A model generated the notes under the pieces. It had not been told where the DNA came from. It saw nothing but the letters and a program-made list of their open reading frames with translations, and ran no database searches. A program made the translations under genes and the position numbers. This document shows, in pieces, positions 1 to 64,000 of a stretch of DNA of 64,000 bases (its first letter is position 1; the number at the start of each line of letters is the position of its first letter). Location of the stretch: assembly GCF_000175935.2 (NCBI RefSeq), contig NC_014842.1:52878-116877 (forward strand), in the 5' to 3' direction. This DNA comes from Pantoea sp. At-9b (GTDB lineage Bacteria; Pseudomonadota; Gammaproteobacteria; Enterobacterales; Enterobacteriaceae).

Positions 1-1
1 G

Positions 2-481
2 GATCTGAATTCATACCTGTGGCGCGAAGAATACCCGGAAAACCTGCCGGAGCTGGCGGTGTTTCAGGCCGCATCGGCAGAAAAGAAAGCACAGACTCTT
101 CGGGGTATGAAAACGGCCGCGCATGAGTCTGCTGATACACGGGCTGACGTGCCGGAAATACCTGGCCTCAGTCAGGCACTGCGCAACGATCTGGCTTATC
201 TGGCTGCACTCAGCACGAGAGAGATGGATGAGGCTGAACGTGAGGAACTGCTGTACGGCACGATACGGAATATGGCGGATCGGGTCTGCGACACGGTAAC
301 GGACTGGACCCGCCCGCGTCCGGTGGTGCCGTTTTCATCGCTGTCAGCCTGGAACCGTGCCGGGCAGCTTGCCCTGAACCTGTTTGGGGAAACCGGTGAA
401 GCCGCGTGGCGGGAGGGCTGTTCTCACCTGGCGCTGTTACTGATGGCAGGGTATTCCATGTATGTGGCTGATATTGCGTGA
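2..481 (+). CDS. Hypothetical protein, 5'-truncated by window edge (paralogue of next gene)
   Basis: The reading frame is open to the window edge, so the start lies outside; the GTG at 59 is internal. The visible 159 residues are soluble, with no signal peptide or membrane segment. The C-terminal part matches the pattern of the downstream gene: a Leu/Ala helical stretch, then a V-P-[FL]-[SA]-S-[LF] motif and a [LH]xxFGxxGExAW motif. The two therefore look like tandem paralogues. I do not recognise the family. It sits in what would be the leading region, which enters the recipient early. The stop overlaps a GTG, but the next gene more likely starts at 523. Confidence 0.6.
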   Translation, partial: DLNSYLWREEYPENLPELAVFQAASAEKKAQTLRGMKTAAHESADTRADVPEIPGLSQALRNDLAYLAALSTREMDEAEREELLYGTIRNMADRVCDTVTDWTRPRPVVPFSSLSAWNRAGQLALNLFGETGEAAWREGCSHLALLLMAGYSMYVADIA

Positions 482-522
482 TTATTTATCCGGCAGTCAG
501 AGTGCCGGGTCGGGAGTTAACC

Positions 523-891
523 ATGAAGACGCATCACGCAGGCAGGGCAGCTACGTCCCTGCCGGAAAAATTCACGCCACCTGCCGGTCTGTCGCCGGAG
601 CTGGCCGACAGTCTTGCAGAACTGACCGCACTGCGCACGCAGAATCTGAGCGACAGCGAACAGCATGCGCGGCTCTGGTCCGTGCTGAGCAACCTGGCGC
701 AGGTGGTTGCCGAAACCGCAACCGGCGACGTGCTGCCGCTGGCCTCATTCCGGGCCTGGATACTGGCGAGTCATATCGTGCACGAGCGTTTCGGCCTGGC
801 GGGAGAGGTGGCGTGGGGGCGGGCCAGCGGCTGGCTGGCCGGACGTCTCAGTGAAATCAGTGCCGGAGCATCCGGCGGACCACAGGCGTAA
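523..891 (+). CDS. Hypothetical protein, tandem paralogue of the upstream ORF
   Basis: 122 residues. The ATG at 523 is preferred over the in-frame GTG at 478 because a GGGAG ribosome-binding site lies just upstream at 512-516 and the 478 extension looks non-coding. The body shares the L-x-x-L-x-A-L-x-T pattern and the FGLAGEVAWGRA block with the preceding protein (FGETGEAAW there). This points to a local duplication followed by divergence. It has no signal peptide or membrane segment. A hairpin follows the stop. Function unknown. Confidence 0.65.
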   Translation: MKTHHAGRAATSLPEKFTPPAGLSPELADSLAELTALRTQNLSDSEQHARLWSVLSNLAQVVAETATGDVLPLASFRAWILASHIVHERFGLAGEVAWGRASGWLAGRLSEISAGASGGPQA

Positions 892-894
892 AAA

Positions 895-920
895 AAGCAG
901 GCATCCTGCCTGCTTCTTAA
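895..920 (+). terminator. Rho-independent-type terminator after the paralogous pair
   Basis: AAGCAGGCA (895-903) and TGCCTGCTT (907-915) form a perfect 9-bp stem with a 3-nt loop, followed by a short T-containing tail. It lies directly after the stop at 891. The tail is weak, so efficiency is uncertain. Confidence 0.6.
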
Positions 921-980
921 ACGGCGGGAACTCCCCCCCGGGAAAACCCGCCACGTCAAAAAACTGTACTGGAGAGTTAT

Positions 981-1130
981 ATGAATTCTGACCCGCAAAT
1001 CCTGTCACAGGCAGAGGCGTTTGTAAATGCCCTGAGAAACGGACGCAGGGCCACCATGCGGCCCATGCCATTCCGGCAGTGGCCGCAGTTTATGCAGGCT
1101 GTACACACAATGATGGAGGCAAAAGCATGA
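981..1130 (+). CDS. Small hypothetical protein, 49 aa, coupled to next gene
   Basis: A short ORF starting with ATG at 981 after a GGAGAG ribosome-binding site at 971-976. Its TGA overlaps the ATG of the next gene (ATGA at 1127-1130), a strong sign of real translation and coupling. The product is basic in the middle (NGRRATMRPMPFRQW) with a Met-rich tail. No family recognised. Confidence 0.5.
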   Translation: MNSDPQILSQAEAFVNALRNGRRATMRPMPFRQWPQFMQAVHTMMEAKA

Positions 1131-1696
1131 GTACGGGAACCCTTCAGAATGCGGCATCAGCGCTGACGCCGGTCACCCAGGCCGATATCGTCCGCGTGAT
1201 GGGTGCATACTGTTTTATCCGTCTTGATAACGGCGATGAGGCATTTTTCCACAACGGGCACTGGCTGGACGGCGCAGACGCCGCCAGCGGCGAACCCTCC
1301 GTGCTCGGCCTTGCACAGCGTGCGGCGCGGGCAGGGGAAAAATTCCTGCGCTGCATGGAGCTGCCGGTGCCGGATTCGGCAGAGTGGTGCTGGAGCGACG
1401 TCGCGGAGCAGCTGGCGCGCAGCGCCGTCACGCTGAGCGTGCGCATGGAGCTTATCGTCACGGGCTGCGAAACGCGGCAGGGGAGGGGCGTGCACTTCTG
1501 TAACGACCCGCTGCTGAGCGGTATCAACAGCAATCTGTGGTTTCCGGTGCGCCCGGATGAGGACTGGTTTGCGGGCATTGAACGGATTCTGGTGATGAAC
1601 GGCGTAGCGGAGAACGTAGTCAGCCTGACGCCGTTGCGGGACAGCCCGACCTGTACCGACTGGAAAGTTATCTGTAACCGGAAAATCATTGCCTGA
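1127..1696 (+). CDS. Hypothetical protein, 189 aa
   Basis: The ATG at 1127 is chosen because it overlaps the upstream stop as ATGA; the in-frame GTG at 1079 would need an extension inside the upstream gene. The protein is soluble with no signal peptide. Five cysteines (about residues 29-183) are scattered rather than arranged as a zinc site. A dense GC-rich hairpin follows. The family is not recognised; neighbours are other small leading-region ORFs. Confidence 0.6.
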   Translation: MSTGTLQNAASALTPVTQADIVRVMGAYCFIRLDNGDEAFFHNGHWLDGADAASGEPSVLGLAQRAARAGEKFLRCMELPVPDSAEWCWSDVAEQLARSAVTLSVRMELIVTGCETRQGRGVHFCNDPLLSGINSNLWFPVRPDEDWFAGIERILVMNGVAENVVSLTPLRDSPTCTDWKVICNRKIIA

Positions 1697-1699
1697 TAC

Positions 1700-1733
1700 G
1701 AAAAAGGGCAGGGGGGTGCCCCTGCCCGGTTTC
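1700..1733 (+). terminator. Strong hairpin terminator
   Basis: GGGCAGGGG (1706-1714) pairs with CCCCTGCCC (1719-1727). Flanking CGAAA and TTTCG extend the stem on both sides. It lies 10 bases after the stop of the preceding gene. The symmetrical A/T flanks could make it act in both directions. Confidence 0.6.
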
Positions 1734-1786
1734 GTCACCAGTCAGGTAAAACCGGCAACATTACCTGAACCTCGGAGAAGCCGTCC

Positions 1787-2008
1787 ATGTCTTCATCAGT
1801 AACTGTAGCAGCTGCCTGTTATCCTGCTTATCACGAACTCTTTTTTGCGGACCTGGTCACCCTGGCCGGGGAAGAGGGCGGGATGCTGCCCTTCGATGCT
1901 GATAACGCAGACCGCGTCAGCGCCGACGCTGCGGCGCTGGTTGCCTTTGCAGAACGGACCGGTCCGGACCACGCGGGGCGTGTTCCGGGCCTCCCGGCCA
2001 GGGTCTGA
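1787..2008 (+). CDS. Hypothetical protein, 73 aa
   Basis: ATG at 1787 follows a GGAG motif at 1773-1776. The product is small and acidic with no membrane segment. The last residues run into GC-rich low-complexity DNA, so the 3' end could be a recombination joint and the gene could be shortened. No family recognised. Confidence 0.4.
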   Translation: MSSSVTVAAACYPAYHELFFADLVTLAGEEGGMLPFDADNADRVSADAAALVAFAERTGPDHAGRVPGLPARV

Positions 2009-2355
2009 TGGCGAAGGTCGGGGGCTGCAACCGGCTGTCGCCGGTGCGTTCACCGGGCGCGCTGCGCCCTGTAATGCCGCCACGCCGTTCCGTCGTGTCG
2101 GGTGTGTTCCTGCTCATCTCCCGATCGTGCAGCCTGTTCCGGTGTGCTCCCCGCGGAGGGCTGTTCGTAGCACCGTTCTCCGTCTGCCCTGAAGGGTACG
2201 CTTCGCCGTTCCTCGCCCGTTCGCACTCGCTCTGCTCGCTTGCGCTGCGGCCTCCGGTGACGCCCTTCGTGCATCCCTCGCCCGTCGCTACTCTGCCCTT
2301 CGCCGCGAGGAACTCACCGAAACAGGGTTAAAGCAACCGATAAGAGGAAACCAGC
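2009..2355. other. Non-coding GC-rich spacer
   Basis: About 350 bases of GC-rich sequence with many CGTTC/TCGCC-type short motifs and no ORF with a good start. A 107-residue plus-strand frame (2008-2331) is Arg/Pro/Ser-rich and lacks a ribosome-binding site. The final part (about 2341-2350) carries the ribosome-binding site of the gene at 2356. Confidence 0.4.
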
Positions 2356-2667
2356 ATGAACACACAGAACGTCAACACCGCCGCTTCAGAATCTACCGAA
2401 ACAGGCGTGAAGAGACAGGAAAACCGCGACCTGAGTCCGGCTCAGTTTGCGGACCTTTACCTCTGGATCCGTGCAAACGGTGAGTTTACCGGTGTGGCGG
2501 GCATGCACTGGGCCGTACTGGCCGGACTGACGCTCATTGAGGAGCCCACCCCGGAGCCGGAAGCCCTGAAAATTTACGTCCACAAAGGGTATCCCGTGGC
2601 CGTCCAGGAATATGACACCGGATTTGTGGTCGTCCGGGCGTATTACGCCGCCGCTGCCGGGCAATGA
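2356..2667 (+). CDS. Hypothetical protein, 103 aa
   Basis: ATG at 2356 is preceded by AAGAGGAAA. The product is soluble, with a mixed polar N-terminus and a more ordered C-terminal half containing a KIYVHKGYPVAV segment. It sits 56 bases upstream of the DUF932 gene, with which it may be co-transcribed. No family recognised. Confidence 0.55.
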   Translation: MNTQNVNTAASESTETGVKRQENRDLSPAQFADLYLWIRANGEFTGVAGMHWAVLAGLTLIEEPTPEPEALKIYVHKGYPVAVQEYDTGFVVVRAYYAAAAGQ

Positions 2668-2723
2668 TCCCGGCCGGAAAACACGTCGATTTCACCGTCT
2701 TTCTCAATATAAGGAATTTTATT

Positions 2724-3545
2724 ATGGTCCGTTTTGCCACCCGCTACGCCGCCCCCACGTCTGTCCGTAAAAATAATCCACTGACCAATGATGAGCTGAT
2801 GCGCGTCGTGCCGAGCGCCTTTTCCGCTGAAAAACACGACTCCCGATCTGACCGGTATACGTATATTCCAACCATCACCCTGCTGGATAAACTGCGCGAC
2901 GAAGGTTTCCAGCCTTATTACGCCAGTCAGTTACGCGTGCGCGACCCGGAGCGCCGTGACTTTACCAGACACATGATCCGCCTGCGCCGGGGAAATAATC
3001 TGTCCGGTGAAGAAGTTCCTGAAATTGTTTTACTGAACAGCCATGACGGATCGAGCGGTTATAAAATGATCCCCGGTATTTTCCGCTAGGTGTGTACCAA
3101 CGGACTGGTGTGCTGGAAATCATTTGGTGAAATCAGCGTGCCGCATAAAGGAGATATTGTGTCGCAGGTGATTGAGGGGGCTTATGAGGTGCTCGGGGTG
3201 TTCGATAAGGTTGAAAATAACATCGACATGATGAAAGCCATTCAGGTAAACAGCGAAGAACGCCGCCTGCTGGGACAACTGGCGCTGGAGTATAAATATG
3301 AGGGAAAGGAGCCGCCTGTATCGGCAGAACGAATTATTCAGCCGCGCGCCTGGTATGACAAAGGCACCGATTTGTGGACCGCGTTTAATATTGTCCAGGA
3401 GAATCTTATCAAGGGCGGCGTCCCCGGCAGAACGGCGAAAGGAAAAAGAACTACGACCCGGCCGGTAACGGGAATTGATGGCGATATAAAACTTAATCAG
3501 GCGCTGTGGAAAATGGCGGAGGAGTTCGCAAAACTCAAAGCATAG
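2724..3545 (+). pseudogene. DUF932 (YfjQ/YafZ-like) protein interrupted by an in-frame amber codon
   Basis: ATG at 2724 follows an AAGGA site at 2711. The frame encodes the N-terminal half of a DUF932 protein and meets a TAG at 3087-3089. It then continues in the same frame to 3545 with the rest of the family (VCTNGLVC, SFGEI, PHKGDIV blocks). With the stop counted as a residue, the total is 273 codons, the usual YfjQ/YafZ length. No base is gained or lost, so a single substitution such as TTG to TAG would explain it. DUF932 genes are common on plasmid leading regions and prophages; the function is not settled. A suppressor tRNA or readthrough would restore it; otherwise it is dead. Confidence 0.75.
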
Positions 3546-3549
3546 CGAT

Positions 3550-3576
3550 TAACCCCGGTGTGCTGGGTTATTTTAT
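3550..3576 (+). terminator. Terminator between the DUF932 gene and convergent gene X
   Basis: TAACCC (3550-3555) and GGGTTA (3565-3570) form a stem followed by TTTTA, between the two convergent genes. It is short but well placed. Confidence 0.5.
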
Positions 3577-4101
3577 GGGGGTGTCAACGTCTGCGCTGAT
3601 AAAGGTTTCCGGCGCAGGCGTTTTTTTATTCTTCTGTGTCATGGCAACATAAACCTCATCGCGGGCGATCAGCACGCGATAGATACTTTTAATTATTGCT
3701 GCATACTCCCGACGCTGTTTTATCAGCTTCGGGCTGGGTCCGGTATTATACATTCCGACGCTGTCCCAGTTTCTGCCGTACTGTCTGAAGTTGCGCGCCT
3801 CGATCCATGCGCCGGTATAAATGCAGATGCACGGATCTTTCAGCAGCCTTTCCCGCGTAATATCAAACTTTTTCAGCTGACTGAAATGAGAACTGTTGAT
3901 CTGCATGTTGCAGACGTCATGCGTTCCCCCGCTACTTTTGGTATTCAGCGCATTATTACGCATGCGTGATTCCTGAATGGAGTGTGCCATCAGCAGGCGC
4001 GGATCAATACCGAAATCCTTTCCGGCTTTCGTGAAGCACATTTCCGGTTCGGCCTGCACGCTGAATACAGCGGCGAGCCCGAGAACAGCAAACCATTTCA
4101 T
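3568..4101 (-). CDS. VirB1/gene X-type lytic transglycosylase
   Basis: A 177-residue exported protein. A signal peptide of about 17 residues (MKWFAVLGLAAVFSVQA) is followed by an SLT-type lysozyme-like domain. The catalytic Glu is in HSIQESRMRNNA (about residue 44), and the NMQINSSHF block stands for the usual GLMQI motif. Enzymes of this family (F gene X, R1 P19, VirB1) cut the glycan strand of peptidoglycan so that the transfer channel can assemble. As in F, the gene lies next to oriT and points away from the tra operon, placing it in the leading region. The charged C-terminal tail after about residue 150 is outside the catalytic domain. Confidence 0.85.
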   Translation of the reverse strand: MKWFAVLGLAAVFSVQAEPEMCFTKAGKDFGIDPRLLMAHSIQESRMRNNALNTKSSGGTHDVCNMQINSSHFSQLKKFDITRERLLKDPCICIYTGAWIEARNFRQYGRNWDSVGMYNTGPSPKLIKQRREYAAIIKSIYRVLIARDEVYVAMTQKNKKTPAPETFISADVDTPIK

Positions 4102-4285
4102 TCTGATAATCTCACGTGCATGCGCATAATGCGCCAGGCGGGTTCGTGTGAAAAATACGCGTTCAGATCATCGCTGGCAAGATAATTCGTTACAGACGCG
4201 CACGCGGCGCTTGAGGCAGTCTGATGAAGACCATCCCGGATATAAAGAATTCATGAGGATGGCGTTATTTAACAAGCCGCTCTCC

Positions 4286-4345
4286 GGGGGCTATCTTTCA
4301 TCACACCCCACGCAAGATTTTATCTTGCGGTTTTTTGTTTTTAAA
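4286..4345 (-). other. oriT: oriT core: inverted repeat plus predicted nic site (F/MOBF12 type)
   Basis: Read on the minus strand, a perfect 8-bp inverted repeat (CGCAAGAT/ATCTTGCG, 4311-4329) is followed by GCGTGGGGTGTGATG (4313 to 4299). From memory, the F TraI site has a hairpin followed by GCGTGGGGTGTGG and the nick before TGC. The predicted nic here is therefore between minus-strand bases 4301 (A) and 4300 (T). This orientation sends gene X and positions below 4300 into the recipient first and the tra operon last, as in F. The flanking T-run also resembles a terminator, but the match to the relaxase site explains the structure better. The cognate TraI is encoded at 33411-39227. Confidence 0.85.
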
Positions 4346-4397
4346 ACATGACGTTACTGGTGATATTTTACTGCATCCGGCCTGTATGCGCGAAATA

Positions 4398-4560
4398 GTG
4401 TGTTAATTAACACACTTTGCAGTGCCGGATTAGATGATATGACAGTGCCGGATTGTGTGTTAATGCAGTGCCGGATTGTGTGCTGATACAGTGCCGGATG
4501 GTGTGTTAATCAGGCACTGCAAACGGCACTGCAGGGTGTGTTAATTGTAGCTATTGTTTT
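4398..4560 (+). repeat. oriT-proximal repeat array 1: palindrome and four 23-bp repeats
   Basis: An 18-bp perfect palindrome (GTGTGTTAATTAACACAC, 4398-4415) is followed by four units starting GTGCCGGAT at 4422, 4445, 4468 and 4491, spaced exactly 23 bases. Units 2-4 carry GTGTG (then TTAA or CTGA) directly after the core. Two inverted GGCACTG half-sites follow (4513, 4525), then another GTGTGTTAATT. This is probably a relaxosome protein binding region (TraM or TraY sites); no other explanation is visible. Confidence 0.8.
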
Positions 4561-4595
4561 AAATCAATATTTTATTTTGATAGAGATCACATGTA

Positions 4596-4815
4596 GTGCC
4601 GGATTAACACACATGAAAACCGGGCACAGTGCCGGATTAACACACACAAAAACCGGGCACAGTGCCGGATTAACACACATAAAAACCGGGCACAGTGCCG
4701 GATTAACACACATAAAAACCGGGCACTGTGCCGGATTAACACACATAAAAACCGGGCACTGTGCCGGATTAACACACCTGATAAAATTAATGCACGGTGC
4801 CGGATTGACACACAG
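4596..4815 (+). repeat. oriT-proximal repeat array 2: 33-bp direct repeats upstream of traM
   Basis: Units begin at 4596, 4629, 4662, 4695, 4728 and 4761. The first five are exactly 33 bases apart and nearly identical; a degenerate seventh begins at 4797. Each unit starts GTGCCGGATTAACACAC, joining the same GTGCCGGAT core as array 1 to the inverse complement of its GTGTGTTA half. The consecutive repeats create fortuitous long ORFs on both strands. Position between oriT and traM suggests TraM (sbm-like) binding sites that also autoregulate traM; this is inference. Confidence 0.85.
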
Positions 4816-4951
4816 TGAAATCCGTAAGAATAATAAAAAAAGGAACTGTAAGGGTTCATCCCGTCCCGGTGGCAGACCCGGAGTTAAAAAACAAAAATAT
4901 ACAACACACAGCGGACAGGAAATACCCCGTTCGTGCAGTAAGGAAAATGGT

Positions 4952-5344
4952 ATGGCCAGAAGAAATATCTACTTCAAAGAAAAAACCGAGAGGGAAGTGC
5001 AGGAGCTGGTACAGATTGAGATTCAGAACGGGGCCACGCACGGTGACGTGAACTTTTCCTCCGTGGTGAATGAACTGGTCGGCATCGGTCTGATGGTGAA
5101 GAAACACCAGGGTGAGGGGAATAAATTCGACATGGAGGGATTTAACCGGGATTTAATCCGCAGGGTCTCCGGCAGTCGTGAAGGCATCAGCATCATGATG
5201 GCGATGCTCTCCGAAATGTATCTGCGGATCCGGGGTGAAGACGTGGACAACGGGCTGGAAGAGATTATTGACCGTAACCTTTCGTCCATGTCCGCCGCTG
5301 AAGATAAAGCGGAGAGTAAACACTTTCTTCTGGAAGACAATTAA
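4952..5344 (+). CDS. traM: TraM-like relaxosome accessory protein
   Basis: 130 residues from the ATG at 4952, which follows AAGGA at 4940-4944; the frame extending upstream through the repeats is fortuitous. The N-terminus (MARRNIYFKEKTERE) matches the ribbon-helix-helix start of F TraM, followed by an NFSSVVNELVGIGL-type helix block. The C-terminal part is helical and ends in an acidic tail, as in F TraM, where the tetramerisation domain contacts the TraD C-terminus. Role: binds repeats beside oriT and signals to the coupling protein. Location directly after the repeat arrays and before a terminator supports the call. The sequence is divergent from F. Confidence 0.8.
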   Translation: MARRNIYFKEKTEREVQELVQIEIQNGATHGDVNFSSVVNELVGIGLMVKKHQGEGNKFDMEGFNRDLIRRVSGSREGISIMMAMLSEMYLRIRGEDVDNGLEEIIDRNLSSMSAAEDKAESKHFLLEDN

Positions 5345-5398
5345 TCACCCTGGTTTTTCTGTATCCGGTCTGAAGCTGGTCACGAATTTTAATTAAAT

Positions 5399-5425
5399 AA
5401 CCGCCGGAGAAGTCGGCGGTTTTCT
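5399..5425 (+). terminator. traM terminator
   Basis: AACCGCCG (5399-5406) and CGGCGGTT (5414-5421) form a perfect stem followed by a T-run, 55 bases after the traM stop. It isolates traM from the downstream tra operon. Confidence 0.8.
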
Positions 5426-5813
5426 CACCCAGTAAAACTCATCATGTTTTCTGTCCTGTATCACTGAACAGGTAAGCCCCCTCCGCGACAAACACAACTG
5501 TATGTTATGATTTTCGGCAGAAAGACTGCGTCAGGTTTTTATTTTTCTCTCCGGCATGCAGGCAAGGTGTGACGGAACATTCTGTGCCGGCGTTATCTGA
5601 TGCCATCGTGGTGTTAATGATTTATTCCGGCAGGAATGAGAAATGTTTTTACTGAACCCTGACTGTGTCCGGTATATTGCGGTTGCTGCAGGAGGGATCA
5701 TCCAGGCAGTCCTGCCGGTCTGACTCCGGCGCAGATTTATGCTTCCTGTCCGGGATTAAAAATTACGGGGTCGGCCAGGCTTATCCTTTTTTACGGAGAT
5801 TTCCTGAAAGAGA
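5426..5813. other. Spacer where F carries traJ; no convincing gene
   Basis: About 390 bases. I find no TraJ-like frame on either strand. One tiny ORF (5643-5723, 26 residues, mostly hydrophobic) has an AGGAATGAGAA sequence upstream and might be expressed, but support is thin. An 87-residue frame (5665-5928) runs through the traY terminator and antisense to traY, so it is probably spurious. Confidence 0.45.
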
Positions 5814-5840
5814 TAAAAAAGCCGGGCATCCTGCCCGGCC
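5814..5840 (-). terminator. Terminator of the minus-strand TraY-like gene
   Basis: On the minus strand, GCCGGGCA and TGCCCGGC (5821-5839) form a perfect 8-bp stem with a 3-nt loop followed by TTTTTT, 12 bases beyond the stop of the TraY-like gene. Confidence 0.85.
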
Positions 5841-5851
5841 TGAAGACTGCC

Positions 5852-6472
5852 TTACTGCTTTTCTTTTTTTTCTTCCCCGGTGTTATTCGTCAGCGGGTTT
5901 TCCGCCACCGCCACTTTTTCCGCAATAAATTCGTCAAAGAGAATGGCCAGTTCACGCAGGCGCCTGACTTCTTCGTTCTCCGGCAGCTGCTGCTCCGTGA
6001 AATAATTCAGGGAATCCAGCAGGCGCTCCATAATTTCCTGATTCACGCTGCGCTGATTAAATCGCGCACTGATTTCCATATCGCGGCGTAAATTAAGGGG
6101 AAAGCTGCTGCTGAACGCCCGGTTCTTTCCCGGCACGAACGTTTTCCTGTCCGCCCCGTTATTTTCCTGTACCGCATACTCCCGGCGGATAATATCCAGC
6201 CGTGACTGGAGGAACTCATCAAATAATCTTGCCAGCGCAACCATCCGCTGACCCTCATCGGTTTTAATCACCGGCCGGCGCGGCGTGAACCGCAGGGAAC
6301 TTACCAGGCGACTGATGACTTCATCATTCGTCGTATACCCTCTGACGCGGGCGGCGACCCGCAGCTCCATCAGCAGGTTCTCCGGCAGCCACAGCTTGCG
6401 GTACTGCATTTCTCCCTGTGCGTACTTGCGGGGACGTCCGCGTCCGTCTCCCAGCTTCTCTTTGACCTTCAT
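5852..6472 (-). CDS. TraY-like protein with two ribbon-helix-helix domains
   Basis: 206 residues. There are two Arc/MetJ-type segments. The first is at about 26-62 (beta strand QYRKLWLPENLLMELRVAAR, then a TTNDEVISRLVSSL helix). The second is at about 122-158 (SSFPLNLRRDMEISARF, then SVNQEIMERLLDSL). F TraY is also a fused double RHH protein that bends oriT and activates the tra promoter. This one is longer, with a linker of about 60 residues and a Lys/Glu-rich tail. Unlike F traY, the gene is divergent from the tra operon and shares a 210-bp regulatory region with it, ideal for coordinated control. A basic N-terminus (GRGRPRKYAQGE) may give extra DNA contact. Confidence 0.75.
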   Translation of the reverse strand: MKVKEKLGDGRGRPRKYAQGEMQYRKLWLPENLLMELRVAARVRGYTTNDEVISRLVSSLRFTPRRPVIKTDEGQRMVALARLFDEFLQSRLDIIRREYAVQENNGADRKTFVPGKNRAFSSSFPLNLRRDMEISARFNQRSVNQEIMERLLDSLNYFTEQQLPENEEVRRLRELAILFDEFIAEKVAVAENPLTNNTGEEKKEKQ

Positions 6473-6683
6473 GTTGTTATGACCCCCTTACGAGGCGTGC
6501 CCTGAGTAAGCGGAAAGCCTACGCGCCTGCCGTCCGGGAATAATCCTAAAAATCTTAAAGTGAAGGGTTAAAAGTGTGACATACGTCACAGATTTTTTTT
6601 TTTTGAGTAAATGTACACTTACGTCGCGTTACGTCTGTTTACGCGCAATGACATTTCCTTAACTCAAACTGAGGGTTTTTTAC
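6473..6683. promoter_or_regulatory. Divergent regulatory region between TraY-like gene and traA
   Basis: A 211-bp region that must hold both the tra operon promoter (plus) and the TraY-like gene promoter (minus). It contains a perfect CRP-type site (6575-6590), a run of 12 or more Ts (6593-6604), and TTACGTC-type repeats at 6618-6645 that could be operator sites. I could not fix -10/-35 elements with confidence. Confidence 0.55.
6575..6590 (+). promoter_or_regulatory. CRP-like binding site
   Basis: TGTGA (6575-6579), six bases, TCACA (6586-6590): both half-sites match the CRP consensus exactly. It lies 94 bases upstream of the traA start. This suggests that catabolite state influences entry into conjugation; whether it activates or represses depends on the unmapped start site. 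Confidence 0.6.
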
Positions 6684-7076
6684 ATGAAAGTTGTCACAGG
6701 CAAACCCGCGCTGGCGGAGGGGGCTGCGGAAGCCTGCCCGGCGTTCCGGACCGCAGCACCATCCGGTTTTATCGGCACGCTTTACCGCAGCTTTAGTCTT
6801 CTCTGGCGTCACCGCGTTAACGTGCTGCTGATTGCTCTGGCGGTGCTGTTCTTCGCGCTCCCGCATCTGGTGCGCGCCGAAGACCTGCTCTCCAGCCAGA
6901 AACAGGACGCGAAGGATACGTTCGGCCACGGCAGCACCATCGAGTGGGGGCTGTACATTGCCGAGGTCATCATCTCCATCGGCGCCTACATCAAAACCCG
7001 CAACCCGATGCTGTTCGTGGGCGGCCTCGGCTTCCTCATCGTCGTCACCCGCGTTCTCTTCAGCCTCGCCGGTTAA
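6684..7076 (+). CDS. traA: TraA propilin, F-type
   Basis: 130 residues. A long leader ends in a hydrophobic segment (VNVLLIALAVLFFALP) and an HLVRA cleavage motif at residues 61-65. This leaves a mature pilin of about 65 residues starting EDLLSSQKQD. As in F pilin, there is a short polar N-terminus with a TFG motif, then two hydrophobic helices joined by a basic loop (YIKTRNPM). First gene of the operon. No TraQ or TraX of F type is obvious, so maturation partners may differ. Confidence 0.85.
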   Translation: MKVVTGKPALAEGAAEACPAFRTAAPSGFIGTLYRSFSLLWRHRVNVLLIALAVLFFALPHLVRAEDLLSSQKQDAKDTFGHGSTIEWGLYIAEVIISIGAYIKTRNPMLFVGGLGFLIVVTRVLFSLAG

Positions 7077-7084
7077 TCCCCGTC

Positions 7085-7387
7085 ATGGACAGGGAATCGC
7101 TTCAGTACCAGTTCCCGGAAACCCTCAATCAGCAGAAACGCCTGCTCGGACTCCCGCCAGAGGAGGCCGGCGTCATCGTTGCGTGCGCCGGTATCGGCCT
7201 GCTCTGCGACATGTTCATCGTGATGCTGGTTGTGGCCGGCGCGTTGTGGCTGTTAATCCGCCATCTGAAGAAGGGGCAGGGCACCTGGTGGCTCCTGAAC
7301 CTCCTTTACTGGTATCTGCCGACCGCGCTGCTCCGGCTGCAGTTCAGGCGGGTGCCCGACTCGGGCAACCGGCACTGGATGCAGTAA
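7085..7387 (+). CDS. traL: TraL, VirB3-like pilus assembly protein
   Basis: 100 residues from the ATG at 7085, eight bases after traA. It has a polar N-terminus (YQFPETLNQQKRLLGLP, typical of TraL), a hydrophobic segment at about 27-59 spanning the inner membrane once or twice, and a C-terminal RLQFRRVPDSGNRHW block, also typical. It belongs to the inner-membrane platform of the F-type secretion system. Confidence 0.9.
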   Translation: MDRESLQYQFPETLNQQKRLLGLPPEEAGVIVACAGIGLLCDMFIVMLVVAGALWLLIRHLKKGQGTWWLLNLLYWYLPTALLRLQFRRVPDSGNRHWMQ

Positions 7388-7438
7388 CCCGTGCGCCACC
7401 TGCGGGTGGCGCGTATTACAGACAGAAGGAAAACCGAT

Positions 7439-8038
7439 ATGAGGTACAAGGTCCGGGAGGGGCGCAATCGTGTAACAGTGCTGGCGCTGGCGGGGCTGGG
7501 TTCGCTTCTGGCCCTGAGCCTTGCCGCGAACGGCATCACCGGCGCCCTCGCGTGGCACTTTGCCCGCACCCAGAAAACCATCACCGTTCCCATGCTGTTT
7601 GACCGGCCGTTTGTCTCCACCGCCGCCTCCGGAGACGACGCCCTGAACGGACTGCTGGTCCGCTCGTTTATCAATCTCCGCCTGTCCGTCACGCCCGAGA
7701 CCGTGGACAGCCAGCACGCCGCCCTGCTGCGCTTTGTCCCGCCGGAAGACCGTGACGCCATGAAAAAACAGCTTGCCGCCGAAGCTGAGTACATCAGAAA
7801 GAACGGCGTCTCCTCCGTGTTCCGCCTTGACGATGAAACCACCGACACCACCACCGGTGACATCATCGCCCGGGGAACGCTGAGCGCCGGCACCACCAAC
7901 GGCAACCTGAAACTTTCGCTGCCGGACACGAAAAAAGCCTGGCGACTCAGCGTGCACTACGTGGACGGCCTTATCCGCCTGACGGCCTTCACGGAAGTAC
8001 CCTGGACGCAACCTGACCGCCGCCCGCAACAGGAATGA
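7439..8038 (+). CDS. traE: TraE, VirB8-like assembly protein
   Basis: 199 residues. The ATG at 7439 is chosen for the AGAAGGA site at 7424-7430. A single N-terminal membrane segment (about residues 12-36) is followed by a periplasmic NTF2-like domain. This is the TraE/VirB8 layout that links the inner-membrane platform to the TraB/K/V core. It sits in F order between traL and traK. Confidence 0.9.
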   Translation: MRYKVREGRNRVTVLALAGLGSLLALSLAANGITGALAWHFARTQKTITVPMLFDRPFVSTAASGDDALNGLLVRSFINLRLSVTPETVDSQHAALLRFVPPEDRDAMKKQLAAEAEYIRKNGVSSVFRLDDETTDTTTGDIIARGTLSAGTTNGNLKLSLPDTKKAWRLSVHYVDGLIRLTAFTEVPWTQPDRRPQQE

Positions 8039-8041
8039 ACC

Positions 8042-8779
8042 ATGAAGAAAACCGTTTCCGTGCTCACCGCTCTGGCAGCGCTCACGCTGGTGCCTGCTGT
8101 GGCCTCAGCTGTGGTGCCCGGCCCGGCCGGCACCGTATTTGAGAATAACGCGCACCTCAAAGCGCAGATGAGCAACACCAGCCCGAACAAAATCGTCATT
8201 GACGGGGAGCTTATCACCGCCGTCACCGGTCCGGAGGGCGCGTACACAAAAGACAGCACCGCCGACGGCGCACTGCTCATCACCCCGCTGACCGGGCAGG
8301 ATTTCACCCTCTTTATCGAAACGGCCGGCGGGGTGAGCGTCTCGCTCGACGTGTCCCCGAAACCCGGCAGCGGCCGCACGCTGGAGCTTATTCCGGCGGA
8401 CGTGCCGCTGAAGCCGAACCCGGATGCGAAGGCGTGGGAGGAGAGCCAGCCGTTCCAGAAGACGCTGGTCAGCGTGGCGCGCACCGTGGCAAACGGCGGC
8501 GTGCCTGACGGCTATACCGACATGAAGGCCAGCCGGGCTCCGGCGTACAACCCGCCTGCCGGCGTCCTGCTCACGCCGGAGCGACAGCTGGCAGGCTCGC
8601 ACCTGCGCGTGATGCGTTACCGGATGAAAAACACCGGTTACGTCACCCGCACCCTCAGTGAAAAGCAGTTCTGGCAGCAGGGCGTGCGCGCCGTGATGCT
8701 CTCCACCCGCACCCTGTATGCGAACGGCGAAGGGTACGTGTGGGTGATTTTCTCCACGGATAAGGAGGGCGGGGCATGA
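8042..8779 (+). CDS. traK: TraK, secretin-like core protein
   Basis: 245 residues with a signal peptide of about 22 residues (MKKTVSVLTALAALTLVPAV). The rest is beta-rich. TraK is the VirB9-like part of the outer-membrane core and binds TraV and TraB. Its start follows traE by three bases, and its stop overlaps the traB ATG by four, so translation is coupled. Confidence 0.9.
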   Translation: MKKTVSVLTALAALTLVPAVASAVVPGPAGTVFENNAHLKAQMSNTSPNKIVIDGELITAVTGPEGAYTKDSTADGALLITPLTGQDFTLFIETAGGVSVSLDVSPKPGSGRTLELIPADVPLKPNPDAKAWEESQPFQKTLVSVARTVANGGVPDGYTDMKASRAPAYNPPAGVLLTPERQLAGSHLRVMRYRMKNTGYVTRTLSEKQFWQQGVRAVMLSTRTLYANGEGYVWVIFSTDKEGGA

Positions 8780-10143
8780 GCAGCATCAATACCCTGACCC
8801 GCCGCCGGCAGTGGATGATTGCCGGCGCGGCCGCGGCGGTGATGCTCGCCACCGGCGGCGGTATCTGGGCGTATTCACGCCATCAGGCTGAACTGAACCA
8901 TCCGGCACAGAAGTCCGCGCCGGATATGACCGGCAGCCTGGTCAGCACGTCCTTCACCAGCGGCGTGGCCACCTCGGCGCTGCAGCAGCAGCAGAATAAA
9001 ACCGCCGGGCTGGAGAAAGACCTCTCAACACTTACCGGGACGCTGAAAACGCAGAATGAGGACCTGAAGAAGCAGCTCAGTACGATGGCAGATGCCATCG
9101 CTCAGTTACAGAAGCAGCAGTCTCAGGAAGGTAACAAACCGCCGGCCGGACCAGGACAGACCACCACCCCGCCGGCCGGTCCCGCTGCGAATGCCCCGGT
9201 GGCCACCGGCCCGGCGGGACCGGCGCAGTGGCGTGTGAGCGATCCGTCAGGGGGGCCTTCTGCCGGTCAGGGAAGCCGGTTTTACCCCGGCACCGGCACG
9301 GTACGCGCCGGTGGCCTGCAGCGTGACACCTTCACGTATGCTTCGCTCGCGGCGAAAAAAACGAACCTGCCGTGGATACCGTCGGGTTCGTTCTCCGAGG
9401 CGGTCATGATTGAGGGGGCAGACGCCAACGCCAGCGTGACCGGTCAGCAGAATACCTCGCCCGTGGTCATCACCCTTATCGGCGATGTCTCCCTGCCCAA
9501 CGGCAAAACGTACAGCCTCGACCAGTGCCGCGTCACCGGGGAAATCTACGGTGATATTTCCAGCGAGCGCGGCGAAGTCCGCACGAAAAACATCAGCTGC
9601 ATCCTGAAAAACGGTAAGCACATCGATATGCCGTTTGACGGACATGTGGCTTACCAGGGCAAGCAGGGTATCCGCGGCAAGCCGGTCATGCGCAACGGGG
9701 CCATCATTGCCAATGCCGGTGCGGCCGGCCTGCTGTCCGGTTTCGGTGAGGGCATCAAATCGGCCGCCACGCCGACCGTGGGTCTGGGGGCCTCGGCGTC
9801 TGTGGGCGCGGGCGATATCCTCAAGCAGGGACTCGGCGGCGGGGCCAGCAAGGCCGCTGACACGCTGAGTCAGTACTGGATCAAGCGTGCCGAGCAGTAC
9901 CACCCGGTGATTGATATCGGCGCCGGTAACGCCGTCACCGTGGTGTTCCAGCAGGGCTTCCGGCTGGAGACCATTGAGGATGCGGAAGCAGAGAAAGAGA
10001 AGAAAGCCGCGCCACAGCCTAGCGCGCAGCAGACTGCCGCGGTCACGCCGGCAAACAGCGGTGGCGGCAATGCCCCGGTACTGAACCCCGACGAAGTGCT
10101 GCGTCAGGCCAGCCAGCTGCGCCTGGGTGACACCATCAACTGA
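8776..10143 (+). CDS. traB: TraB, VirB10-like core scaffold
   Basis: 455 residues. One N-terminal membrane helix (about 12-32) is followed by a Gln/Lys-rich coiled coil (about 68-118), a Pro/Gly-rich stretch (about 119-150) and the conserved VirB10-like beta-barrel domain. TraB spans from inner to outer membrane and forms the channel core with TraK and TraV. The C-terminus (about 400-455) is low complexity. F TraB is of similar size (475). Confidence 0.9.
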   Translation: MSSINTLTRRRQWMIAGAAAAVMLATGGGIWAYSRHQAELNHPAQKSAPDMTGSLVSTSFTSGVATSALQQQQNKTAGLEKDLSTLTGTLKTQNEDLKKQLSTMADAIAQLQKQQSQEGNKPPAGPGQTTTPPAGPAANAPVATGPAGPAQWRVSDPSGGPSAGQGSRFYPGTGTVRAGGLQRDTFTYASLAAKKTNLPWIPSGSFSEAVMIEGADANASVTGQQNTSPVVITLIGDVSLPNGKTYSLDQCRVTGEIYGDISSERGEVRTKNISCILKNGKHIDMPFDGHVAYQGKQGIRGKPVMRNGAIIANAGAAGLLSGFGEGIKSAATPTVGLGASASVGAGDILKQGLGGGASKAADTLSQYWIKRAEQYHPVIDIGAGNAVTVVFQQGFRLETIEDAEAEKEKKAAPQPSAQQTAAVTPANSGGGNAPVLNPDEVLRQASQLRLGDTIN

Positions 10144-10161
10144 CAGGAACAGGAGACGGCT

Positions 10162-10674
10162 ATGGAAAACTGGTACGTGGCGCAGACGAAGTACGCGCAG
10201 GAGAAGCGGGCGCAGCAGCAGCTGCAGAGTCAGGGAGTGACCTGCCTGCTCCCGGTCTTCTCCGAGGTCCGGCTGCAGAACGGGGGCATCCGGCGCATCG
10301 CCGAGCAACCGCTGTTCCCGAACTATATTTTTGTGCGTTTTGACCCGGAGGTGGTGCATACCACGGCCATCAAGGCCACGCGGGGTGTCTCAACGCTTAT
10401 AAGCTTCGGCGGTCTGCCGTCCGTGGTGCCGGACAGCGTGATAACCCGGCTCAATCAGGGGTGGGAGAGCGCGCCGCTCACCACGGATGCACCGGCGCAC
10501 GGTGACCGGGTGGTTATCCGCGACGGCGTGTTCGAAGGGCTGGAGGCGGTGTGGTATGAGCCGGATGGCATGAAGCGGGCGATGCTGCTTCTGACCCTGA
10601 TGAACCGCCAGGTGCCCGTGCCGGTGAACAGCCATATGCGCTTTCATATCACCGCGCGGGGGGCCGCTGCATGA
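10162..10674 (+). CDS. RfaH/NusG-family transcription antiterminator inside the tra operon
   Basis: 170 residues. The N-terminal NGN domain opens with ENWYVAQTKYAQEKRAQQQL, followed by PLFPNYIFVRFDPE and ATRGVSTLISFGG, blocks shared with chromosomal RfaH. A C-terminal KOW-like domain begins near GDRVVIRDGVFEGLEA (about residue 111). RfaH binds RNA polymerase paused at an ops element and suppresses termination in long operons, including F tra. A plasmid copy inside a 32-kb operon would make antitermination self-sustaining. I did not find a good ops match upstream of traA. F carries no such gene at this position; ActX-type plasmid homologues are known elsewhere. Confidence 0.9.
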   Translation: MENWYVAQTKYAQEKRAQQQLQSQGVTCLLPVFSEVRLQNGGIRRIAEQPLFPNYIFVRFDPEVVHTTAIKATRGVSTLISFGGLPSVVPDSVITRLNQGWESAPLTTDAPAHGDRVVIRDGVFEGLEAVWYEPDGMKRAMLLLTLMNRQVPVPVNSHMRFHITARGAAA

Positions 10675-11072
10675 ACAGGGCATGTCGTCAGGTGCTGAGC
10701 GCCTCAGCGTGTGCGATGACGCTCACGATCGCCATGATGGTTGTCAATAAAACCACGCTGGCTCTGCTGCTCAGGGCCGGTCACATGCCGGCTCCACTGG
10801 CGTCCTGGCCACTCTGGCGGGTGTCTGTACTGATTGCGGCCGGGATAGTGTCTGCACAGTACTTTCTTCAGAAGGGTAAGGCTCGCTGGCGTATCCCGCT
10901 GGCGCATGTCATTGCCTGGCTGTTCATTCCCGCATGGTATGGGGCCTTCGCGTTCTGGTACTGGCAGATCCCCGTCATCGACATGCAGGACCTGTGCTTA
11001 CCATCATTATCCGGAATGGCCATAACACTGTTATTTATCTGGTTTCATTTAATAGAGACCTTTACGGAATGA
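10671..11072 (+). CDS. Polytopic membrane protein of unknown function in tra operon
   Basis: 133 residues. The ATG overlaps the stop of the rfaH-like gene (ATGA). About four hydrophobic segments (about 12-35, 46-66, 77-95, 108-130) with little soluble sequence. It sits where F has traP/trbD/trbG between traB and traV, but I see no clear similarity to those. Placement suggests an accessory role in pilus or transfer control; this is inference. Confidence 0.65.
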   Translation: MNRACRQVLSASACAMTLTIAMMVVNKTTLALLLRAGHMPAPLASWPLWRVSVLIAAGIVSAQYFLQKGKARWRIPLAHVIAWLFIPAWYGAFAFWYWQIPVIDMQDLCLPSLSGMAITLLFIWFHLIETFTE

Positions 11073-11082
11073 GGGCTGGAGC

Positions 11083-11556
11083 GTGAACAGAAATCAGAAC
11101 CCGACTGCCCGTCAGCGGTGGGCGCAGCACTGCCGGCTGCGACGCATGGCGGACGAATGGTCAGCAGGCTATCCGCCGTATATAGAGAGTCTGACGGTAT
11201 GGTTCGTCACGGCATGTTTATCGGCGATGGCGGCGACCGGGCTCTTTACCGGCAGACCGGTGCTTTACGTTGCGACAGCCGGGTTTGTCCTGCTGTCACT
11301 CATCCTGCTGATACGATGGGTGGGCAGACCACATTCCTGGCCGGATATTACAGCTCAGGAACTGAAAACGTACTGCCCCGCTGACGCAGTGGCGTTCCGG
11401 GAACTTCAGTGCTGTGTGGCGGAAACCGGGCATCTCACGGCGCGTGTGCTGTCATACTGGCTGGAAAAAGAGCGGAGTGCGCTCACCCGGCGTGAATACG
11501 CGTTTACATCCCGTCAGGTCAGAAATGATGAGACTGAGGATATCCCGTATGAATAA
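11083..11556 (+). CDS. Two-TM protein of unknown function in tra operon
   Basis: 157 residues from a GTG at 11083, preceded by GAGGGCTGGA. The N-terminus is basic (RQRWAQHCRLRRMADEW); two membrane helices at about 38-58 and 63-82 are followed by a cytoplasmic helical tail. No family recognised. Its end overlaps the next gene by eight bases. Confidence 0.6.
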   Translation: MNRNQNPTARQRWAQHCRLRRMADEWSAGYPPYIESLTVWFVTACLSAMAATGLFTGRPVLYVATAGFVLLSLILLIRWVGRPHSWPDITAQELKTYCPADAVAFRELQCCVAETGHLTARVLSYWLEKERSALTRREYAFTSRQVRNDETEDIPYE

Positions 11557-11710
11557 CCACACCCGTCGTGAGCAGCTTATCCGGTTATGTGCCCTGCGCA
11601 TCCGATATCGCCGGGCCTGGCAGTCAAATGCCGATGCCTGTCAGTTGGCGGCTCTGCTGACTGAAACAGAACGTCAGCAGCGTCTGTTGGCCGTGAAGGA
11701 GGCAGAGTGA
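11549..11710 (+). CDS. Small basic protein, 53 aa
   Basis: The start is set at the ATG at 11549, eight bases inside the preceding gene, with GAGGAT at 11536-11541 as ribosome-binding site. A longer frame (from 11414) is antiphase overlap. The product is Arg-rich and helical, possibly a coiled coil at the C-terminus. Function unknown. Confidence 0.45.
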   Translation: MNNHTRREQLIRLCALRIRYRRAWQSNADACQLAALLTETERQQRLLAVKEAE

Positions 11711-11751
11711 ATGTAAATCCAGCCTAAACCGCTGACCATCTGCGGGTGCTG

Positions 11752-11856
11752 ATGACCATCATCACCTTCATCTTCTGGTTCCTGCTGACGATGTGCTTCC
11801 GGAAAGGTATCAGGTTAAAGAGCATGGTGCGTGACTGTTTCCATTCTTCTCCTTAA
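11752..11856 (+). CDS. Possible small membrane peptide, 34 aa
   Basis: ATG at 11752 encodes a hydrophobic stretch (TIITFIFWFLLTMCF) followed by a basic tail, the layout of small single-pass membrane proteins found in tra operons. There is no clear ribosome-binding site, so support is weak. Confidence 0.25.
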   Translation: MTIITFIFWFLLTMCFRKGIRLKSMVRDCFHSSP

Positions 11857-12022
11857 CTGATCCGAATATCTTTTATTACCGGAGCCGTACAGTGACGGCT
11901 CCCTGAGTTCTGTACCACCGCCCCTTGTGCCTTTCGCCGGCATCAGCCTGCTGTTACCCGACGCTCTGTTTGAAGCCATAAACCACACCATTCGCGGTTC
12001 GGCCGCCACTAAGGACACCAAC

Positions 12023-12571
12023 ATGCAAAAACTCTTTGCGTGCGCACTGCTGTGCGCTGCGCTCACCGGCTGCGCCGGTATGAACTCCGACTTTGACTGC
12101 AACAAAACCGCCACCGACCAGTGCCTCTCGATGTCGGACGCCAGCCACCTGGCGTCAAAACACCAGAGCCTCGACGACCTGAGCGCCGCGAAGGACAGCG
12201 GCCCAAAGCCTGCGGCTGAGGCGCTGGCGACGCCCGGCAACCTGAAGCCTGCCGTTAATCCGAACCGCACCGTCAGTGTGGCCACGATCGCACCCCGCGC
12301 CGTGGCGGGACAGCCCGTCAGTCCCGCATTGCTCCGTGCCTCCACGGTACCGGTGCACACCGCTGCAGTGACGGCCGGCAACATCACGCCGGCCGATTAC
12401 AGCGGACCCGGCCAGGTGGATGCCCGGCGTATTCCGGACGCCACGCAGCGCCTGTGGATAGCGCCCTGGGTGGATGAGCAGGACAGCTTCCATCAGCCTG
12501 CTGTCGTGGAGTTCGTGAAGCAGAAGTCCCGCTGGGACGAAGACTTTCGCGTGATAAGCGAGGGAGAGTAA
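12023..12571 (+). CDS. traV: TraV, outer-membrane core lipoprotein
   Basis: 182 residues from the ATG at 12023. The signal peptide ends in an LTGC lipobox (Cys17). The following GMNSDFDCNKTATDQCLSM block is the TraV hallmark, with two conserved cysteines. TraV is the VirB7-like lipoprotein that anchors the TraK/TraB core in the outer membrane. The C-terminal WIAPWVDEQDSFH block is also family-typical. Its stop overlaps the next ATG (TAATG). Confidence 0.9.
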   Translation: MQKLFACALLCAALTGCAGMNSDFDCNKTATDQCLSMSDASHLASKHQSLDDLSAAKDSGPKPAAEALATPGNLKPAVNPNRTVSVATIAPRAVAGQPVSPALLRASTVPVHTAAVTAGNITPADYSGPGQVDARRIPDATQRLWIAPWVDEQDSFHQPAVVEFVKQKSRWDEDFRVISEGE

Positions 12572-12858
12572 TGACGATGTATGTTCACTGTAGTGAGAAG
12601 ACGGCATTATTGCCGCCACGACCCGTTAGCGGGACGGGCAGGGCTGCTTACCTGACAGAGCCGATGCCCGGCACGCTGACATCGGCTGCGCTGCATCACG
12701 CCATTCAGTCCGGTGCCGGTGCAGGTGTCAGGGGGCCGGGGACGCTTTGCCGGAATGTCTTTTACCACGGTATTACCGGCCGGGGTAAGAGTGCCCTGTC
12801 AGAGAACGTCATGCAGGCGCTGATGACAGCACAGACGGGAGGACGTGATGCTCAGTAA
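12571..12858 (+). CDS. Small protein with P-loop-like motif between traV and traC
   Basis: 95 residues, starting on the last base of the traV stop and ending inside traC, so tightly coupled. Residues about 67-74 read GITGRGKS, resembling a Walker A motif (GxxGxGKS). The rest is too short for a full ATPase, and no Walker B is visible. F has traR here, but this is not a DksA-type zinc finger. Function unknown; the P-loop resemblance may be chance or a relic. Confidence 0.55.
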   Translation: MTMYVHCSEKTALLPPRPVSGTGRAAYLTEPMPGTLTSAALHHAIQSGAGAGVRGPGTLCRNVFYHGITGRGKSALSENVMQALMTAQTGGRDAQ

Positions 12859-15493
12859 CGTTATCGATCACCTTGCCGGTATCCTGAGCAGCAGCCGCGA
12901 CGAGGGCGGGGCAAAAGCCGCCTCAAAAATGCTGCGGGAAAACTTCAGCTACCCCTCGCTGACCAGCCTGCTGCCTTACCGTGAGTACGATGAGAAATCC
13001 GACCTGTTTATCAACGGCCGGTCCGTCGGTTTCATCATGGAGGTGGCACCGCTCGCCGGCGCTAACCAGCAGGTGGTGCAGGCACTGGACGACCTGCTGC
13101 GCAAAAAACTCCCCCGTAAAACACCGGTCACCGTGCTGATGGTCGCCAGCAAGTGCGTGGGGGACATGCTGGAGAACGGGCTGAGCCGCGACATGTGGAA
13201 AGGCAGCATGGCACCGCGCCTCAACGCCATCACCAGAGCCTACTGGGAACGCTCAGCGCTGAAAGGGCTGGTGAATAACCGCGAATATCCGCTCTATCTG
13301 CGTAACTACCGCGTGTTTCTGGTGTATGCCCACCCGGGTACCGGCGGCATCCGGGTCATGGATGAGGTGGCGCAGATCCGCGAAACCCTGCGCGTGTCGA
13401 TGATGGCCGCGCACATGGACACCCGACGGGTGGCGGCGGCCGAATTCCTGACGGTCATTCGTGAGCAGCTCAACTACCGTCCTGGGCAGGTGAATGCCGG
13501 TACGGAAAACTGGAATCCGGAGCAGGAGCTGCACCGCCAGTGCGTGGACCACAGTACCGAGCTGGAGGTGCACCCGGGTTACCTGCGCCTCACCACGGCG
13601 CGCCAGCCCGGTGACAGGCGCATGGGGGATGAGGCGGATACCGCCGTTGCCAGCACGCGCATCGTGAATATGCAGCTGACAAAGGTACCGAAGAAGTTTG
13701 CCCTCTGGCAGGCGGCGGACAACCTGCAGAACATGCGTTTTCCGGACCTTGGCATCCCCTGTCCGTTTCTGCTGAGCTGGACCATCTGCGTCGAGGAGCA
13801 GGTCAGCAGCCAGAACGAAGCGTTCCGTAAGGAACAGGACATGGGTAAAAAGGCCAACTCCTCCTACGGAAAACTCTTCCCCAACACGCAGCGCACCTAT
13901 GAGGAGTGGCGTGACCTGCGCATGGGGCTGAACAGCAACGAAATCGCCATGTGCAGTTTCAGCATGAACCTGACGCTGTTCTGCCCGGATGACGACAGTG
14001 AACAGCAGGCCTGTGAGCTCGCCGCCATCAACGTGTTCCGCAAGAACGATCTGGAGATGTCTGCACCGCGCTACCAGCAGCTGCGCAACTGGCTCACCAC
14101 CTTCCCGTTCCTGATGCAGGAGGGGCTGTGGGACGACATGAAGCACATGAATGCCACCCTGCGCTGCAAGAGCTTCAACGCGGTCAACCTGATGCCGGTG
14201 GTCGCCGAGCGGCAGATGGCCCCTTCGGGAAGCCCGCTGCCGACCTACCGTAACGCGCTGGCGTTTTTTGACATGTTCAGCGAGAGCAACGGTGCCACCA
14301 ACTTCAATATCGCGGTCACCGGCACCACCGGTGCCGGTAAAAGCTTCTTTATCCAGGAGATCCTGCGTCAGGTACTTAATTCCGGCGGGTTTGGCTGGGT
14401 TATCGATATGGGGGGCAGCTACCGCAACTTCTGTAAACAGGCGGGGGGCGCCTATCTCGATGGGGCCACGCTGCGCTTTAACCCGTTTGCCAACGTGCGC
14501 GATATCAAGGAATCGGCCGAGGGCATACAGGGGCTGCTGACCGTGCTGGCAAGTCCGAACGATGCGCTGGACAAGGTCAGTGAGACCATCCTGCTCAAGG
14601 GCGTCGTGGCTGCCTGGGAGGCGAAGCTGAACCGGGCGCGTATCGATGACGTGGTGCTGTACATGAAATCGCAGGATGTCCGGTCAGAGTACGGCAACCA
14701 GCCGACCATCATGAACCGCATCAACGAGCTGGTGCTGCTGCTGGACCGCTGGTGTACCTGGGGAGCCAACGGTGATTACTTCAACTCGGACAAACCGACG
14801 CTTGACGGTGACACCCGTTTTGCGGTGCTGGAGCTGCTGAGTCTGGAAAACCAGCCGCATCTGCTGTCCGCCATCCTGTACTCACTCATTCTGGCGATTC
14901 AGGAAAAGATGTACCACTCGCCGCGCAGTCTGAAGAAGGTGGCCATTATCGACGAAGCCTGGCGTCTGTTCAGCGGCTCCAACCCGCACGCGGCGCGCTT
15001 TATCGAAACCGGCTATCGCACGGTGCGCCGCCATCGCGGGGCGTTCATCACCATCACGCAGGGTATCAAAGACTTCACCGGTACCAAAGACCAGGCGGCA
15101 CCGCCGGCAGCGGCAGCAGCGTGGGACTGTTCCGGTACCAAAGTCACGCTACTGCAGGATGCGAAAGCGTTCAAAACCTACCTCAATGCCAATCCGGATC
15201 AGTTCAGCGAAATGGAGACGCAGGTTATCCGCGGTTTCCAGCCCGCCCGCGATACGGGGTTCAGTTCGGTGATGATTTCCAGCGGGGAATACAGTTCCTT
15301 CCACCGGGTGTTTGTGGACCCGGTGACGCGTGCGATGTTCAGCACCCGCGGGGAAGACTATCAGTATATGAGCGATGCGCAGGAGGCGGGGGCAACCAGC
15401 GAGGAGGCCGCGTACCTGCTGGCCTGTGAGCCGCACATGTATCAGGCCGAAATGCAGGAGCTTGAGCGCTGGGCCGGTCTGCCGGCGGCGTAA
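12848..15493 (+). CDS. traC: TraC, VirB4-type pilus assembly ATPase
   Basis: 881 residues from the ATG at 12848 (a GTG three bases earlier is less likely). Domains: an N-terminal TraC/VirB4 domain, then a P-loop ATPase with Walker A GTTGAGKSFF (about residue 491-500) and Walker B VAIIDEAWRLF (about 697-707). Later motifs include a TITQGIKDF strand typical of VirB4. It powers pilin extraction and pilus extension from the cytoplasmic face. Length matches F TraC (875). Confidence 0.95.
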   Translation: MLSNVIDHLAGILSSSRDEGGAKAASKMLRENFSYPSLTSLLPYREYDEKSDLFINGRSVGFIMEVAPLAGANQQVVQALDDLLRKKLPRKTPVTVLMVASKCVGDMLENGLSRDMWKGSMAPRLNAITRAYWERSALKGLVNNREYPLYLRNYRVFLVYAHPGTGGIRVMDEVAQIRETLRVSMMAAHMDTRRVAAAEFLTVIREQLNYRPGQVNAGTENWNPEQELHRQCVDHSTELEVHPGYLRLTTARQPGDRRMGDEADTAVASTRIVNMQLTKVPKKFALWQAADNLQNMRFPDLGIPCPFLLSWTICVEEQVSSQNEAFRKEQDMGKKANSSYGKLFPNTQRTYEEWRDLRMGLNSNEIAMCSFSMNLTLFCPDDDSEQQACELAAINVFRKNDLEMSAPRYQQLRNWLTTFPFLMQEGLWDDMKHMNATLRCKSFNAVNLMPVVAERQMAPSGSPLPTYRNALAFFDMFSESNGATNFNIAVTGTTGAGKSFFIQEILRQVLNSGGFGWVIDMGGSYRNFCKQAGGAYLDGATLRFNPFANVRDIKESAEGIQGLLTVLASPNDALDKVSETILLKGVVAAWEAKLNRARIDDVVLYMKSQDVRSEYGNQPTIMNRINELVLLLDRWCTWGANGDYFNSDKPTLDGDTRFAVLELLSLENQPHLLSAILYSLILAIQEKMYHSPRSLKKVAIIDEAWRLFSGSNPHAARFIETGYRTVRRHRGAFITITQGIKDFTGTKDQAAPPAAAAAWDCSGTKVTLLQDAKAFKTYLNANPDQFSEMETQVIRGFQPARDTGFSSVMISSGEYSSFHRVFVDPVTRAMFSTRGEDYQYMSDAQEAGATSEEAAYLLACEPHMYQAEMQELERWAGLPAA

Positions 15494-15508
15494 ACAGAGG
15501 ACATAACG

Positions 15509-15964
15509 ATGCAGGAAGAGAAACATCCGCCCGCAGGGTCGGACAGTGAAACGGCCGATGACAGCACGCTGCGTGATGCCATCGGTAAAAAGGCAGAAAT
15601 ATCGACAGGACGCGGTCGGGTGGCCCGTATTGCCGCCCTCACCACAGTGGTCATCGCACTCAGCGCCGGTATCAGTGCCCTGGTTGCCCGGGCGATGCAG
15701 CCGGAATACGTGGTGTTTGACATGAAGGGTACCCTCGACACCTTCCGGCAGCAGACTGCGCAGACTGCGCAGACGCCGCTGACGCAGGATGCCCTGACCG
15801 CCCTGACCACGCGCTTCGGGACGGCGCTGAATGCCAGCCTGACAGGCTGGCAGTCGGAGCACGGTGGCGTCATCCTGGTGAAGGGGGCCGTTGTCAGCGG
15901 TGCGACTGATATCACGCCGGTGATACAGGCGGAGATCTCCCGTCAGATGCAGGGGACACCATGA
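15509..15964 (+). CDS. trbI: TrbI, F-type pilus-length-related inner-membrane protein
   Basis: 151 residues. One membrane helix (about 41-62) follows a polar cytoplasmic N-terminus, and a periplasmic helical domain carries the YVVFDMKGT block common to F TrbI. In F it affects pilus retraction and length. It overlaps traW by four bases (ATGA). Confidence 0.85.
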   Translation: MQEEKHPPAGSDSETADDSTLRDAIGKKAEISTGRGRVARIAALTTVVIALSAGISALVARAMQPEYVVFDMKGTLDTFRQQTAQTAQTPLTQDALTALTTRFGTALNASLTGWQSEHGGVILVKGAVVSGATDITPVIQAEISRQMQGTP

Positions 15965-16581
15965 GGTCCCGGCTGGCAGTGCTGCTGCTTGTCCTGGCGT
16001 TCCCGCTGTTCACCAGCGCAAAAGACCTCGGCACCCTCGGGCATCTGTTCCCGATTGCAGAACCTGACCTGCTGACCTTTATCGGTCAGCGGCTGCAGGG
16101 GATGAAGGAGAGCGGGGAGCTGGACAGGATACAGCGCGAGGCCGAAGCGCGGGTAAAGGCCCATGCGGTGAGACCTGAACCCGTAGCGGGGCTTACGCCG
16201 GCGGTGAAAGACCGGACGTTCCGCTATGACCCGACCTTTACCGTGCAGGAAACGGTCCGGGACATGCAGGGTAACGTGATTGCCCGCGCCGGTGACCGGG
16301 TGAACCCGCTGGATAAGGTGCCGTACAGCGAGACGCTGTACTTCATCGATGGCGATAATCCGGTGCAGATGACGTGGGTCCGGCAGCAACTGACCGGTCA
16401 GCAGAACTTTAAGGTCATTCTGGTGAAGGGCAATATCCGGGACACCAGTCTGGCGCTGGATGAACCGGTGTACTTCGACCAGTACGGCACGTTAACAACA
16501 AAATTCGGCTTTGAGCACACGCCGGTACGCATCACGCGCGATGACCGCTGGCTTAAGGTGGAGGAGGTGGCACTGAAATGA
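15961..16581 (+). CDS. traW: TraW, pilus assembly protein
   Basis: 206 residues with a signal peptide of about 20 residues ending FTSA. Conserved TraW features include KDLGTLGHLFPIAEPDLL at the mature start and YFDQYGTLTTKFGFEHTPVR near the C-terminus. It acts in the periplasm with TrbC and TraU in mating-pair formation. The last four bases overlap the next gene. Confidence 0.9.
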   Translation: MRSRLAVLLLVLAFPLFTSAKDLGTLGHLFPIAEPDLLTFIGQRLQGMKESGELDRIQREAEARVKAHAVRPEPVAGLTPAVKDRTFRYDPTFTVQETVRDMQGNVIARAGDRVNPLDKVPYSETLYFIDGDNPVQMTWVRQQLTGQQNFKVILVKGNIRDTSLALDEPVYFDQYGTLTTKFGFEHTPVRITRDDRWLKVEEVALK

Positions 16582-16868
16582 GTCACAATGCACGGGGGGC
16601 GCTGGCCCCTGAACAGGTAAAACGTCATGCCACGACCGTGCGCATCAATGACGCAGATAAGGACGGCCTGCGCAGCATGACGGAGGAGCATCCGCTCTAC
16701 ACAGAGTCGGTGATTATCCGCGCGGCGCTGCAGGTACTGCTGGCCTGCAGCAACGATGTCAGAACTGCTATCGTCATTGCCTCACTGAACGAGAAAAACG
16801 TCAGCGAGGTAATGCGCAGGCACGGTATGGGAGCACTGAGCGAGCAGGGCGCGGCGCGTGCCGTCTGA
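16578..16868 (+). CDS. Small RHH-like protein inserted between traW and traU
   Basis: 96 residues, translationally coupled to traW. Residues about 18-52 read like a ribbon-helix-helix segment: a short strand TTVRIND, a helix, then a TESVIIRAALQVLL helix. A DNA-binding or regulatory role is inferred. F has no gene here. Low similarity to anything I recognise. Confidence 0.55.
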   Translation: MSHNARGALAPEQVKRHATTVRINDADKDGLRSMTEEHPLYTESVIIRAALQVLLACSNDVRTAIVIASLNEKNVSEVMRRHGMGALSEQGAARAV

Positions 16869-16999
16869 ACTGCTTCTGCCACCCGCTGCGGACTCCATGA
16901 CGCGGGCCGGCGAAGGCAGCTGTGCCAGCAGAAAGATATCCCGCATCGTATAACCATTATACAGTATGCGCTACAACGGGGGACGGGGCGGGGGTGACG

Positions 17000-17275
17000 A
17001 TGACGGCAGGTGATGGATCTGTTCAGTTCAGCTTTGAGCAGCGGGCGCTGATCTGCCTGCTGCTGATATTACTGGTCATACTGTGGAGCCGCCTGGCGAC
17101 CCGGATCCTTGAGTGGTGGCGGTTAAAACGGCTGAAGCGGGAGGGATACCGCCTGCATTTTCACACCGGAGCGGGACTGCGGCAGGAGGGCTTCATCCTG
17201 CTTGGCGAGACGGTCATGGCCCTTGTCCTGTCTGCCGCCTCAGTCTGGTTGTTTGATACCGTCATCCCGCTCTGA
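17000..17275 (+). CDS. Two-TM protein of unknown function in tra operon
   Basis: 91 residues from the ATG at 17000, behind a G-rich leader that may serve as ribosome-binding site; the GTG at 16994 is equally possible. Two hydrophobic segments (about 14-34 and 69-89) flank a strongly basic loop (WWRLKRLKREGYRL). Function unknown. Confidence 0.45.
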   Translation: MTAGDGSVQFSFEQRALICLLLILLVILWSRLATRILEWWRLKRLKREGYRLHFHTGAGLRQEGFILLGETVMALVLSAASVWLFDTVIPL

Positions 17276-17310
17276 ATTCACAGTCTTCAGAAAAGGTATC
17301 CTCCCCGCCG

Positions 17311-17359
17311 TGCGCAGGCTGTTCGTTCCTCGCGCCGCTGCGGTACGCCTCAGCCTGCA
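17311..17359 (+). repeat. Stem-loop element with conserved loop, copy 1
   Basis: Arms GTGCGCAGGCTG (17310-17321) and CAGCCTGCAC (17351-17360) pair with one two-base bulge. They enclose a 29-base segment nearly identical (about two differences) to the loop of the hairpin at 40215-40285. It lies in the 150-base gap between two operon genes. Confidence 0.65.
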
Positions 17360-17429
17360 CCCCGCAGGCAGGCCTGAATAACGTCTGATCCTCCGGCAGT
17401 TCCGCTGCCACCACTACGGAAAACCCTTT

Positions 17430-17771
17430 ATGACACACCCTGCTGAATTATCGGCTCAGCCGGTCGTGCGCGATCGCTGGGGCTGCTGGACACACCCTGA
17501 TTTTTTTACGCCTGCAGACAACCGCGAATATCCGCTGCCGGGCGAGTTTGAATCCTGGCTGGCGGCACATCATCTGACATCCGCCACGACCTGGATGGAT
17601 AACGACGTGCCGGAACACATGTCCGTCCGCTTCGGGAAAACGGGCGACTGCAGTGACTGGCAGCCCTCACGCCCGGCCGGTGAAGGCTGGTTTATGGGCA
17701 GTATTCACGACACGGAAGAGGGGGCGGTCTGCATCTGGCTGCGCCAGCGGGAGGAGGGCGGGACAGCATGA
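17430..17771 (+). CDS. Hypothetical protein, 113 aa, upstream of traU
   Basis: ATG at 17430; the stop overlaps the traU ATG (ATGA). The product is soluble and rich in Trp. The WQPSRPAGEGWFMGSIHDTEEG stretch resembles plasmid and phage proteins of unknown function. Absent from F at this site. Its coupling to traU suggests a fixed part of this operon. Confidence 0.6.
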   Translation: MTHPAELSAQPVVRDRWGCWTHPDFFTPADNREYPLPGEFESWLAAHHLTSATTWMDNDVPEHMSVRFGKTGDCSDWQPSRPAGEGWFMGSIHDTEEGAVCIWLRQREEGGTA

Positions 17772-18760
17772 AACGGTTCTTTCTTGTTGCCTGCCTGCTG
17801 CTCTCTGCCATTCTGGCAAAGCCGGTCATGGCGGCGGCCAGTAATGCCGGCGACGGTCGCTGGGTGAATCCCATCAGCGACGTCTGCTGGAAGTGCCTGT
17901 TCCCGATGACGCTCGGCAGCATTCAGCTGGCTTCCGGTTCGCATCCGGACACGCCGAACCCGGGCTCCCCCATTCAGCTCTGCCCGGTGGGCATACTTTA
18001 CCGGCTGGGGCTGGCCATCGGATTCTGGGAGCCGATGGCGATGACTGACGTAACCCGTGAACCCGGGGTGATGGTCAATATGGGCGGCTTTAAAATCGAT
18101 CTCGGGCGGACCGGCACCGGCACCGGCGGGCAGAGTGATCGCCCCGTCGCTGGCGCGTTCTATCACGTTCACTGGTACAAGTACCCGCTTATCTGGTGGC
18201 TGAACATCATCACCAGCGTCGGCTGCATGCAGACCGGGGACATGGACATTGCTTACCTCTCTGAGGTTGACCCGCTCTGGAACGACAGCACGCTGTCCAT
18301 GATCATTAACCCGGAGGTGGCGCTGTTCAGTAACCTGGTGGCGCAGGGGGCCTGTGCGGCCGATGCGCTGGCGTCCGCCACGGGGATGCCGCTGGACCCG
18401 CTGTTCTGGTGTGCCGGTGCGCAGGGTTCGATGTATCCCTTTACGGGCTATACCAGCAACGAGTTTTCCCCGCTGGAGGCCTCGCTGCTGGTCAGCGAAC
18501 GCATGGCCTTCAAGCTGCACCGGGAAGGACTGGTGATGGAAACGGTGGGGGCGGATACCGCCGTCTGTTATGAATACCCCTCCCCGATCATGCCGAAATC
18601 ACGCTGGCGCTATCAGATGGTGAACATGTACCCGGAACCCTCGGACTGTCACCCGTTCGGCACCACCACCCAGCTGTGGGGCAGTACACACAATTCCCCG
18701 ACCTCGAAAAAGAACTTCGGTTATCTCCTGTGGCGCAAACGTAACTGCGTTTTCCTGTAA
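17768..18760 (+). CDS. traU: TraU, mating-pair formation protein
   Basis: 330 residues with a signal peptide of about 22 residues ending VMA. Mature protein begins near GRWVNPISDVCWKCLFPMTLG, the TraU signature, with about ten cysteines spread along the chain for disulfide folding. It acts in the periplasm with TraW and TrbC; F traU mutants make pili but transfer poorly. Length equals F TraU (330). Confidence 0.95.
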   Translation: MKRFFLVACLLLSAILAKPVMAAASNAGDGRWVNPISDVCWKCLFPMTLGSIQLASGSHPDTPNPGSPIQLCPVGILYRLGLAIGFWEPMAMTDVTREPGVMVNMGGFKIDLGRTGTGTGGQSDRPVAGAFYHVHWYKYPLIWWLNIITSVGCMQTGDMDIAYLSEVDPLWNDSTLSMIINPEVALFSNLVAQGACAADALASATGMPLDPLFWCAGAQGSMYPFTGYTSNEFSPLEASLLVSERMAFKLHREGLVMETVGADTAVCYEYPSPIMPKSRWRYQMVNMYPEPSDCHPFGTTTQLWGSTHNSPTSKKNFGYLLWRKRNCVFL

Positions 18761-18769
18761 GGACCCTGT

Positions 18770-19393
18770 ATGAAAACCTTTCTGATGACGGCGCTGATGC
18801 TCAGTGCCGTGTTCCCGTGCGCGGCCCGTACCGCGGTGCAACCTGTCGTGTCCGGCGACGATATGGCCTACATGAAACAGCAGCAGCGCGACCTTGAACT
18901 GTTTAAAAGCCAGCTGCAGGGCATGAATATCACCCTGCCGGCGGCACAGGAGGGGCGCGTGGCGCAGCTGCAGAATGATATCGCAGCGTCACAGGCGGAC
19001 CAGAACAGCGCCAGCAGGACCACACCGGCGGCCATTTACTTTGTGAGTCTGGGCATCCCGGAGGAAGGGCTGCTGCCGATGCTCGCAGACGCCCGCCGGT
19101 TCGGCATCCCGGCCACGCTGCGCGGTCTGCTGGATAATGACTTCCGCAAAACCGCGTCGGCCATGTTTGAACTGTCAAAAAAAGATAAGCAGGCCGGGGT
19201 GCAGATTGACCCGACACTGTATCAGCAGTTCGGCATTAAGGCGGTGCCGGCGCTGGTTGTCACCTGTGGCGGAAAGTTCGACGTGCTCTACGGCAGCCTG
19301 CCGGTGAAACAGGCGCTGGAGGAAGTAAAACAGCGCGGTGACTGCGCCGGGATTGCCGCTCAGCTGCTGAAAAACGGGGAGGCAGCCCGATGA
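18770..19393 (+). CDS. trbC: TrbC, periplasmic pilus assembly protein
   Basis: 207 residues with a signal peptide of about 19 residues. A helical linker (about 35-75) is followed by the thioredoxin-like TrbC/TraW-interaction domain (IYFVSLGIPEEGLL to VPALVVTCGG). Nine bases after traU; overlaps traN by four bases. Confidence 0.9.
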   Translation: MKTFLMTALMLSAVFPCAARTAVQPVVSGDDMAYMKQQQRDLELFKSQLQGMNITLPAAQEGRVAQLQNDIAASQADQNSASRTTPAAIYFVSLGIPEEGLLPMLADARRFGIPATLRGLLDNDFRKTASAMFELSKKDKQAGVQIDPTLYQQFGIKAVPALVVTCGGKFDVLYGSLPVKQALEEVKQRGDCAGIAAQLLKNGEAAR

Positions 19394-21228
19394 AAAGACT
19401 GCTTCCTTTTCTGCTGCTGGCTGTGGTGCAGTGTGCCGTCGCGGACGACGTCAGTGATGCTTACAACGCCGGGGCGGCGGTTGCCGGCAGCAGTAAAAGT
19501 CAGGGGACGTCGGCGGCGACCGGGACCGACCCGTCCTCGGTTATTCCCGGCTACACGGCCAGCCCTTCGCAGAGAAGTTATTACGGCGGTGTGCAGGGCG
19601 GAGACGGAGACATCAGCTCAAAGGGCCAGTCAGCGCTCGGGCAGGATGATGTAGGTCAGAGCATCATCAGCTCCGGCACGACCAACCCCGCGACAACGAT
19701 CGACCCGACGGCGGATTTTATTCAGAACGGAAAAAATGCCGAGGCGAACAGCGCCAGCATCACGGACGGCACAAATACGCAGTGCACCACCAAAGTTGTA
19801 TCGAAATCGGTGTTTGAGAACTACAGCTGTGACCGGGATGTGAACCAGGTACAGACCTGCGCCCGCACGGGCACGGTAACGGGGCACTATGAAGACACCA
19901 CGACTACGGAGACGATAACCATTGACTCGGATTCGCTGGCTTTTGATTCGAACACGCTGACGGTGAACTGGGGGCCGGTGCCGGAAGGAACGGTGACCTC
20001 GGCCGTGTTTACCTATACGTTCAGAAAAGGCCTGGCCTACAGCAACCCCGTCTGGTTTCTCAACGTGACCACGCTCGGCCAGAAGCTGACAATGTACGAC
20101 GATTCCGGATCATATACCCTGGCGTCCGGGCTGAGTCTCAGTGCGGGCGATACCCTTTCGTTCACCCTGGGCAATCAGGCCAACGCCAATAACCCCGGTT
20201 CAATCTGGACTGCGGGTCAGGCCAATAACATGTATCACTTTGTGCTGACCCTTACGATACAGAAAATGGATCGTAAATATGTCACGGACGTGACCTGGTC
20301 TGAATCCTGCGGTTTTGATAAATCCACCGCCATTGCCACTGCCGGAACAACCTGTGTGGACCCCGGAGGAGACCGGACGGTGACCGTGGATGGGCAGACG
20401 TACACGCAGAGTGCCGACTGCTGGCAGTATTCGGATGCGTATATCGTGCCGGTGAGCTCCACCGGGAACTGCGCCACGCTGATGGCGGACCGAAACTGCA
20501 CACTGTCGGCACGCAGCTGTACCGAATCTGAAGGCAGTACCTGCCTGCATGAGGCCGATACGTATCAGTGTCAGACGACCTTCAGTTCTGAAGGACTGCT
20601 GTGTGCCGGACAGTATTTCTGCCAGGCCGGTGACTGCAGTGAGACTGACGGGGCCGGTGACAGCGGTTTTGATACGGCGGTGGCCAAACTCGCCGGGCTG
20701 GCCTCGGCCGGTGAGGACGTCAGGGATGATCAGGTCAACATAAAAGCCTTTACCGGGCAGGCGCTGTACTGCCGCAAGGCGATGGCGGGCTTCTCCAACT
20801 GTTGTGTGGACACCGGCTGGGGCAACAGCGCCGGGCTGGCGAACTGTAACAGCGACGAGATGGCCATCGGTAAAGCCAAAGCGAAAAAGGTGACGGTACT
20901 GGTCGGCGAAGCCTGCAATGTTTCTGTGATGGGTGTCTGCGTGCAGAAAAAGCAGGCGTACTGCGTCTTTCAGGGCAAACTCGCCCGCATCATTCAGGAA
21001 CAGGGGCGTCGCGACCAGCTGCACATCAGCTTCGGCAGCGGCGATTCACCCGACTGCCGCGGCATCACGGTACCGGAGCTGCAGAGCATCAACTTCGACC
21101 TGATTAACTTCCAGGACTTCTACAGCGACCTGATGGCTAACCAGAAAATCCCGGATTCGGCGACGATGGTGCAGCAGGCAAAAGACCGCATTGCCGCGCA
21201 GGTGGCGGCGCAGACGGGAGGGAAATAA
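19390..21228 (+). CDS. traN: TraN, outer-membrane mating-pair stabilisation adhesin
   Basis: 612 residues. Signal peptide (about 18), then a Ser/Thr-rich N-terminal region and a long domain with many cysteines concentrated at about 320-560 (CATLMADRNC, CCVDTGWGN, CNVSVMGVC), typical of TraN. TraN sits on the donor outer membrane and grips recipient surface proteins. F TraN is 602 residues. The central segment (about 150-320) is the tip region that varies among TraN types and sets recipient preference, so receptor choice cannot be predicted here. Confidence 0.95.
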   Translation: MKRLLPFLLLAVVQCAVADDVSDAYNAGAAVAGSSKSQGTSAATGTDPSSVIPGYTASPSQRSYYGGVQGGDGDISSKGQSALGQDDVGQSIISSGTTNPATTIDPTADFIQNGKNAEANSASITDGTNTQCTTKVVSKSVFENYSCDRDVNQVQTCARTGTVTGHYEDTTTTETITIDSDSLAFDSNTLTVNWGPVPEGTVTSAVFTYTFRKGLAYSNPVWFLNVTTLGQKLTMYDDSGSYTLASGLSLSAGDTLSFTLGNQANANNPGSIWTAGQANNMYHFVLTLTIQKMDRKYVTDVTWSESCGFDKSTAIATAGTTCVDPGGDRTVTVDGQTYTQSADCWQYSDAYIVPVSSTGNCATLMADRNCTLSARSCTESEGSTCLHEADTYQCQTTFSSEGLLCAGQYFCQAGDCSETDGAGDSGFDTAVAKLAGLASAGEDVRDDQVNIKAFTGQALYCRKAMAGFSNCCVDTGWGNSAGLANCNSDEMAIGKAKAKKVTVLVGEACNVSVMGVCVQKKQAYCVFQGKLARIIQEQGRRDQLHISFGSGDSPDCRGITVPELQSINFDLINFQDFYSDLMANQKIPDSATMVQQAKDRIAAQVAAQTGGK

Positions 21229-22025
21229 TGAAAAAGTGGTTACCTGGCCTGCTGCTCCTGGTCTGCGTGACCGGTGCACAGGCGGATGAAACGCCGCCTC
21301 CCGCCGATGCGGTGGTGACGCCGGCCGACCCGTTTACCGGCTGGCACTGGTACAACGAGCCTAAGAAAAAGCCGGACACCCCGGCGCCGAAACCACCGGC
21401 ACCGCGCGTGCCGGACTTCAGTCAGCTTTCACCGGAGAAGCAGGCGGAGGTGCTGAAGGGCTACACAAAACAGGCGCTGGACCGCGCCATTCTGTACCCC
21501 TCGGCGGAAAACACGGCCACGTTCCTGCGCTGGCAGAAGTTCTGGACCGACCGCGCCTCGATGTTCAGTCAGTCGTTCGCGGTGGCGCAGCTGGATCATC
21601 CGGATCTCGACTACAACCTGGAGCACCCGCACTACAACAGCACGGCCCCGCTCCAGCAGGCGCGTGACCAGGAGGAGCAGACGCAGGCTATCAGCAGGCT
21701 GGCCGGGCAGTACGGGCTGTTCTATTTCTACCGGGGTAGCGACCCGATTGATGCGCAGATGGCGGGCGTGGTGGCGGATTTTGCGCGTCTGCGTCGCATC
21801 TCCCTCATCCCGGTCAGCGTGGACGGTACCGTGTCGCCGCAGGTGCCGGACAGCCGTCAGGACAGCGGGCAGAGCGCGCGCATGGGGATCAGCCACTTCC
21901 CGGCGCTGTTTCTGGTGGACCCGGCCACGAAGGATTACCGGCCGCTGGCCTACGGCTTCATGACCCAGGATGACCTGGCGAAGCGCTTTCTTAACGTGGC
22001 CACTGGTTTTAAACCCAACTTCTGA
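21228..22025 (+). CDS. traF: TraF, thioredoxin-fold pilus assembly protein
   Basis: 265 residues with a signal peptide of about 19 residues, a Pro-rich mature start and a thioredoxin-like domain (GLFYFYRGSDPIDAQ to GISHFPALFLVDP). As in F TraF, the active site lacks CXXC, so it is structural rather than redox active. The ATG overlaps the traN stop by one base. Confidence 0.9.
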   Translation: MKKWLPGLLLLVCVTGAQADETPPPADAVVTPADPFTGWHWYNEPKKKPDTPAPKPPAPRVPDFSQLSPEKQAEVLKGYTKQALDRAILYPSAENTATFLRWQKFWTDRASMFSQSFAVAQLDHPDLDYNLEHPHYNSTAPLQQARDQEEQTQAISRLAGQYGLFYFYRGSDPIDAQMAGVVADFARLRRISLIPVSVDGTVSPQVPDSRQDSGQSARMGISHFPALFLVDPATKDYRPLAYGFMTQDDLAKRFLNVATGFKPNF

Positions 22026-22035
22026 GGATTCTGTA

Positions 22036-22506
22036 ATGCTGACACTTTCACCGGCCTGGCACGGGCGCCTGCGCGCTGCGGACCGGGTGCGTAATCTGCT
22101 GCTGCAGACACTGGTCATCCATCCTGCTCTGCTGTTTTTTCTGCTGTTTGTGCTGGCCGCGCATAACACCGGCAGCGCCGGACAGATGCTGCTGAACGAA
22201 GCCGAGAGGCTGGTGCGGGACGCGCCGGCCGGGCAGGTGTGGGGCTGTGCACCGCAGACCACGCGCGTGGCGGATTTTCCTCCCGCCTCCCTCCAGACGC
22301 TTCGTGACGGCGCACCTGTTACTGCTGATTTGAAGACAGCTCCGCCGCCATTCACCTGCGTGAAGGCACCGGAAAGTCGCGAGGCCTGGATAAACGAGAC
22401 AAACGGCACGCTGCTGATGTTCTATAAGACCGGGGTGCTGTTTTCGATCCTCGCCAGTCTGGTGATGTGGGGCATCCGCCGTCTGGCACAGGGAGCATGC
22501 GCATGA
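22036..22506 (+). CDS. Membrane protein between traF and trbB
   Basis: 156 residues from the ATG at 22036. One membrane helix near the N-terminus (about 24-45) and another near the C-terminus (about 126-147) enclose a periplasmic domain with two cysteines (WGCAPQTTR and PFTCVKAP). It occupies the trbA position of F, but identity is not supported by sequence alone. ATGA overlap with the next gene. Confidence 0.6.
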   Translation: MLTLSPAWHGRLRAADRVRNLLLQTLVIHPALLFFLLFVLAAHNTGSAGQMLLNEAERLVRDAPAGQVWGCAPQTTRVADFPPASLQTLRDGAPVTADLKTAPPPFTCVKAPESREAWINETNGTLLMFYKTGVLFSILASLVMWGIRRLAQGACA

Positions 22507-22715
22507 GCCGACTGCCTCTTATCGCCACGCTGTTTATGGCCGGCATCATTTTTAACTGTCTGCGCCAGCTGATGAACTATTCGCTGACGCTGACCCATCA
22601 GGTTCTGGTCACCGGCACCGTGGCCGGTTTTTCGCTGGCCGCAGCGGTGCTGGCGGCCGAGATCATTGCATACCGGCGTTCGCGCCGCAGCCGGGGGGCA
22701 CACCATGAGGCGTAG
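22503..22715 (+). CDS. Small membrane protein at the traQ position
   Basis: 70 residues, coupled to both neighbours. Two hydrophobic segments (about 5-21 and 33-54), then an Arg-rich tail. F has the pilin chaperone TraQ here, a similarly small two-helix protein, so a TraQ-like role is possible by position and topology. No convincing sequence match. Confidence 0.5.
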   Translation: MSRLPLIATLFMAGIIFNCLRQLMNYSLTLTHQVLVTGTVAGFSLAAAVLAAEIIAYRRSRRSRGAHHEA

Positions 22716-23331
22716 TGCACTCCTTACGGCCCTGATACTGCTCAGTCCGCTGGCGGCCCGGGCGACGGTGGCCGATGAAATAGCCGTTCTTGACCAGGCC
22801 AAAGCGCAGCGCGGCGCGGCGCTGCCGGATTTTGGTATCCCGGGTTCACAGCCTGCGCGACCGATACCGGCAAAGCCGCCCCATCTGATGACGCTCACTG
22901 ATGGCCGCACGGTAAACCTGAATGATTACGCCATCGTGGTGTTCATGCAGCGCAGCTGCACCCACAGCGCGAAATTTGATCCCCTGCTGCGGGACTGGGC
23001 CGACCGCACGGGGATAAAAGTGTATCCCTACACGCTGGACGGCTACGGTGACGCCTCTTTCCCGGTGGCGCTGATCCCGCGGAAAGCCGCGGCAAATGAG
23101 CCGATAGCCGGTGAGATCCTCACCTTCTTCGGTAACGGGCTGCCGATTGCGACGCCGACGACCTTCATGGTCAACGTCAACACCAACGTGGCGTATCCGC
23201 TTTATCAGGGTGAAACAGACATGAACACGCTCAGTCAGCGCCTGGCGCTGATGATTGAGGCCGACATTGACCACCTCACACCGGATACGCTTGGCCCGGT
23301 GCCTTCCAGCGCGGAAGTGACCCCACAGTAA
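22705..23331 (+). CDS. trbB: TrbB, thioredoxin-like protein with CXXS active site
   Basis: 208 residues from the ATG at 22705. Signal peptide (about 20), then a thioredoxin-like domain. The block YAIVVFMQRSC (Cys85) aligns with the active site of F TrbB, but the second cysteine is Ser88 (CTHS). The following YPYTLDGYGDASFP and TPTTFMVNVNT blocks are family-typical. F TrbB is a disulfide isomerase. A CXXS form can usually shuffle or form mixed disulfides but not complete dithiol oxidation. The DsbA-like gene at 39299 may supply the oxidative function. Confidence 0.85.
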   Translation: MRRSALLTALILLSPLAARATVADEIAVLDQAKAQRGAALPDFGIPGSQPARPIPAKPPHLMTLTDGRTVNLNDYAIVVFMQRSCTHSAKFDPLLRDWADRTGIKVYPYTLDGYGDASFPVALIPRKAAANEPIAGEILTFFGNGLPIATPTTFMVNVNTNVAYPLYQGETDMNTLSQRLALMIEADIDHLTPDTLGPVPSSAEVTPQ

Positions 23332-23366
23332 CCTGGCGGCGATAGCTGTCGTCTGACGGAAAAATC

Positions 23367-23681
23367 ATGTACGAGACTCCCTTAACCTTCTCGCGACTGG
23401 AGACGGCGCTGCTGCTCGTCTGTGTGTCGCTGCTGGCAGCGGCTGGGTTGTATGCCTGGCTGGTCTGTGAGCTGATGAACCGCAACATCATGGCGGCGGC
23501 AGGCGGTCCTGACGGACTGATCATGAACGGCCTGCAGGTCTTCCCGCTGCTGTTTCTTTTTGCCCTTGCCGGCGGATTCGGATGCGGCGCGCTGGTCAGT
23601 GTCACGCTACGCCGACAGGGGTTCATGGATGCGCCGGACGCAACGATAAAATATCCCGCCTCCACGGAGACAAAACGATGA
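23367..23681 (+). CDS. Two-TM protein upstream of traH (trbF position)
   Basis: 104 residues. Hydrophobic segments at about 13-32 and 58-79 flank a short loop. It occupies the trbJ/trbF position of F. Topology resembles the two small proteins between traT and traD (29695 and 30341). Four-base overlap with traH. Confidence 0.55.
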   Translation: MYETPLTFSRLETALLLVCVSLLAAAGLYAWLVCELMNRNIMAAAGGPDGLIMNGLQVFPLLFLFALAGGFGCGALVSVTLRRQGFMDAPDATIKYPASTETKR

Positions 23682-25045
23682 ATTTACGGCAGTTACTTCT
23701 TTGTGCTGCAACGGCGCTGATTATCAGTACGCCGGCGATGGCCGACGTACAGGGCGACCTGAACGGCTATTTCGGCAGCCTCGGCTTTGACGGCAACGTC
23801 TCAAAGGCGCAGGCGTGGCAGGGGCAGGCGGCCGGTTACGTGACCGGCGGCTCGGTCTATCTGCGTAACCCGGTCAAGCAGGTGCAGCTTATCTCGATGC
23901 AGGTGCCGTCACTCAATGCGGGCTGCGGCGGGATTGATGCCTATCTGGGGGCCTTTTCCTTCATCAACGGTGCCGAGCTGCAGCGCTTTGTGAAGCAGAT
24001 TATGAGTAATGCCGCCGGTTATGCCTTTGACCTGGCGCTGCAGACGATGGTCCCGGAGCTCAAGCAGGCCAAAGACTTCCTGCAGAAGCTGGCTTCGGAT
24101 GTGAACTCCATGAATATGAGTTCCTGTCAGGCCGCACAGGGGATCATCGGCGGCCTGTGGCCGGTCTCGCAGGTATCGAACCAGAAAATCTGTCAGGACA
24201 TTGCCGGGGAGAGCAATATCTTCTCGGACTGGGCGGCATCGCGGCAGGGCTGTACGGTGGGCGGGCAGGGTGACAGCGTCACCAGTCAGGCCTCTGACGC
24301 TGAAAAAGACCAGGTGCTCAAGAACAAAAATCTTATCTGGGATGCGCTGGGACGTAACCACCTGTTTGACGGTAACCGGCAGCTGAAAGAGCTGGTCATG
24401 AGCGTGGTGGGTTCCATCATCTTCAACAAGGACGGGCAGGTCACCATCCTCTCGCCGCTGGTTGATAATCGCGACATCATCACCGTGCTGATGCGCGGGG
24501 GAACCGCAAAAATCTATGGCTGCGATGAACCGGATCTCTGCCTGGGCCCGACCGTCGAAGACGTCACCGTCAGCAGTGACGTCGCACTGGTCACCCAGGT
24601 ACGTAACCTGATGATTTCCATCGACAGCAAACTCAGCGCGGATACCGGCCTGTCGGATAAAGAGAAGGGCTTCATCAACACCACCTCGGTACCGGTGCTG
24701 AAGTACCTGACCAACTCGCGCAGCATGGGCATGAGCCCGACCTACCTGATACAGGTGGCGGACTTCATCGCGCAGGACATGATGATCCAGTACCTGCAGG
24801 AACTGGTGAAGCAGGCCAGCCAGTCACTGGCGGGCAAAAACTTCCCGGAGCAGGCGGCAGGCGAGCTGCGCAACAACGTCATGGCCGCGACCTCGCTGCT
24901 GGCGCAGATGAAGCTGCAGTCCACAGCAGACCAGAACGCGCTGGACGGTATCGACCGCAACATGCAGTACCTTCAGCAGCAGGTCTCAACCATCATCTCA
25001 ACGTCTTATCAGGGCAACTACCAGTGGGGGACCGGCAATGACTGA
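23678..25045 (+). CDS. traH: TraH, pilus assembly and mating-pair protein
   Basis: 455 residues from the ATG at 23678. Signal peptide of about 22 residues ending AMA. The DLNGYFGSLGFDGNVS mature start and the NAGCGGIDAYLGAFSFINGAEL block are TraH hallmarks. The C-terminal part is predicted coiled coil (about 395-450). It works with TraF, TraU and TraW in the periplasm/outer membrane. Eight-base overlap with traG. Confidence 0.95.
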   Translation: MNLRQLLLCAATALIISTPAMADVQGDLNGYFGSLGFDGNVSKAQAWQGQAAGYVTGGSVYLRNPVKQVQLISMQVPSLNAGCGGIDAYLGAFSFINGAELQRFVKQIMSNAAGYAFDLALQTMVPELKQAKDFLQKLASDVNSMNMSSCQAAQGIIGGLWPVSQVSNQKICQDIAGESNIFSDWAASRQGCTVGGQGDSVTSQASDAEKDQVLKNKNLIWDALGRNHLFDGNRQLKELVMSVVGSIIFNKDGQVTILSPLVDNRDIITVLMRGGTAKIYGCDEPDLCLGPTVEDVTVSSDVALVTQVRNLMISIDSKLSADTGLSDKEKGFINTTSVPVLKYLTNSRSMGMSPTYLIQVADFIAQDMMIQYLQELVKQASQSLAGKNFPEQAAGELRNNVMAATSLLAQMKLQSTADQNALDGIDRNMQYLQQQVSTIISTSYQGNYQWGTGND

Positions 25046-28000
25046 AGTCTGGACCATTTACGGCGGGGACATGTGGCGGCAGGTGTTTAACGGCGTGGTC
25101 ACCATCATCGGCTCGGATACGTTCAGCACGCTGAAGCGCATCGTCGGGCTGTTCGGCGTGCTGGGCGTGATGTTCAGTTTTATCAAATCACGCAACCCGA
25201 TGGTGTTTCTGCACTGGGTTGCCATCTTTTTTGTCATCACATCGGTGCTGCTGGTACCGAAGCGCAGCGTGCAGATTATTGATATCACGGACCCGGCGGC
25301 GGTGTACGAAGTGGATAACGTGCCGGCAGGGCTGGCAGCCATTGCCGGTCTGGCGACGGGGGCCGGTTTCGGGGTGGCGCAGCTGTATGACTATGCGCTG
25401 GCCCGCCCGGACACCCTGACCTACACGAAGTCGGGAATGCTGTTTGGCTCGCAGGTGGTGGCACAGTCGTCTGACTTCCGCACGCAGAACCCGCAGCTGG
25501 CGCAGATGCTCACCGACTACGTGGAAGACTGCGTGGTGGGCGATATTCTGCTGAACAACAAATACACCGTGGCGCAGCTGCTGAACAGCACCGACCCGCT
25601 GACGCTCATCACCAGCAATCCGAGTCCGCTGCGCGGTCTGTACCAGGATGCGGGCGGCGGGCGCCAGTTCATCACCTGCCAGCAGGCGGCGGTAGTCATT
25701 CAGAACCTGATCGGGTCCGATATCAGCATCGGCGGTACCACCTGGCACGCGCTGGCCACGCGCCTGTTTGGCAGCCGCGTTGACGCAAATGCCCTGCTGA
25801 GCAGCGCGATGGATGACAGCTATAACTTTTTTTACGCCGGTGGACTGAGCGCCTCGCAGATTATGCGTAATAACGTTACCAATGCCGCCATCCTGGACGG
25901 CTGGAAAGGGTTTGCGGCGCGCTCGTCTGACACGGCCAACCTGCTCAACCTGGCCACGGAGTCCAGCCTGACCAAACAGCGCATCAGCTGGGGGGCAGGC
26001 GGGGTGATAGCGGCCCGCACCCTGCCGATGTTCCAGTCGCTGATGATGCTGGTGCTGATAGGCCTGTTTCCGCTGGTGATTGCGCTGTCGCTGGTCAACC
26101 ACAGCATTTTCGGGCTGAACACGCTGAAACTCTACGCCGGGGGTTTTCTGTACTTCCAGATGTGGCCGGTGATGTTTGCCATCCTGAACTCGCTGGCCAA
26201 CTTCTACCTGCAGTCGAAGACCGGCGGTACCGCGCTGGTGCTGGCGAATCAGGACCAGGTGGCGCTGCAGCATTCGGATGCGGCGAACATCGCGGGCTAC
26301 CTCAGCATGTCGATACCGGTGCTGGCGTTTTTCCTGACGAAAGGCGCAGCATCGGTGGCGTCGCAGGCAGTGGGGGGCATTATGAGTTCGGCGGCGTTTG
26401 CGACCGGCGGGCAGGCGTCCACCACGGCAGACGGCAACTGGTCGTTCAACAACATGTCGATGGATAACGTCAACGCCAACAAGTTCGACACCAACATGAC
26501 CCGCCGGTCCGGGCAGCAGGCATTCCAGACCGGTAACGGCTCGATGCACACGCAGACGGCTGACGGACACAGCGTCTATGACACCAGCGGAGCGATATCG
26601 AACCTGCCGGTGAATATGCGGCTCAGCGCGCTGGCCAGCAGCGGTTTCTCCGAGCAGGCACGGCAGGCGCAGCAGCAGGCGCAGAGTTCGCTGGACGGGT
26701 ATAACCACAGCGTGACCAGCGGCTTCCAGCAGATGAACCAGCTGACGCACCAGAGCGGGAACAGCGACAGTGTGACGCAGGGCAGCGACAGCAGCGTGGC
26801 CACCAGTGTAAGCCGCGGGGCCAGCAGAATGCAGTCGGCCGTGGAGAGCTACGCGAAATCGCATAATGTCTCGGAGCAGCAGGCGTATAACCAGCTGATG
26901 GATATCACCAACCAGGGGGGGACGGGTGCCAGAGGCTATGTCAAATTTGACTCCGGCGACCAGCTGGCCGGTAAGCTCGGTAAGTGGGCCACCGGACTCA
27001 GCGCAGGTGGTGAAGGCAGCGTTGACTGGCGTCATACTTCCGGCAGCTCACACGGTACGCAGGACAGCCATGCCGAGGGCCGCGACAACCGCCACGACCG
27101 GAGCAGTCAGGAAGCCCGCGACTTCCGCGAAGGTATGGACATGGTGACATCTGCGCGCCTGACCGAGTCGGGCAGCCATACCGACAACCAGTCAGCCTCG
27201 CAGGCGCAGCAGTTTGCGGCGACGCTCAACGATGCGAAGAGTCAGTACCACCAGTACACGGAGAGCAGTACGCGCAGCCAGGAGTTCAGCCGCATGGCCA
27301 CGCTGTCGCAGACGCAGAGCGCCAGCCTGGACGCCAACTACAACCAGGAGTTTGTGGACTGGACGACCGCGAAGTACGGCAGCGACGCACAGAACATCCT
27401 GACCAACGTCAGAAGCGCGCAGGGCGCGGCCACCGAGTTTATGCACGAACGGCTTGAGCCGGAAATCATGCGAAACTACGGTGCGCGGACTGACCAGGTC
27501 AGTGGCCAGCCGCTGCAGCCGACCCGCTCGTCGGATGAGCCGGCTATGCCTCTTAATGGCGATGCCCGGATTCAGGCGGGTTCACCGGTGTCAGGTCCCG
27601 ACGTGCTGGCAGGGGAACATGCCGGAAACGTCAGCAACGGCGGTGTTCGTGAGCAGCATCAGGTCTCTGCGCCGGGCAGCATAAGGCAGAACGGTCATGA
27701 AGTGACAGCTGGCGAATCGCAGGTTCCCGCCAGCGGAAGTGCCCTGGCGACTGTGGAAAATGTTCACCGCCGTGAGCGCAATCTTACCGTCCCGGCGGGT
27801 GTGCCGTCGCAGGCAATGACCGATGATTTCCGCAGCGGTTCACAGCGCGTGAGCGGGCAGGCCGCAGGCGCGGGTATCCGGAGTAATGTGGCCGATAGGG
27901 TGGCAGCACAAAGATCTGGCCTGATGGAAACTGTCAGGGAAAATGACGGCAAAATCGCTGAAAATAAAACCACTGTTCAGACGTCCAGTGATATACTCAG

Positions 28001-28151
28001 AAATGAGCATCAGGGTGCGGTTAAGAGTCAGCAGATAGGCCGGACGGAAGAAGACTTGAGGCAGACTAGACCTTGGATTGACGGTAGCGAAACAGATAAT
28101 TTTAAAGAGAAGCTTCAACGGCTTAGAGAGCATCAGAAAAAAGCCTCGTAA
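25038..28151 (+). CDS. traG: TraG, pilus assembly / mating-pair stabilisation / exclusion target
   Basis: 1037 residues. The N-terminal third is membrane-embedded, with segments near 30-70 and several more at about 335-450. The remainder is a large hydrophilic Ser/Gln/Asn-rich periplasmic domain with long helices. In F the N-terminal part is needed for pilus assembly, and the C-terminal part stabilises mating pairs and is recognised by recipient TraS. Base composition changes near 27930 (about residue 960): the last 75 residues are Lys/Asn/Glu-rich and lower in GC, like the adjoining traS. F TraG is 938 residues. Confidence 0.95.
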   Translation: MTEVWTIYGGDMWRQVFNGVVTIIGSDTFSTLKRIVGLFGVLGVMFSFIKSRNPMVFLHWVAIFFVITSVLLVPKRSVQIIDITDPAAVYEVDNVPAGLAAIAGLATGAGFGVAQLYDYALARPDTLTYTKSGMLFGSQVVAQSSDFRTQNPQLAQMLTDYVEDCVVGDILLNNKYTVAQLLNSTDPLTLITSNPSPLRGLYQDAGGGRQFITCQQAAVVIQNLIGSDISIGGTTWHALATRLFGSRVDANALLSSAMDDSYNFFYAGGLSASQIMRNNVTNAAILDGWKGFAARSSDTANLLNLATESSLTKQRISWGAGGVIAARTLPMFQSLMMLVLIGLFPLVIALSLVNHSIFGLNTLKLYAGGFLYFQMWPVMFAILNSLANFYLQSKTGGTALVLANQDQVALQHSDAANIAGYLSMSIPVLAFFLTKGAASVASQAVGGIMSSAAFATGGQASTTADGNWSFNNMSMDNVNANKFDTNMTRRSGQQAFQTGNGSMHTQTADGHSVYDTSGAISNLPVNMRLSALASSGFSEQARQAQQQAQSSLDGYNHSVTSGFQQMNQLTHQSGNSDSVTQGSDSSVATSVSRGASRMQSAVESYAKSHNVSEQQAYNQLMDITNQGGTGARGYVKFDSGDQLAGKLGKWATGLSAGGEGSVDWRHTSGSSHGTQDSHAEGRDNRHDRSSQEARDFREGMDMVTSARLTESGSHTDNQSASQAQQFAATLNDAKSQYHQYTESSTRSQEFSRMATLSQTQSASLDANYNQEFVDWTTAKYGSDAQNILTNVRSAQGAATEFMHERLEPEIMRNYGARTDQVSGQPLQPTRSSDEPAMPLNGDARIQAGSPVSGPDVLAGEHAGNVSNGGVREQHQVSAPGSIRQNGHEVTAGESQVPASGSALATVENVHRRERNLTVPAGVPSQAMTDDFRSGSQRVSGQAAGAGIRSNVADRVAAQRSGLMETVRENDGKIAENKTTVQTSSDILRNEHQGAVKSQQIGRTEEDLRQTRPWIDGSETDNFKEKLQRLREHQKKAS

Positions 28152-28172
28152 GTGTCTATAGGGAGAGGGGAT

Positions 28173-28748
28173 ATGAGTCAATTTACTAAAGCTGAAATTG
28201 ATGCAGATATGGCAATGCTTACTGACAAAATTGCTTCTGGGGGCACGGTTATAGCTTCCAGTTCAGATTTGCTCAAAAAAAGCTTTTTTATACCTGCTTT
28301 ATCAATTTTATTGAGCTTGGTTAATACGTGGACGTTTTATTACATTAACTCTCTCAGATATAAATATGCTTATTCGGAAGGCTATGTTGAATTTCTAACA
28401 TCAGATGGCTTGTTTGTGCTCATTCCTACAGTGATCATTGGCTTGCTGTTTTCAATTATGACATACAATAATTTGTTGATATATCTAACCATTCCTGACG
28501 ATGTGCGCAAGAAATCACTTATATTAGGCCACCTCGAAAAAATCGTTTTCCGGACAGTGGTTTTTTTCTTGGGTCTAATGATCCTTTCAGTGATTTTATC
28601 AGGTTTCATTTCATGGTTTGCTTTCGGTATTCCGGCACTTGAGTTTGCTTTGTTTCTGGTTCTTAACATGATCGTAGGAATGGAAATCAATCGCCTCGGA
28701 GCAGGTCTGGCTCTGGAAAAAATCAGCAATCTGATTAAAAAGATTTAA
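28173..28748 (+). CDS. TraS-like entry exclusion protein
   Basis: 191 residues from the ATG at 28173 behind a GGGAGAGGGG site. About four membrane segments (about 37-60, 81-100, 123-146, 150-170) with cytoplasmic termini. Position between traG and traT and a low-GC sequence unlike the operon match the highly variable TraS class, which blocks DNA entry from donors with the matching TraG. No sequence match to F TraS is claimed; the call rests on position and topology. Confidence 0.65.
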   Translation: MSQFTKAEIDADMAMLTDKIASGGTVIASSSDLLKKSFFIPALSILLSLVNTWTFYYINSLRYKYAYSEGYVEFLTSDGLFVLIPTVIIGLLFSIMTYNNLLIYLTIPDDVRKKSLILGHLEKIVFRTVVFFLGLMILSVILSGFISWFAFGIPALEFALFLVLNMIVGMEINRLGAGLALEKISNLIKKI

Positions 28749-28772
28749 GTTCTCACAGCATCTGCCGATATT

Positions 28773-28800
28773 CCCTTCCGGCACTCTGACGGAAGGGTTC
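28773..28800 (+). terminator. Hairpin between traS and traT
   Basis: CCCTTCCG (28773-28780) and CGGAAGGG (28790-28797) form a perfect 8-bp stem followed by TTCTCT. A partial terminator or processing site that could let traT be expressed separately. Confidence 0.55.
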
Positions 28801-28877
28801 TCTCCGTAAATTCCCATTAAATCATCGTGCCCCGGGGCGTGCCTGTCCCGCTTTTCCCGTTGAACAAGGATACGTAA

Positions 28878-29609
28878 ATGAAAAAACGCAATGTATTTGT
28901 GGCGGCCATTGCTGCTACCTCCCTGTTACTGTCCGGCTGTGGTGCCATGAGTACCGCTATCAAAAAGCGCAATCTCGAAGTCAAAACCCAGATGAGCCAG
29001 ACCGTCTGGCTGGAACCGTCCAGTCAGAAAACGGTTTATCTGCAGGTGCGTAATACCTCTGATAAAGACATGAGCGATCTGCAGACCCTGCTGGCGCAGG
29101 ACCTTCAGGCGAAAGGCTATACCGTGACGTCTTCTCCGGATACGGCGTACTACTGGATTCAGGCCAACGTGCTGAAGGCGGATAAAATGGACCTGCGTGA
29201 GTCACAGGGGTTCCTCTCCAGCGGTTATGAAGGGGCAGCAATGGGTGCGGCGCTGGGCAGCGGCATTACTGCTTATAACAGCAACTCCGGCGGTGCCATC
29301 CTTGGCGTCGGACTGGCAGCCGGTCTGGCCGGGATGGCAGCTGATGCGATGGTCGAGGACGTGAACTACACAATGGTGACCGATCTGCAGATTTCAGAAC
29401 GCAGCAAAGCAACAGTGACCACTGATAACGTGGCGGCGCTGCGGCAGGGAACGTCCGGTGTGAAGGTACAGACCAGCAGCGAGGAGGGTAACCGCATGAA
29501 ATACCAGACCCGCGTCGTGTCAAACGCCAACAAGGTCAACCTGAAGTTTGAGGAAGCAAAGCCGGTGCTGGAAGCACAGCTGGCGAAGTCGGTTGCCGGG
29601 ATTATGTAA
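28878..29609 (+). CDS. traT: TraT, surface exclusion lipoprotein
   Basis: 243 residues with an LSGC lipobox (Cys21). The [20 protein letters not shown] start and a central glycine/alanine-rich membrane-inserting stretch (about 115-160) are typical of TraT. It coats the outer membrane, reduces mating between like cells and gives serum resistance in F. ATG at 28878 follows an AAGGA site. Confidence 0.95.
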
Positions 29610-29618
29610 GTCACCCTG

Positions 29619-29642
29619 AGCGGCACCGCGGTGCCGCTTCTC
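29619..29642 (+). terminator. traT terminator-like palindrome
   Basis: AGCGGCACCG and CGGTGCCGCT (29619-29638) form a perfect 20-base palindrome followed by TCTCTGATT, ten bases after the traT stop. Confidence 0.6.
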
Positions 29643-29694
29643 TGATTATATATGGTACTGTTTCGGAACCCTCAGCCATGACAGGACCTCCCGG

Positions 29695-30009
29695 ATGCAC
29701 CGAAAGACTGAACTGCTCGACAGCCTGCTGCCTGAATGGTCCACAACTGTGGCGCTGAGTATCCCGTTCACGCTGATTTTTCTCTTTTCCACCCAGGGTT
29801 TTCTTCCTGAAATGTTGCTGGACGTTGTACAGAATACGATGGCGCAGAGTTCCTCTCCCGCAGGCATCCCGTTTGCGGAGGTGCTGGTACCGGTATTTTT
29901 TCTGTATGTCCTTCTGGCGTGTGCGGTCGGGCTGTCTGTCGGTACAGTAATCAACCGTTTTGCGCGGTATCTGTGGCGTCTTGCAGAGCGGAGTGAAACA
30001 GGTTATTAA
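29695..30009 (+). CDS. Two-TM protein between traT and traD
   Basis: 104 residues. Hydrophobic segments at about 18-36 and 64-86 are separated by a loop with GIPFAEVLVP. Topology and the GxPxxEVLxP-like motif recall the genes at 23367 and 30341. No F equivalent here. Possibly a set of related membrane accessories; similarity was judged by eye. Confidence 0.55.
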   Translation: MHRKTELLDSLLPEWSTTVALSIPFTLIFLFSTQGFLPEMLLDVVQNTMAQSSSPAGIPFAEVLVPVFFLYVLLACAVGLSVGTVINRFARYLWRLAERSETGY

Positions 30010-30125
30010 TCATCTGCCGGGTCCACCACACCGGCCGCGGATGTCCACGGTGAGCATTTACCCGTTTTCACTGGACACGACGGCATCCGCACTCCCCGTC
30101 CGCACATGCATTCTGCGGACACAAA

Positions 30126-30152
30126 GGTGGTACCTGCACAGCAGGTACCACC
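30126..30152 (+). repeat. Perfect inverted repeat in traT-traD spacer, copy A
   Basis: GGTGGTACCTGC (30126-30137) and GCAGGTACCACC (30141-30152), 12-bp arms with a 3-base loop. No T-run follows. Possible attenuator, processing site or protein-binding site. Confidence 0.7.
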
Positions 30153-30247
30153 TCCTCCCTGCCACAGGGTTCCCGTAATTCTTCGTCGCTGTCCGTCAGG
30201 ACGGTGCGTTCGTGCTTATTTCCATTCCCGTGATGTTTCGCCTCCTC

Positions 30248-30272
30248 GCACAGGTGCCGCCGGCACCTGTGC
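30248..30272 (+). repeat. Perfect inverted repeat in traT-traD spacer, copy B
   Basis: GCACAGGTGCC (30248-30258) and GGCACCTGTGC (30262-30272), 11-bp arms with a 3-base loop, about 95 bases after the first repeat. The two hairpins share an AGGT(A/G)CC core and similar geometry. They occupy a 330-base gap without a convincing gene. Confidence 0.7.
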
Positions 30273-30340
30273 TGTGGCGGGCGCTACGGTGTTATTAACG
30301 TCAGTCTGTTCCTCAATACATCATCCATTAAGGAGTTTTT

Positions 30341-30649
30341 ATGCTGCAGAATCACGGTGCGGTCCGCACCCTTATTGCCTGGTTTACCCTGTTTTTCGCG
30401 TGGAGTGCTTCCGTCCTCTGGTTTCAGGGGGTGGCGCTGATGAAATTTATGATGAGCAACAGCAGCCTGTTCGCGTATGACCTTGCGCTGCGCAGTACCG
30501 GTACCCTGTTACCGGACGGTATCCCGCTGATGCTGCTGGCCCTCCTGGTGCTGGCCTCCGGCGCGGTGCTGTCCACGGGGTCACTGGTGGCGGTTTCACT
30601 CCTCCGGACCTCCCGCCGTCAGGCTTCACATTTTTCCCGCGTGTCATAA
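30341..30649 (+). CDS. Two-TM protein upstream of traD
   Basis: 102 residues, ATG at 30341 behind AAGGAG at 30330-30335. Hydrophobic segments at about 12-30 and 62-86 with a loop containing TGTLLPDGIPLML. Similar layout to the genes at 29695 and 23367. Function unknown. Confidence 0.6.
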   Translation: MLQNHGAVRTLIAWFTLFFAWSASVLWFQGVALMKFMMSNSSLFAYDLALRSTGTLLPDGIPLMLLALLVLASGAVLSTGSLVAVSLLRTSRRQASHFSRVS

Positions 30650-30771
30650 CGCACCCGCGACAGTTTTTCATCCCTGACGGGCCCGGCTGCGGCCCGCCTC
30701 TCACGTTTTATCCGTAACGACAGTCTGCCCTGAACCGGGCGGGCTGCGCCTGCGCGATATCCGGAGTTTTT

Positions 30772-33414
30772 ATGAGTTTCACCCCGAAAAACCTCACGCA
30801 GGGCGGCCAGATGACGGCCTACCGCCTGCGCATGTTTGGTCAGGTCAGCAACTGGATATTTCACTGGATACTGCTGCTGTTCATTGCCGCCGTGGCGGTG
30901 CTGTTCTGGCTGACCACGCCCGATGACGTGCTGCGAAACGGCTTCTGGTACTGGGCCGCGTGGCCGTCTCATTCGCTGCTGGGGCTCGCCCCCGGCACCA
31001 CTACGGCCACCTGGGACATCCTGTGGCACTGCGGTGACGGGACGTCGCTGTGCACCACGAAAATGACTCCGGTACAGCTGCTGGCCGATCCGTGGATGCA
31101 GGCAATGGGTGACGCGTTTGTGGCCAGCCTGAAATTTCTGGCGACGGTCTGCGGCATCACGGCCTTTGCCCTGTGGTGCCTGATCGCCTGGTTCGTGGGG
31201 CGCATCGGGAAAAAGGAGAGCGAGGACGAGTTCATCTCCGGCATGACGCTGACCGACCAGCCAAAAGAAGTGAACCGTCTGCTGAAGAAGGCGGGCGAGA
31301 AGTCCGACCTGCAGATTGGCGGGCTACATATGGTGAAGAACGCCGAGGTGATGAACTTCCTCATCCACGGCACCATCGGTGTCGGTAAGTCCACGCTCAT
31401 CCGCTGGCTGCTGGACTACATCCGTCGCCGCGGTGACCGCGCCATTATCTATGACTCCGGCGGCACCTTCATTGAAACGCACTACAACCCGCGCCGCGAC
31501 AAAATCCTCAACCCGCACGACAGCCGCTGTGAAAACTGGGTGCTGTGGCGCGAGTGTCGGGAAGTGGTTGATTACGAGAACCTGACGGCGGCGCTGATGC
31601 CGGTGGAGGGGGACTCTGATCCGTTCTGGGTGTCTTCCTCGCGCACCATCTTCAGCGACGGTGCGATGCAGTTCGCGGCCGACCCGGCGCGCAGCATTGA
31701 GACGTTCCTGAAGACCCTGCTCTCCATTGACCTGAAAAGCCTGCGCGAATTTCTGAAGAACACGCCGTCGGCCAACCTGGTCGAGGAAAAAATCGAGAAG
31801 ACGGCCATCTCCATTCGTTCGGTGCTCACCAACTACGCCAAATCGCTGCGTTATCTGCAGGGGCTGGATAAAGAGGGCAAGCCGGAGTTCAGCATCCGCG
31901 AGTGGATGACCGGTGCGCAGTACGACAGCAGCTGGCTGTTTATCTCCACCACGGCCCGCCACCGCAGGGCGGTGCGTCCGCTGATTTCCATGTGGCTGTC
32001 GCTGGCCACGCTGCTGCTGCAGAGCATGGGCGAGAACAGCGGGCGCCGCGTGTGGTTCATCGGTGATGAAATCGCCAGCCTGCAGAAAATCCCCGAGCTC
32101 AACGAAACGCTGGCGGAGGCCCGCAAGTTCGGCGGCTGTTTTGTGCTGGGTGTCCAGAACATCCCGCAGCTGGTGCACATCTACGGTCGCGAGATGGCCA
32201 AAGCCATTTTCGACCTGCTGAACACCCGTGCTTACGGGCGTTCACCCAGTGCTGAGGTGGCGAAGATGGTAGAGGAGGAACTGGGTCACCAGCGCCGGCG
32301 CGAGGCGCGTGAGCAGAACAGTTACGGCCTGGATCAGGTCCGTGACGGTATCTCCATCAGCAAAGACAAGGTCAATGAGCCCGTCGTGGACTACGACCTG
32401 ATCATGAAAATGCCGAACCTGCGCTTTTACATGCGCCTGCCGGGTGAGTATCCGGTGGTGAAGCTCAGCCTGAAATACCGGAAGCAGAGAAAGTCTCACC
32501 GGGCGCTCATTGAACGTGACTTCCGCGACCGGCTGAGTCCGGAGCTTGAGCGGATCATCGAGAGCAACGAGCGCAGCGCCCGCGCGGCAGACATTTCGTT
32601 CCCGACCGGGGAGGAAATTCTGGAAGCCGGCAACGTGCAGTCAGTACAGAAAGTCCCTGAACCGGTGGCAGTTCCCGCCAGCCCCGTGACGGTCAGGAAG
32701 GTGACGGATACCACGCCGGCGCCGGGCGGGGCAGACATCGCGCGGGACACCCTGCCTGTCATTAAGCCTTTTTTACCGGAGGCGTCACTGCCGGCTCCGG
32801 TCCGTGAAACGTCAGCGGGCAGGGAGGATCTTCCTGCAAACGTCAGACCGTTCCCGGCCCGTCAGGCTGTTCCGGTCACTGCCCCTTATGTGACTGAGGC
32901 ACGGCGCCCGCAGGCGCGGTCCGCAGAAAGCCGGTCCGGGCATGACGCGACTGTCCCGTCACACACGCCGGCACTTCTCCCGGAGGTCCGGCCGGAAGCG
33001 GTCCCTGCAGTGCCGGTACCTCCCGTTTTCCCGTCGCCACGCCCGGCTGCTCAGCCTGTAAAACCCTCACGCCCGGCACCGACAGCCCTGAGCGCGCTGG
33101 ACATGCTGGCCCGCCGGACAAAAAAGCCAGCGGCCGCAGAGAGTGACGCTGACGCGTCCTCCGGTGACGCGCAGGGGGAGGCCCCGGAACTGAACATGCA
33201 GGCGGAAAAGGATGAGGCCGGCAGGCTGACCGTGCGCAGCGCCGGGCACCGTAAAACCGACCCGGAGAGCCGGGAAGAAGCGTATGCCGCGCAGTACGGC
33301 AGGGCAAATCAGCAGATGGCGGATGAGGAGCTGAACATCCTGCGCCATCGCGAAGATGACGAAACGTATCAGGCCATGAGTCAGCACCATGAACCCGGAG
33401 GACATGAGCGATGA
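30772..33414 (+). CDS. traD: TraD, type IV coupling protein
   Basis: 880 residues. Two N-terminal membrane helices (about 27-48 and 118-143), then a P-loop ATPase with Walker A GTIGVGKST (about 200) and Walker B VWFIGDEIASL (about 427). The C-terminal 250 residues are Pro/Ala-rich and disordered, ending in a short polar tail. In F this tail docks TraM. It hands the relaxase-DNA complex to the secretion channel. Longer than F TraD (717), the excess being in the disordered C-terminal part. Overlaps traI by four bases. Confidence 0.95.
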   Translation: MSFTPKNLTQGGQMTAYRLRMFGQVSNWIFHWILLLFIAAVAVLFWLTTPDDVLRNGFWYWAAWPSHSLLGLAPGTTTATWDILWHCGDGTSLCTTKMTPVQLLADPWMQAMGDAFVASLKFLATVCGITAFALWCLIAWFVGRIGKKESEDEFISGMTLTDQPKEVNRLLKKAGEKSDLQIGGLHMVKNAEVMNFLIHGTIGVGKSTLIRWLLDYIRRRGDRAIIYDSGGTFIETHYNPRRDKILNPHDSRCENWVLWRECREVVDYENLTAALMPVEGDSDPFWVSSSRTIFSDGAMQFAADPARSIETFLKTLLSIDLKSLREFLKNTPSANLVEEKIEKTAISIRSVLTNYAKSLRYLQGLDKEGKPEFSIREWMTGAQYDSSWLFISTTARHRRAVRPLISMWLSLATLLLQSMGENSGRRVWFIGDEIASLQKIPELNETLAEARKFGGCFVLGVQNIPQLVHIYGREMAKAIFDLLNTRAYGRSPSAEVAKMVEEELGHQRRREAREQNSYGLDQVRDGISISKDKVNEPVVDYDLIMKMPNLRFYMRLPGEYPVVKLSLKYRKQRKSHRALIERDFRDRLSPELERIIESNERSARAADISFPTGEEILEAGNVQSVQKVPEPVAVPASPVTVRKVTDTTPAPGGADIARDTLPVIKPFLPEASLPAPVRETSAGREDLPANVRPFPARQAVPVTAPYVTEARRPQARSAESRSGHDATVPSHTPALLPEVRPEAVPAVPVPPVFPSPRPAAQPVKPSRPAPTALSALDMLARRTKKPAAAESDADASSGDAQGEAPELNMQAEKDEAGRLTVRSAGHRKTDPESREEAYAAQYGRANQQMADEELNILRHREDDETYQAMSQHHEPGGHER

Positions 33415-36400
33415 TGACCATTGCACCGGTGGCGTCCGCCGCGGACGCGGCCGGTTACTACAGCAGCAAGGATAACTACTATTTCCTGGACGATCTGCAG
33501 AGCCAGTGGCTGGGCGAAGGGGCCCGTGAACTGGGTCTGGAAGGCCCGGTGGACCTGGACACCTTTACCGCCGTACTGCACGGAAAATTGCCCAACGGGG
33601 TGGAAATGGGTAAGGACGTGCAGGGCAGTCACGTTCACCGCCCCGGGCATGACCTGACGTTTTCGGCCCCGAAAAGCATCTCCATGCTCATTCTGGCCGG
33701 GGGGGATAAACGTCTGCTGGCCGCCCACCATGAGGCGGTAAAGGAAACGCTGGCGCTGGTTGAGCAGATGGTAAGCGCCCGTGACACCCGGGACGGGGTG
33801 ACCCGCATCACGGCGACCGGGAAAATGGTGGCCGCCCTGTTCACGCACGACACCTCACGTAATCTTGACCCGCAGATCCACACCCATGCGGTGCTGGCCA
33901 ACGTGACAGAGCTGGAGGGGAAGTGGAAGGCGCTGGCCACGGACACCATTCACGGGGCCGGGTTTATCGAAACCCTTTACCGCTATCAGGTGTCATTCGG
34001 AAAGCTGTACCGCACCGCGCTGAAAGGGAAAACCGAGGCGCTGGGGTATGAGACGGAATTCACCGGCGGAAAGCATGAGCTGTGGGAGGTGAAAGGTTTC
34101 ACCGACGCCGTACTGGAGGAGTTTTCCTCCCGGCACCGCGAAATCAGCGCGCGCGTGGGTGAGGAAGCGTCGCTGAAAAGCCGCGACGTGGCGGCGCTTG
34201 ACACCCGGCGGCCCAAACAGGATATCAGCCGGCTGGATGACGGCCAGCCGGTCCCACAGGGTGAGCAGCCCGTGACTTCGCCGGCAGGAGATAACAGGAC
34301 CCCGGATACCGTGCCGCCCGAACGGGCTGTTCAGCCGCAGACGCTCAGCCGTTCCGATGCACCTGAGCAGGGCGAGCCAGACGCGCCTGACGGTCGCGCG
34401 GTTGCCCGCACTGCTGAGCAGGAGAACACGCTGCCAGAGGCACCGGGCGCGGAGCAGGAAGCCCCTCAGCCGGGAGAACGTCCGCCCGGCCGCGACAGCA
34501 TGAATGAACAGGCCGGGCCTGACCAGGAACCTCCCATCGAAAAACCGGAAACCCCGGACGGCAGAGCCCGCCTGCACGAACGCTGGCAGCGTCAGATGGA
34601 CAGCGTGGATTTTGACATTGGGGGAGTGATGCGTGATGCCCGTGAACGCGAGGCGGCACGGACGGAGCCCGGAGAGGAACCACCCCTGCCGGGTGAAGTG
34701 ATGGACGCCGTGCGCACCGCCATTTCGGTACTGAGCGACAGCCGGACGCGCTTTACTTACGGCGACCTGCTGCTGACGGCCCACCAGGCCGGTGAGCAGC
34801 AGCACAGCATCCCGGAGCTGCGCCGCGCGCTGGACCAGGCCATCAGTGACAACCTGCTGGCCCCGCTGGACGGGGATAAAGGCGTGTTCACCTCCCACAT
34901 TCACCTGCTGGATGAGCTGTCCGTGCAGTCACTGGCGGCCGATATCATAAAGGAGAATCGCGTGGCGAACTTTCGTGAATCCCCCGGCATGACGCCGGAA
35001 CATCTGAAACAGGCGCAGCGAGCACCGGTGGCCATCCTGAACGCCCCGGCGTCGGTACAGCGCCTGCGCGATACGGTGGAGGAACTGGTGACAATGTCAC
35101 GGGAAAACGGCCGGGAAGTCAGCGTCCTGGCCTCGGGTGCCGAACGCGCCCTGACCCTCGGCAAATCGGCGCTGCTGAAAGATACCCTGCTGCAGCGCAG
35201 CCGCGTCACGGAGAAAACCTTCAGCCTGGCGCCCCAGAGCACGCTGATTATTGAGGGGGCGGAGAAGCTGGGGCTGAAGGAGATGCTGGTCCTGACCGGC
35301 GAGGCGCGGGAGAAGAACGCCCAGCTGCTGTTTCTCGACAGCGCCGGCCGCCAGTCGAACACGAATGCCCTGTCGGTGCTGGCCTCGGCCGGCGTTGAAC
35401 GCCTCAGCCTGACGGCCCCCGGACCGGGGCTGGAGGCGCGCGTTTTCAGCATTCAGGACAAACGTGACCGCTACCGTGCTCTGGCAGAGCGCTTTACCGA
35501 CCTGAGCGGCCCGGACAATACGGTCACGGCGGCCGTGACCGGCGCGCGTGAACAGCAGCAACTGACGGGGTACATCCGCGATGCGCTGCAGAATGCCGGG
35601 AAGCTCGGCCGTGACACCGTGCAGGTGGAGGCGCGCACGCCGGTCTTCATCACGGCGAAAGAGCGGAAGCTGCCGGTATCGTACCGGCCCGGCATGGTGC
35701 TGGAGGACCGCAGCGACCGGCAGGAAATCCGCCACTACATGATTGACCGGGTACATGACGACACCCGAATGCTGTCGCTTATCGACGGTGACGGCGTGCT
35801 GAGCCGGGTAAAACTCAGCACCCTCACCGCCGACTGGCGTCTGTTCACCCGGGAACAGCTGAGTATCGCGCAGGGTGAGCAGCTGTTCGCGCTGGCCGCA
35901 GACCGGTCTGCCGGGCTGAAGGCGCGCGACCGTCTGACCGTCACGGCGCTGGAGAACGGGGCGCTGACGGTGATGCGGGAGGGGCAGCAGAAGCCGCTGC
36001 GCATCGCCACGGACCGCCCCCTGTACGTCACCCACGGGTACGTCAGCGCGCCGGGCGCGCGGGATAACGAACGGGGCACGGTGCTGGCGAGCCTGAGCAG
36101 CCGGGAGCTGTCAGTCAACATGATGAACGCCTTGGCGCAGTCCGGCACTGAGGCCGAAATCTTTACCGGAGAGGCACTGAACCGGGCGGAGGAGAAGATG
36201 ATGCGGCTGCGCACCGGCCGTTCCCCGGTGGCGCTGGTCAGACAGGCCAGCGGCCGGGAGGACGTCAGCGACGCGCTGGAGACGCTGAATGCGAACCTGC
36301 TGTCGGATGCGGAGAAGGCCGTATCCCGCGCCGTGGCGCAGATGCGCCATGTGTCCTTTTCCGAGGTGAAACTTCTGGAGGGAGCGGAGGACTTTCTGGA

Positions 36401-39227
36401 GAACGTGCCGGCGCTCCGGACCGAAATTGCCCGACAGGTGAAAGCCGGTGACCTGATGCCGGTGAAGGTCAGCGGCGAGCCGCGCTTTGTCTCCCGCGCA
36501 ACGTGGGAAATGGAAAAGGCGATTATCGGGGAGATTGCGGCCGGCAAGAACGCGGTCGAGCCGCTGATGGCCACCATTGCCCCGTCCCTTCTCACCGGAC
36601 TCACCGCCGGGCAACAGGCGGCCACCACGCTCATTCTGCAGAGTCCCGACCGCTTTACGGCGGTACAGGGGTACGCCGGGACGGGTAAAACCACGCAGTT
36701 TAAGGCGGTGAAGGCGGCCATTGAGACCCTGCCGGAGAGCGGGCGTCCGCTGATTATCGGGCTGGCTCCCACACACCGTGCGGTCAAAGAGATGCGCGAT
36801 ACCGGCATAGAGGCGCAGACGCTGAAGTCGTTCGTGCTGGACTGGCAGCAGCGTACCGCCGCCGGTGAAGAGGTCCGCTACGGCAATACCCTGTTTCTCA
36901 TCGATGAGTCCTCGATGCTGGGCAACCAGGACACCGCTGCAGCGTACCGCGCGATTGCGGCCGGTGACGGGCGCGCCGTGCCGGTCGGGGACGTGGCGCA
37001 GCTGGAGTCCCCGGAGAGCGGTGCCCCGTTCCGGCTGATGCAGGAGCGCAGCCCCATCGATGTCGCCGTGATGAAAGAGATTGTGCGCCAGCGCGACGCA
37101 AACCTGAAATCCGCCGTCTACAGCGTGATTGAAAACAAGGCGGCCGCCGCGCTGGAGAAAATCAACCGGGTGTCGCCGGGGACGGTGCCGCGGGAAGCCG
37201 GTGAGGTGGTCCCGTTACGCTCGGTGACGGAGACGGGCTCCCCGGTCAGCAACATCGTGGCGGATTATATCGGCCGCACAAAAGCAGCCCGGGAGCAGAC
37301 GATGATCGTGGTGCAGCTGCATGAGGACCGTCGCGCCATCAATGAGGGTATCCACGCCAGCATGGTGCAGCGAAAAGAGCTGGGCGAAAAAGCCGTCACG
37401 GTGCCGGTACTGGACCGCATCACCGGCGGCCGCCACGACTTTAACCGTATCGGGGACTGGAAGGCCGGGCAGGTGGTGCTGGCAAACGAACGCTACCTGA
37501 CCGTGACCGGCGCTGACCGGGGAACCGGGCATGTGCTGCTGCGGGATGAAAGCGGGCGGATGCAGTACTGGTCGCCGGCGGAGCTTAACGCCACCGAAAT
37601 CGAGGTGTTTGAGCGGCGTGAAATCGAGCTGAGGGAAGGCGACAGCGTGCGCCTGAACAAAACGCAGAAACAGGCAGGTCATGCCGCGCACGAGCAGTAC
37701 CGCGTGGCGGAACTGCGGGAGAACGGTGAGATCGTACTGAAGAACAGGGACGGTGAAAAGGTCATTGACCCGAAGGCCGTCACGGCAGACCGGCATGTGG
37801 ACTATGCCTGGGCGGTGACCGGTTACGGCGCACAGGGGGCAAGTACCGACTACGTGATCGCGCTGGAGGGAACGGAAGGGGCCCGCGCGAACATGAGCGG
37901 AATGCGGGCCTTTTACATCAGCGCCTCGCGCGCGAAGGACCATGTGCAGATTTACACTGACGGCCTGAAAGACTGGCTGGAGACCCTGCAGGGTGGGAAG
38001 AACGGTCCGGCAACGGCGCATGATGCCCTGTCACCGGAGCCTGAGCGGGCTCAGGCCCGGGCCATCTGGGCGATGGGGCAACCTCTGTCGAAAACGGCGC
38101 TCGGTCGCGCCTTCCTGCGCGGGCAGGGGCTGAAGGGGGCACCGCTCACCGCCCGGATTATCCCGCCGACAAAAAAATACCCGGACGCGCATCTGGCGCT
38201 GCCGGTGTATGACGGCAACGGCAAGACGGCGGGGCTGACGCTGGTTCCGCTGACAGCGGAAGCCGGCCAGCCTGAGCCGGGTGAGGTGCGTCAGCTTATC
38301 ACCGGTGGTGCACAGGCTGCCATCGTGCAGAAAAGCCGGGACGGAGAGATGATCATCGTCAGTGACCTCCAGCAGGCGCTGGCGGCCGCACGGAATAAGC
38401 CACAGGCGGGCGTGCTGCTGCTGACCGGGCGTCATCCGCCGTCGGCCCAGTTACTGAAAGTGGCCGGTGGCCAGCCCGGGCGGGGCTGGCGTCCCGATGC
38501 CACACTGCTGCGTCTGGTACAGGCTGAGCTCCGGGAGGGGCTGCGCGACCTGCCGCCGGATGCACCGGTACCCGATGAGCGTGCCGCACTGCGTGCAGCC
38601 CTGGACGCACTGGAAAAAGGCCAGGAAACCGGTCAGAACGTTCCGTCCGCGCCAGGACGGGACAGTGCTCAGGAGAACAGCCGTGACGTGCGTGCCATTG
38701 CACAGCAGCTGACAGAGGGTGCGATGGCCAGCCCGGGCACCGTCCCGGTGGTGACGGAACGGGACAGGGCACAGCTGTCTGCGCTGCTGGCCATGCGGGT
38801 GGTGGAGGCGATGAAGCAGCAACTGCCGTCCCTGCCCGGCGAACCCGTACCGGACTATGCCGCTCTGGTCAGACAGGCCTCAGCTGCACTGGCGGCCGAA
38901 GCCGGTGGCCCGGACAGTGCGGCTGTCCGGGCCGTTCTGGACATCCTGTCCGGCGTCTCGCTGCCGCAGGAGCCGGGAATTTCTGCCACTACCGGCCAGG
39001 GTGACAGCATACCGGCAGGGGTACTGAAGCAGGTCCGGGAGGAGATTGCACGCGAGCGGGTACCGCCCGGGGCACCACAACAGCAGGCGCTGTCAGAAAG
39101 TACACTGGCCGGCGTGGCCCGTGAGCTTGAACGGCGGCCGGAGCTGCCGTCAGACATACGGGGCCGGGAACCGGAACGTGAAGAGCTGACACGCGAGAGC
39201 GTCCGGCATATCCAGAAAGAACGCTGA
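33411..39227 (+). CDS. traI: TraI, relaxase-helicase
   Basis: 1938 residues. The relaxase domain carries paired tyrosines Y16/Y17 and Y23/Y24 and the metal-binding H146, H157 and H159 (HDTSRN and HTHAV), all at the same numbers as in F TraI as I recall it. The active helicase domain has Walker A GYAGTGKTT (about 1086) and Walker B FLIDESS (about 1161). After AALDTRRPKQ (about 260) there is a Pro/Glu/Gln-rich insertion of about 120 residues not present in F. F TraI is 1756 residues. It nicks the oriT at 4300/4301, stays bound to the 5' end and unwinds the plasmid. The frame is intact throughout. Confidence 0.97.
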   Translation: MMTIAPVASAADAAGYYSSKDNYYFLDDLQSQWLGEGARELGLEGPVDLDTFTAVLHGKLPNGVEMGKDVQGSHVHRPGHDLTFSAPKSISMLILAGGDKRLLAAHHEAVKETLALVEQMVSARDTRDGVTRITATGKMVAALFTHDTSRNLDPQIHTHAVLANVTELEGKWKALATDTIHGAGFIETLYRYQVSFGKLYRTALKGKTEALGYETEFTGGKHELWEVKGFTDAVLEEFSSRHREISARVGEEASLKSRDVAALDTRRPKQDISRLDDGQPVPQGEQPVTSPAGDNRTPDTVPPERAVQPQTLSRSDAPEQGEPDAPDGRAVARTAEQENTLPEAPGAEQEAPQPGERPPGRDSMNEQAGPDQEPPIEKPETPDGRARLHERWQRQMDSVDFDIGGVMRDAREREAARTEPGEEPPLPGEVMDAVRTAISVLSDSRTRFTYGDLLLTAHQAGEQQHSIPELRRALDQAISDNLLAPLDGDKGVFTSHIHLLDELSVQSLAADIIKENRVANFRESPGMTPEHLKQAQRAPVAILNAPASVQRLRDTVEELVTMSRENGREVSVLASGAERALTLGKSALLKDTLLQRSRVTEKTFSLAPQSTLIIEGAEKLGLKEMLVLTGEAREKNAQLLFLDSAGRQSNTNALSVLASAGVERLSLTAPGPGLEARVFSIQDKRDRYRALAERFTDLSGPDNTVTAAVTGAREQQQLTGYIRDALQNAGKLGRDTVQVEARTPVFITAKERKLPVSYRPGMVLEDRSDRQEIRHYMIDRVHDDTRMLSLIDGDGVLSRVKLSTLTADWRLFTREQLSIAQGEQLFALAADRSAGLKARDRLTVTALENGALTVMREGQQKPLRIATDRPLYVTHGYVSAPGARDNERGTVLASLSSRELSVNMMNALAQSGTEAEIFTGEALNRAEEKMMRLRTGRSPVALVRQASGREDVSDALETLNANLLSDAEKAVSRAVAQMRHVSFSEVKLLEGAEDFLENVPALRTEIARQVKAGDLMPVKVSGEPRFVSRATWEMEKAIIGEIAAGKNAVEPLMATIAPSLLTGLTAGQQAATTLILQSPDRFTAVQGYAGTGKTTQFKAVKAAIETLPESGRPLIIGLAPTHRAVKEMRDTGIEAQTLKSFVLDWQQRTAAGEEVRYGNTLFLIDESSMLGNQDTAAAYRAIAAGDGRAVPVGDVAQLESPESGAPFRLMQERSPIDVAVMKEIVRQRDANLKSAVYSVIENKAAAALEKINRVSPGTVPREAGEVVPLRSVTETGSPVSNIVADYIGRTKAAREQTMIVVQLHEDRRAINEGIHASMVQRKELGEKAVTVPVLDRITGGRHDFNRIGDWKAGQVVLANERYLTVTGADRGTGHVLLRDESGRMQYWSPAELNATEIEVFERREIELREGDSVRLNKTQKQAGHAAHEQYRVAELRENGEIVLKNRDGEKVIDPKAVTADRHVDYAWAVTGYGAQGASTDYVIALEGTEGARANMSGMRAFYISASRAKDHVQIYTDGLKDWLETLQGGKNGPATAHDALSPEPERAQARAIWAMGQPLSKTALGRAFLRGQGLKGAPLTARIIPPTKKYPDAHLALPVYDGNGKTAGLTLVPLTAEAGQPEPGEVRQLITGGAQAAIVQKSRDGEMIIVSDLQQALAAARNKPQAGVLLLTGRHPPSAQLLKVAGGQPGRGWRPDATLLRLVQAELREGLRDLPPDAPVPDERAALRAALDALEKGQETGQNVPSAPGRDSAQENSRDVRAIAQQLTEGAMASPGTVPVVTERDRAQLSALLAMRVVEAMKQQLPSLPGEPVPDYAALVRQASAALAAEAGGPDSAAVRAVLDILSGVSLPQEPGISATTGQGDSIPAGVLKQVREEIARERVPPGAPQQQALSESTLAGVARELERRPELPSDIRGREPEREELTRESVRHIQKER

Positions 39228-39298
39228 TTACTGCAGCCCGCCATTGCGGGGCTGCTTCACTTATTTCGCCGGCAGGGCGCCGGCTTCCGGAAGACAAC

Positions 39299-40096
39299 AT
39301 GAAAAAATACCTGAACGTGGCCGCGATTGCGCTGGCCATCAGCACCGTACTGCCCTCTGTTTCTGCCTCAGCGGCAGACAACGCCGACTTTACTTCTGCA
39401 CAGCAGGCCCGCATCGGGGAAATTGCCGCAGATTACCTGGTTGCTCATCCCGACGTGCTTATTGAGGTGAGTAAAAAGCTACAGGCGCGTCAGGCCGAAC
39501 TGCAGCGGCAGGCCCTGACGGCATCAGCGCTGCGTGGTCACCGGCTGCTGATGCAGCTCGATGGCGTACCGGTAAAGGGACCCGCCGGTTCAAAGGTGAT
39601 TGTGACAGAGTTTTTTGACTACGAGTGCAGCGTGTGCAGCGCGATGGCGCCGGTGATGGAGAAAGTCATGGCTGCCCGGCCGGATGTACGCTTCGCCTTC
39701 CGCGACTGGACCATCTTTGCCGGGCGTTATCAGGAATCCACAGCGGCGTCCCGTCGCGGGCTGGATATCTGGAGGCAGAAGGGAGCAGATGGCTATATGG
39801 CTTTCCATAACGGGATTTACCGCACCGGTCACAATGAGGGGCACCTGACGGTACAGGACATCGAGCAGGTGGCCACCGCGGCCGGTGCCGGACCGGAGAA
39901 CGTGACCGGCTACAGTCAGTCTGATGCATTGATCAAAGGCAATGATGAGCTGGCAGAGATGCTGGGTCTGACCGGTACGCCGGGTATCATCGTGATGCCG
40001 GCAGAAAATGCCACGGCGGACAACACCACCGTCTTTCCGGGAATGGCGGGGGAGCTGGCGATGAAGCAGGCCATAGACCGCGCAGCGAAGGGCTGA
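39299..40096 (+). CDS. DsbA/DsbC-like periplasmic thiol oxidoreductase
   Basis: 265 residues. Signal peptide of about 25 residues, a helical N-terminal segment (about 30-75), then a thioredoxin fold with active site CSVC (Cys110, Cys113; FFDYECSVC) and a cis-Pro loop TGTPGIIVMP. This layout matches ScsC/BdbD-type disulfide proteins. It lies 72 bases after traI, with hairpins in the gap, where F has traX and finO. Likely substrates are the cysteine-rich TraN, TraU and TraH; the partner oxidising it is not in the window. Confidence 0.85.
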   Translation: MKKYLNVAAIALAISTVLPSVSASAADNADFTSAQQARIGEIAADYLVAHPDVLIEVSKKLQARQAELQRQALTASALRGHRLLMQLDGVPVKGPAGSKVIVTEFFDYECSVCSAMAPVMEKVMAARPDVRFAFRDWTIFAGRYQESTAASRRGLDIWRQKGADGYMAFHNGIYRTGHNEGHLTVQDIEQVATAAGAGPENVTGYSQSDALIKGNDELAEMLGLTGTPGIIVMPAENATADNTTVFPGMAGELAMKQAIDRAAKG

Positions 40097-40705
40097 AAAA
40101 AGCCCGGGGCACAGCATCCGGGCAAACCAGCAGCGCCGGCTTTTATGTCATGGGGTACACCGGCCGGTCGCGGGGAGACTATCGGCTAACCGGCTGAAAA
40201 CTTTACCCCTTTAAACGGGCAGACCCTTCAGGCTGTTCGTTCCCCGCGCTGCTGCGGTACGCCTCAGCCTGAAGGGTCTGCCCGTTGCCTGTTAAACGCG
40301 AACGTCAGCGAACATGTCACCCGCCCGGTATCCACATTTAACCTTCTTTAATGGTCTGCTTTTTCCTGACAGAAGTCCGTCACCGCACCGCCATGCGCGT
40401 GATTTCGGTTAAGTCAGAATAAAGATATGAAGCAGGTCACGGCATTTCCGGACGGTGAACTTTTTTTATCCATACGATTAGTGCCATGTGCAATCTGTGC
40501 TGGATTTAACCGGTTGAGATGAGTATTCTTTTCAGAATTCGCCGGGCGGCGATCTTATTTTGATCCTTATCGAATACTGTGGTGGTTGACGATGAGGATG
40601 TGCGAAAACCTGTGGCCGGACATGCGCGGTGCGGGAAAGAATTTACCGGATGGGACGTATCCGTAAAAACGTCCAGGGTACGGAGCTTCAGTTTTACCGG
40701 GCTCC
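40097..40705. other. Non-coding spacer between transfer region and repA control region
   Basis: About 600 bases without a supported gene. It contains the 71-base hairpin at 40215-40285 and a small GCCCGG/CCGGGC stem at about 40102-40124. A minus-strand 88-residue frame (40567-40833) overlaps the antisense RNA and leader peptide and is judged spurious. Confidence 0.45.
40215..40285 (+). repeat. Long stem-loop element with conserved loop, copy 2
   Basis: Arms of 21 bases (40215-40235 and 40265-40285) are perfectly complementary and enclose a 29-base loop almost identical to that of copy 1 at 17311-17359. The arms share only the AGGCTG/CAGCCT inner part with copy 1, so the loop, not the stem sequence, is conserved. 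The loop contains a small CCGC/GCGG-type sub-hairpin in copy 1. Confidence 0.8.
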
Positions 40706-40707
40706 GA

Positions 40708-40785
40708 ATGCAAAAACCCCCTGATTCTGCTCAACTTTGGCGGGCTGACAGAAATCAGGGGGTTCAAAAGCAGGCGCTGCGCCTG
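40708..40785 (-). ncRNA. Antisense RNA controlling repA (Inc RNA / RNAI type)
   Basis: Read on the minus strand, a transcript starting near 40785 would fold into a stem (40717-40726 with 40753-40762, perfect 10 bp) and end in TTTTT at 40716-40712, a built-in terminator. Its loop is complementary to the loop of the sense leader, which contains GGCGG (40739-40743). This matches the single-stem-loop antisense RNAs of I-complex, L/M and FII-type plasmids. It would block leader translation and pseudoknot formation. About 75-80 nt long. Confidence 0.85.
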
Positions 40786-40848
40786 TGAAGGATTATAACG
40801 CATGCTATTCATAAGACAACCCCTGTCCGCCATAAGTTCGGGACAGGG
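40717..40848 (+). promoter_or_regulatory. repA leader: predicted activator pseudoknot
   Basis: Stem-loop I (40717-40762) exposes GGCGG (40739-40743). A second stem (CCCTGTCC 40821-40828 with GGACAGGG 40841-40848) would sequester the repA start region. CCGCC at 40827-40831 is fully complementary to GGCGG. In ColIb-P9 and L/M plasmids, translation of the leader peptide opens the second stem and lets the loops pair, activating rep translation. All parts of that circuit are visible here. Confidence 0.75.
40792..40819 (-). promoter_or_regulatory. Sigma70 promoter of the antisense RNA
   Basis: On the minus strand, TTGTCT (40819-40814) and TATAAT (40797-40792) are separated by 16 bases. A perfect -10 and 4/6 -35, positioned so that transcription starts near 40785. 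Confidence 0.8.
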
Positions 40849-40855
40849 TGAATGA
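40802..40855 (+). CDS. Replication leader peptide, 17 aa (RepY-like)
   Basis: ATG at 40802 behind GAAGGA (40787-40792), encoding MLFIRQPLSAISSGQGE. Its stop (40853-40855) overlaps the repA GTG start (40848) by eight bases, and its codons run through the second stem. That is the arrangement that couples leader translation to rep expression in I-complex plasmids. The peptide sequence itself is probably unimportant. Confidence 0.8.
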   Translation: MLFIRQPLSAISSGQGE

Positions 40856-41789
40856 CCAGATTTTAATCGGGTTAAACGGCCCGAACCTCAAAAAAGACGG
40901 ACGCCGTCGTGGCGATCACTCCGTTGTCTGTAAGTGTTCAAACCCTGAATGGTTTGCACCTGCTAATTTCCGGCGTCTGCCCGGACAGATGGGACATGCC
41001 ATGAGCCGGCTTGTCATGAAGAACAAGCGCACCGGAAAAATGGTGCTGCGCCAGCGCATGTCCCGCCACCCGTATTTTGTGCAGCTGCGCGATGCGGCCG
41101 GACGTAAACGTGATTTCCGGCCGGAAAAGCAGGCGCTGTATGATGCGATATGGCCGCTGCTGATCCAGCGCGCCGATCTGGCCACGTCTGTGGTCACGTT
41201 CAACTGCAGCAAACTGGCTGACGAGCTCAGCCCCCGGGATGAGAACGGTAAGGTCATTCCTGAAACCCGCGTTGAACCCTCCCGGCTTTCCCGCCTCTTC
41301 GAAGAGTGGGAACGCTTCGGCCTGACTGAACGGCCGGACCTGGAAACGGACCCGGTGACGGGCTACTGCATGCCGCGTCACATTGTGCTGACTGACCGGT
41401 TCTGGCAGCTGTGCGGCATCGACATGGATAAATTCCTGGCAGAACGTAACGCCCGCCTTGCGGCGGAGGCTGACGGCATCACTGAACCCGGCACGCATGA
41501 TTCGGTCCGCGCCGCGCGCCGGCGCTGGTACGAAAACATGCGTATGGCCACGCTGCTGAGTCGCCGGGAAAAAGCCTCAAAACTGAAGCGTCGTAAGCGT
41601 CTGAGTAAGCTGCCGATCGATGACCGACGTAATGCGATGGCCAGGCTGCTGCGCGCCCGTCCGGCGCATGAGTGGATGCACCTTCCCCCGGAGGAGTTTG
41701 ACCGTCAGGTCTGGAATCGTCTCAGGCAGCTGGACCTTGGGCTGGATTATGAAGCCAGCCCACACCCGATACCCGATATCGTGCATTAG
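40848..41789 (+). CDS. repA: RepA replication initiator (IncFII/L-M/I-complex superfamily)
   Basis: 313 residues from a GTG at 40848 (start MNDQILIG), coupled to the leader peptide. The region RMSRHPYFVQLRDAAGRKR and the winged-helix-like central domain fit the RepA_IncFII family as I recall it. An Arg/Lys-rich helix follows at about 225-265. It binds the origin downstream of its own gene in this family, often in cis. The basic tail suggests DNA binding. Replicon typing needs a database comparison. Confidence 0.8.
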   Translation: MNDQILIGLNGPNLKKDGRRRGDHSVVCKCSNPEWFAPANFRRLPGQMGHAMSRLVMKNKRTGKMVLRQRMSRHPYFVQLRDAAGRKRDFRPEKQALYDAIWPLLIQRADLATSVVTFNCSKLADELSPRDENGKVIPETRVEPSRLSRLFEEWERFGLTERPDLETDPVTGYCMPRHIVLTDRFWQLCGIDMDKFLAERNARLAAEADGITEPGTHDSVRAARRRWYENMRMATLLSRREKASKLKRRKRLSKLPIDDRRNAMARLLRARPAHEWMHLPPEEFDRQVWNRLRQLDLGLDYEASPHPIPDIVH

Positions 41790-42695
41790 CGCTTTCTCCC
41801 TTTCTTTAACCGCCTTAACTGGCGGTAAAGGCATTTGTGCCGATCGCAAAATGGCCGGTGCAGGGACTCCGCCGCGCCGGCATTTTCCCCCGAAAACAGA
41901 AAAAGTGGCCATAACAGATGCCACTTCTTTTTTTCTTCACAGTTACCCGCAATCAGTATCCGCCATTTACCCGTAAATACAGTCAGCACTACCTGCAAGA
42001 TATTCCTGACTTTCGTCAGAAGAGATCTTCATAAAAATAAATAGTTTTTCATGCAGGCATTCTGCGTGGATAAATAAGGCCTTCGCTTGCAGCGGACACA
42101 AGCGTCCGCGCCGCTCAGAATCTGAAGCAGCTCCCGCTGACGCGGGCCCGGGTGCAATATTAGTTACAACAAACATCCACGCGTAGTAATAACACAGTTC
42201 TGAAGCTCCGCGCCCCTCCCGGACCAGACCTGCGCCACATCTGAAACCCGGTTGCCCCCACTGAACAGCCCCCGCCGCCCGGCCCGGAGGGCCGGAACAG
42301 CAGTGGCTGATAAATGAATGCTGTAACTACAGAAAATGAGTCGCTGTCAGCGATTTTGCTTCACGCTCTGGTGAACACGCCCGTAAGCGGCCCTGACGGC
42401 CCGCTAACGCGGAGATACGCCCCGGCTGCGGCTTTGCCTTGCCATGACCACTCCGACGGCGCACAATCCGTTCTGTAACGCTGAAAGCGGGTATGGCCTG
42501 GCAGGAATGGGATGGGCATCGGTGAAACCTTTCATACCGGAACCGGCTTCGCCGGGTCACGGCGCCCCTTACCCTCAGTGCCCCATACAGCACCGGCTGG
42601 CGCCTCCATGCGCGATGCGCATAGCAGAACTGACATAATTCATTTCTGCCGGTACGGCGGAGGGTATAAATTATATCTGAAAAAGGAGAGTCAGA
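41790..42695. other. Probable origin region downstream of repA; no gene
   Basis: About 900 bases without a supported ORF. Seen: an ACCGCC/GGCGGT hairpin at 41808-41825 just after repA (possible cis-acting terminator-like element), an AT-rich stretch at about 41995-42055, and CGTGGATAA at 42065-42073, one mismatch from a DnaA box on the minus strand. IncFII-type origins lie here, so oriV is inferred. The remainder is GC-rich spacer. Confidence 0.45.
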
Positions 42696-43280
42696 ATGGA
42701 AATGGCATACAGGGAACCGGCTGAAGCCCGGGCAGTGATTCTGCGCATGATTGCGGAGAAGCCCGCACTTTCAGCAACCGAAATATCTGCAGCAACTGGC
42801 TATCCCTCCTTCCGGGTCCGCGCCATCCTCACCGGACTGTTCCGGGAAAAGAAAACGGAGAGAACCGGCTGTCTGAGGGGACAGGGCCGCTACTGTATTG
42901 CGGGGCAGAAGATGTCAATCATCCGCTCTTATCTGCGGACTGCTGAAATACTGACAGAACGGGGCAGACACGTAACAGCCCTGCATGTTCTGCTCTGGCT
43001 GCGCCGCTGTTTTCTTCTCACCGGTACAGAACAGTCCCGCTGTGAACAGTCACTTCAGGGCGTCCTGCGCTCGGCACTGCGCACTTTTTTCCACGACAGG
43101 AGAAAGAAAACGGCACGGCTCCGCGAATTTGCAGACCATTTTGATATGTCCACAAGGATAACCTGGCAGCTGCTGCTGCCACTTGCGGACGCCGGTGTAC
43201 TGGAACGGCGCGTGGGTGGTTTTGCTCTCTGCGAACAGTCTGCATTCACTGAACTGCGGAGGCATGCAGGGGCGTCATGA
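42696..43280 (+). CDS. Winged-helix-like plasmid protein of unknown function
   Basis: 194 residues, ATG at 42696 behind AAAAAGGAGAG. The N-terminal 55 residues look like a winged helix (ILRMIAEKPALSATEISAATGYPSFRVRAILTGLFREKK). A second HTH-like segment may lie at about 145-180 (REFADHFDMSTRITWQLLLPLADAGVLERR). It lies between the two replicons and may regulate one of them. Family not recognised. Confidence 0.6.
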   Translation: MEMAYREPAEARAVILRMIAEKPALSATEISAATGYPSFRVRAILTGLFREKKTERTGCLRGQGRYCIAGQKMSIIRSYLRTAEILTERGRHVTALHVLLWLRRCFLLTGTEQSRCEQSLQGVLRSALRTFFHDRRKKTARLREFADHFDMSTRITWQLLLPLADAGVLERRVGGFALCEQSAFTELRRHAGAS

Positions 43281-43548
43281 GCCGACAGGATCAGCGGAGT
43301 ATGAAGCGCGGCGGACGAAAACTGCAGAAATCCTGTGTAAGGAGGTGGCCAGAAAAGGTTAACGAGGCGCTTTTGCCACTTGTTATTTTGCCTCCGATCA
43401 CTGAGGCTCCGGGATGTCCGTATCAGTTCCTGTAACCGATTACGGGCACACACCAGATAAGCAGATCACCGCTATCTTTTGCAACGATCTCCACAGCTGA
43501 GTGGCCAAAAAAACCTCAAGTATCATCGTGCCATGAGACTACCACCCA
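43281..43548. other. Spacer between wHTH gene and iteron array; nothing evident
   Basis: About 270 bases with no ORF of quality and no clear repeat. GC falls toward the iterons. Confidence 0.4.
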
Positions 43549-43752
43549 GGCGTCCACTTTCATAATAAACCTATCGTCTGCCTAATAACGGTAGTCTGCT
43601 TTCATAAACGCAATACATAAAGCGGTTACATTCATAATAAAAACACCGTTCATGCTCTCTGCACAGGTAAAGTTTATGAAAGAACCCTACTCATCAGAGT
43701 GACACTTATGAAAGTAGCCGCCAAGCAAGTCATTTTATGAAAGTAACCGCTT
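43549..43752. repeat. RepFIB-like iterons downstream of the initiator gene, mixed orientation
   Basis: Six degenerate copies of a TTTATGAAAGTAACCGCC-type iteron. Three are inverted (43549-43565, 43589-43608, 43621-43637) and three direct (43671-43690, 43704-43722, 43733-43752). The last touches the stop of the initiator gene. In RepFIB replicons such flanking iterons bind RepA and set copy number and incompatibility. Confidence 0.8.
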
Positions 43753-44644
43753 AGTCGGCGTTAGAGAACGCTGAACGTTGTAGTTTTGGTGACCTACTAT
43801 TGATAACAAACATGATTTCACGCCCTTTCTTGTACTCGTTAAAGTCCAGATAACCAATTCTTACTAAATCCGCCAAGGCCCGGCGGATTATGACGTTTTG
43901 ATCTTTTATCTGCGATTCAAGAGCCAAACGCTCGCGAAACCTTCTCATCGAGATGTAGAGTGGGCCGGCAGGCATGCTCTCAAGATAAACGTAAAGGGAC
44001 TGAGCAGCCTCTTTCCGTGACAGTTCAGACAGTGCTTTTAACCCAAGTAATACCTTATGATCATACCGATACAACTCCCAAAGACTGCTGTCGCCTACGA
44101 TCTCTACCTGGTCTGTTTCATAATTAAGAACAGCTCTCTGAACGAGGTGGGTAACGAGAGACTTTTTTGCATTTTTTCCACGAAAAGATAGGGTTACGCT
44201 GGATAAGTTAAAAAGTGAATCGTGTAAACGTGCCCTGGCTCGTCCGTTGATATCAGTGGGTTTCAGGCCACACATGCGAGCAAATTCAGAGAAAGGTAAA
44301 GTGATCTTTTCAGTGCTGTAGCCATATTTTGAAAAAGCAGAAATTATGCCGACCCAAGTTTTGAAGTCAGTCGACATGCTGAGCTTAGCGCCTTGAATCT
44401 TGATGTCTGTGTACCCTTCTTGTCTTGCTACTTCTAAGCTGCATAGTTCTTCCGAGGCATCAATCAAAAAGTCGCGTTTACCTTTTTCCTTTGGTGCTAC
44501 CGGAGTGAATACGCTCAAACGCAGGAGAGCTACAGGCTGAACTGACTTATTACTTGTAGGTACCAGTTCATAACTTGTGTTTGATTCTTTTTTTACAATA
44601 GAAAAAGGACTGTCTATGTGTATGTTTTCCTGTTCTTTTTCCAT
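43751..44644 (-). CDS. repA: RepFIB-like replication initiator
   Basis: 297 residues. Blocks VQPVALLRLSVF, DASEELCSLEVARQEGY and DFKTWVGIISAFSKY correspond to those of RepFIB RepA, as does the two-winged-helix Rep_3-type layout with SLYVYLESMPAGPLYISMRRFRERL. It is shorter at the C-terminus than F RepFIB RepA (325). Five direct iterons lie just upstream on the promoter side and six downstream, the RepFIB arrangement. Low GC. This is a second replicon distinct from the one at 40848. Confidence 0.9.
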   Translation of the reverse strand: MEKEQENIHIDSPFSIVKKESNTSYELVPTSNKSVQPVALLRLSVFTPVAPKEKGKRDFLIDASEELCSLEVARQEGYTDIKIQGAKLSMSTDFKTWVGIISAFSKYGYSTEKITLPFSEFARMCGLKPTDINGRARARLHDSLFNLSSVTLSFRGKNAKKSLVTHLVQRAVLNYETDQVEIVGDSSLWELYRYDHKVLLGLKALSELSRKEAAQSLYVYLESMPAGPLYISMRRFRERLALESQIKDQNVIIRRALADLVRIGYLDFNEYKKGREIMFVINSRSPKLQRSAFSNAD

Positions 44645-44677
44645 TTATCCTTACCTAAAATGAATTCGACATGCGGT

Positions 44678-44781
44678 TTTATGAAAGTGACCACCTAATG
44701 TTTATGAAAGTAACCGCCTTGCTTATGAATGTAAACGCCTTTTTTATGAAAGTAACCGCTTTTTTTATGAAAGTGACCGCC
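44678..44781 (+). repeat. Five direct iterons upstream of the RepFIB-like initiator
   Basis: Copies of TTTATGAAAGTAACCGCC-type 18-mers start at 44678, 44701, 44722, 44743 and 44764; the last four are spaced exactly 21 bases (two helical turns). They occupy the initiator promoter region, so they serve both origin binding and autoregulation. Confidence 0.9.
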
Positions 44782-44900
44782 AATATCTGAGGTTTAATCA
44801 ATTAAAACAATATCTTAGAAACTCGGTGATCTTATTTGATCTTTAAGTGATCTATATATGAACTAAAAGAATTGATCTATTCAGTGGATATGTGAATAAG
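44782..44900. other. AT-rich segment with GATC cluster: probable DNA-unwinding part of the RepFIB-type origin
   Basis: Directly next to the iterons lies an AT-rich stretch with four GATC sites (44828, 44838, 44849, 44874) in about 50 bases. Dam sites beside iterons are typical of origins regulated by SeqA/Dam. No gene. Confidence 0.6.
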
Positions 44901-45008
44901 TGTCTAACGCGGCTTCAGCTTGTTCACCGGGAATCGCATACACAAAGAATCCGCGTATGCAGTTCCCGTTATCTGTAAAAGCTGTTTGTAACTGTCTGTT
45001 CTGTTCAT

Positions 45009-45212
45009 TCAGCTCACTAATTTCCAGACGTGCGCTGGAACGCGGTCGAACAACTTTCCAACCGTCAATTCAGCCTTGCGGTGATCGTAAGCTGAGGTGA
45101 AAGCAAATTCTTCTTTCGGATCACCTTCGTACTTCAGGTGTTCGTAGACGGTTTCCAGGGTATCTATTGAACGACAGCGCCTGAACCTCATCAACCAGTC
45201 TGTTTTTGTCAT
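45009..45212 (-). CDS. hha: Hha-family nucleoid-associated regulator
   Basis: 67 residues. TKTDWLMRFRRCRSIDTLETVYE, YDHRKAELTVGKLFDRVP and HVWKLV align with Hha/YmoA almost throughout. Hha binds H-NS and silences horizontally acquired and low-GC genes; plasmid copies moderate the cost of the plasmid. The start at 45212 has GGGAAAAG upstream on the minus strand and lies inside the 3' end of the next listed gene, a 92-base out-of-frame overlap. Confidence 0.92.
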   Translation of the reverse strand: MTKTDWLMRFRRCRSIDTLETVYEHLKYEGDPKEEFAFTSAYDHRKAELTVGKLFDRVPAHVWKLVS

Positions 45213-45819
45213 ACTTTTCCCTGAAATAGTGGAAGCATATCGCTTCAGTTAAATTCAGAACTGAATGGCGTTTACTGAGAGACACTCCTGTGTTTTTAAA
45301 TATAGCCCTGAACGTGGAAACACAAGAATGAATATATGTCTTAAACGATTTTAACCGGGTAACTACAATACAAACAATTCTCCGGTTTTCAGTCTCGTGC
45401 GTCACATCCTCACAGACGATCTTCCTGAGTTCGGATACCGTAACGGGACCGGTTGTTGCTGGCTCAGCAATCCGCTCCAGGTTTACGACCCTTTCTGAGG
45501 GGAATTCTGGTTCACACTCCCTGTTCTGCTCAGCCATCATCCTGGCATACTCATCGTAATAATTTTCTGCTTTCAGTCGGACACGGCTGAAAGATCGTGA
45601 AAAACGCTGCTGGTAACCACATCGCTTTTCACGGGAGGCCTGTATCAGCGTCTGCTGCACCCACAACCAGAACGCGCGTCCGGTGTGTGATGGCACGCTG
45701 TAACCGGCCTTTTTCATTATCTTACGCGCGATATTTTCCGGCCATTCGCGGATTAACGCAAATGCGCTTTTAATATCCCCGCGGGATGTCATCGTATTCA
45801 GTTCGTGAAATGAATTCAT
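45121..45819 (-). CDS. Hypothetical protein, 232 aa, overlapping hha
   Basis: A polar, Arg-rich protein with no signal or membrane segment. The frame is continuous and plausible up to the point where hha starts inside it. The C-terminal 30 residues are in the overlap and may be run-on. It is co-oriented with hha and probably co-transcribed. No family recognised. Confidence 0.55.
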   Translation of the reverse strand: MNSFHELNTMTSRGDIKSAFALIREWPENIARKIMKKAGYSVPSHTGRAFWLWVQQTLIQASREKRCGYQQRFSRSFSRVRLKAENYYDEYARMMAEQNRECEPEFPSERVVNLERIAEPATTGPVTVSELRKIVCEDVTHETENRRIVCIVVTRLKSFKTYIHSCVSTFRAIFKNTGVSLSKRHSVLNLTEAICFHYFREKYDKNRLVDEVQALSFNRYPGNRLRTPEVRR

Positions 45820-45981
45820 ATTTTTTCCTCCGCTGTTATTTTTATTATCGGAAATCAGAAAGGAAGATTTAGTAAAATTATTAAGTGATTTATGGAATAG
45901 TTACCTCTGACTGAATAACAGTCGGTGTATTGAAGGGGATTATTGTGTAATATTAAAATCATGATATTTACTGAGTGGTTC

Positions 45982-46506
45982 ATGATGAAAAAATATATAT
46001 TCGCATTTATTTTACTGCTGCTGAATCAGCCCGGCGTTTATGCAGAGGTCAGTATCTCGGCCGGGTTTTCTCCCGGCGGGACGGCACAGGCACGGGTACT
46101 GCAGACCATCAACAGCGCACAGCTGACCGCTGATATTGCGGCGTATGAATTCACCAGCTGGCCCGTGGCCGATGCGCTCGCGGCTGCGGCGTACCGGGGC
46201 GTGGCCGTGCGGCTGGTCGCCGACGCCGGGGCAAACCGCCAGGCCTGGCTGCCCGCGCATCAGCTCGCCTGTGCCGGCATTCCGGTGCGGCTCAGCAGCC
46301 GCTACCGCATTATGCACAACAAATTTATCGTCACCGGCAATAACCTGGTTGAAACCGGCTCTTTTAATTTCACCGCGGCGGCCGCGAACAGGAATGCGGA
46401 AAATGTGGTGGTGATAAACGGTGACCGCGCGGTTACTGACGAATATCAGACTGAATTTAACCGGCTGTGGGATGAGTCAGTGCCGCTTCCCTGCGACAGA
46501 AAATAA
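45982..46506 (+). CDS. Phospholipase D-type nuclease with altered HKD motif (Nuc-like)
   Basis: 174 residues from the ATG at 45982 (45985 equally possible). Signal peptide of about 21 residues ending VYA, then a single PLD domain. The motif reads H112-N-K114-FIVTG where HxKxxxxD is expected: the aspartate is replaced by Gly119. The following ETGSFNFT segment is intact. PLD nucleases such as pKM101 Nuc degrade DNA in the periplasm as dimers using His and Lys; loss of the Asp may weaken but not abolish activity. Position after hha matches IncFII plasmids. Confidence 0.8.
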   Translation: MMKKYIFAFILLLLNQPGVYAEVSISAGFSPGGTAQARVLQTINSAQLTADIAAYEFTSWPVADALAAAAYRGVAVRLVADAGANRQAWLPAHQLACAGIPVRLSSRYRIMHNKFIVTGNNLVETGSFNFTAAAANRNAENVVVINGDRAVTDEYQTEFNRLWDESVPLPCDRK

Positions 46507-46555
46507 CGGACTGCGTCAGGCAAGGATAACCGCATTCCGTGACAGGAGAAATGTT

Positions 46556-47875
46556 ATGGGTAAAAAGACAGTATACACCGTAAGATTTTCTGGCCTCCGG
46601 GGCGTGTCGGAAGCCGGCGGGGATTTTCAGCGGGATCGCGTGGCCGACTGGCAGCGCTGGCTGAGGCATGCGCGGGATAATAAACTTACCACCGTTGTGA
46701 CCTGCCAGTGCCTGCCGCCGGAAGGTGAAGAGGTGAAACGGCGTCTGAAAGTACACCTGTCGCAGAGCTCGGACCAGTGCTGGCTTTCCTCTTACGCTTT
46801 TACGGGGCATGACCACGCGCCGGATTGTCGCTTTTACTCCGTCTGGCCCGACGAGCGGCAGGCGGCAATATACACCACGGACGTTGTGAAGGCGGACGCG
46901 GAGGGCGCATTCGTTATCCGCCTGCCCACCGGGCTGCAGAAGAAAGACGCCGGGGAGGAAAAAGCAGCGGTACCGCCTGCAGACGGGGAGAGAAAGACGC
47001 GCCGCCGCCAGCCCTCAATGCAGCTTCTGGGGCTGCTGCATTTTCTCTGGGAGCAGTCGGGCATTAACCTGTGGCAGCCGGCGTTTGACCGCAGCCGGAT
47101 AAAGCGTAACGCCGGATGGGTCAGCGCGCGGTTGAACACCACAGCGGAGAACATCCGGGTGGGGCGGGTACCGCTGCCGGAAAGCCTGCTGCTGATGGCG
47201 CGCAAAGGGACACCGCAGGCCGATGAAAACCGTGCTGCGGTCCGGAGAGCAAAAGAAGCATCCCGCCGGCTCATTTTCGTCTCGTTGCTGGCCGGCTGGA
47301 GTGAGCAGGCAGAAGAACGGCTGCTCGGCACCCTGCCGCTGGGGCACTTTGCCGGATTTCCGGTACTGACGCTGCCGGAAGATGTGCGCGGGCGGCTGCT
47401 GAGGAGCTTTTCGCGCGAACTCGGGCACTGGCGCCGGGGCATGAAAGTGGTGGTGATCGCTCAGGGCGACCCGCCGGTGATGACCTTTCCGCCGTCAAAC
47501 GGGCTTACGTGGCCTGCTGACGGCTGCACGCTCACGGACGTTGCGCTGATGACCGTCAGCCCGCGCTTTATCCCGCTGGACTCGGTGTATGAGGGGCTGG
47601 TTGAAGAAAATCTGTGGCAGGGAAAACGTGCTTTCATTAAACCACTGCGCTATGACGGGGAAGAGGACGTGTTTCCTGACTTCGTCCTTACGGACGTGCA
47701 GGGCACTGACGCCCTGCCGCTGGAGGTGTTCGGGATGAATACGCCGGACTATCTGGCGCGTAAGCAGAAGAAAATCGCGCATTACGACCGGGAATACGGC
47801 GCCGGACGGTGGTGGCAGTGGGATGCGTCTTCTGATCCGGAGGGTGATGCAATGCCGGCCTTTCCTGCTCCTTAA
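46556..47875 (+). CDS. DUF1173 family protein
   Basis: 439 residues from the ATG at 46556 with AGGAG upstream. An N-terminal Cys/His block (TCQCLPPEGEEV, then GHDHAPDCRFYSVW, about residues 47-98) could bind metal. The C-terminal PLEVFGMNTPDYLARKQKKIAHYDREYG block is typical of DUF1173. The family occurs on many plasmids and ICEs; its role is unknown. The closing part resembles a nuclease-like fold only in a general way, so no activity is assigned. Confidence 0.8.
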   Translation: MGKKTVYTVRFSGLRGVSEAGGDFQRDRVADWQRWLRHARDNKLTTVVTCQCLPPEGEEVKRRLKVHLSQSSDQCWLSSYAFTGHDHAPDCRFYSVWPDERQAAIYTTDVVKADAEGAFVIRLPTGLQKKDAGEEKAAVPPADGERKTRRRQPSMQLLGLLHFLWEQSGINLWQPAFDRSRIKRNAGWVSARLNTTAENIRVGRVPLPESLLLMARKGTPQADENRAAVRRAKEASRRLIFVSLLAGWSEQAEERLLGTLPLGHFAGFPVLTLPEDVRGRLLRSFSRELGHWRRGMKVVVIAQGDPPVMTFPPSNGLTWPADGCTLTDVALMTVSPRFIPLDSVYEGLVEENLWQGKRAFIKPLRYDGEEDVFPDFVLTDVQGTDALPLEVFGMNTPDYLARKQKKIAHYDREYGAGRWWQWDASSDPEGDAMPAFPAP

Positions 47876-47984
47876 CGGAGTGGCCGGTGCCGGGGTATGG
47901 TAAAATACAGGCTGATTTCAGCGTCGGGAAGCCTGTGTTTTTCACTGCACCCCTTCCCGGACACCGTACAGGACACACCTCCGC

Positions 47985-48215
47985 GTGAACAGACATGACA
48001 TCACCTCCGGCCTTTTCCGCAGCGCCGGCTTCGATCCGACTTCCGGCATCCTCGAGCTGGAGTACCGCAACGGCGCCTGTCGCCGCTGGCTGGCGGTGCC
48101 GGCCCGGCTTTATCAGGGCTTCTGCGCCGCAGAGGACCCGGATGCTTTTTTTCGCCGCCACATTGATGGTCATTTTTTCTCCCTGCACGGAGAAAGCGGG
48201 CCGCTGCGCCGCTGA
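47985..48215 (+). CDS. KTSC-domain protein
   Basis: 76 residues from a GTG at 47985. The pattern I-x-S-x-x-F-x-x-x-G-F-D-x-x-S-x-x-L-x-x-x-Y-x-N-G and a later VP...Y...F...H...IDGHF fit the KTSC domain found in small single-domain proteins and fused to Lys-tRNA synthetase-like or toxin contexts. The next gene starts 12 bases downstream with a perfect AAGGAGG site, so the two form an operon, now split by a transposon. Confidence 0.7.
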   Translation: MNRHDITSGLFRSAGFDPTSGILELEYRNGACRRWLAVPARLYQGFCAAEDPDAFFRRHIDGHFFSLHGESGPLRR

Positions 48216-48364
48216 AGGAGGCTGAACGTGGAAAATAAGTAAGCGTCTTATTTAGACCGTCTGTGCAGTTGGCTCCGATTCCTGGAGAATAGTGTCCACA
48301 TTCTTTCAATTGTCATTGTCGAAGCTGACTTGCATGAGATTCATATCAGACTCCTCATACTTAA

Positions 48365-48736
48365 TTAATCATCATCTTTTTCCAGATCGTATCTGATCCT
48401 TGCGGCATCAAGTTCAGGGAAATTTATCTCGGCCCAGCGATCAAGAGCTTTAAGTGTGCTGACGAGTGAGTCTGCCACTCCTGTCAGACTGTATTCTACG
48501 CAGGCAGGTTTTTCTTCGTGGTCAAATCTGGACACCAGGCCATGTCGTTCAAGTTGCCGCAGAGTCTGGGTAAGAACCTTTTGTGAAATTCCCTCGATTT
48601 TTCTCATCAGTTCGCCATTGCGCATGGGATCTTCAGCGAGAGCAGGAAGGATAAGCATTACCCATTTTCCTGATATAAGCGCAAGGGCATCACGTGCTGA
48701 ACATTTAGCAGAGTAAACGCTTCCTGGGTATGGCAT
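48365..48736 (-). CDS. HxlR-type transcriptional regulator (passenger)
   Basis: 123 residues with an HxlR/MarR-like winged helix: ALALISGKWVMLILPAL, then GISQKVLTQTLRQLERHGLVSR, the recognition helix. One Cys near the N-terminus (KCSARD) is common in redox-sensing HxlR members. It is divergent from the quinone reductase next door, separated by 84 bases, the usual regulator-target layout. Confidence 0.85.
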   Translation of the reverse strand: MPYPGSVYSAKCSARDALALISGKWVMLILPALAEDPMRNGELMRKIEGISQKVLTQTLRQLERHGLVSRFDHEEKPACVEYSLTGVADSLVSTLKALDRWAEINFPELDAARIRYDLEKDDD

Positions 48737-48819
48737 GAGTAGTTACCTCAAAGTGCGTAATTGATTGCATAACCAAAAGAAAACACTATGACAGTTAAAA
48801 GTCACCAGGGAGGTCCAAT
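48737..48819. promoter_or_regulatory. Divergent promoter region of hxlR-type regulator and quinone reductase
   Basis: An 83-bp AT-rich spacer between two divergent starts, holding both promoters and presumably the regulator operator. GGAGG at 48809-48813 is the ribosome-binding site of the reductase gene. Confidence 0.5.
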
Positions 48820-49599
48820 ATGAATGTACTGATTATCACCGCTCACCCTGAGGCGGATTCGTTTAACTCATATCTGGCTGCCAAAGCCGCACGAGTATTT
48901 GAAAAGCAAGGCTCAGTGGTTAACTCAGTCAATTTATACAGTGAAAACTTCGAACCTGTTGAGGGTAAAATCTTTTACCCGGACAGACAGGATTCAGTGA
49001 GGTTTGATGCCCTGAGGGAACAGCGCCACCACTGGGAAAAGAAAATTCTGCCCGATGATGTTTCGAGACACATTCAGTTATTGATCAACTCTGACCTGTT
49101 GCTTCTGCATTTTCCTTTCTGGTGGTTTGGCATGCCCGCCATCCTGAAAGGATGGATGGATCGGGTGTTTGTTTATGGTGGGATCTATGACAGCAGGCAA
49201 CGACATGAGAATGGCGTGATGAAAGGTAAGCGTGCGTTACTCTCCGTTACTGCCGGTGCGCCTGAAAATGCCTGTGGCTATAATGGACGTCATGGCGACA
49301 TGCGATTGATGTTATGGTCACCCATACATGCGCTTCATTATATAGGTTACAGCATGCTGGAACCTTATCTTATACATGGGGTGCGTGGCGGCCTCGATGG
49401 AATAGCAAAAAAAGAGCAGCAGAAGTTACTTGATGAAAAAGTGGAAGACTTTGAAAACAGACTAACCAATATACATGAATGGCCCATCATCCCCTTCAAT
49501 AGAGAAGATGATTTCAACGAAGACAAAACATTGAAGCCTGAAGCTCCGGAATACAGTCCGTTTGTGAGACATGATCCAGATGGCTGGAAAAAATCTTAA
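48820..49599 (+). CDS. Flavodoxin-fold NAD(P)H:quinone oxidoreductase (passenger)
   Basis: 259 residues. The N-terminal MNVLIITAHPEADSFN strand-loop binds FMN/FAD in this family, followed by LLLHFPFWWFGMPAILKGWMDRVF and VTAGAP near 145, the PF02525 signature. It should reduce quinones or related electrophiles by two electrons, protecting against oxidative or plant-phenolic stress. Probably controlled by the adjacent HxlR regulator. Codon use and GC are lower than in the plasmid backbone. Confidence 0.85.
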   Translation: MNVLIITAHPEADSFNSYLAAKAARVFEKQGSVVNSVNLYSENFEPVEGKIFYPDRQDSVRFDALREQRHHWEKKILPDDVSRHIQLLINSDLLLLHFPFWWFGMPAILKGWMDRVFVYGGIYDSRQRHENGVMKGKRALLSVTAGAPENACGYNGRHGDMRLMLWSPIHALHYIGYSMLEPYLIHGVRGGLDGIAKKEQQKLLDEKVEDFENRLTNIHEWPIIPFNREDDFNEDKTLKPEAPEYSPFVRHDPDGWKKS

Positions 49600-49692
49600 T
49601 TTCAGGCTCATGCAGGCTTCAATGACTTTCAAACAGAGTTAATATGCAAGTCTCATAAAAACCGTGTCGACAACCAAACAGCATGACTATGC

Positions 49693-50598
49693 TTAATTCC
49701 GTGTTGGAGTTGATGCTGGACTGAGAAGGCTTTGATACATGAACTCCATAGCCGAATTTTGTACATGTAACAGATAATCTTTGGCTTCTTTTACATGACA
49801 GCGTTTGTCCAGCATTGCTTCAGATGAAACCTCCTGGCCACGAGTTACAGGGGGGCAGGGTATAAACACAGTGTCGGCGTCGCAGGTCGAAAGTAATTGC
49901 CTGTCAACCTGATACCTCTCCAGTTTACTTCTAAGCTCAGTGGTAACACGGGCTGGCCAGCAGTCAGTAATGATCACGTCAGCACTTTCTATGACATATT
50001 TATCATGAGTAGTATGGAAGTTTTTAATTCTGCCACCATGAGCAATCAGTAACTCTGGGGGCGCTATCTGAGTAACCGTTATAGGCAATACAGATGCAGC
50101 TTCGATCCATGAGCGTAATATGTTTGCATCAGGCCCGAGAACGACAATGTGGATATTGTTCCACCCTCCCTTTAAACGTCTTATGTATGTCAAATCTCCC
50201 AGAATCTCACAGGGATGATTACTGTGAGTTCGCAGGTTTATGACTGACATTTTGGTTGCTGCAGAAAATTGTTCAAGCTTATCAAGAGAAGGTGTCCGTA
50301 TGGCAATAATGTCAAACCAGTTTTCAAGGAAGGACGCCAGGTCCTCCACAGACTCACTACCTTCAAGTCTGGCATTCAGGTGGGTGACATTTGCACCCAT
50401 GGCGGCACCTCCAAGACTAATTGCTGCCGGATTGCGCCAGCCCGGCAACTCCTCAATTAATCCCACTCTTGCATGGCAAAGCGTTTCAGGCATTTGTCGA
50501 CTCTGCCAGCAAGAAGACAGTTCGATAGCTCTTATGGATACTTTTTCTATGGTATCTGGATCCATCGTATCGATCCTTATCAGACTGGCTGGATTCAT
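49693..50598 (-). CDS. Carbamoyltransferase-like protein with divergent phosphate-binding motif (passenger)
   Basis: 301 residues from the ATG at 50598, preferred over 50628 because AAGGACAAGAG lies just upstream on the minus strand. The late motifs of ornithine/aspartate transcarbamylases are present: NHPCE (127-131), LGP (154), TDCW (211) and CPPVTRGQEV (248-257). The carbamoyl-phosphate STRTR motif is replaced by LPGWRNP (51-57). Catalysis of the usual reaction is therefore doubtful. It could be a specialised transcarbamylase or a substrate-binding relative. Lower GC than neighbours. A TATAAT-like -10 lies upstream. Confidence 0.7.
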   Translation of the reverse strand: MNPASLIRIDTMDPDTIEKVSIRAIELSSCWQSRQMPETLCHARVGLIEELPGWRNPAAISLGGAAMGANVTHLNARLEGSESVEDLASFLENWFDIIAIRTPSLDKLEQFSAATKMSVINLRTHSNHPCEILGDLTYIRRLKGGWNNIHIVVLGPDANILRSWIEAASVLPITVTQIAPPELLIAHGGRIKNFHTTHDKYVIESADVIITDCWPARVTTELRSKLERYQVDRQLLSTCDADTVFIPCPPVTRGQEVSSEAMLDKRCHVKEAKDYLLHVQNSAMEFMYQSLLSPASTPTRN

Positions 50599-50655
50599 CT
50601 CTTGTCCTTTTCTGTTAAGAGCAAACATTATATATCTTAACCGCGAGCCGTTTTC

Positions 50656-52227
50656 CTAGTCACAGGTCACTCCGGTATTCCACGGCAGCAGATCGCGCAG
50701 CTGGTTCACAGGCCATTCCTGGATATTGCCAAGGACATACCGTAGCCACGTCTCCGGGTCCATACCGTTAAGCCGGCAGGTTCCGATAAGGGAGTACAAC
50801 ACTGCGGCCCGCTCACCGCCGCTGTCTGAACCGGCGAACAGCCAGTTTTTCCGGCCCAGGGCAACACCGCGCAGCGCGTTCTCCGCGATGTTATTGTCTA
50901 TCTCTGCCCAGCCGTTGCTGCAGTACAGGTTCAGCGCGTCCCACTGTTTCAGCAGGTACGCGAACGCCTTCGCCGTATCCGAGTGGCGTGACAGGACCTT
51001 CATCTGCGACTGTATCCAGTCGTACAGCGACTGCATCAGCGCGATGGTTCTGGTTTTTCTCACCGCCAGCCGTTCGTCTGCCGGACTGCCGCGTATCTCC
51101 GCCTCGATGGCGTACAGCTCACCGATGCGTTTTAGCGCTTCGGTGGTGATATCCGTTGGTGTACGGACGTGCACGTCGTGGATTTTTCGCCGGGCGTGCG
51201 CCATGCAGGCCGCCTCAGTGATGCGTCCGTCCTCGTACAGCGCATTATAGCCACCGTACGCATCCGCCTGCAGGATACCGCTGTACCCGGCAAGGTGCTG
51301 CTGCGGATGCACGCCCTTACGGTCCGGCGAGTATGCGAACCAGACTGCAGGCGGAAGCTGTGAACCCGCGTTACGGTCATCCCGCACGTACACCCACAGC
51401 CGCGCAGTGCGCGTTTTGCCGCTGCCCGGCTCCTGAACCGGTACCGGGATATCGTCGGTGTGCACCTTGCCCGGCATCAGCACGTACTGCCGCAGCAGGT
51501 CATACAGCGGCTCCAGCAGTTCGCTCACCGCACCCGACCAGCGCCCCAGCGTGGCCCGGCTCAGCTCCACGCCCTGACGGCGGTATATCTCTGACTGGCG
51601 GTAGTGAGGCATATGCTCTGCGAACTTCGCCGTGACGATGCGCGCCAGCAGGCCGGAGCCCGCATAGCTGCGTTCGATGGGTTTTGACGGCATCGGGGAC
51701 TGAATGATGTGGTCACACTTGCAGCAGGCCAGCTTCGGCCGCTGCGTTTCGATAACCCTGAAGGCACTGCTGATGAGCTCCAGCTGCTCCGACACGTCGC
51801 AGCCCAGCGGGTTGAGGCTGCCGCCGCACGCCGGACAGACAGTTTCGGCTGGCGGCAAAATACGGGTTTCGCGGGGAAGCGTGGCCGGCAGCGGCTTACG
51901 GGCGGACGACTGGCGCAGCGCCTGCGGGAGTACCGGGTCATGCTGCTCACCCAGAACTTCCGCCATCTCTTCCTGCAGAGCGCTGATGCGCTCTTCAGCT
52001 TCGCGCACCTGCCGTGCCGTTTTCTCCCGCAGCTTTTCGGAGCTTTTGCCGAACTGCATGCGCTGCAGCTTAGCAACCAGCGCCTTCAGCCGGTTGATTT
52101 CGCTGGCGTACGCTGCCACCCGCTGTGAGAGCAGGCGGTTGTACTCCGCCATCTGGCGGATGGTGTGCTGCTGCGTGTCCAGCAGCGCCCGGAGGCGGGC
52201 ATTTTCATCGGAGAGTGAGCGTTCCAT
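50656..52227 (-). CDS. tnpC: IS66-family transposase TnpC, copy 1
   Basis: 523 residues with an N-terminal coiled coil (about 1-100), a CxxC zinc-finger-like pair (CPACGG and CCKCDH), and the IS66 DDE domain: HTDDIPVPV near 251 and HTLE-like [24 protein letters not shown] near 440-463, with the acidic Glu in [10 protein letters not shown]. Related to the copy at 61286 (mostly identical). Intact frame. Confidence 0.95.
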
Positions 52228-52246
52228 GCAGCCACATTACTCCGGT

Positions 52247-52594
52247 TCAGATGCGCAGACCAGGGCGTTCCGTCCGCTGCGGATGTTTCCAGTTAATGCC
52301 CTCCAGCAACATGCCCAGCTGCGCCGGCGTCAGATGGACTTTACCGTCGCGGGTTACCGGCCACACGAAGCGCCCGCGTTCCAGCCGTTTGGTGAACAGG
52401 CACAGTCCATCCCGGTCAGCCCACAGCACCTTTATCATGTCGCCCCGTCGCCCGCGAAAGATAAACAGGTGCCCGCTGAACGGGTCAGTACGCAGCGTGT
52501 TCTGCACTTTCGCTGCCAGCCCGTTAAAGCTGCAGCGCATATCCGTCACACCGGCGACCAGCCAGATGCGCGAGCCAGCCGGAAAGTTAATCAC
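52247..52594 (-). CDS. tnpB: IS66 accessory protein TnpB, copy 1
   Basis: 115 residues; IWLVAGVTDMRCSFNGLAAKVQ and HLFIFRGRRGDMIKVLWADRDGL are IS66 Orf2 hallmarks. It overlaps tnpA by four bases. Required for transposition in this family; function unclear. Confidence 0.95.
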   Translation of the reverse strand: MINFPAGSRIWLVAGVTDMRCSFNGLAAKVQNTLRTDPFSGHLFIFRGRRGDMIKVLWADRDGLCLFTKRLERGRFVWPVTRDGKVHLTPAQLGMLLEGINWKHPQRTERPGLRI

Positions 52595-53223
52595 GCCTCA
52601 CCCTCCCTGAGTTCGCTGACCAGTACGTGCAGCAGCTCCGGCGTCAGTGGCCCGGTCAGGCTCAGGCTGCCGCCCGACAGCGTCAGCTTGCAACTTATGA
52701 TCGGGGGAGAGTCTGATGATACTGCCCCGTTGTGCCTGGGTGGCGAAAGAGGCTCCACGGTAACCGGGATGAGAGCGGCCCTGCTGGCAGGATCCAGCAG
52801 TCCCTGACGATGCAGATTACGCCAGTTGAAGAGCAGGTTATCGTTGATGCCATGCTCACGTGCAATTTGTGCCACACAGGCGCCCGGCTGCAGGGTTAAA
52901 TCTGCCAGGCGGATTTTGAACTCCAGAGGCCAGTCCGGACGGCGTTTTTTGACAGGCAGGTTTGTTTCAAGGTTGAAGGCGTAAAGCTCCTCCTCCAGGC
53001 GCTCAGGCGTGTATTCCTCCGGCAGCGGCCAGTTAATACCCGTGCGGCGAAAACGCTTGAACATTTTATGCGTAGCGGAAGTGCTGACGTTAAGTTGCTC
53101 TGCGATTTCACGATAAGTCAGGGCGTCGTTAAACCGCAGGCTTAGTGCAGTGAAAATCCAGGGTCTTCTGGTGTAAGGCGTGTTTCTGTCCACGGTAGTG
53201 TCCATGTTCGCGAAAGTGTCCAT
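52591..53223 (-). CDS. tnpA: IS66 TnpA-like protein with extra N-terminal HTH, copy 1
   Basis: 210 residues, longer than the usual 130-140 of IS66 OrfA. An N-terminal HTH segment (YREIAEQLNVSTSATHKMFKRFRR) precedes the normal TnpA HTH (KIRLADLTLQPGACVAQIAREHGINDNLLFNWR). Two in-frame starts (53223 and 53205) lie in direct repeats ATGGACACT. The right inverted repeat lies just upstream. Confidence 0.85.
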   Translation of the reverse strand: MDTFANMDTTVDRNTPYTRRPWIFTALSLRFNDALTYREIAEQLNVSTSATHKMFKRFRRTGINWPLPEEYTPERLEEELYAFNLETNLPVKKRRPDWPLEFKIRLADLTLQPGACVAQIAREHGINDNLLFNWRNLHRQGLLDPASRAALIPVTVEPLSPPRHNGAVSSDSPPIISCKLTLSGGSLSLTGPLTPELLHVLVSELREGEA

Positions 53224-53873
53224 GGTAGGAAACGCGGAAAAAAATAAAAGACGGTCTGGATAAGACGCTTACGAAAATAACAACGCTGCCGTTGAACATC
53301 TTGCCTGGTGCGCGCTGGTTGCGCTGCACCTGGCGCGACGCGACGGCCAGGCGGCCTCACCCGCGCAGGAAAATCTCTTTCTCACCCGCTGGCTGGCCAG
53401 CGCCGAAAAACAGCGGCGTTTCCGGAAGGAGCTGGCGAACGATATCCGCTGGCTGCTGAAGGAGGGTCGTGAAAAGGGCGTGCGGGCCGACCTGCCCGGT
53501 AAGCTGGATTACCTGTGGCGGGCCGGCAGCAGCGACCTGCTGGCGCAGAACGACCTGTTCCGGCTGCAGCACGCGCTGAACACCCTGAAACTCGCCGGCT
53601 GGATTTACATGGTGCTGAGCGAAAGCGAGTGGAGCGGTCGCCGGGCGCTGAAGCTGAATCCGTCCGTTACCGGCCTGTATCTGAATAAAAATGCGCTCGA
53701 TGTGGGGTTTAATGAGCACGGCGGGCAGCGCTGTCCCCTGCCCGCCCGCATCACCGGGAACACGGCCGGACTGGACAGGCTGCTGCAGCGCTCCGGGTGG
53801 CGGCGTGAACCGACGGGCAGTGACCCGCTGCTCCATCATCTTCTTGCCGCGATGGACTGACGGTAAGGCGTGA

Positions 53874-53990
53874 GAATGCGTATACGACAACTTTTTCACC
53901 CGATACAGGAAGTTGGACAGTCTGGTGCACGTTAATCAGCTGCAGGATCAAGGGCTGGCGAAGGTGGCCGATCAGCGGATGTTTCATTAA
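53874..53990 (+). pseudogene. Possible C-terminal gene fragment
   Basis: A 38-codon open frame without a start, ending in TAA at 53988-53990, reads like natural protein sequence (VNQLQDQGLAKVADQRMFH at the end). It lies between the IS-interrupted gene and the DUF4225 gene. The parent gene is not recognised; it may be chance. Confidence 0.25.
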
Positions 53991-54102
53991 CGCCACCCGG
54001 CGTGATGCAGTGCTCCCGGATGCCCTTCCGGAGTCTGGTTTACACATGAGGATAAAGGTTTATATTATCTTCAGAACGGTAAAGTCTACAGGGAGAGTGA
54101 AA

Positions 54103-54921
54103 ATGGATGCTGCGTTACTTTCAATGATGCGTTCAGGTGGCCGTAACCGGGCATGGGCCGAAACGATGGTCAATCTGGAGGCGAGAAAGCTGGTAGAGGC
54201 CGCAAATGTGGTTTCAGGCTTTCACCTGCGCGACAGCCTCACCCGGCTTCAGTTTGTTCAGGAAATCAGGGACGTTGTAGAGAAACAGTTTGCCGCAGCA
54301 CGTCAGGCCAGGACTGACGAAGACTGTATAGCCTGTATAAAAAAACTGCGGGAAGAGACTGAGAACCTTCGTGAACAGGATCGACTGCTACGGATGCAGA
54401 CCGCAAAGCTCATCGCTAAAGTGGAGTTTATCCGGGACAATAACAAAATCGTCGGGTATGTCATATCTGCGGTACATATCGTTTTGTCCGGGGTGGCCAT
54501 GTTCGGCGGGATGATCATGATCTCTTCCATGACCCCCATTGGTATGCTGGCCGGTGCCACACTGTTCATTGACGGCGTAAATGGCATATCGAAGGAAGTC
54601 AGCCATCTCCGTTACGGCAAAGAGTCGCACTCTGAAGGAATTTTTGCAGACGGGGCAATGGAGGCTGCGCAGTTCATGGGATTCAGCCCGAACACCGGAC
54701 TGGCGTTCTACAATGCGGCAACACTGAGCGCCAGTGTTTACAGTGTTTTTGGTCTGGCAAGAAAACCCGGCGCGTGGCGTCTGTTCAGGTGGCTTCCCCG
54801 TGATTATTACCGGAAAGTTGACACCATGAGCAGACCAAAATTAACGATGAAAATCGTGGATTATGGCGTCAGGGCGAAAGTGATTTTTGACCTTCTCACG
54901 ACCGATCAGCAAAGTCGCTAA
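54103..54921 (+). CDS. DUF4225 family protein
   Basis: 272 residues from the ATG at 54103 with GGGAGAG upstream. Polar helical N-terminal half (about 1-110), a glycine-rich hydrophobic central segment (about 122-158, IVGYVISAVHIVLSGVAMFGGMIM) and a conserved end block FIDGVNGISKEVSHLRYG to NPGLAFYNAATLSASVYSVFGL-like sequence. DUF4225 proteins are enterobacterial and in some genomes sit by secreted effector genes; role unknown. The 3' end overlaps the convergent gene by four bases. Confidence 0.75.
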   Translation: MDAALLSMMRSGGRNRAWAETMVNLEARKLVEAANVVSGFHLRDSLTRLQFVQEIRDVVEKQFAAARQARTDEDCIACIKKLREETENLREQDRLLRMQTAKLIAKVEFIRDNNKIVGYVISAVHIVLSGVAMFGGMIMISSMTPIGMLAGATLFIDGVNGISKEVSHLRYGKESHSEGIFADGAMEAAQFMGFSPNTGLAFYNAATLSASVYSVFGLARKPGAWRLFRWLPRDYYRKVDTMSRPKLTMKIVDYGVRAKVIFDLLTTDQQSR

Positions 54922-55232
54922 TTCCTGTGCGCTCTCTGGTATCGCCAGGACTTATAAGACAACACAGGCGGTTGTACAAAAATGGCAACCGCACAACCGC
55001 AGAGAAGCGCAATCCCACCGGAAAAAACGGTCTCGCTGGAACCAACAAAGAGCAGAAAAATAAATACAGCAAGACAACACAGCACAACGGCCAGCGCTAT
55101 TGTGAAGCGTCTGGAGAGATCCTGAATGGCATCCCCCAGGGTGCCGCCGTAACTTTCCAGGTTGTTTTTGACTTTTCGCAGGTCTGCGGGGCTGAAGCCA
55201 GAGCGCAACAGGGCTTCTTCACTTACTCTCAT
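54918..55232 (-). CDS. Small two-TM protein convergent with DUF4225 gene
   Basis: 104 residues. Soluble N-terminus (about 1-40, SGFSPADLRKVKNNLESYGGT), two hydrophobic segments (about 44-66 and 70-90), then a short basic tail. Size and topology resemble immunity proteins to membrane-active toxins. The tail-to-tail overlap with DUF4225 suggests a paired unit, but this is only inference. Confidence 0.6.
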   Translation of the reverse strand: MRVSEEALLRSGFSPADLRKVKNNLESYGGTLGDAIQDLSRRFTIALAVVLCCLAVFIFLLFVGSSETVFSGGIALLCGCAVAIFVQPPVLSYKSWRYQRAHRN

Positions 55233-55514
55233 TGCCTTTCATCCTTAAAATGCGCCAGGGAACACCACAGATATAACAGAAAGCGGTCCCGTTATCGACC
55301 CCCGCCGATTTCCCCCACAACATCCCGGCAGGCAGAATTACTACGGAGAAAGAATCATGACCTCAGTACCAGACCGCAATTATGGGGATGTCTTCATGTG
55401 ACTGATGAAGACATTGCTAACATCGCGGTGTATCAATCAACGGGGAGCAGGTCAGAGAAGCCGATCAGGATTAAGCCCGCTACAAGCACTCCTTCAAGCA
55501 AAGTGGGCATAGTT
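55233..55514. other. Spacer with a possible relic ORF
   Basis: About 280 bases. A frame at about 55397-55538 (VTDEDIANIAVYQSTG...) looks protein-like but lacks a good start and runs antisense into higA. An ATG at 55357 with GGAGAAAG upstream leads in a different frame to TGA after 14 codons, so a frameshifted small gene is possible. Not called as CDS. Confidence 0.3.
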
Positions 55515-55880
55515 CTAAACCCCGACCAGGCTGCTTAGCGGGATACCAAACTGTGTATGCAGCTTCCTGATCATGGGTAATGTCAGGTTGCGTTTATGGT
55601 TCAGGATTTCATACACGCGGTTTTCTTTACCGATGGCCGATGCCAGGTCTTTCACGGTCAGCCCTTTCTGTTCCATTCTAAACTTGATGGCCTCTACCGG
55701 ATCTGGCGCTTCAATCGGATAATGTTTCTTCTCATATTCTTCAATAAGCAGGCACATAATTTCGAAGTAATCGCCTTCTGGTGTGTTCAGCCCTGGCTCA
55801 TTGTCGAACATCGGTGAGACGGCGCTGAGCGCTGCCTTATAGTCCTGCTCTGTTCTGATAGGTTTAATCTGCATGGTCAT
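55515..55880 (-). CDS. higA: HigA-type antitoxin
   Basis: 121 residues. The C-terminal XRE-type HTH (FRMEQKGLTVKDLASAIGKENRVYEILNHKRNLTLPMIRKLHTQFGIP) binds DNA; the N-terminal helical part, with an acidic EYEKKHYPIEAPDPVEA linker, would contact the toxin. Its start overlaps the toxin stop by one base. Toxin-first order is typical of HigBA. Confidence 0.9.
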   Translation of the reverse strand: MTMQIKPIRTEQDYKAALSAVSPMFDNEPGLNTPEGDYFEIMCLLIEEYEKKHYPIEAPDPVEAIKFRMEQKGLTVKDLASAIGKENRVYEILNHKRNLTLPMIRKLHTQFGIPLSSLVGV

Positions 55881-56182
55881 TAATCTGGCTCCACAGTTTC
55901 CGCATTTACTTTATCGTATTCTTTATGGGTTCCGATGAACTTAACGAACATCCAGCCTCTTTGATAAGCAATCGCAACAATCAGTCTGTAGTCATTCCCC
56001 TTGATGTTAAACACCACGCGCCTGTTTTTAAGGATACTTGCGCTGCGGTATTGCTCTTTGATTTCTGCCGGAGTTTTCCAGTCTGCTTTGCTGGCTTCAT
56101 CCACCCAGCTCTTTAACGGCTGTTCTGCATCAGGGTTCGTCGTCCAGAAATCCCTTAGCGTTTTGACTGAGATTATTTTCAT
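55880..56182 (-). CDS. higB: HigB-type mRNA interferase toxin
   Basis: 100 residues of RelE/HigB-like fold: KTLRDFWTTNPDAEQPLKSWVDEASKADW, RRVVFNIKGNDYRLIVAIAYQRGWMFVKFIGTHKEYDKV. This is the HigB subclass that cuts mRNA on the ribosome, with basic residues in the RLIVAIAYQRG area. First gene of the pair, preceded by a palindromic operator. Confidence 0.9.
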   Translation of the reverse strand: MKIISVKTLRDFWTTNPDAEQPLKSWVDEASKADWKTPAEIKEQYRSASILKNRRVVFNIKGNDYRLIVAIAYQRGWMFVKFIGTHKEYDKVNAETVEPD

Positions 56183-56190
56183 TTGTCTAT

Positions 56191-56213
56191 AGTAGTCCCA
56201 TTATGGGACTACT
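56191..56213. promoter_or_regulatory. Palindromic operator of higBA
   Basis: AGTAGTCCCAT (56191-56201) and ATGGGACTACT (56203-56213) are perfect 11-bp arms around one base, eight bases upstream of the higB start codon on the minus strand. A partial half (AATCCCAT) follows at about 56224. Likely HigA binding site overlapping the promoter. Confidence 0.8.
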
Positions 56214-56395
56214 GCAAGCAAATAATCCCATTTGGTACGTTATTAAGGCCGCTTAGCAGCTTGAAAGAGCGCTTTCATGTCGCGGAATAGATTCAAAAAA
56301 TGTGATGTACTTAGCACATTGGTAGGGGTAAAGAGACGGCACTCTCCCTGCGACGCTGAAAGATGCAAGCCGACGAACACAAAGTTTCGCAGTAC

Positions 56396-56425
56396 AAAAA
56401 GGCCACCTAATGAGGTGGCCTTTTT
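56396..56425. terminator. Bidirectional terminator
   Basis: AAAAAGGCCACC and GGTGGCCTTTTT (56396-56425) form a 12-bp stem with runs of A and T on the two sides, so it can stop transcription from either side. No supported gene directly upstream; it may be a relic. Confidence 0.75.
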
Positions 56426-56666
56426 GTATCTATGTTGGTCGATTATTTTTTTTCATACTCCTGATGTGAATAAAGATCTCTGGTGATTTGTTTATAAACT
56501 TGGTTCTTAAACAACATAAGTTAAAATACTGGTTACGCTGCGACGTTTAATCTTCAGGGGCGTACTCTCCGCAATGGTCTTCCAATCAATATCCTCCGCA
56601 ACCTGAATGGTTTACCGTGATGTGTGGCTCCGGCATAGATAAAGCATACACCGGAGCTAAGGGGTA
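56426..56666. other. Spacer without evident gene
   Basis: About 240 AT-rich bases with no reliable ORF or repeat. A 69-residue frame from 56277 crosses the terminator and is judged spurious. Confidence 0.35.
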
Positions 56667-56853
56667 TTACTCTTGAAGGTGCATCTCTTTCAGATTCGTT
56701 TCAAAGTAATCAATATAAACTCGCTCATTTTTGGACTTCATTATCAGCTGAATACCGTTGGGAACGGGCGGGCATGAGGCTCGATAGGTGAAAATTTCAT
56801 CCTGGATATTCCGGAGCGTATAACCCAGTTGCTCTTCTTCTGCCCTTCCGGAC
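56667..56853 (-). pseudogene. C-terminal fragment of an unknown gene cut by the IS3-family element
   Basis: The minus-strand frame (nominally 56667-56879) starts inside the IS, so only the part below 56853 is native (about 62 residues ending NLKEMHLQE). The upstream half does not reappear in obvious form beyond the IS at 58066: the same frame meets a TAG within about 25 bases. A deletion probably accompanied the insertion. Family not recognised. Confidence 0.5.
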
Positions 56854-56916
56854 TGAATCGCCACGGGTTTAACAGACACCTCGGAGTCATTTAAGATGGC
56901 TTAAAGAGAGGTGCCC

Positions 56917-57178
56917 ATGAGCGGTAAGCGTTATCCCGAAGAGTTTAAAATTGAAGCAGTCAAACAGGTTGTTGATCGTGGTTATTCTGTTTCCAGCGTT
57001 GCAACACGTCTCGATTTACGCCTGGATAAAGAAATACGGCCCGGATTCTTCCAATAATAAAGAACAGTCAGATGCTCAGGCCGAGATTCGCCGTCTCCAG
57101 AAAGAGCTGAAGCGTGTTACCGACGAACGGGACATATTAAAAAAAGCCGCGGCGTACTTCGCAAAGCTGTCCGACTGA
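56917..57178 (+). pseudogene. IS3 orfA, frameshifted by a small deletion
   Basis: The ATG at 56917 opens a typical orfA (MSGKRYPEEFKIEAVKQVVD) that loses frame near 57011. There the HTH should continue into a TLYAWIKKYG-like segment, but about 20 bases are missing. The downstream part (YAWIKKYGPDSS to AAAYFAKLSD, ending 57178) is in another frame, including the leucine-zipper region. An A7 run followed by G (about 57137-57146) would be the slippery site for the OrfAB fusion. The element is probably immobile on its own. Confidence 0.8.
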
Positions 57179-57234
57179 GGTACGCCTTTATCCGTGACAA
57201 CACCTGTTGCTGGCCTGTTCGCCTGCTCTGTCGG

Positions 57235-58047
57235 GTGCTGGATGTTCATCCCAGTGGCTTTTACGCCTGGCTTCAGCAGCCGCATTCACAACGCCATCAG
57301 ACAGACCTTAGACTGACAGGACAGATTAAACAGTTCTGGCTGGAGTCGGGATGCGTCTATGGTTATCGCAAGATCCATCTGGATCTGCGGGACACCGGGC
57401 AACAGTGCGGAGTCAACAGAGTCTGGCGACTGATGAAACGTGCCGGGATAAAGGCTCAGGTCGGATACCGGAGCCCGCGGGCACGTAAAGGCGAGGCCTG
57501 TATCGTGTCGCCCAACAGGCTCCAGCGACAGTTCAATCCGGATGCTCCGGATGAGCGTTGGGTAACGGACACCACCTACATCAGGACCCACGAAGGCTGG
57601 CTGTATCTTGCCGTGGTTGTTGATCTGTTCTCACGCAAAATTATCGGCTGGTCGATGCAATCCCGGATGACAAAGGACATTGTCCTGAACGCATTGCTGA
57701 TGGCTGTATGGCGGCGTAATCCCCAAAAACAGGTGCTGGTTCACTCTGATCAGGGCAGTCAGTACACAAGCCATGAGTGGCAGTCGTTCCTGAAATCACA
57801 CGGCCTGGAGGGGAGCATGAGCCGTCGCGGTAACTGCCACGATAATGCGGTTGCAGAAAGCTTTTTCCAGTTGCTGAAGCGTGAACGGATAAAGAAAAAG
57901 ATCTATGGAACGCGGGAAGAAGCCCGCAGCGATATTTTTGATTACATCGAAATGTTTTATAACAGTAAGCGCTGGCATGGTTCGAGTGATCAGATGCCAC
58001 CGACGGAATATGAAAATCAATATTATCGACGGCTCAGAAGTGTCTAG
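57235..58047 (+). CDS. IS3-family transposase OrfB
   Basis: 270 residues from the first usable ATG/CTG at the HTH_21 region. The DDE core is intact: DTTY (Asp near 112), HSDQGSQY (second Asp near 173) and NAVAESFFQLLKRE (Glu near 209). Normally made as an OrfAB fusion by -1 frameshifting; the upstream frame extends to about 57182 without a start. Confidence 0.9.
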   Translation: MLDVHPSGFYAWLQQPHSQRHQTDLRLTGQIKQFWLESGCVYGYRKIHLDLRDTGQQCGVNRVWRLMKRAGIKAQVGYRSPRARKGEACIVSPNRLQRQFNPDAPDERWVTDTTYIRTHEGWLYLAVVVDLFSRKIIGWSMQSRMTKDIVLNALLMAVWRRNPQKQVLVHSDQGSQYTSHEWQSFLKSHGLEGSMSRRGNCHDNAVAESFFQLLKRERIKKKIYGTREEARSDIFDYIEMFYNSKRWHGSSDQMPPTEYENQYYRRLRSV

Positions 58048-58065
58048 ATTATCCGTGGCGATTCA

Positions 58066-58335
58066 CCGGAGAGGACACCTGTGACCTGCTAATCTTCACA
58101 CGTAGCTAATTAACTGTTAATGACTTCCTGACGTCAGAAAATCAATGCAGGGGCTCTTTACCTGCACAAATCTTCGAACTCCTCTCTGAAATTCCTGGAA
58201 GAAGTCTCAGTGATAAATGCCTGTGCCATATCAATTTATGAATATCTGACTGCCTATACATACTTACACCGATGACTCACTCAGGTCGGCATGCCGCCAG
58301 ATGCCCGTGCTGACTCAAATCTTATGGAGCCGCAA
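58066..58335. other. Spacer between IS3 element and tannase-like gene; no gene seen
   Basis: About 270 bases of mixed composition with no reliable ORF. The last part contains GGAG at 58326-58329, the ribosome-binding site of the esterase gene. Confidence 0.35.
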
Positions 58336-60126
58336 ATGAATGACAGACTTACCTTTCCGTATGTGCGTAACGTGCTGGCGGTGTTTTTAATTTTTTTCGC
58401 CGGCCTGACGCAGGCCGAAGCGGCCCTGCAGTCCTTAACGCCCGTGAGGCCGGTAATGTCCTGCAGCACTTTAGGAGCAACCCGTATTACTGAGGGCGTA
58501 GATGCAGGAGTCAGCATCAACTCGGCGCGGGAGCTGAAAACCTCACAGGGCACTTTCTGTCTGGTCAGCGCAACACTTTCACCGTCAGTCGGGGTTCAGG
58601 TCGCTTTACCTGAAGATAAGTGGACGCAGCGCCTGCTTCAGGTGGGCTGCGGAGGCCTGTGTGGCCAGATTAACCTCGGGTTGTCCGATGCAAAAGGCTG
58701 CATACCGGCGATGAACGGTGAATTTGCCGTATCCTCAACCGACATGGGCCACTCGGGCAGTATGATGGACGCCGCCTGGGCGCTTGACCCTCAGAAACGT
58801 ATTGATTTTGCCTACCGCGCGCAGCATGTTACGGCACAATTTACAAAAGCGGTTATCCGGACTTTCTACGGACAACCGCAACAATATGCCTATTTCATGG
58901 GGTGCTCAGACGGAGGGCGTGAGGCGCTGATGGAGGCCCAGCGCTACCCTGAAGATTTTAACGGAATAAGCGCGGGCGCACCCGCTGCGTGGTTTTCAAC
59001 GCAGAACTCATTTTTCCACGGCTGGAACGTCACGGCGAATCTGCGTGCAGACGGTACGCCTGTCCTGCTTCAGAGTCGCCTTGCGCTGCTCCATGAAGCA
59101 GTAATAACACACTGCCCTTCGCTTTCCGGCGTCAGTGACGGCTTGCTGGAAAATCCTTTCGCCTGCCATTTTTCACGGACCTGGATAAGCCAGTGCGCGC
59201 CTGGTGAGCAGGATAAAAGCGCCTGCATGACTTCAGAAGAGCTTAAGGTTGCTGATAACCTTTACCGCGGCGCACATGATGACATGGGAAATCAGTTTGT
59301 TCCGGCGGGGCTGCCAGCCGGCTCCGAGTTGCGATGGCCGGTTCCTGCTAAAGCAGGGGAACGTTCAATGTCGGAAATGATGGCGCTCCCTGCTCTGCAG
59401 TACATTTTACTGCCCGGTGGAAAGCAGTCGCTGAATCAGATCTCCGACTTTGCTTTCAATCGCGAAAACTTCAGAAGGGTTGCGGAGCTGGCGCCGCTTT
59501 ATAACGCCACAAATACCAATCTGGAACCTTTCAGAGCCACAGGCGGCCGACTGATCCTCTGGCATGGACTGGCGGATGATTCGATCACCCCCGCCGGCAC
59601 CGTTGACTATTTCCGGGGAGTCCAGCAAAAGTTAGGGATAAAGAAAACGGATTCATTTATGCGTCTTTTCCTGCTGCCGGGTGTGGCGCACTGCGGTAAC
59701 GGTGAGGGGCCGGACCAGGTCGACCTGCTTTCAGCGCTAATGGACTGGACGGAGAAAGGCGTGGCGCCGGACAGTCTGATCGCAGGTAAAACAGCATCCA
59801 TTGAGCAGCAACCTTCTGAACCGCCTGCGGGAACCCCACCGGACAAGGCAGGCACTCAGGACGCATCCGCGCATTTTCACGGGGACCAGAAGCAGGGGCT
59901 GCCTTATGCAGAAGCCCCTGCGGCCTTCACCATGACGCGCCCGATATTTCCTTACCCATATGTGGCACATTATCGCGGAAAGGGAGACCCGCGCAACGCC
60001 GCTAATTACGTCCCGGTGCAAGCGGACTACGGCAGCCTGAGGATGGTCTCACCTGTAAGCAGCCTGCTGGGGTCTGATAACCAGCGCGCGTACAGCGTAG
60101 TTAATGGCAGGCTGGTCTCCCGGTGA
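58336..60126 (+). CDS. Tannase/feruloyl esterase family secreted protein
   Basis: 596 residues from the ATG at 58336 (GGAG seven bases upstream; ATG at 58324 also in frame). Signal peptide of about 29 residues ending AEA. The nucleophile motif is GCSDGGRE (Ser near 192 with Cys just before it), the acid is in WHGLADDSITP (near 417) and the base in GVAHCGNG (near 455 with following Cys), the CS-D-HC arrangement of tannases. It should hydrolyse phenolic esters such as gallate or ferulate esters outside the cytoplasm, pointing to plant-associated life. Intact frame. Confidence 0.9.
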   Translation: MNDRLTFPYVRNVLAVFLIFFAGLTQAEAALQSLTPVRPVMSCSTLGATRITEGVDAGVSINSARELKTSQGTFCLVSATLSPSVGVQVALPEDKWTQRLLQVGCGGLCGQINLGLSDAKGCIPAMNGEFAVSSTDMGHSGSMMDAAWALDPQKRIDFAYRAQHVTAQFTKAVIRTFYGQPQQYAYFMGCSDGGREALMEAQRYPEDFNGISAGAPAAWFSTQNSFFHGWNVTANLRADGTPVLLQSRLALLHEAVITHCPSLSGVSDGLLENPFACHFSRTWISQCAPGEQDKSACMTSEELKVADNLYRGAHDDMGNQFVPAGLPAGSELRWPVPAKAGERSMSEMMALPALQYILLPGGKQSLNQISDFAFNRENFRRVAELAPLYNATNTNLEPFRATGGRLILWHGLADDSITPAGTVDYFRGVQQKLGIKKTDSFMRLFLLPGVAHCGNGEGPDQVDLLSALMDWTEKGVAPDSLIAGKTASIEQQPSEPPAGTPPDKAGTQDASAHFHGDQKQGLPYAEAPAAFTMTRPIFPYPYVAHYRGKGDPRNAANYVPVQADYGSLRMVSPVSSLLGSDNQRAYSVVNGRLVSR

Positions 60127-60194
60127 CAGGGTTGTACGGCTGACCGAGCGCGTAAAGAGAATATCGCTCTTCTGTTAGGTCAGGGGACTGCGGC

Positions 60195-60218
60195 CTGGTC
60201 ACGCCATGACGTGACCAG
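60195..60218 (+). terminator. Hairpin after esterase gene
   Basis: CTGGTCACG (60195-60203) and CGTGACCAG (60210-60218) form a perfect 9-bp stem with a 6-base loop, about 70 bases after the stop; no T-run follows directly. Possibly a terminator or an operator for the next gene. Confidence 0.45.
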
Positions 60219-60330
60219 GTTCACCCATATTTATGAAAAACTTCAATAATTTTACGATGCCTTAGCAGGTTACCGCAGGAAAAGATTTTCAGTCCATATA
60301 AGCTTTATTTTTTACATGTGAGCTGATGAA

Positions 60331-61089
60331 TTGAAAGTACTGACCTTATTGCGCGGCCTTCCATTGTTTGCCCTGAGCCTTTTTTCGTCCGGGGCCATGG
60401 CCAGCGTCGACATTTTTACCGTTCCTGATGATCCTTCCACGGCTACAAGTGATTTTGCAGGTAACGTTCAGGGCAGCTACGCCCATCAGGGAGGTAATTC
60501 CCGGACATCTACCATTTCGGCTGATTCAACGCTGACCTGGTTTGATAAGGCGAACGCTTACAGCCTCTGGGGAGAAGCCTACAACTACAGCTCTGATGAC
60601 ACCCGTTCCTCCGAGAAATATCAGGCGGGCCTGCGCCTGCGGCATAACCTGGACGGCAAAAATTTCCTTTTCGGACAGAGCGGGTGGTCAGGCGACAGAT
60701 TCAACGGGTACCGCGGCCGCTACACCACGGTAGCCGGATACGGCAGGCAGATATTCAGCGGGCCGCTTCACACGCTGCGCGCTGAAGCCGGCCCTGGCGT
60801 CAGGCATGATGAGTTCACTGACGGTAGCGGAACGACCAACGCGCTTGCCTATACTGCGCTGAGCTATTCTTACAAGCTCACTGACGCCGCTTATTTCATC
60901 CAGGGCGTTTCTGTGCTTGCTTCGAGAGATTCCACGCTTAATTCCGAAACCGGCATAAGAATTGATCTGAATAAAAGGTTCGCCCTGAAAGTGACGTATA
61001 ACTACACGCATAATTCAAAGCCGCCTTCCACCGCGCCGGACAAAACCGACACAAAAACGCAGGTTTCCATTGTATATAACATTCCCTGA
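60331..61089 (+). CDS. DUF481-like outer-membrane beta-barrel protein
   Basis: 252 residues from a TTG at 60331 (no better ATG in frame; an ATG at 60326 is out of frame). Signal peptide of about 24 residues ending AMA. The mature protein alternates in hydrophobicity, rich in Tyr, Gly and Ser and ending in a strand with terminal hydrophobic residues (VSIVYNIP), as outer-membrane barrels do. Resembles YdiY/DUF481. Next to the esterase it may import or tolerate aromatic substrates; this is inference. Confidence 0.7.
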   Translation: MKVLTLLRGLPLFALSLFSSGAMASVDIFTVPDDPSTATSDFAGNVQGSYAHQGGNSRTSTISADSTLTWFDKANAYSLWGEAYNYSSDDTRSSEKYQAGLRLRHNLDGKNFLFGQSGWSGDRFNGYRGRYTTVAGYGRQIFSGPLHTLRAEAGPGVRHDEFTDGSGTTNALAYTALSYSYKLTDAAYFIQGVSVLASRDSTLNSETGIRIDLNKRFALKVTYNYTHNSKPPSTAPDKTDTKTQVSIVYNIP

Positions 61090-61109
61090 CGCAGGGATCT
61101 TTCAGTCCG

Positions 61110-61142
61110 CCATCAGGGCAACCACTTTCGTTGCCCTGATGG
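61110..61142. terminator. Perfect stem-loop after the DUF481-like gene
   Basis: CCATCAGGGCAAC (61110-61122) and GTTGCCCTGATGG (61130-61142), 13-bp perfect arms with a 7-base loop. No T-run, so it could be rho-dependent, an RNA stabiliser or an element shared with the next gene. Confidence 0.55.
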
Positions 61143-61285
61143 CCACTTATCACATCACACACTCAGCAGACCTCCGGTCTGATACGCTGAGACCTTCTGA
61201 GGAGAGGTAAATGAGAAAAATAGTTCTGCTGTTACTGGCGTTAAGCTGCACAGCAGTAAGCGTCGCATTTAGACCGTATTGACGT

Positions 61286-62857
61286 TCAAGCAGAAGTAAG
61301 GTCTACCTTCCATGGCAGCAGATCGCGGACCCGGTTCACCGGCCAGTCCTGGATATGACCGATGACGTAACGCAGCCACGCCTCGGGTTCAACGCCGTTA
61401 AGCCGGCAGGTGCCGATCAGCGAGTACAGAACAGCCGCGCTTTCCCCGCCCGCGTCTGAACCGGCGAACAGCCAGTTTTTCCGGCCCAGGGCTACACCAC
61501 GCAGCGCGTTCTCCGCGATGTTGTTGTCTATCTCTGCCCAGCCGTTGCTGCAGTACAGGTTCAGCGCGTCCCACTGCTTCAGCAGGTACGCGAACGCCTT
61601 CGCCGTATCCGAGTGGCGCGACAGCACTATCATCTGCCCCTGTATCCAGTCATACAGCGATAGCATAAGCGGGACGGTCCGCACTTTCCGGACCGCCAGT
61701 CGTTTCTCTGCCGGACTGCCGCGTATATCTGCCTCGATGGCATACAGCTCACCGATTCGCTTCAGCGCTTCTGTTGTGATGTCGGTCGGGGTTCGGACGT
61801 GGACGTCGTGGATTTTCCGACGGGCGTGCGCCATGCAGGCCGCTTCCGTGATGCGCCCGTCTTCGTACAGGGCATTATAGCCACCGTAAGCATCCGCCTG
61901 CAGGATACCGCTGTACCCGGCAAGGTGTTGCTGCGGATGCATTCCCTTACGGTCCGGTGAGTACGCGAACCAGACCGCAGGCGGAAGCTGTGAACCCGCG
62001 TTGCGGTCATCCCGCACGTACACCCACAGCCGGGCCGTCCGGGTTTTGCCGCTGCCCGGTTCCTGCACCGGCACCGGGATATCGTCAGTATGCACCTTGC
62101 CCGGCATCAGCACGTACTGACGCAGCAGCTCATACAGTGGCTCCAGCAGTTCGCTGACCGCGCCGGACCAGCGCCCCAGCGTGGCACGACTCAGCTCCAC
62201 GCCCTGACGACGGTAGATTTCTGACTGCCGGTAGTGTGGTGTGTGCTCTGCGAACTTCGCGGTGACGATTCGGGCCAGCAGACCGGAACCGGCGTAGCTG
62301 CGCTCTATGGGATTTGAAGGCGTGGGGGCCTGAACGATGTGGTCACAGCTGCGGCAGGCCAGTTTGGGCCGCTGCGTTTCGATAACCTTAAAGGCGCTGT
62401 TGATGAGCTCCAGTTGCTCTGACATGTCGCAGCCCAACGCGCTGAGTTCTCCGCCGCATGCCGGGCAGGTGATTTCTGCCGGCAACAGCGTGCGGGTTTC
62501 GCGCGGGAGTGTGATGGGGAGCGGTTTACGGGCGGAAGACTGGCGCAGCGGCTGTGGCAGTACCGGGTCATTCTGCTCGCCCAGCACCTCGGCCATCTCC
62601 TCCTGCAGGGCATCGATGCGCTCCTCAGCCTCGCGCACCTGGCGCTGCGTTTTCTCACGCAGCTTTTCGGAGCTTTTGCCGAACTGCATGCGCTGCAGCT
62701 TAGCGACCAGCGCCTTCAGCCGGCTGATTTCGCTGGCGTACGCCGCCACCCGCTGCGAGAGCAGACGGTTATACTCCGCCATTTTGCGGATGGTGGTTTG
62801 CTGCTCCTGCAGCAGCGCCCTGATCCGGGCATTTTCATCAGGGTGTGAGATGTCCAT
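61286..62857 (-). CDS. tnpC: IS66-family transposase TnpC, copy 2
   Basis: 523 residues, colinear with copy 1, with a coiled coil at the N-terminus, the zinc-finger-like CPACGG and CRSCDH pairs, HTDDIPVPV near 251 and [14 protein letters not shown] near 450. Intact. Differences from copy 1 are scattered, so the two are related but not recent duplicates of each other. Confidence 0.95.
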
Positions 62858-62876
62858 GACCCCACTTTACAGCAGG

Positions 62877-63224
62877 TTATATCCGCAGACCAGGGCGTTC
62901 CGTCCGCTGCGGGTGCTTCCAGTTAATGCCTTCCAGCAACATGGACAGCTGCGCCGGCGTCAGGTGGACTTTTCCGTCGCGGGTCACCGGCCAGACGAAG
63001 CGCCCGCGCTCCAGGCGTTTGGTGAACAGGCACAGGCCGTCCCGATCCGCCCACAGCACCTTTATCATGTCGCCGCGGCGACCACGGAAGATGAACAGGT
63101 GCCCGCCGAACGGGTCAGCACGAAGCGTATTCTGCACCTTTGATGCCAGACCGTTGAAGCCGTTTCTCATATCAGTGATGCCGGCAACCAGCCAGATGCG
63201 TGAGCCTGCGGGGGGAGATATCAT
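62877..63224 (-). CDS. tnpB: IS66 accessory protein TnpB, copy 2
   Basis: 115 residues, nearly identical to copy 1 (IWLVAGITDMRNGFNGLASKVQ, HLFIFRGRRGDMIKVLWADRDGL). Overlaps tnpA by four bases. Confidence 0.95.
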   Translation of the reverse strand: MISPPAGSRIWLVAGITDMRNGFNGLASKVQNTLRADPFGGHLFIFRGRRGDMIKVLWADRDGLCLFTKRLERGRFVWPVTRDGKVHLTPAQLSMLLEGINWKHPQRTERPGLRI

Positions 63225-63856
63225 CGGCTCCCTCCTTTCATTTCACGGATGAGCACCTGCAGCATTTCCGGCGTCAGTGTGCCTTTCAGCCTCACGGTAC
63301 CGGAAGGAAGAACCAGTTCGCAGCACAGTGTTTCACCGGACGTATTTTCCGGCCCGGAGGCCGGAACGGCAACGGTTCTGTCCGGTTCGGCGGACAGCAT
63401 GACAGGAAGCAGTGCCGGCTCACAGTTGTGTGGAAGCAACAGGCCTTTCCGATAAAGGCAGCGCCAGTTGAACAGCAGGTTATCGTTAATGCCGTTTTCG
63501 CGTGCCAGTTGGGCCACATTAGTGCCTGGCTGAAGTGATTTTTCGACCAGTGCGATTTTGAACGCTCGCGGGAAGTTTGGTCTGCGGATGCGCTTTCTGA
63601 CGATCGGTTTTGCGGTCATAACGGTAACCACAGGTGCTGGCGGTGCGCTGGAGAGAGGGCGGTAAAGACACTCATCCAGTTTTTGTTCCGACATGGCGGA
63701 GGGCAAAGGCCATGAAAGCCCGGCTTTCCGGAAGCGAACAAAAAGATCGCAAACGGTCGTTTTTGGAATTCCCAGACGGCGTCCGGCCTCGACCCGGGCT
63801 AAATTCTCGTCGAAGTGCAGATGCAGGGCTTCAAGTAGCCAGGTCCGGTGTTTCAT
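63221..63856 (-). CDS. tnpA: IS66 TnpA-like protein with extra N-terminal HTH, copy 2
   Basis: 211 residues. The N-terminal segment (AGRRLGIPKTTVCDLFVRFRKAGLSWPLPSAMSEQKLDECLY) resembles the IstA/IS21-type HTH region. The C-terminal part (FKIALVEKSLQPGTNVAQLARENGINDNLLFNWR) is the usual TnpA HTH. The start has no clear ribosome-binding site and lies beside a palindrome at 63862-63887. Confidence 0.85.
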   Translation of the reverse strand: MKHRTWLLEALHLHFDENLARVEAGRRLGIPKTTVCDLFVRFRKAGLSWPLPSAMSEQKLDECLYRPLSSAPPAPVVTVMTAKPIVRKRIRRPNFPRAFKIALVEKSLQPGTNVAQLARENGINDNLLFNWRCLYRKGLLLPHNCEPALLPVMLSAEPDRTVAVPASGPENTSGETLCCELVLPSGTVRLKGTLTPEMLQVLIREMKGGSR

Positions 63857-63861
63857 ACGCT

Positions 63862-63887
63862 AATGTCCATTATAAATGATGGACATT
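63862..63887. promoter_or_regulatory. Palindrome at the tnpA start of IS66 copy 2
   Basis: AATGTCCAT (63862-63870) and ATGGACATT (63879-63887), 9-bp perfect arms, within the space between the right end and tnpA. Probably an operator through which a transposase subunit limits its own expression. Confidence 0.5.
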
Positions 63888-64000
63888 ATTGTCACGGAGC
63901 CGGAGGGAAACGGACAGACGGTCTATATGAGACGCTTACGCACAGCATCACTTTCAGGCTGCGTATGGCCGTGGTGGGGCCCGGGCGGCGGACCCGCGCA

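Follow-up and report, generated by a model that had tools for sequence, protein, structure and literature searches.

Composite transposons built from inverted IS copies, such as Tn10 and Tn5, are moved by their outer ends together with everything that lies between them. Closest to the element described here is ISPa75-fosZ of Pseudomonas, a passenger-bearing IS66 (tIS66) of 2996 bp with one passenger (PMC12888890). In that report, 7 of the 25 Pseudomonas IS66 entries in ISfinder bear passengers, and its authors suppose entrapment between the ends of two different IS66s.

Here, we describe a 5034-bp IS66 unit (48239-53272) on a Pantoea-like plasmid of Pantoea sp. At-9b. The window, i.e. the whole 64,000-nt stretch that was analysed, corresponds to C6:52878-116877, contig C6 being 116,877 nt long in a genome of 6.3 Mb and 6 contigs. 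ISPa75-fosZ and this element have in common tnpA, tnpB, the DDE transposase, a passenger 3' of the DDE gene and ends starting with GTAAGCG, while the window element comes from another host genus and carries another cargo with several modules. ISPa75-fosZ is a published tIS66 whose cargo occupies the same slot. Added here to what PMC12888890 describes are the cargo, a borrowed end that can be typed, a composite snapshot, a probable relic and a crossover in tnpC. No report of the window element itself was found in the literature searched, a scope outside which ISfinder and most subscription papers fall.

Our reading, to which we give a probability of about 0.78, is that the element is a tIS66-type unit that moves whole, that its cargo-side end was taken over from a second, inverted IS66, that a crossover within tnpC came later, and that the cargo consists of an HxlR-NQO response pair and an OTC-like gene transcribed by read-through.

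Boundaries, target site and mobility

The element has terminal inverted repeats starting with GTAA and an 8-bp target duplication, and its tnpA, tnpB and tnpC (DDE) were all matched in Pfam and NCBIfam, which places it in IS66. Its passenger genes lie within the ends and 3' of the DDE gene, as in the tIS66 usage of PMC12888890. A preliminary description had proposed a 5034-bp IS66 unit bounded by matched ends and flanked by exact 8-bp duplications. Both copies of GAAAATAA as well as the two 24-bp ends, identical at 22 of 24 positions, bear this out; two given places would share an exact 8-mer by chance with a probability of ~1.5e-5 (4^-8). The gene content given there (HxlR regulator, quinone reductase and carbamoyltransferase-like gene) is likewise supported by Pfam (Table 1). 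The minus strand carries all three tnp genes as open frames, and HxlR and NQO are divergent.

Table 1 Features of the window element, its neighbour in the window and related elements in plasmid records (H numbers).
Feature	Position or record	Strand	Size	Basis
Target duplication GAAAATAA, left copy	48231-48238	.	8 bp	exact match to 53273-53280
Cargo-side end: 24-bp inverted repeat and ~45 nt resembling the tnpA-side end of the other subgroup	48239-48309	+	71 nt	end comparison
Cargo-side inverted repeat GTAAGCGTCTTATTTAGACCGTCT	48239-48262	+ (strand reading)	24 bp	
HxlR-type regulator	48365-48736	-	123 aa	Pfam HxlR E 1.1e-22, 80.1 bits vs cut-off 20.8
Divergent intergenic region, TTAC-N10-GTAA, possible HxlR operator	48737-48819	.		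kept in 5/5 aligned sequences, two nearly identical
NQO-type NAD(P)H oxidoreductase	48820-49599	+	259 aa	Pfam Flavodoxin_2 E 1e-39
Probable relic of a former cargo-side end, lying inside the element	49638-49674	+		aligns with outer end of P. dispersa remnant
OTC-like (transcarbamoylase-fold) protein	49693-50628	-	311 aa	Pfam OTCace_N and OTCace
tnpC, IS66 DDE transposase	50656-52227	-	523 aa	Pfam DDE_Tnp_IS66 E 4e-101
tnpB	52247-52594	-	115 aa	Pfam TnpB_IS66 E 5.6e-40
tnpA	52591-53223	-	210 aa	Pfam HTH_Tnp_1 E 2e-14
tnpA-side inverted repeat GTAAGCGTCTTATCCAGACCGTCT (other-strand reading)	53249-53272	-	24 bp	22/24 identical to cargo-side repeat
Target duplication GAAAATAA, right copy	53273-53280	.	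8 bp	exact match to 48231-48238
Cargo-free IS66 of the other subgroup, not part of the unit	61256-63939	-		duplication GCACAGCA
AraC + hydrolase	H1		5147 bp	both ends, exact 8-bp duplication
fhuE	H2, H3, H4		5307 bp	one common insertion, exact 8-bp duplication
Cargo-free	H5, H7, H8		2650 bp	one common insertion, duplications differ at 2/8
Cargo-free	H6, H10		2650 bp	exact duplications
AIDA-type autotransporter + heptosyltransferase	H12		8652 bp	exact 8-bp duplication
ycgZ + ariR-type genes	H17		6003 bp	exact 8-bp duplication
FAD oxidoreductase + GFA-family genes, in composite	H18		7181 bp	exact 8-bp duplication
FAD unit of H18, free-standing	H19		4437 bp	exact 8-bp duplication
Chemoreceptor, LysR, GNAT, amino acid permease	H21 (L042)		9186 bp	exact 8-bp duplication
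MFS transporter + enolase-type protein	H22		5633 bp	exact 8-bp duplication

The element has inserted at the start of a gene, within its first codons. Of 72,556 plasmid records, 2752 match the right flank, and DUF2913 is named there in 14 of the 15 matches listed. The uninterrupted target exists elsewhere: the two flanks, joined minus one copy of the duplication, align unbroken across the junction to L042 (72% over 793 columns), and L036 spans the same junction by 19 nt only (76% over 364).

The whole unit recurs in another genome of the genus (G045) at a different site, with its own exact duplication GAATGTGC, as expected from the earlier proposal that the three cargo genes moved as one piece; no flank homology was found between the G045 insertion and window stretch 43000-64000. 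Because the ends and 8-bp duplication, the same unit elsewhere in another genome and an empty target site were all found, the window element is shown, as far as sequence comparison goes, to be an intact-looking, passenger-bearing IS66 unit transposon (tIS66 type) that is moved whole. Active transposition gains indirect support from the two insertions at different sites.

When the cargo half (2.4 kb) was compared with 61 genomes of the genus, 23 gave some match and two contained the whole stretch, namely the element's own genome (G000) and G045. The OTC part was found in G036 and in G019, and HxlR-NQO alone in G044, G045 and, within G000 itself, on contig C3. All other matches are short and nearly all of them fall at the end or within NQO, the exception being 335 nt of OTC on contig C2. 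G019:C17 (L032) is rearranged and was not counted as a cargo carrier. The preliminary description had named a cargo block lacking the IS ends as the finding to look for against it; among the 61 genomes the whole block was not found in that form, and that of G045 has both ends and the duplication as well. HxlR-NQO occurs without IS ends in three places at 79-81% nucleotide identity, which fits a source of the cargo and is not a refutation. Among the 72,556 plasmid records, none reached 80% coverage of the whole element (40 of 1638 matches listed); with a distant setting, the cargo half partially matched 54 plasmid records, none above 80%, and at megablast sensitivity it gave no match in E. coli genomes.

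Origin of the cargo-side end and of the present backbone

The two ends of the window element are of different kinds. The 71-nt cargo-side end was compared with 13 of 15 ends, two that had been cut in the wrong orientation being left out, and it is most similar to tnpA-side ends of a second IS66 subgroup: 58/67 for P. dispersa, 57/67 for K. michiganensis IS66-B, 51/64 for the cargo-free copy in the window and 49/60 for G012. It reaches at most 30/41 with tnpC-side ends and at most 35/45 with tnpA-side ends of its own subgroup, among them that of the window element itself. Homology to the HxlR-NQO loci without IS ends starts at 48310 in two of the three (L033, L034) and further along in L035, and position 48310 directly abuts the borrowed-type fragment 48239-48309. 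The cargo side thus holds what looks like the remains of a second, inverted IS, the full copy of which is absent from the window, and the element apparently became longer when it took on an end from another IS66.

The cargo-free copy 10 kb away belongs to this second subgroup. It has a copy on contig C3 (99.9%), and it is 76.8% identical to the window element over the 2.4-kb backbone (tnpC 85.4%, tnpA 45.6% in global nucleotide alignment). We therefore dropped it as the cargo-free parent, given its assignment to the other subgroup by backbone identity, ends and tree. The cargo does lie between tnpC and the left end, as described earlier; that it inserted into a copy of the kind found 10 kb away is not supported, since that copy is of the other subgroup and the cargo-side end resembles the tnpA-side end of that subgroup.

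A simpler history would be that all three genes entered one IS66 between tnpC and its native end in a single event. The cargo does occupy that slot, and other cargo elements, e.g. those of P. rodasii and P. deleyi, keep native ends of the tnpC-side type. However, the typing of the window end just given argues against it, as do a probable inner relic and the P. rodasii element, in which an AroE-like gene, and not HxlR-NQO, accompanies OTC at the same tnpC junction. We consider a single insertion quite improbable. The P. rodasii element (4741 bp) has a tnpC-side-type end, duplications alike at 7/8, a frameshift in tnpA and an in-frame stop in tnpC.

The probable relic sits between OTC and NQO and was recognised with a P. 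dispersa plasmid (NZ_CP082343), which contains a 2091-bp remnant (L029 5995-8085; duplications ACAGAAAA/ATAGAAAA) whose end abuts a 3' remnant of OTC; an alpha-hydroxy acid oxidase gene is also present. With the P. dispersa end as the query, none of 200 shuffles reached the observed alignment score, while 1, 5 and 19 of 200 did so for the P. rodasii, P. deleyi and Serratia ends, respectively. The end of the cargo-free copy in the window aligns elsewhere, its score being reached by 32 of 200 shuffles. The P. dispersa alignment extends 6 nt into flanking sequence, which is outside what the model explains. Positions 49638-49674 are probably a decayed former cargo-side end, as judged from this one P. 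dispersa remnant.

In a K. michiganensis plasmid (L133), an inverted IS66 of the second subgroup is followed by 72 nt and then by an FAD unit. The inverted IS66 has annotated tnpA, tnpB and tnpC and is 82% identical to the cargo-free copy in the window. The inner unit is that of K. variicola (L134), identical over 4437 bp, which is free-standing there with GAATTACC; in L133, ATTTAAAA is repeated at the outermost flanks only. We take the composite to have moved by its tnpA-side ends. As in Tn10 and Tn5, the outer ends of two inverted IS copies would do the moving, with the difference that these two IS66s belong to different subgroups and that the window element keeps ~70 nt of one. This composite would be the kind of INTERMEDIATE that is needed, and loss of the second IS66 body from an L133-like composite would leave a cargo-side end like that in the window.

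The cargo-side end might instead have come from recombination or from insertion of a miniature element, and not from a full inverted IS66. Just ~70 nt of a second IS66 are left, and a composite with this cargo was not found among the plasmid records and the 61 genus genomes searched, both of which would fit such an origin. Against it, a full inverted IS66 that uses its outer tnpA-side end exists in K. michiganensis, and we regard this origin as unlikely.

Our preferred history, an end taken over from a second inverted IS66, would run as follows. An IS66 would first have gained the OTC-like gene beside tnpC, and a second IS66 of the other subgroup would then have come to sit inverted beyond an HxlR-NQO pair of the genus. 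The outward tnpA-side end of the second IS66 would have become the outer end, after which its body would have been lost and the old end would have decayed inside. This assumes that TnpA, TnpB and TnpC pair the two unlike ends via the 24 bp that they have in common. That HxlR-NQO was enclosed by two IS66s is something we infer, because the two IS66s of the sole composite seen have no additional gene between them.

In the last step, a homologous crossover within tnpC would have shifted the cargo half between transposase backbones. The window and G045 units differ at 40 of 2624 positions before 50863 and at 252 of 2410 beyond this point, a break with an ln likelihood ratio of 100. HxlR, NQO and OTC are 98.2-99.2% identical between the two units, and tnpC, tnpB and tnpA 89.5-92.5%. 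In a tree built from 23 sequences of the 2.4-kb backbone, G045 and P. rodasii form a group (support 1.0) that is joined by the window element (0.994), which is at odds with the cargo identity; the backbone stretch may itself have recombined. We interpret this as a probable change of backbone by crossover in tnpC near 50863. Genes can differ in evolutionary rate, and unequal rates might in principle produce such a step in identity. The step, however, falls inside tnpC (4/207 vs 161/1365 differences, Fisher p 1.1e-6), and between the two units the cargo is as similar in its non-coding stretches (96.8-98.6%) as in its genes, which makes unequal rates highly improbable.

Predicted functions of the cargo genes

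HxlR regulators adjoin oxidoreductase genes in known systems, as YodB does with azoR and HypR with HypO. The window likewise has a divergent HxlR-NQO arrangement with a conserved spaced inverted repeat, TTAC-N10-GTAA, that is a possible HxlR operator; in contrast to those systems, the window pair is mobile, and its inducer, operator and target are predictions. The regulator contains the HxlR winged-helix domain, and its best NCBIfam matches, which are weak and below the cut-off, are the redox regulators RrpB and RrpA. On the basis of family membership and of these analogues, the pair probably responds to quinones or other electrophiles and regulates itself.

Ornithine carbamoyltransferase (OTC) is recognised by the carbamoyl-phosphate and ornithine motifs STRTR, HPxQ, SMG and HCLP. 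The OTC-like protein contains both Pfam domains of OTC, and its best PDB match is 7x99 (E 6.8e-25). Relative to solved OTCs, however, these motifs are replaced in all six aligned OTC-like members: GWRN stands for STRTR, HPCE for HPCQ, D(C/S)WP for the SMG loop and PCPPVxRG for HCLPxxRG. It also falls below the NCBIfam cut-offs for OTC (NF001986, 137 vs 306 bits; TIGR00658, 106.5 vs 280.85). With motifs and cut-offs both against it, we rejected a known carbamoyltransferase role. The relatives form a subfamily with invariant motifs of its own, mostly alphaproteobacterial and 39-51% identical in the 77 more distant of the 80 loci kept out of 128 confirmed, and the protein is a transcarbamoylase-like member of this divergent subfamily. 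No widely shared neighbour was found in these 80 loci; the commonest, an enolase-superfamily-like protein named from sequence alone, occurs in 21 of them. A 56% relative on contig C2 adjoins a glyoxalase-family gene and a DUF1203 gene. The OTC-like gene of the window starts 27 nt past the tnpC stop on the same strand and is probably transcribed by read-through from the tnp operon.

What the cargo does as a whole is something we infer. The "stress/metabolic" label given to it earlier is borne out in part: going by family membership only, HxlR-NQO would suit a redox-response pair, and the OTC-like protein belongs to a divergent subfamily. A defence role was rejected: when five window proteins were run through PADLOC, four gave no match, and the only matches were those of HxlR to Csa3 (E ~4e-4).

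Passengers across this IS66 group

Of the 1638 plasmid records with a match to the element, 40 were listed. The match exceeds half of the query in 22 of these 40, and we inspected each of the 22, using the annotated region for 21 of them and L042 for H21. Cargo names are as annotated, and by Pfam for H21. Ten records contain cargo and exact duplications (8 insertions, 7 cargo sets), and five are cargo-free (3 insertions). The other seven (H9, H11, H13, H14, H15, H16 and H20) were not counted as cargo carriers, the left end or a matching duplication being absent; H16, from P. ananatis OC5a (L143), has a borrowed-type left end and duplications that differ at 2/8. Among the plasmid matches listed, cargo is therefore present in 10 of 15 resolved records, or 8 of 11 distinct insertions, a fraction that is not a rate for IS66 at large since the sample was picked by similarity to a cargo carrier. 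The preliminary description had called passengers uncommon in IS66, a view not supported by these 10 of 15 records of this transposase group or by the 7 of 25 Pseudomonas entries reported in PMC12888890.

IS66 elements may be small unit transposons by which traits beyond drug resistance spread among Enterobacterales plasmids: redox-type genes here, and siderophore receptor, autotransporter, transport and oxidoreductase genes in the relatives. The natural snapshots comprise cargo-free elements, cargo with a native end, a two-IS composite and a borrowed-end unit, and this set makes the transition from composite to unit transposon testable with real ends. More tentatively, and at a little under even odds in our estimate, the plasmid IS66 group of Enterobacterales could be an open cargo platform that collects genes beside tnpC, takes over the end of an unlike IS66, sheds its body and trades the cargo half via tnpC crossover, so that the cargo-free, native-ended, composite and borrowed-end forms would each mark a stage in a single process. 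We hold this broader reading less firmly because the relic depends on one remnant.

The end pattern was present in 10 of 61 genus genomes (reversed-pattern control, 0/61) and in 12 of 392 family genomes, the window's own included (control, 1/392). Cargo-free forms can multiply, since G025 has 17 inward-facing end pairs 2632-2675 bp apart among those listed.

Insertion into gene starts

The cargo-free IS66 copy lies 15 codons inside a reading frame (window 61211-61256), so that a gene start is interrupted, as with the cargo-carrying element. The start of the interrupted frame resembles a signal peptide. At window 43613-44783, ~20-nt repeats around TTTATGAAAGTAACCGC flank an ORF on both sides, and these repeats resemble plasmid iterons.

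IS66-type ends elsewhere in the genus

Two outward-facing IS66-type ends were observed on another contig of the window's genome (L043 6566-6589 and 12181-12204; G000:C3:166565 and 172180), and no IS66 transposase match was found around them in the 18 kb of G000:C3 examined. In G053, a different genome of the genus, the IS66 end pattern was matched 74 times in the forward and 65 times in the reverse direction, with many matches at contig ends, and this genome appears to have undergone a large IS66 expansion. A stretch of 10.1 kb on a plasmid of P. ananatis OC5a (L143 2461-12602) has a left end of the borrowed type (51/64) and is surrounded by duplications that mismatch at 2/8 positions; it may represent another instance of end recruitment. 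In Ca. P. formicae, the tnpA-side end of the OTC-AroE element (L032 1-3549, G019:C17) is inverted relative to the tnpC part, close to the start of the contig, which reflects either a rearrangement or an assembly artefact.

Copies and neighbours of the OTC-like gene

Contig C2 of the window's genome carries two copies each of the OTC-like gene and of an ORF of 179 aa, the second OTC-like copy being shorter (235 aa), and the arrangement is a local duplication. Among the 80 loci with relatives of this gene (L049-L128), 21 have an enolase-superfamily-like gene close to the OTC-like one and on the other strand, which hints at a catabolic pathway.

Coordinates of the ORFs discussed
Feature	Location	Position	Strand	Length
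ORF between ~20-nt repeats	window	43751-44644	minus	297 aa
Duplicated ORFs	contig C2 (L048)	5940-6479 and 11504-12043		
Duplicated ORFs	contig C2 (L048)	8570-9433 and 12108-12815
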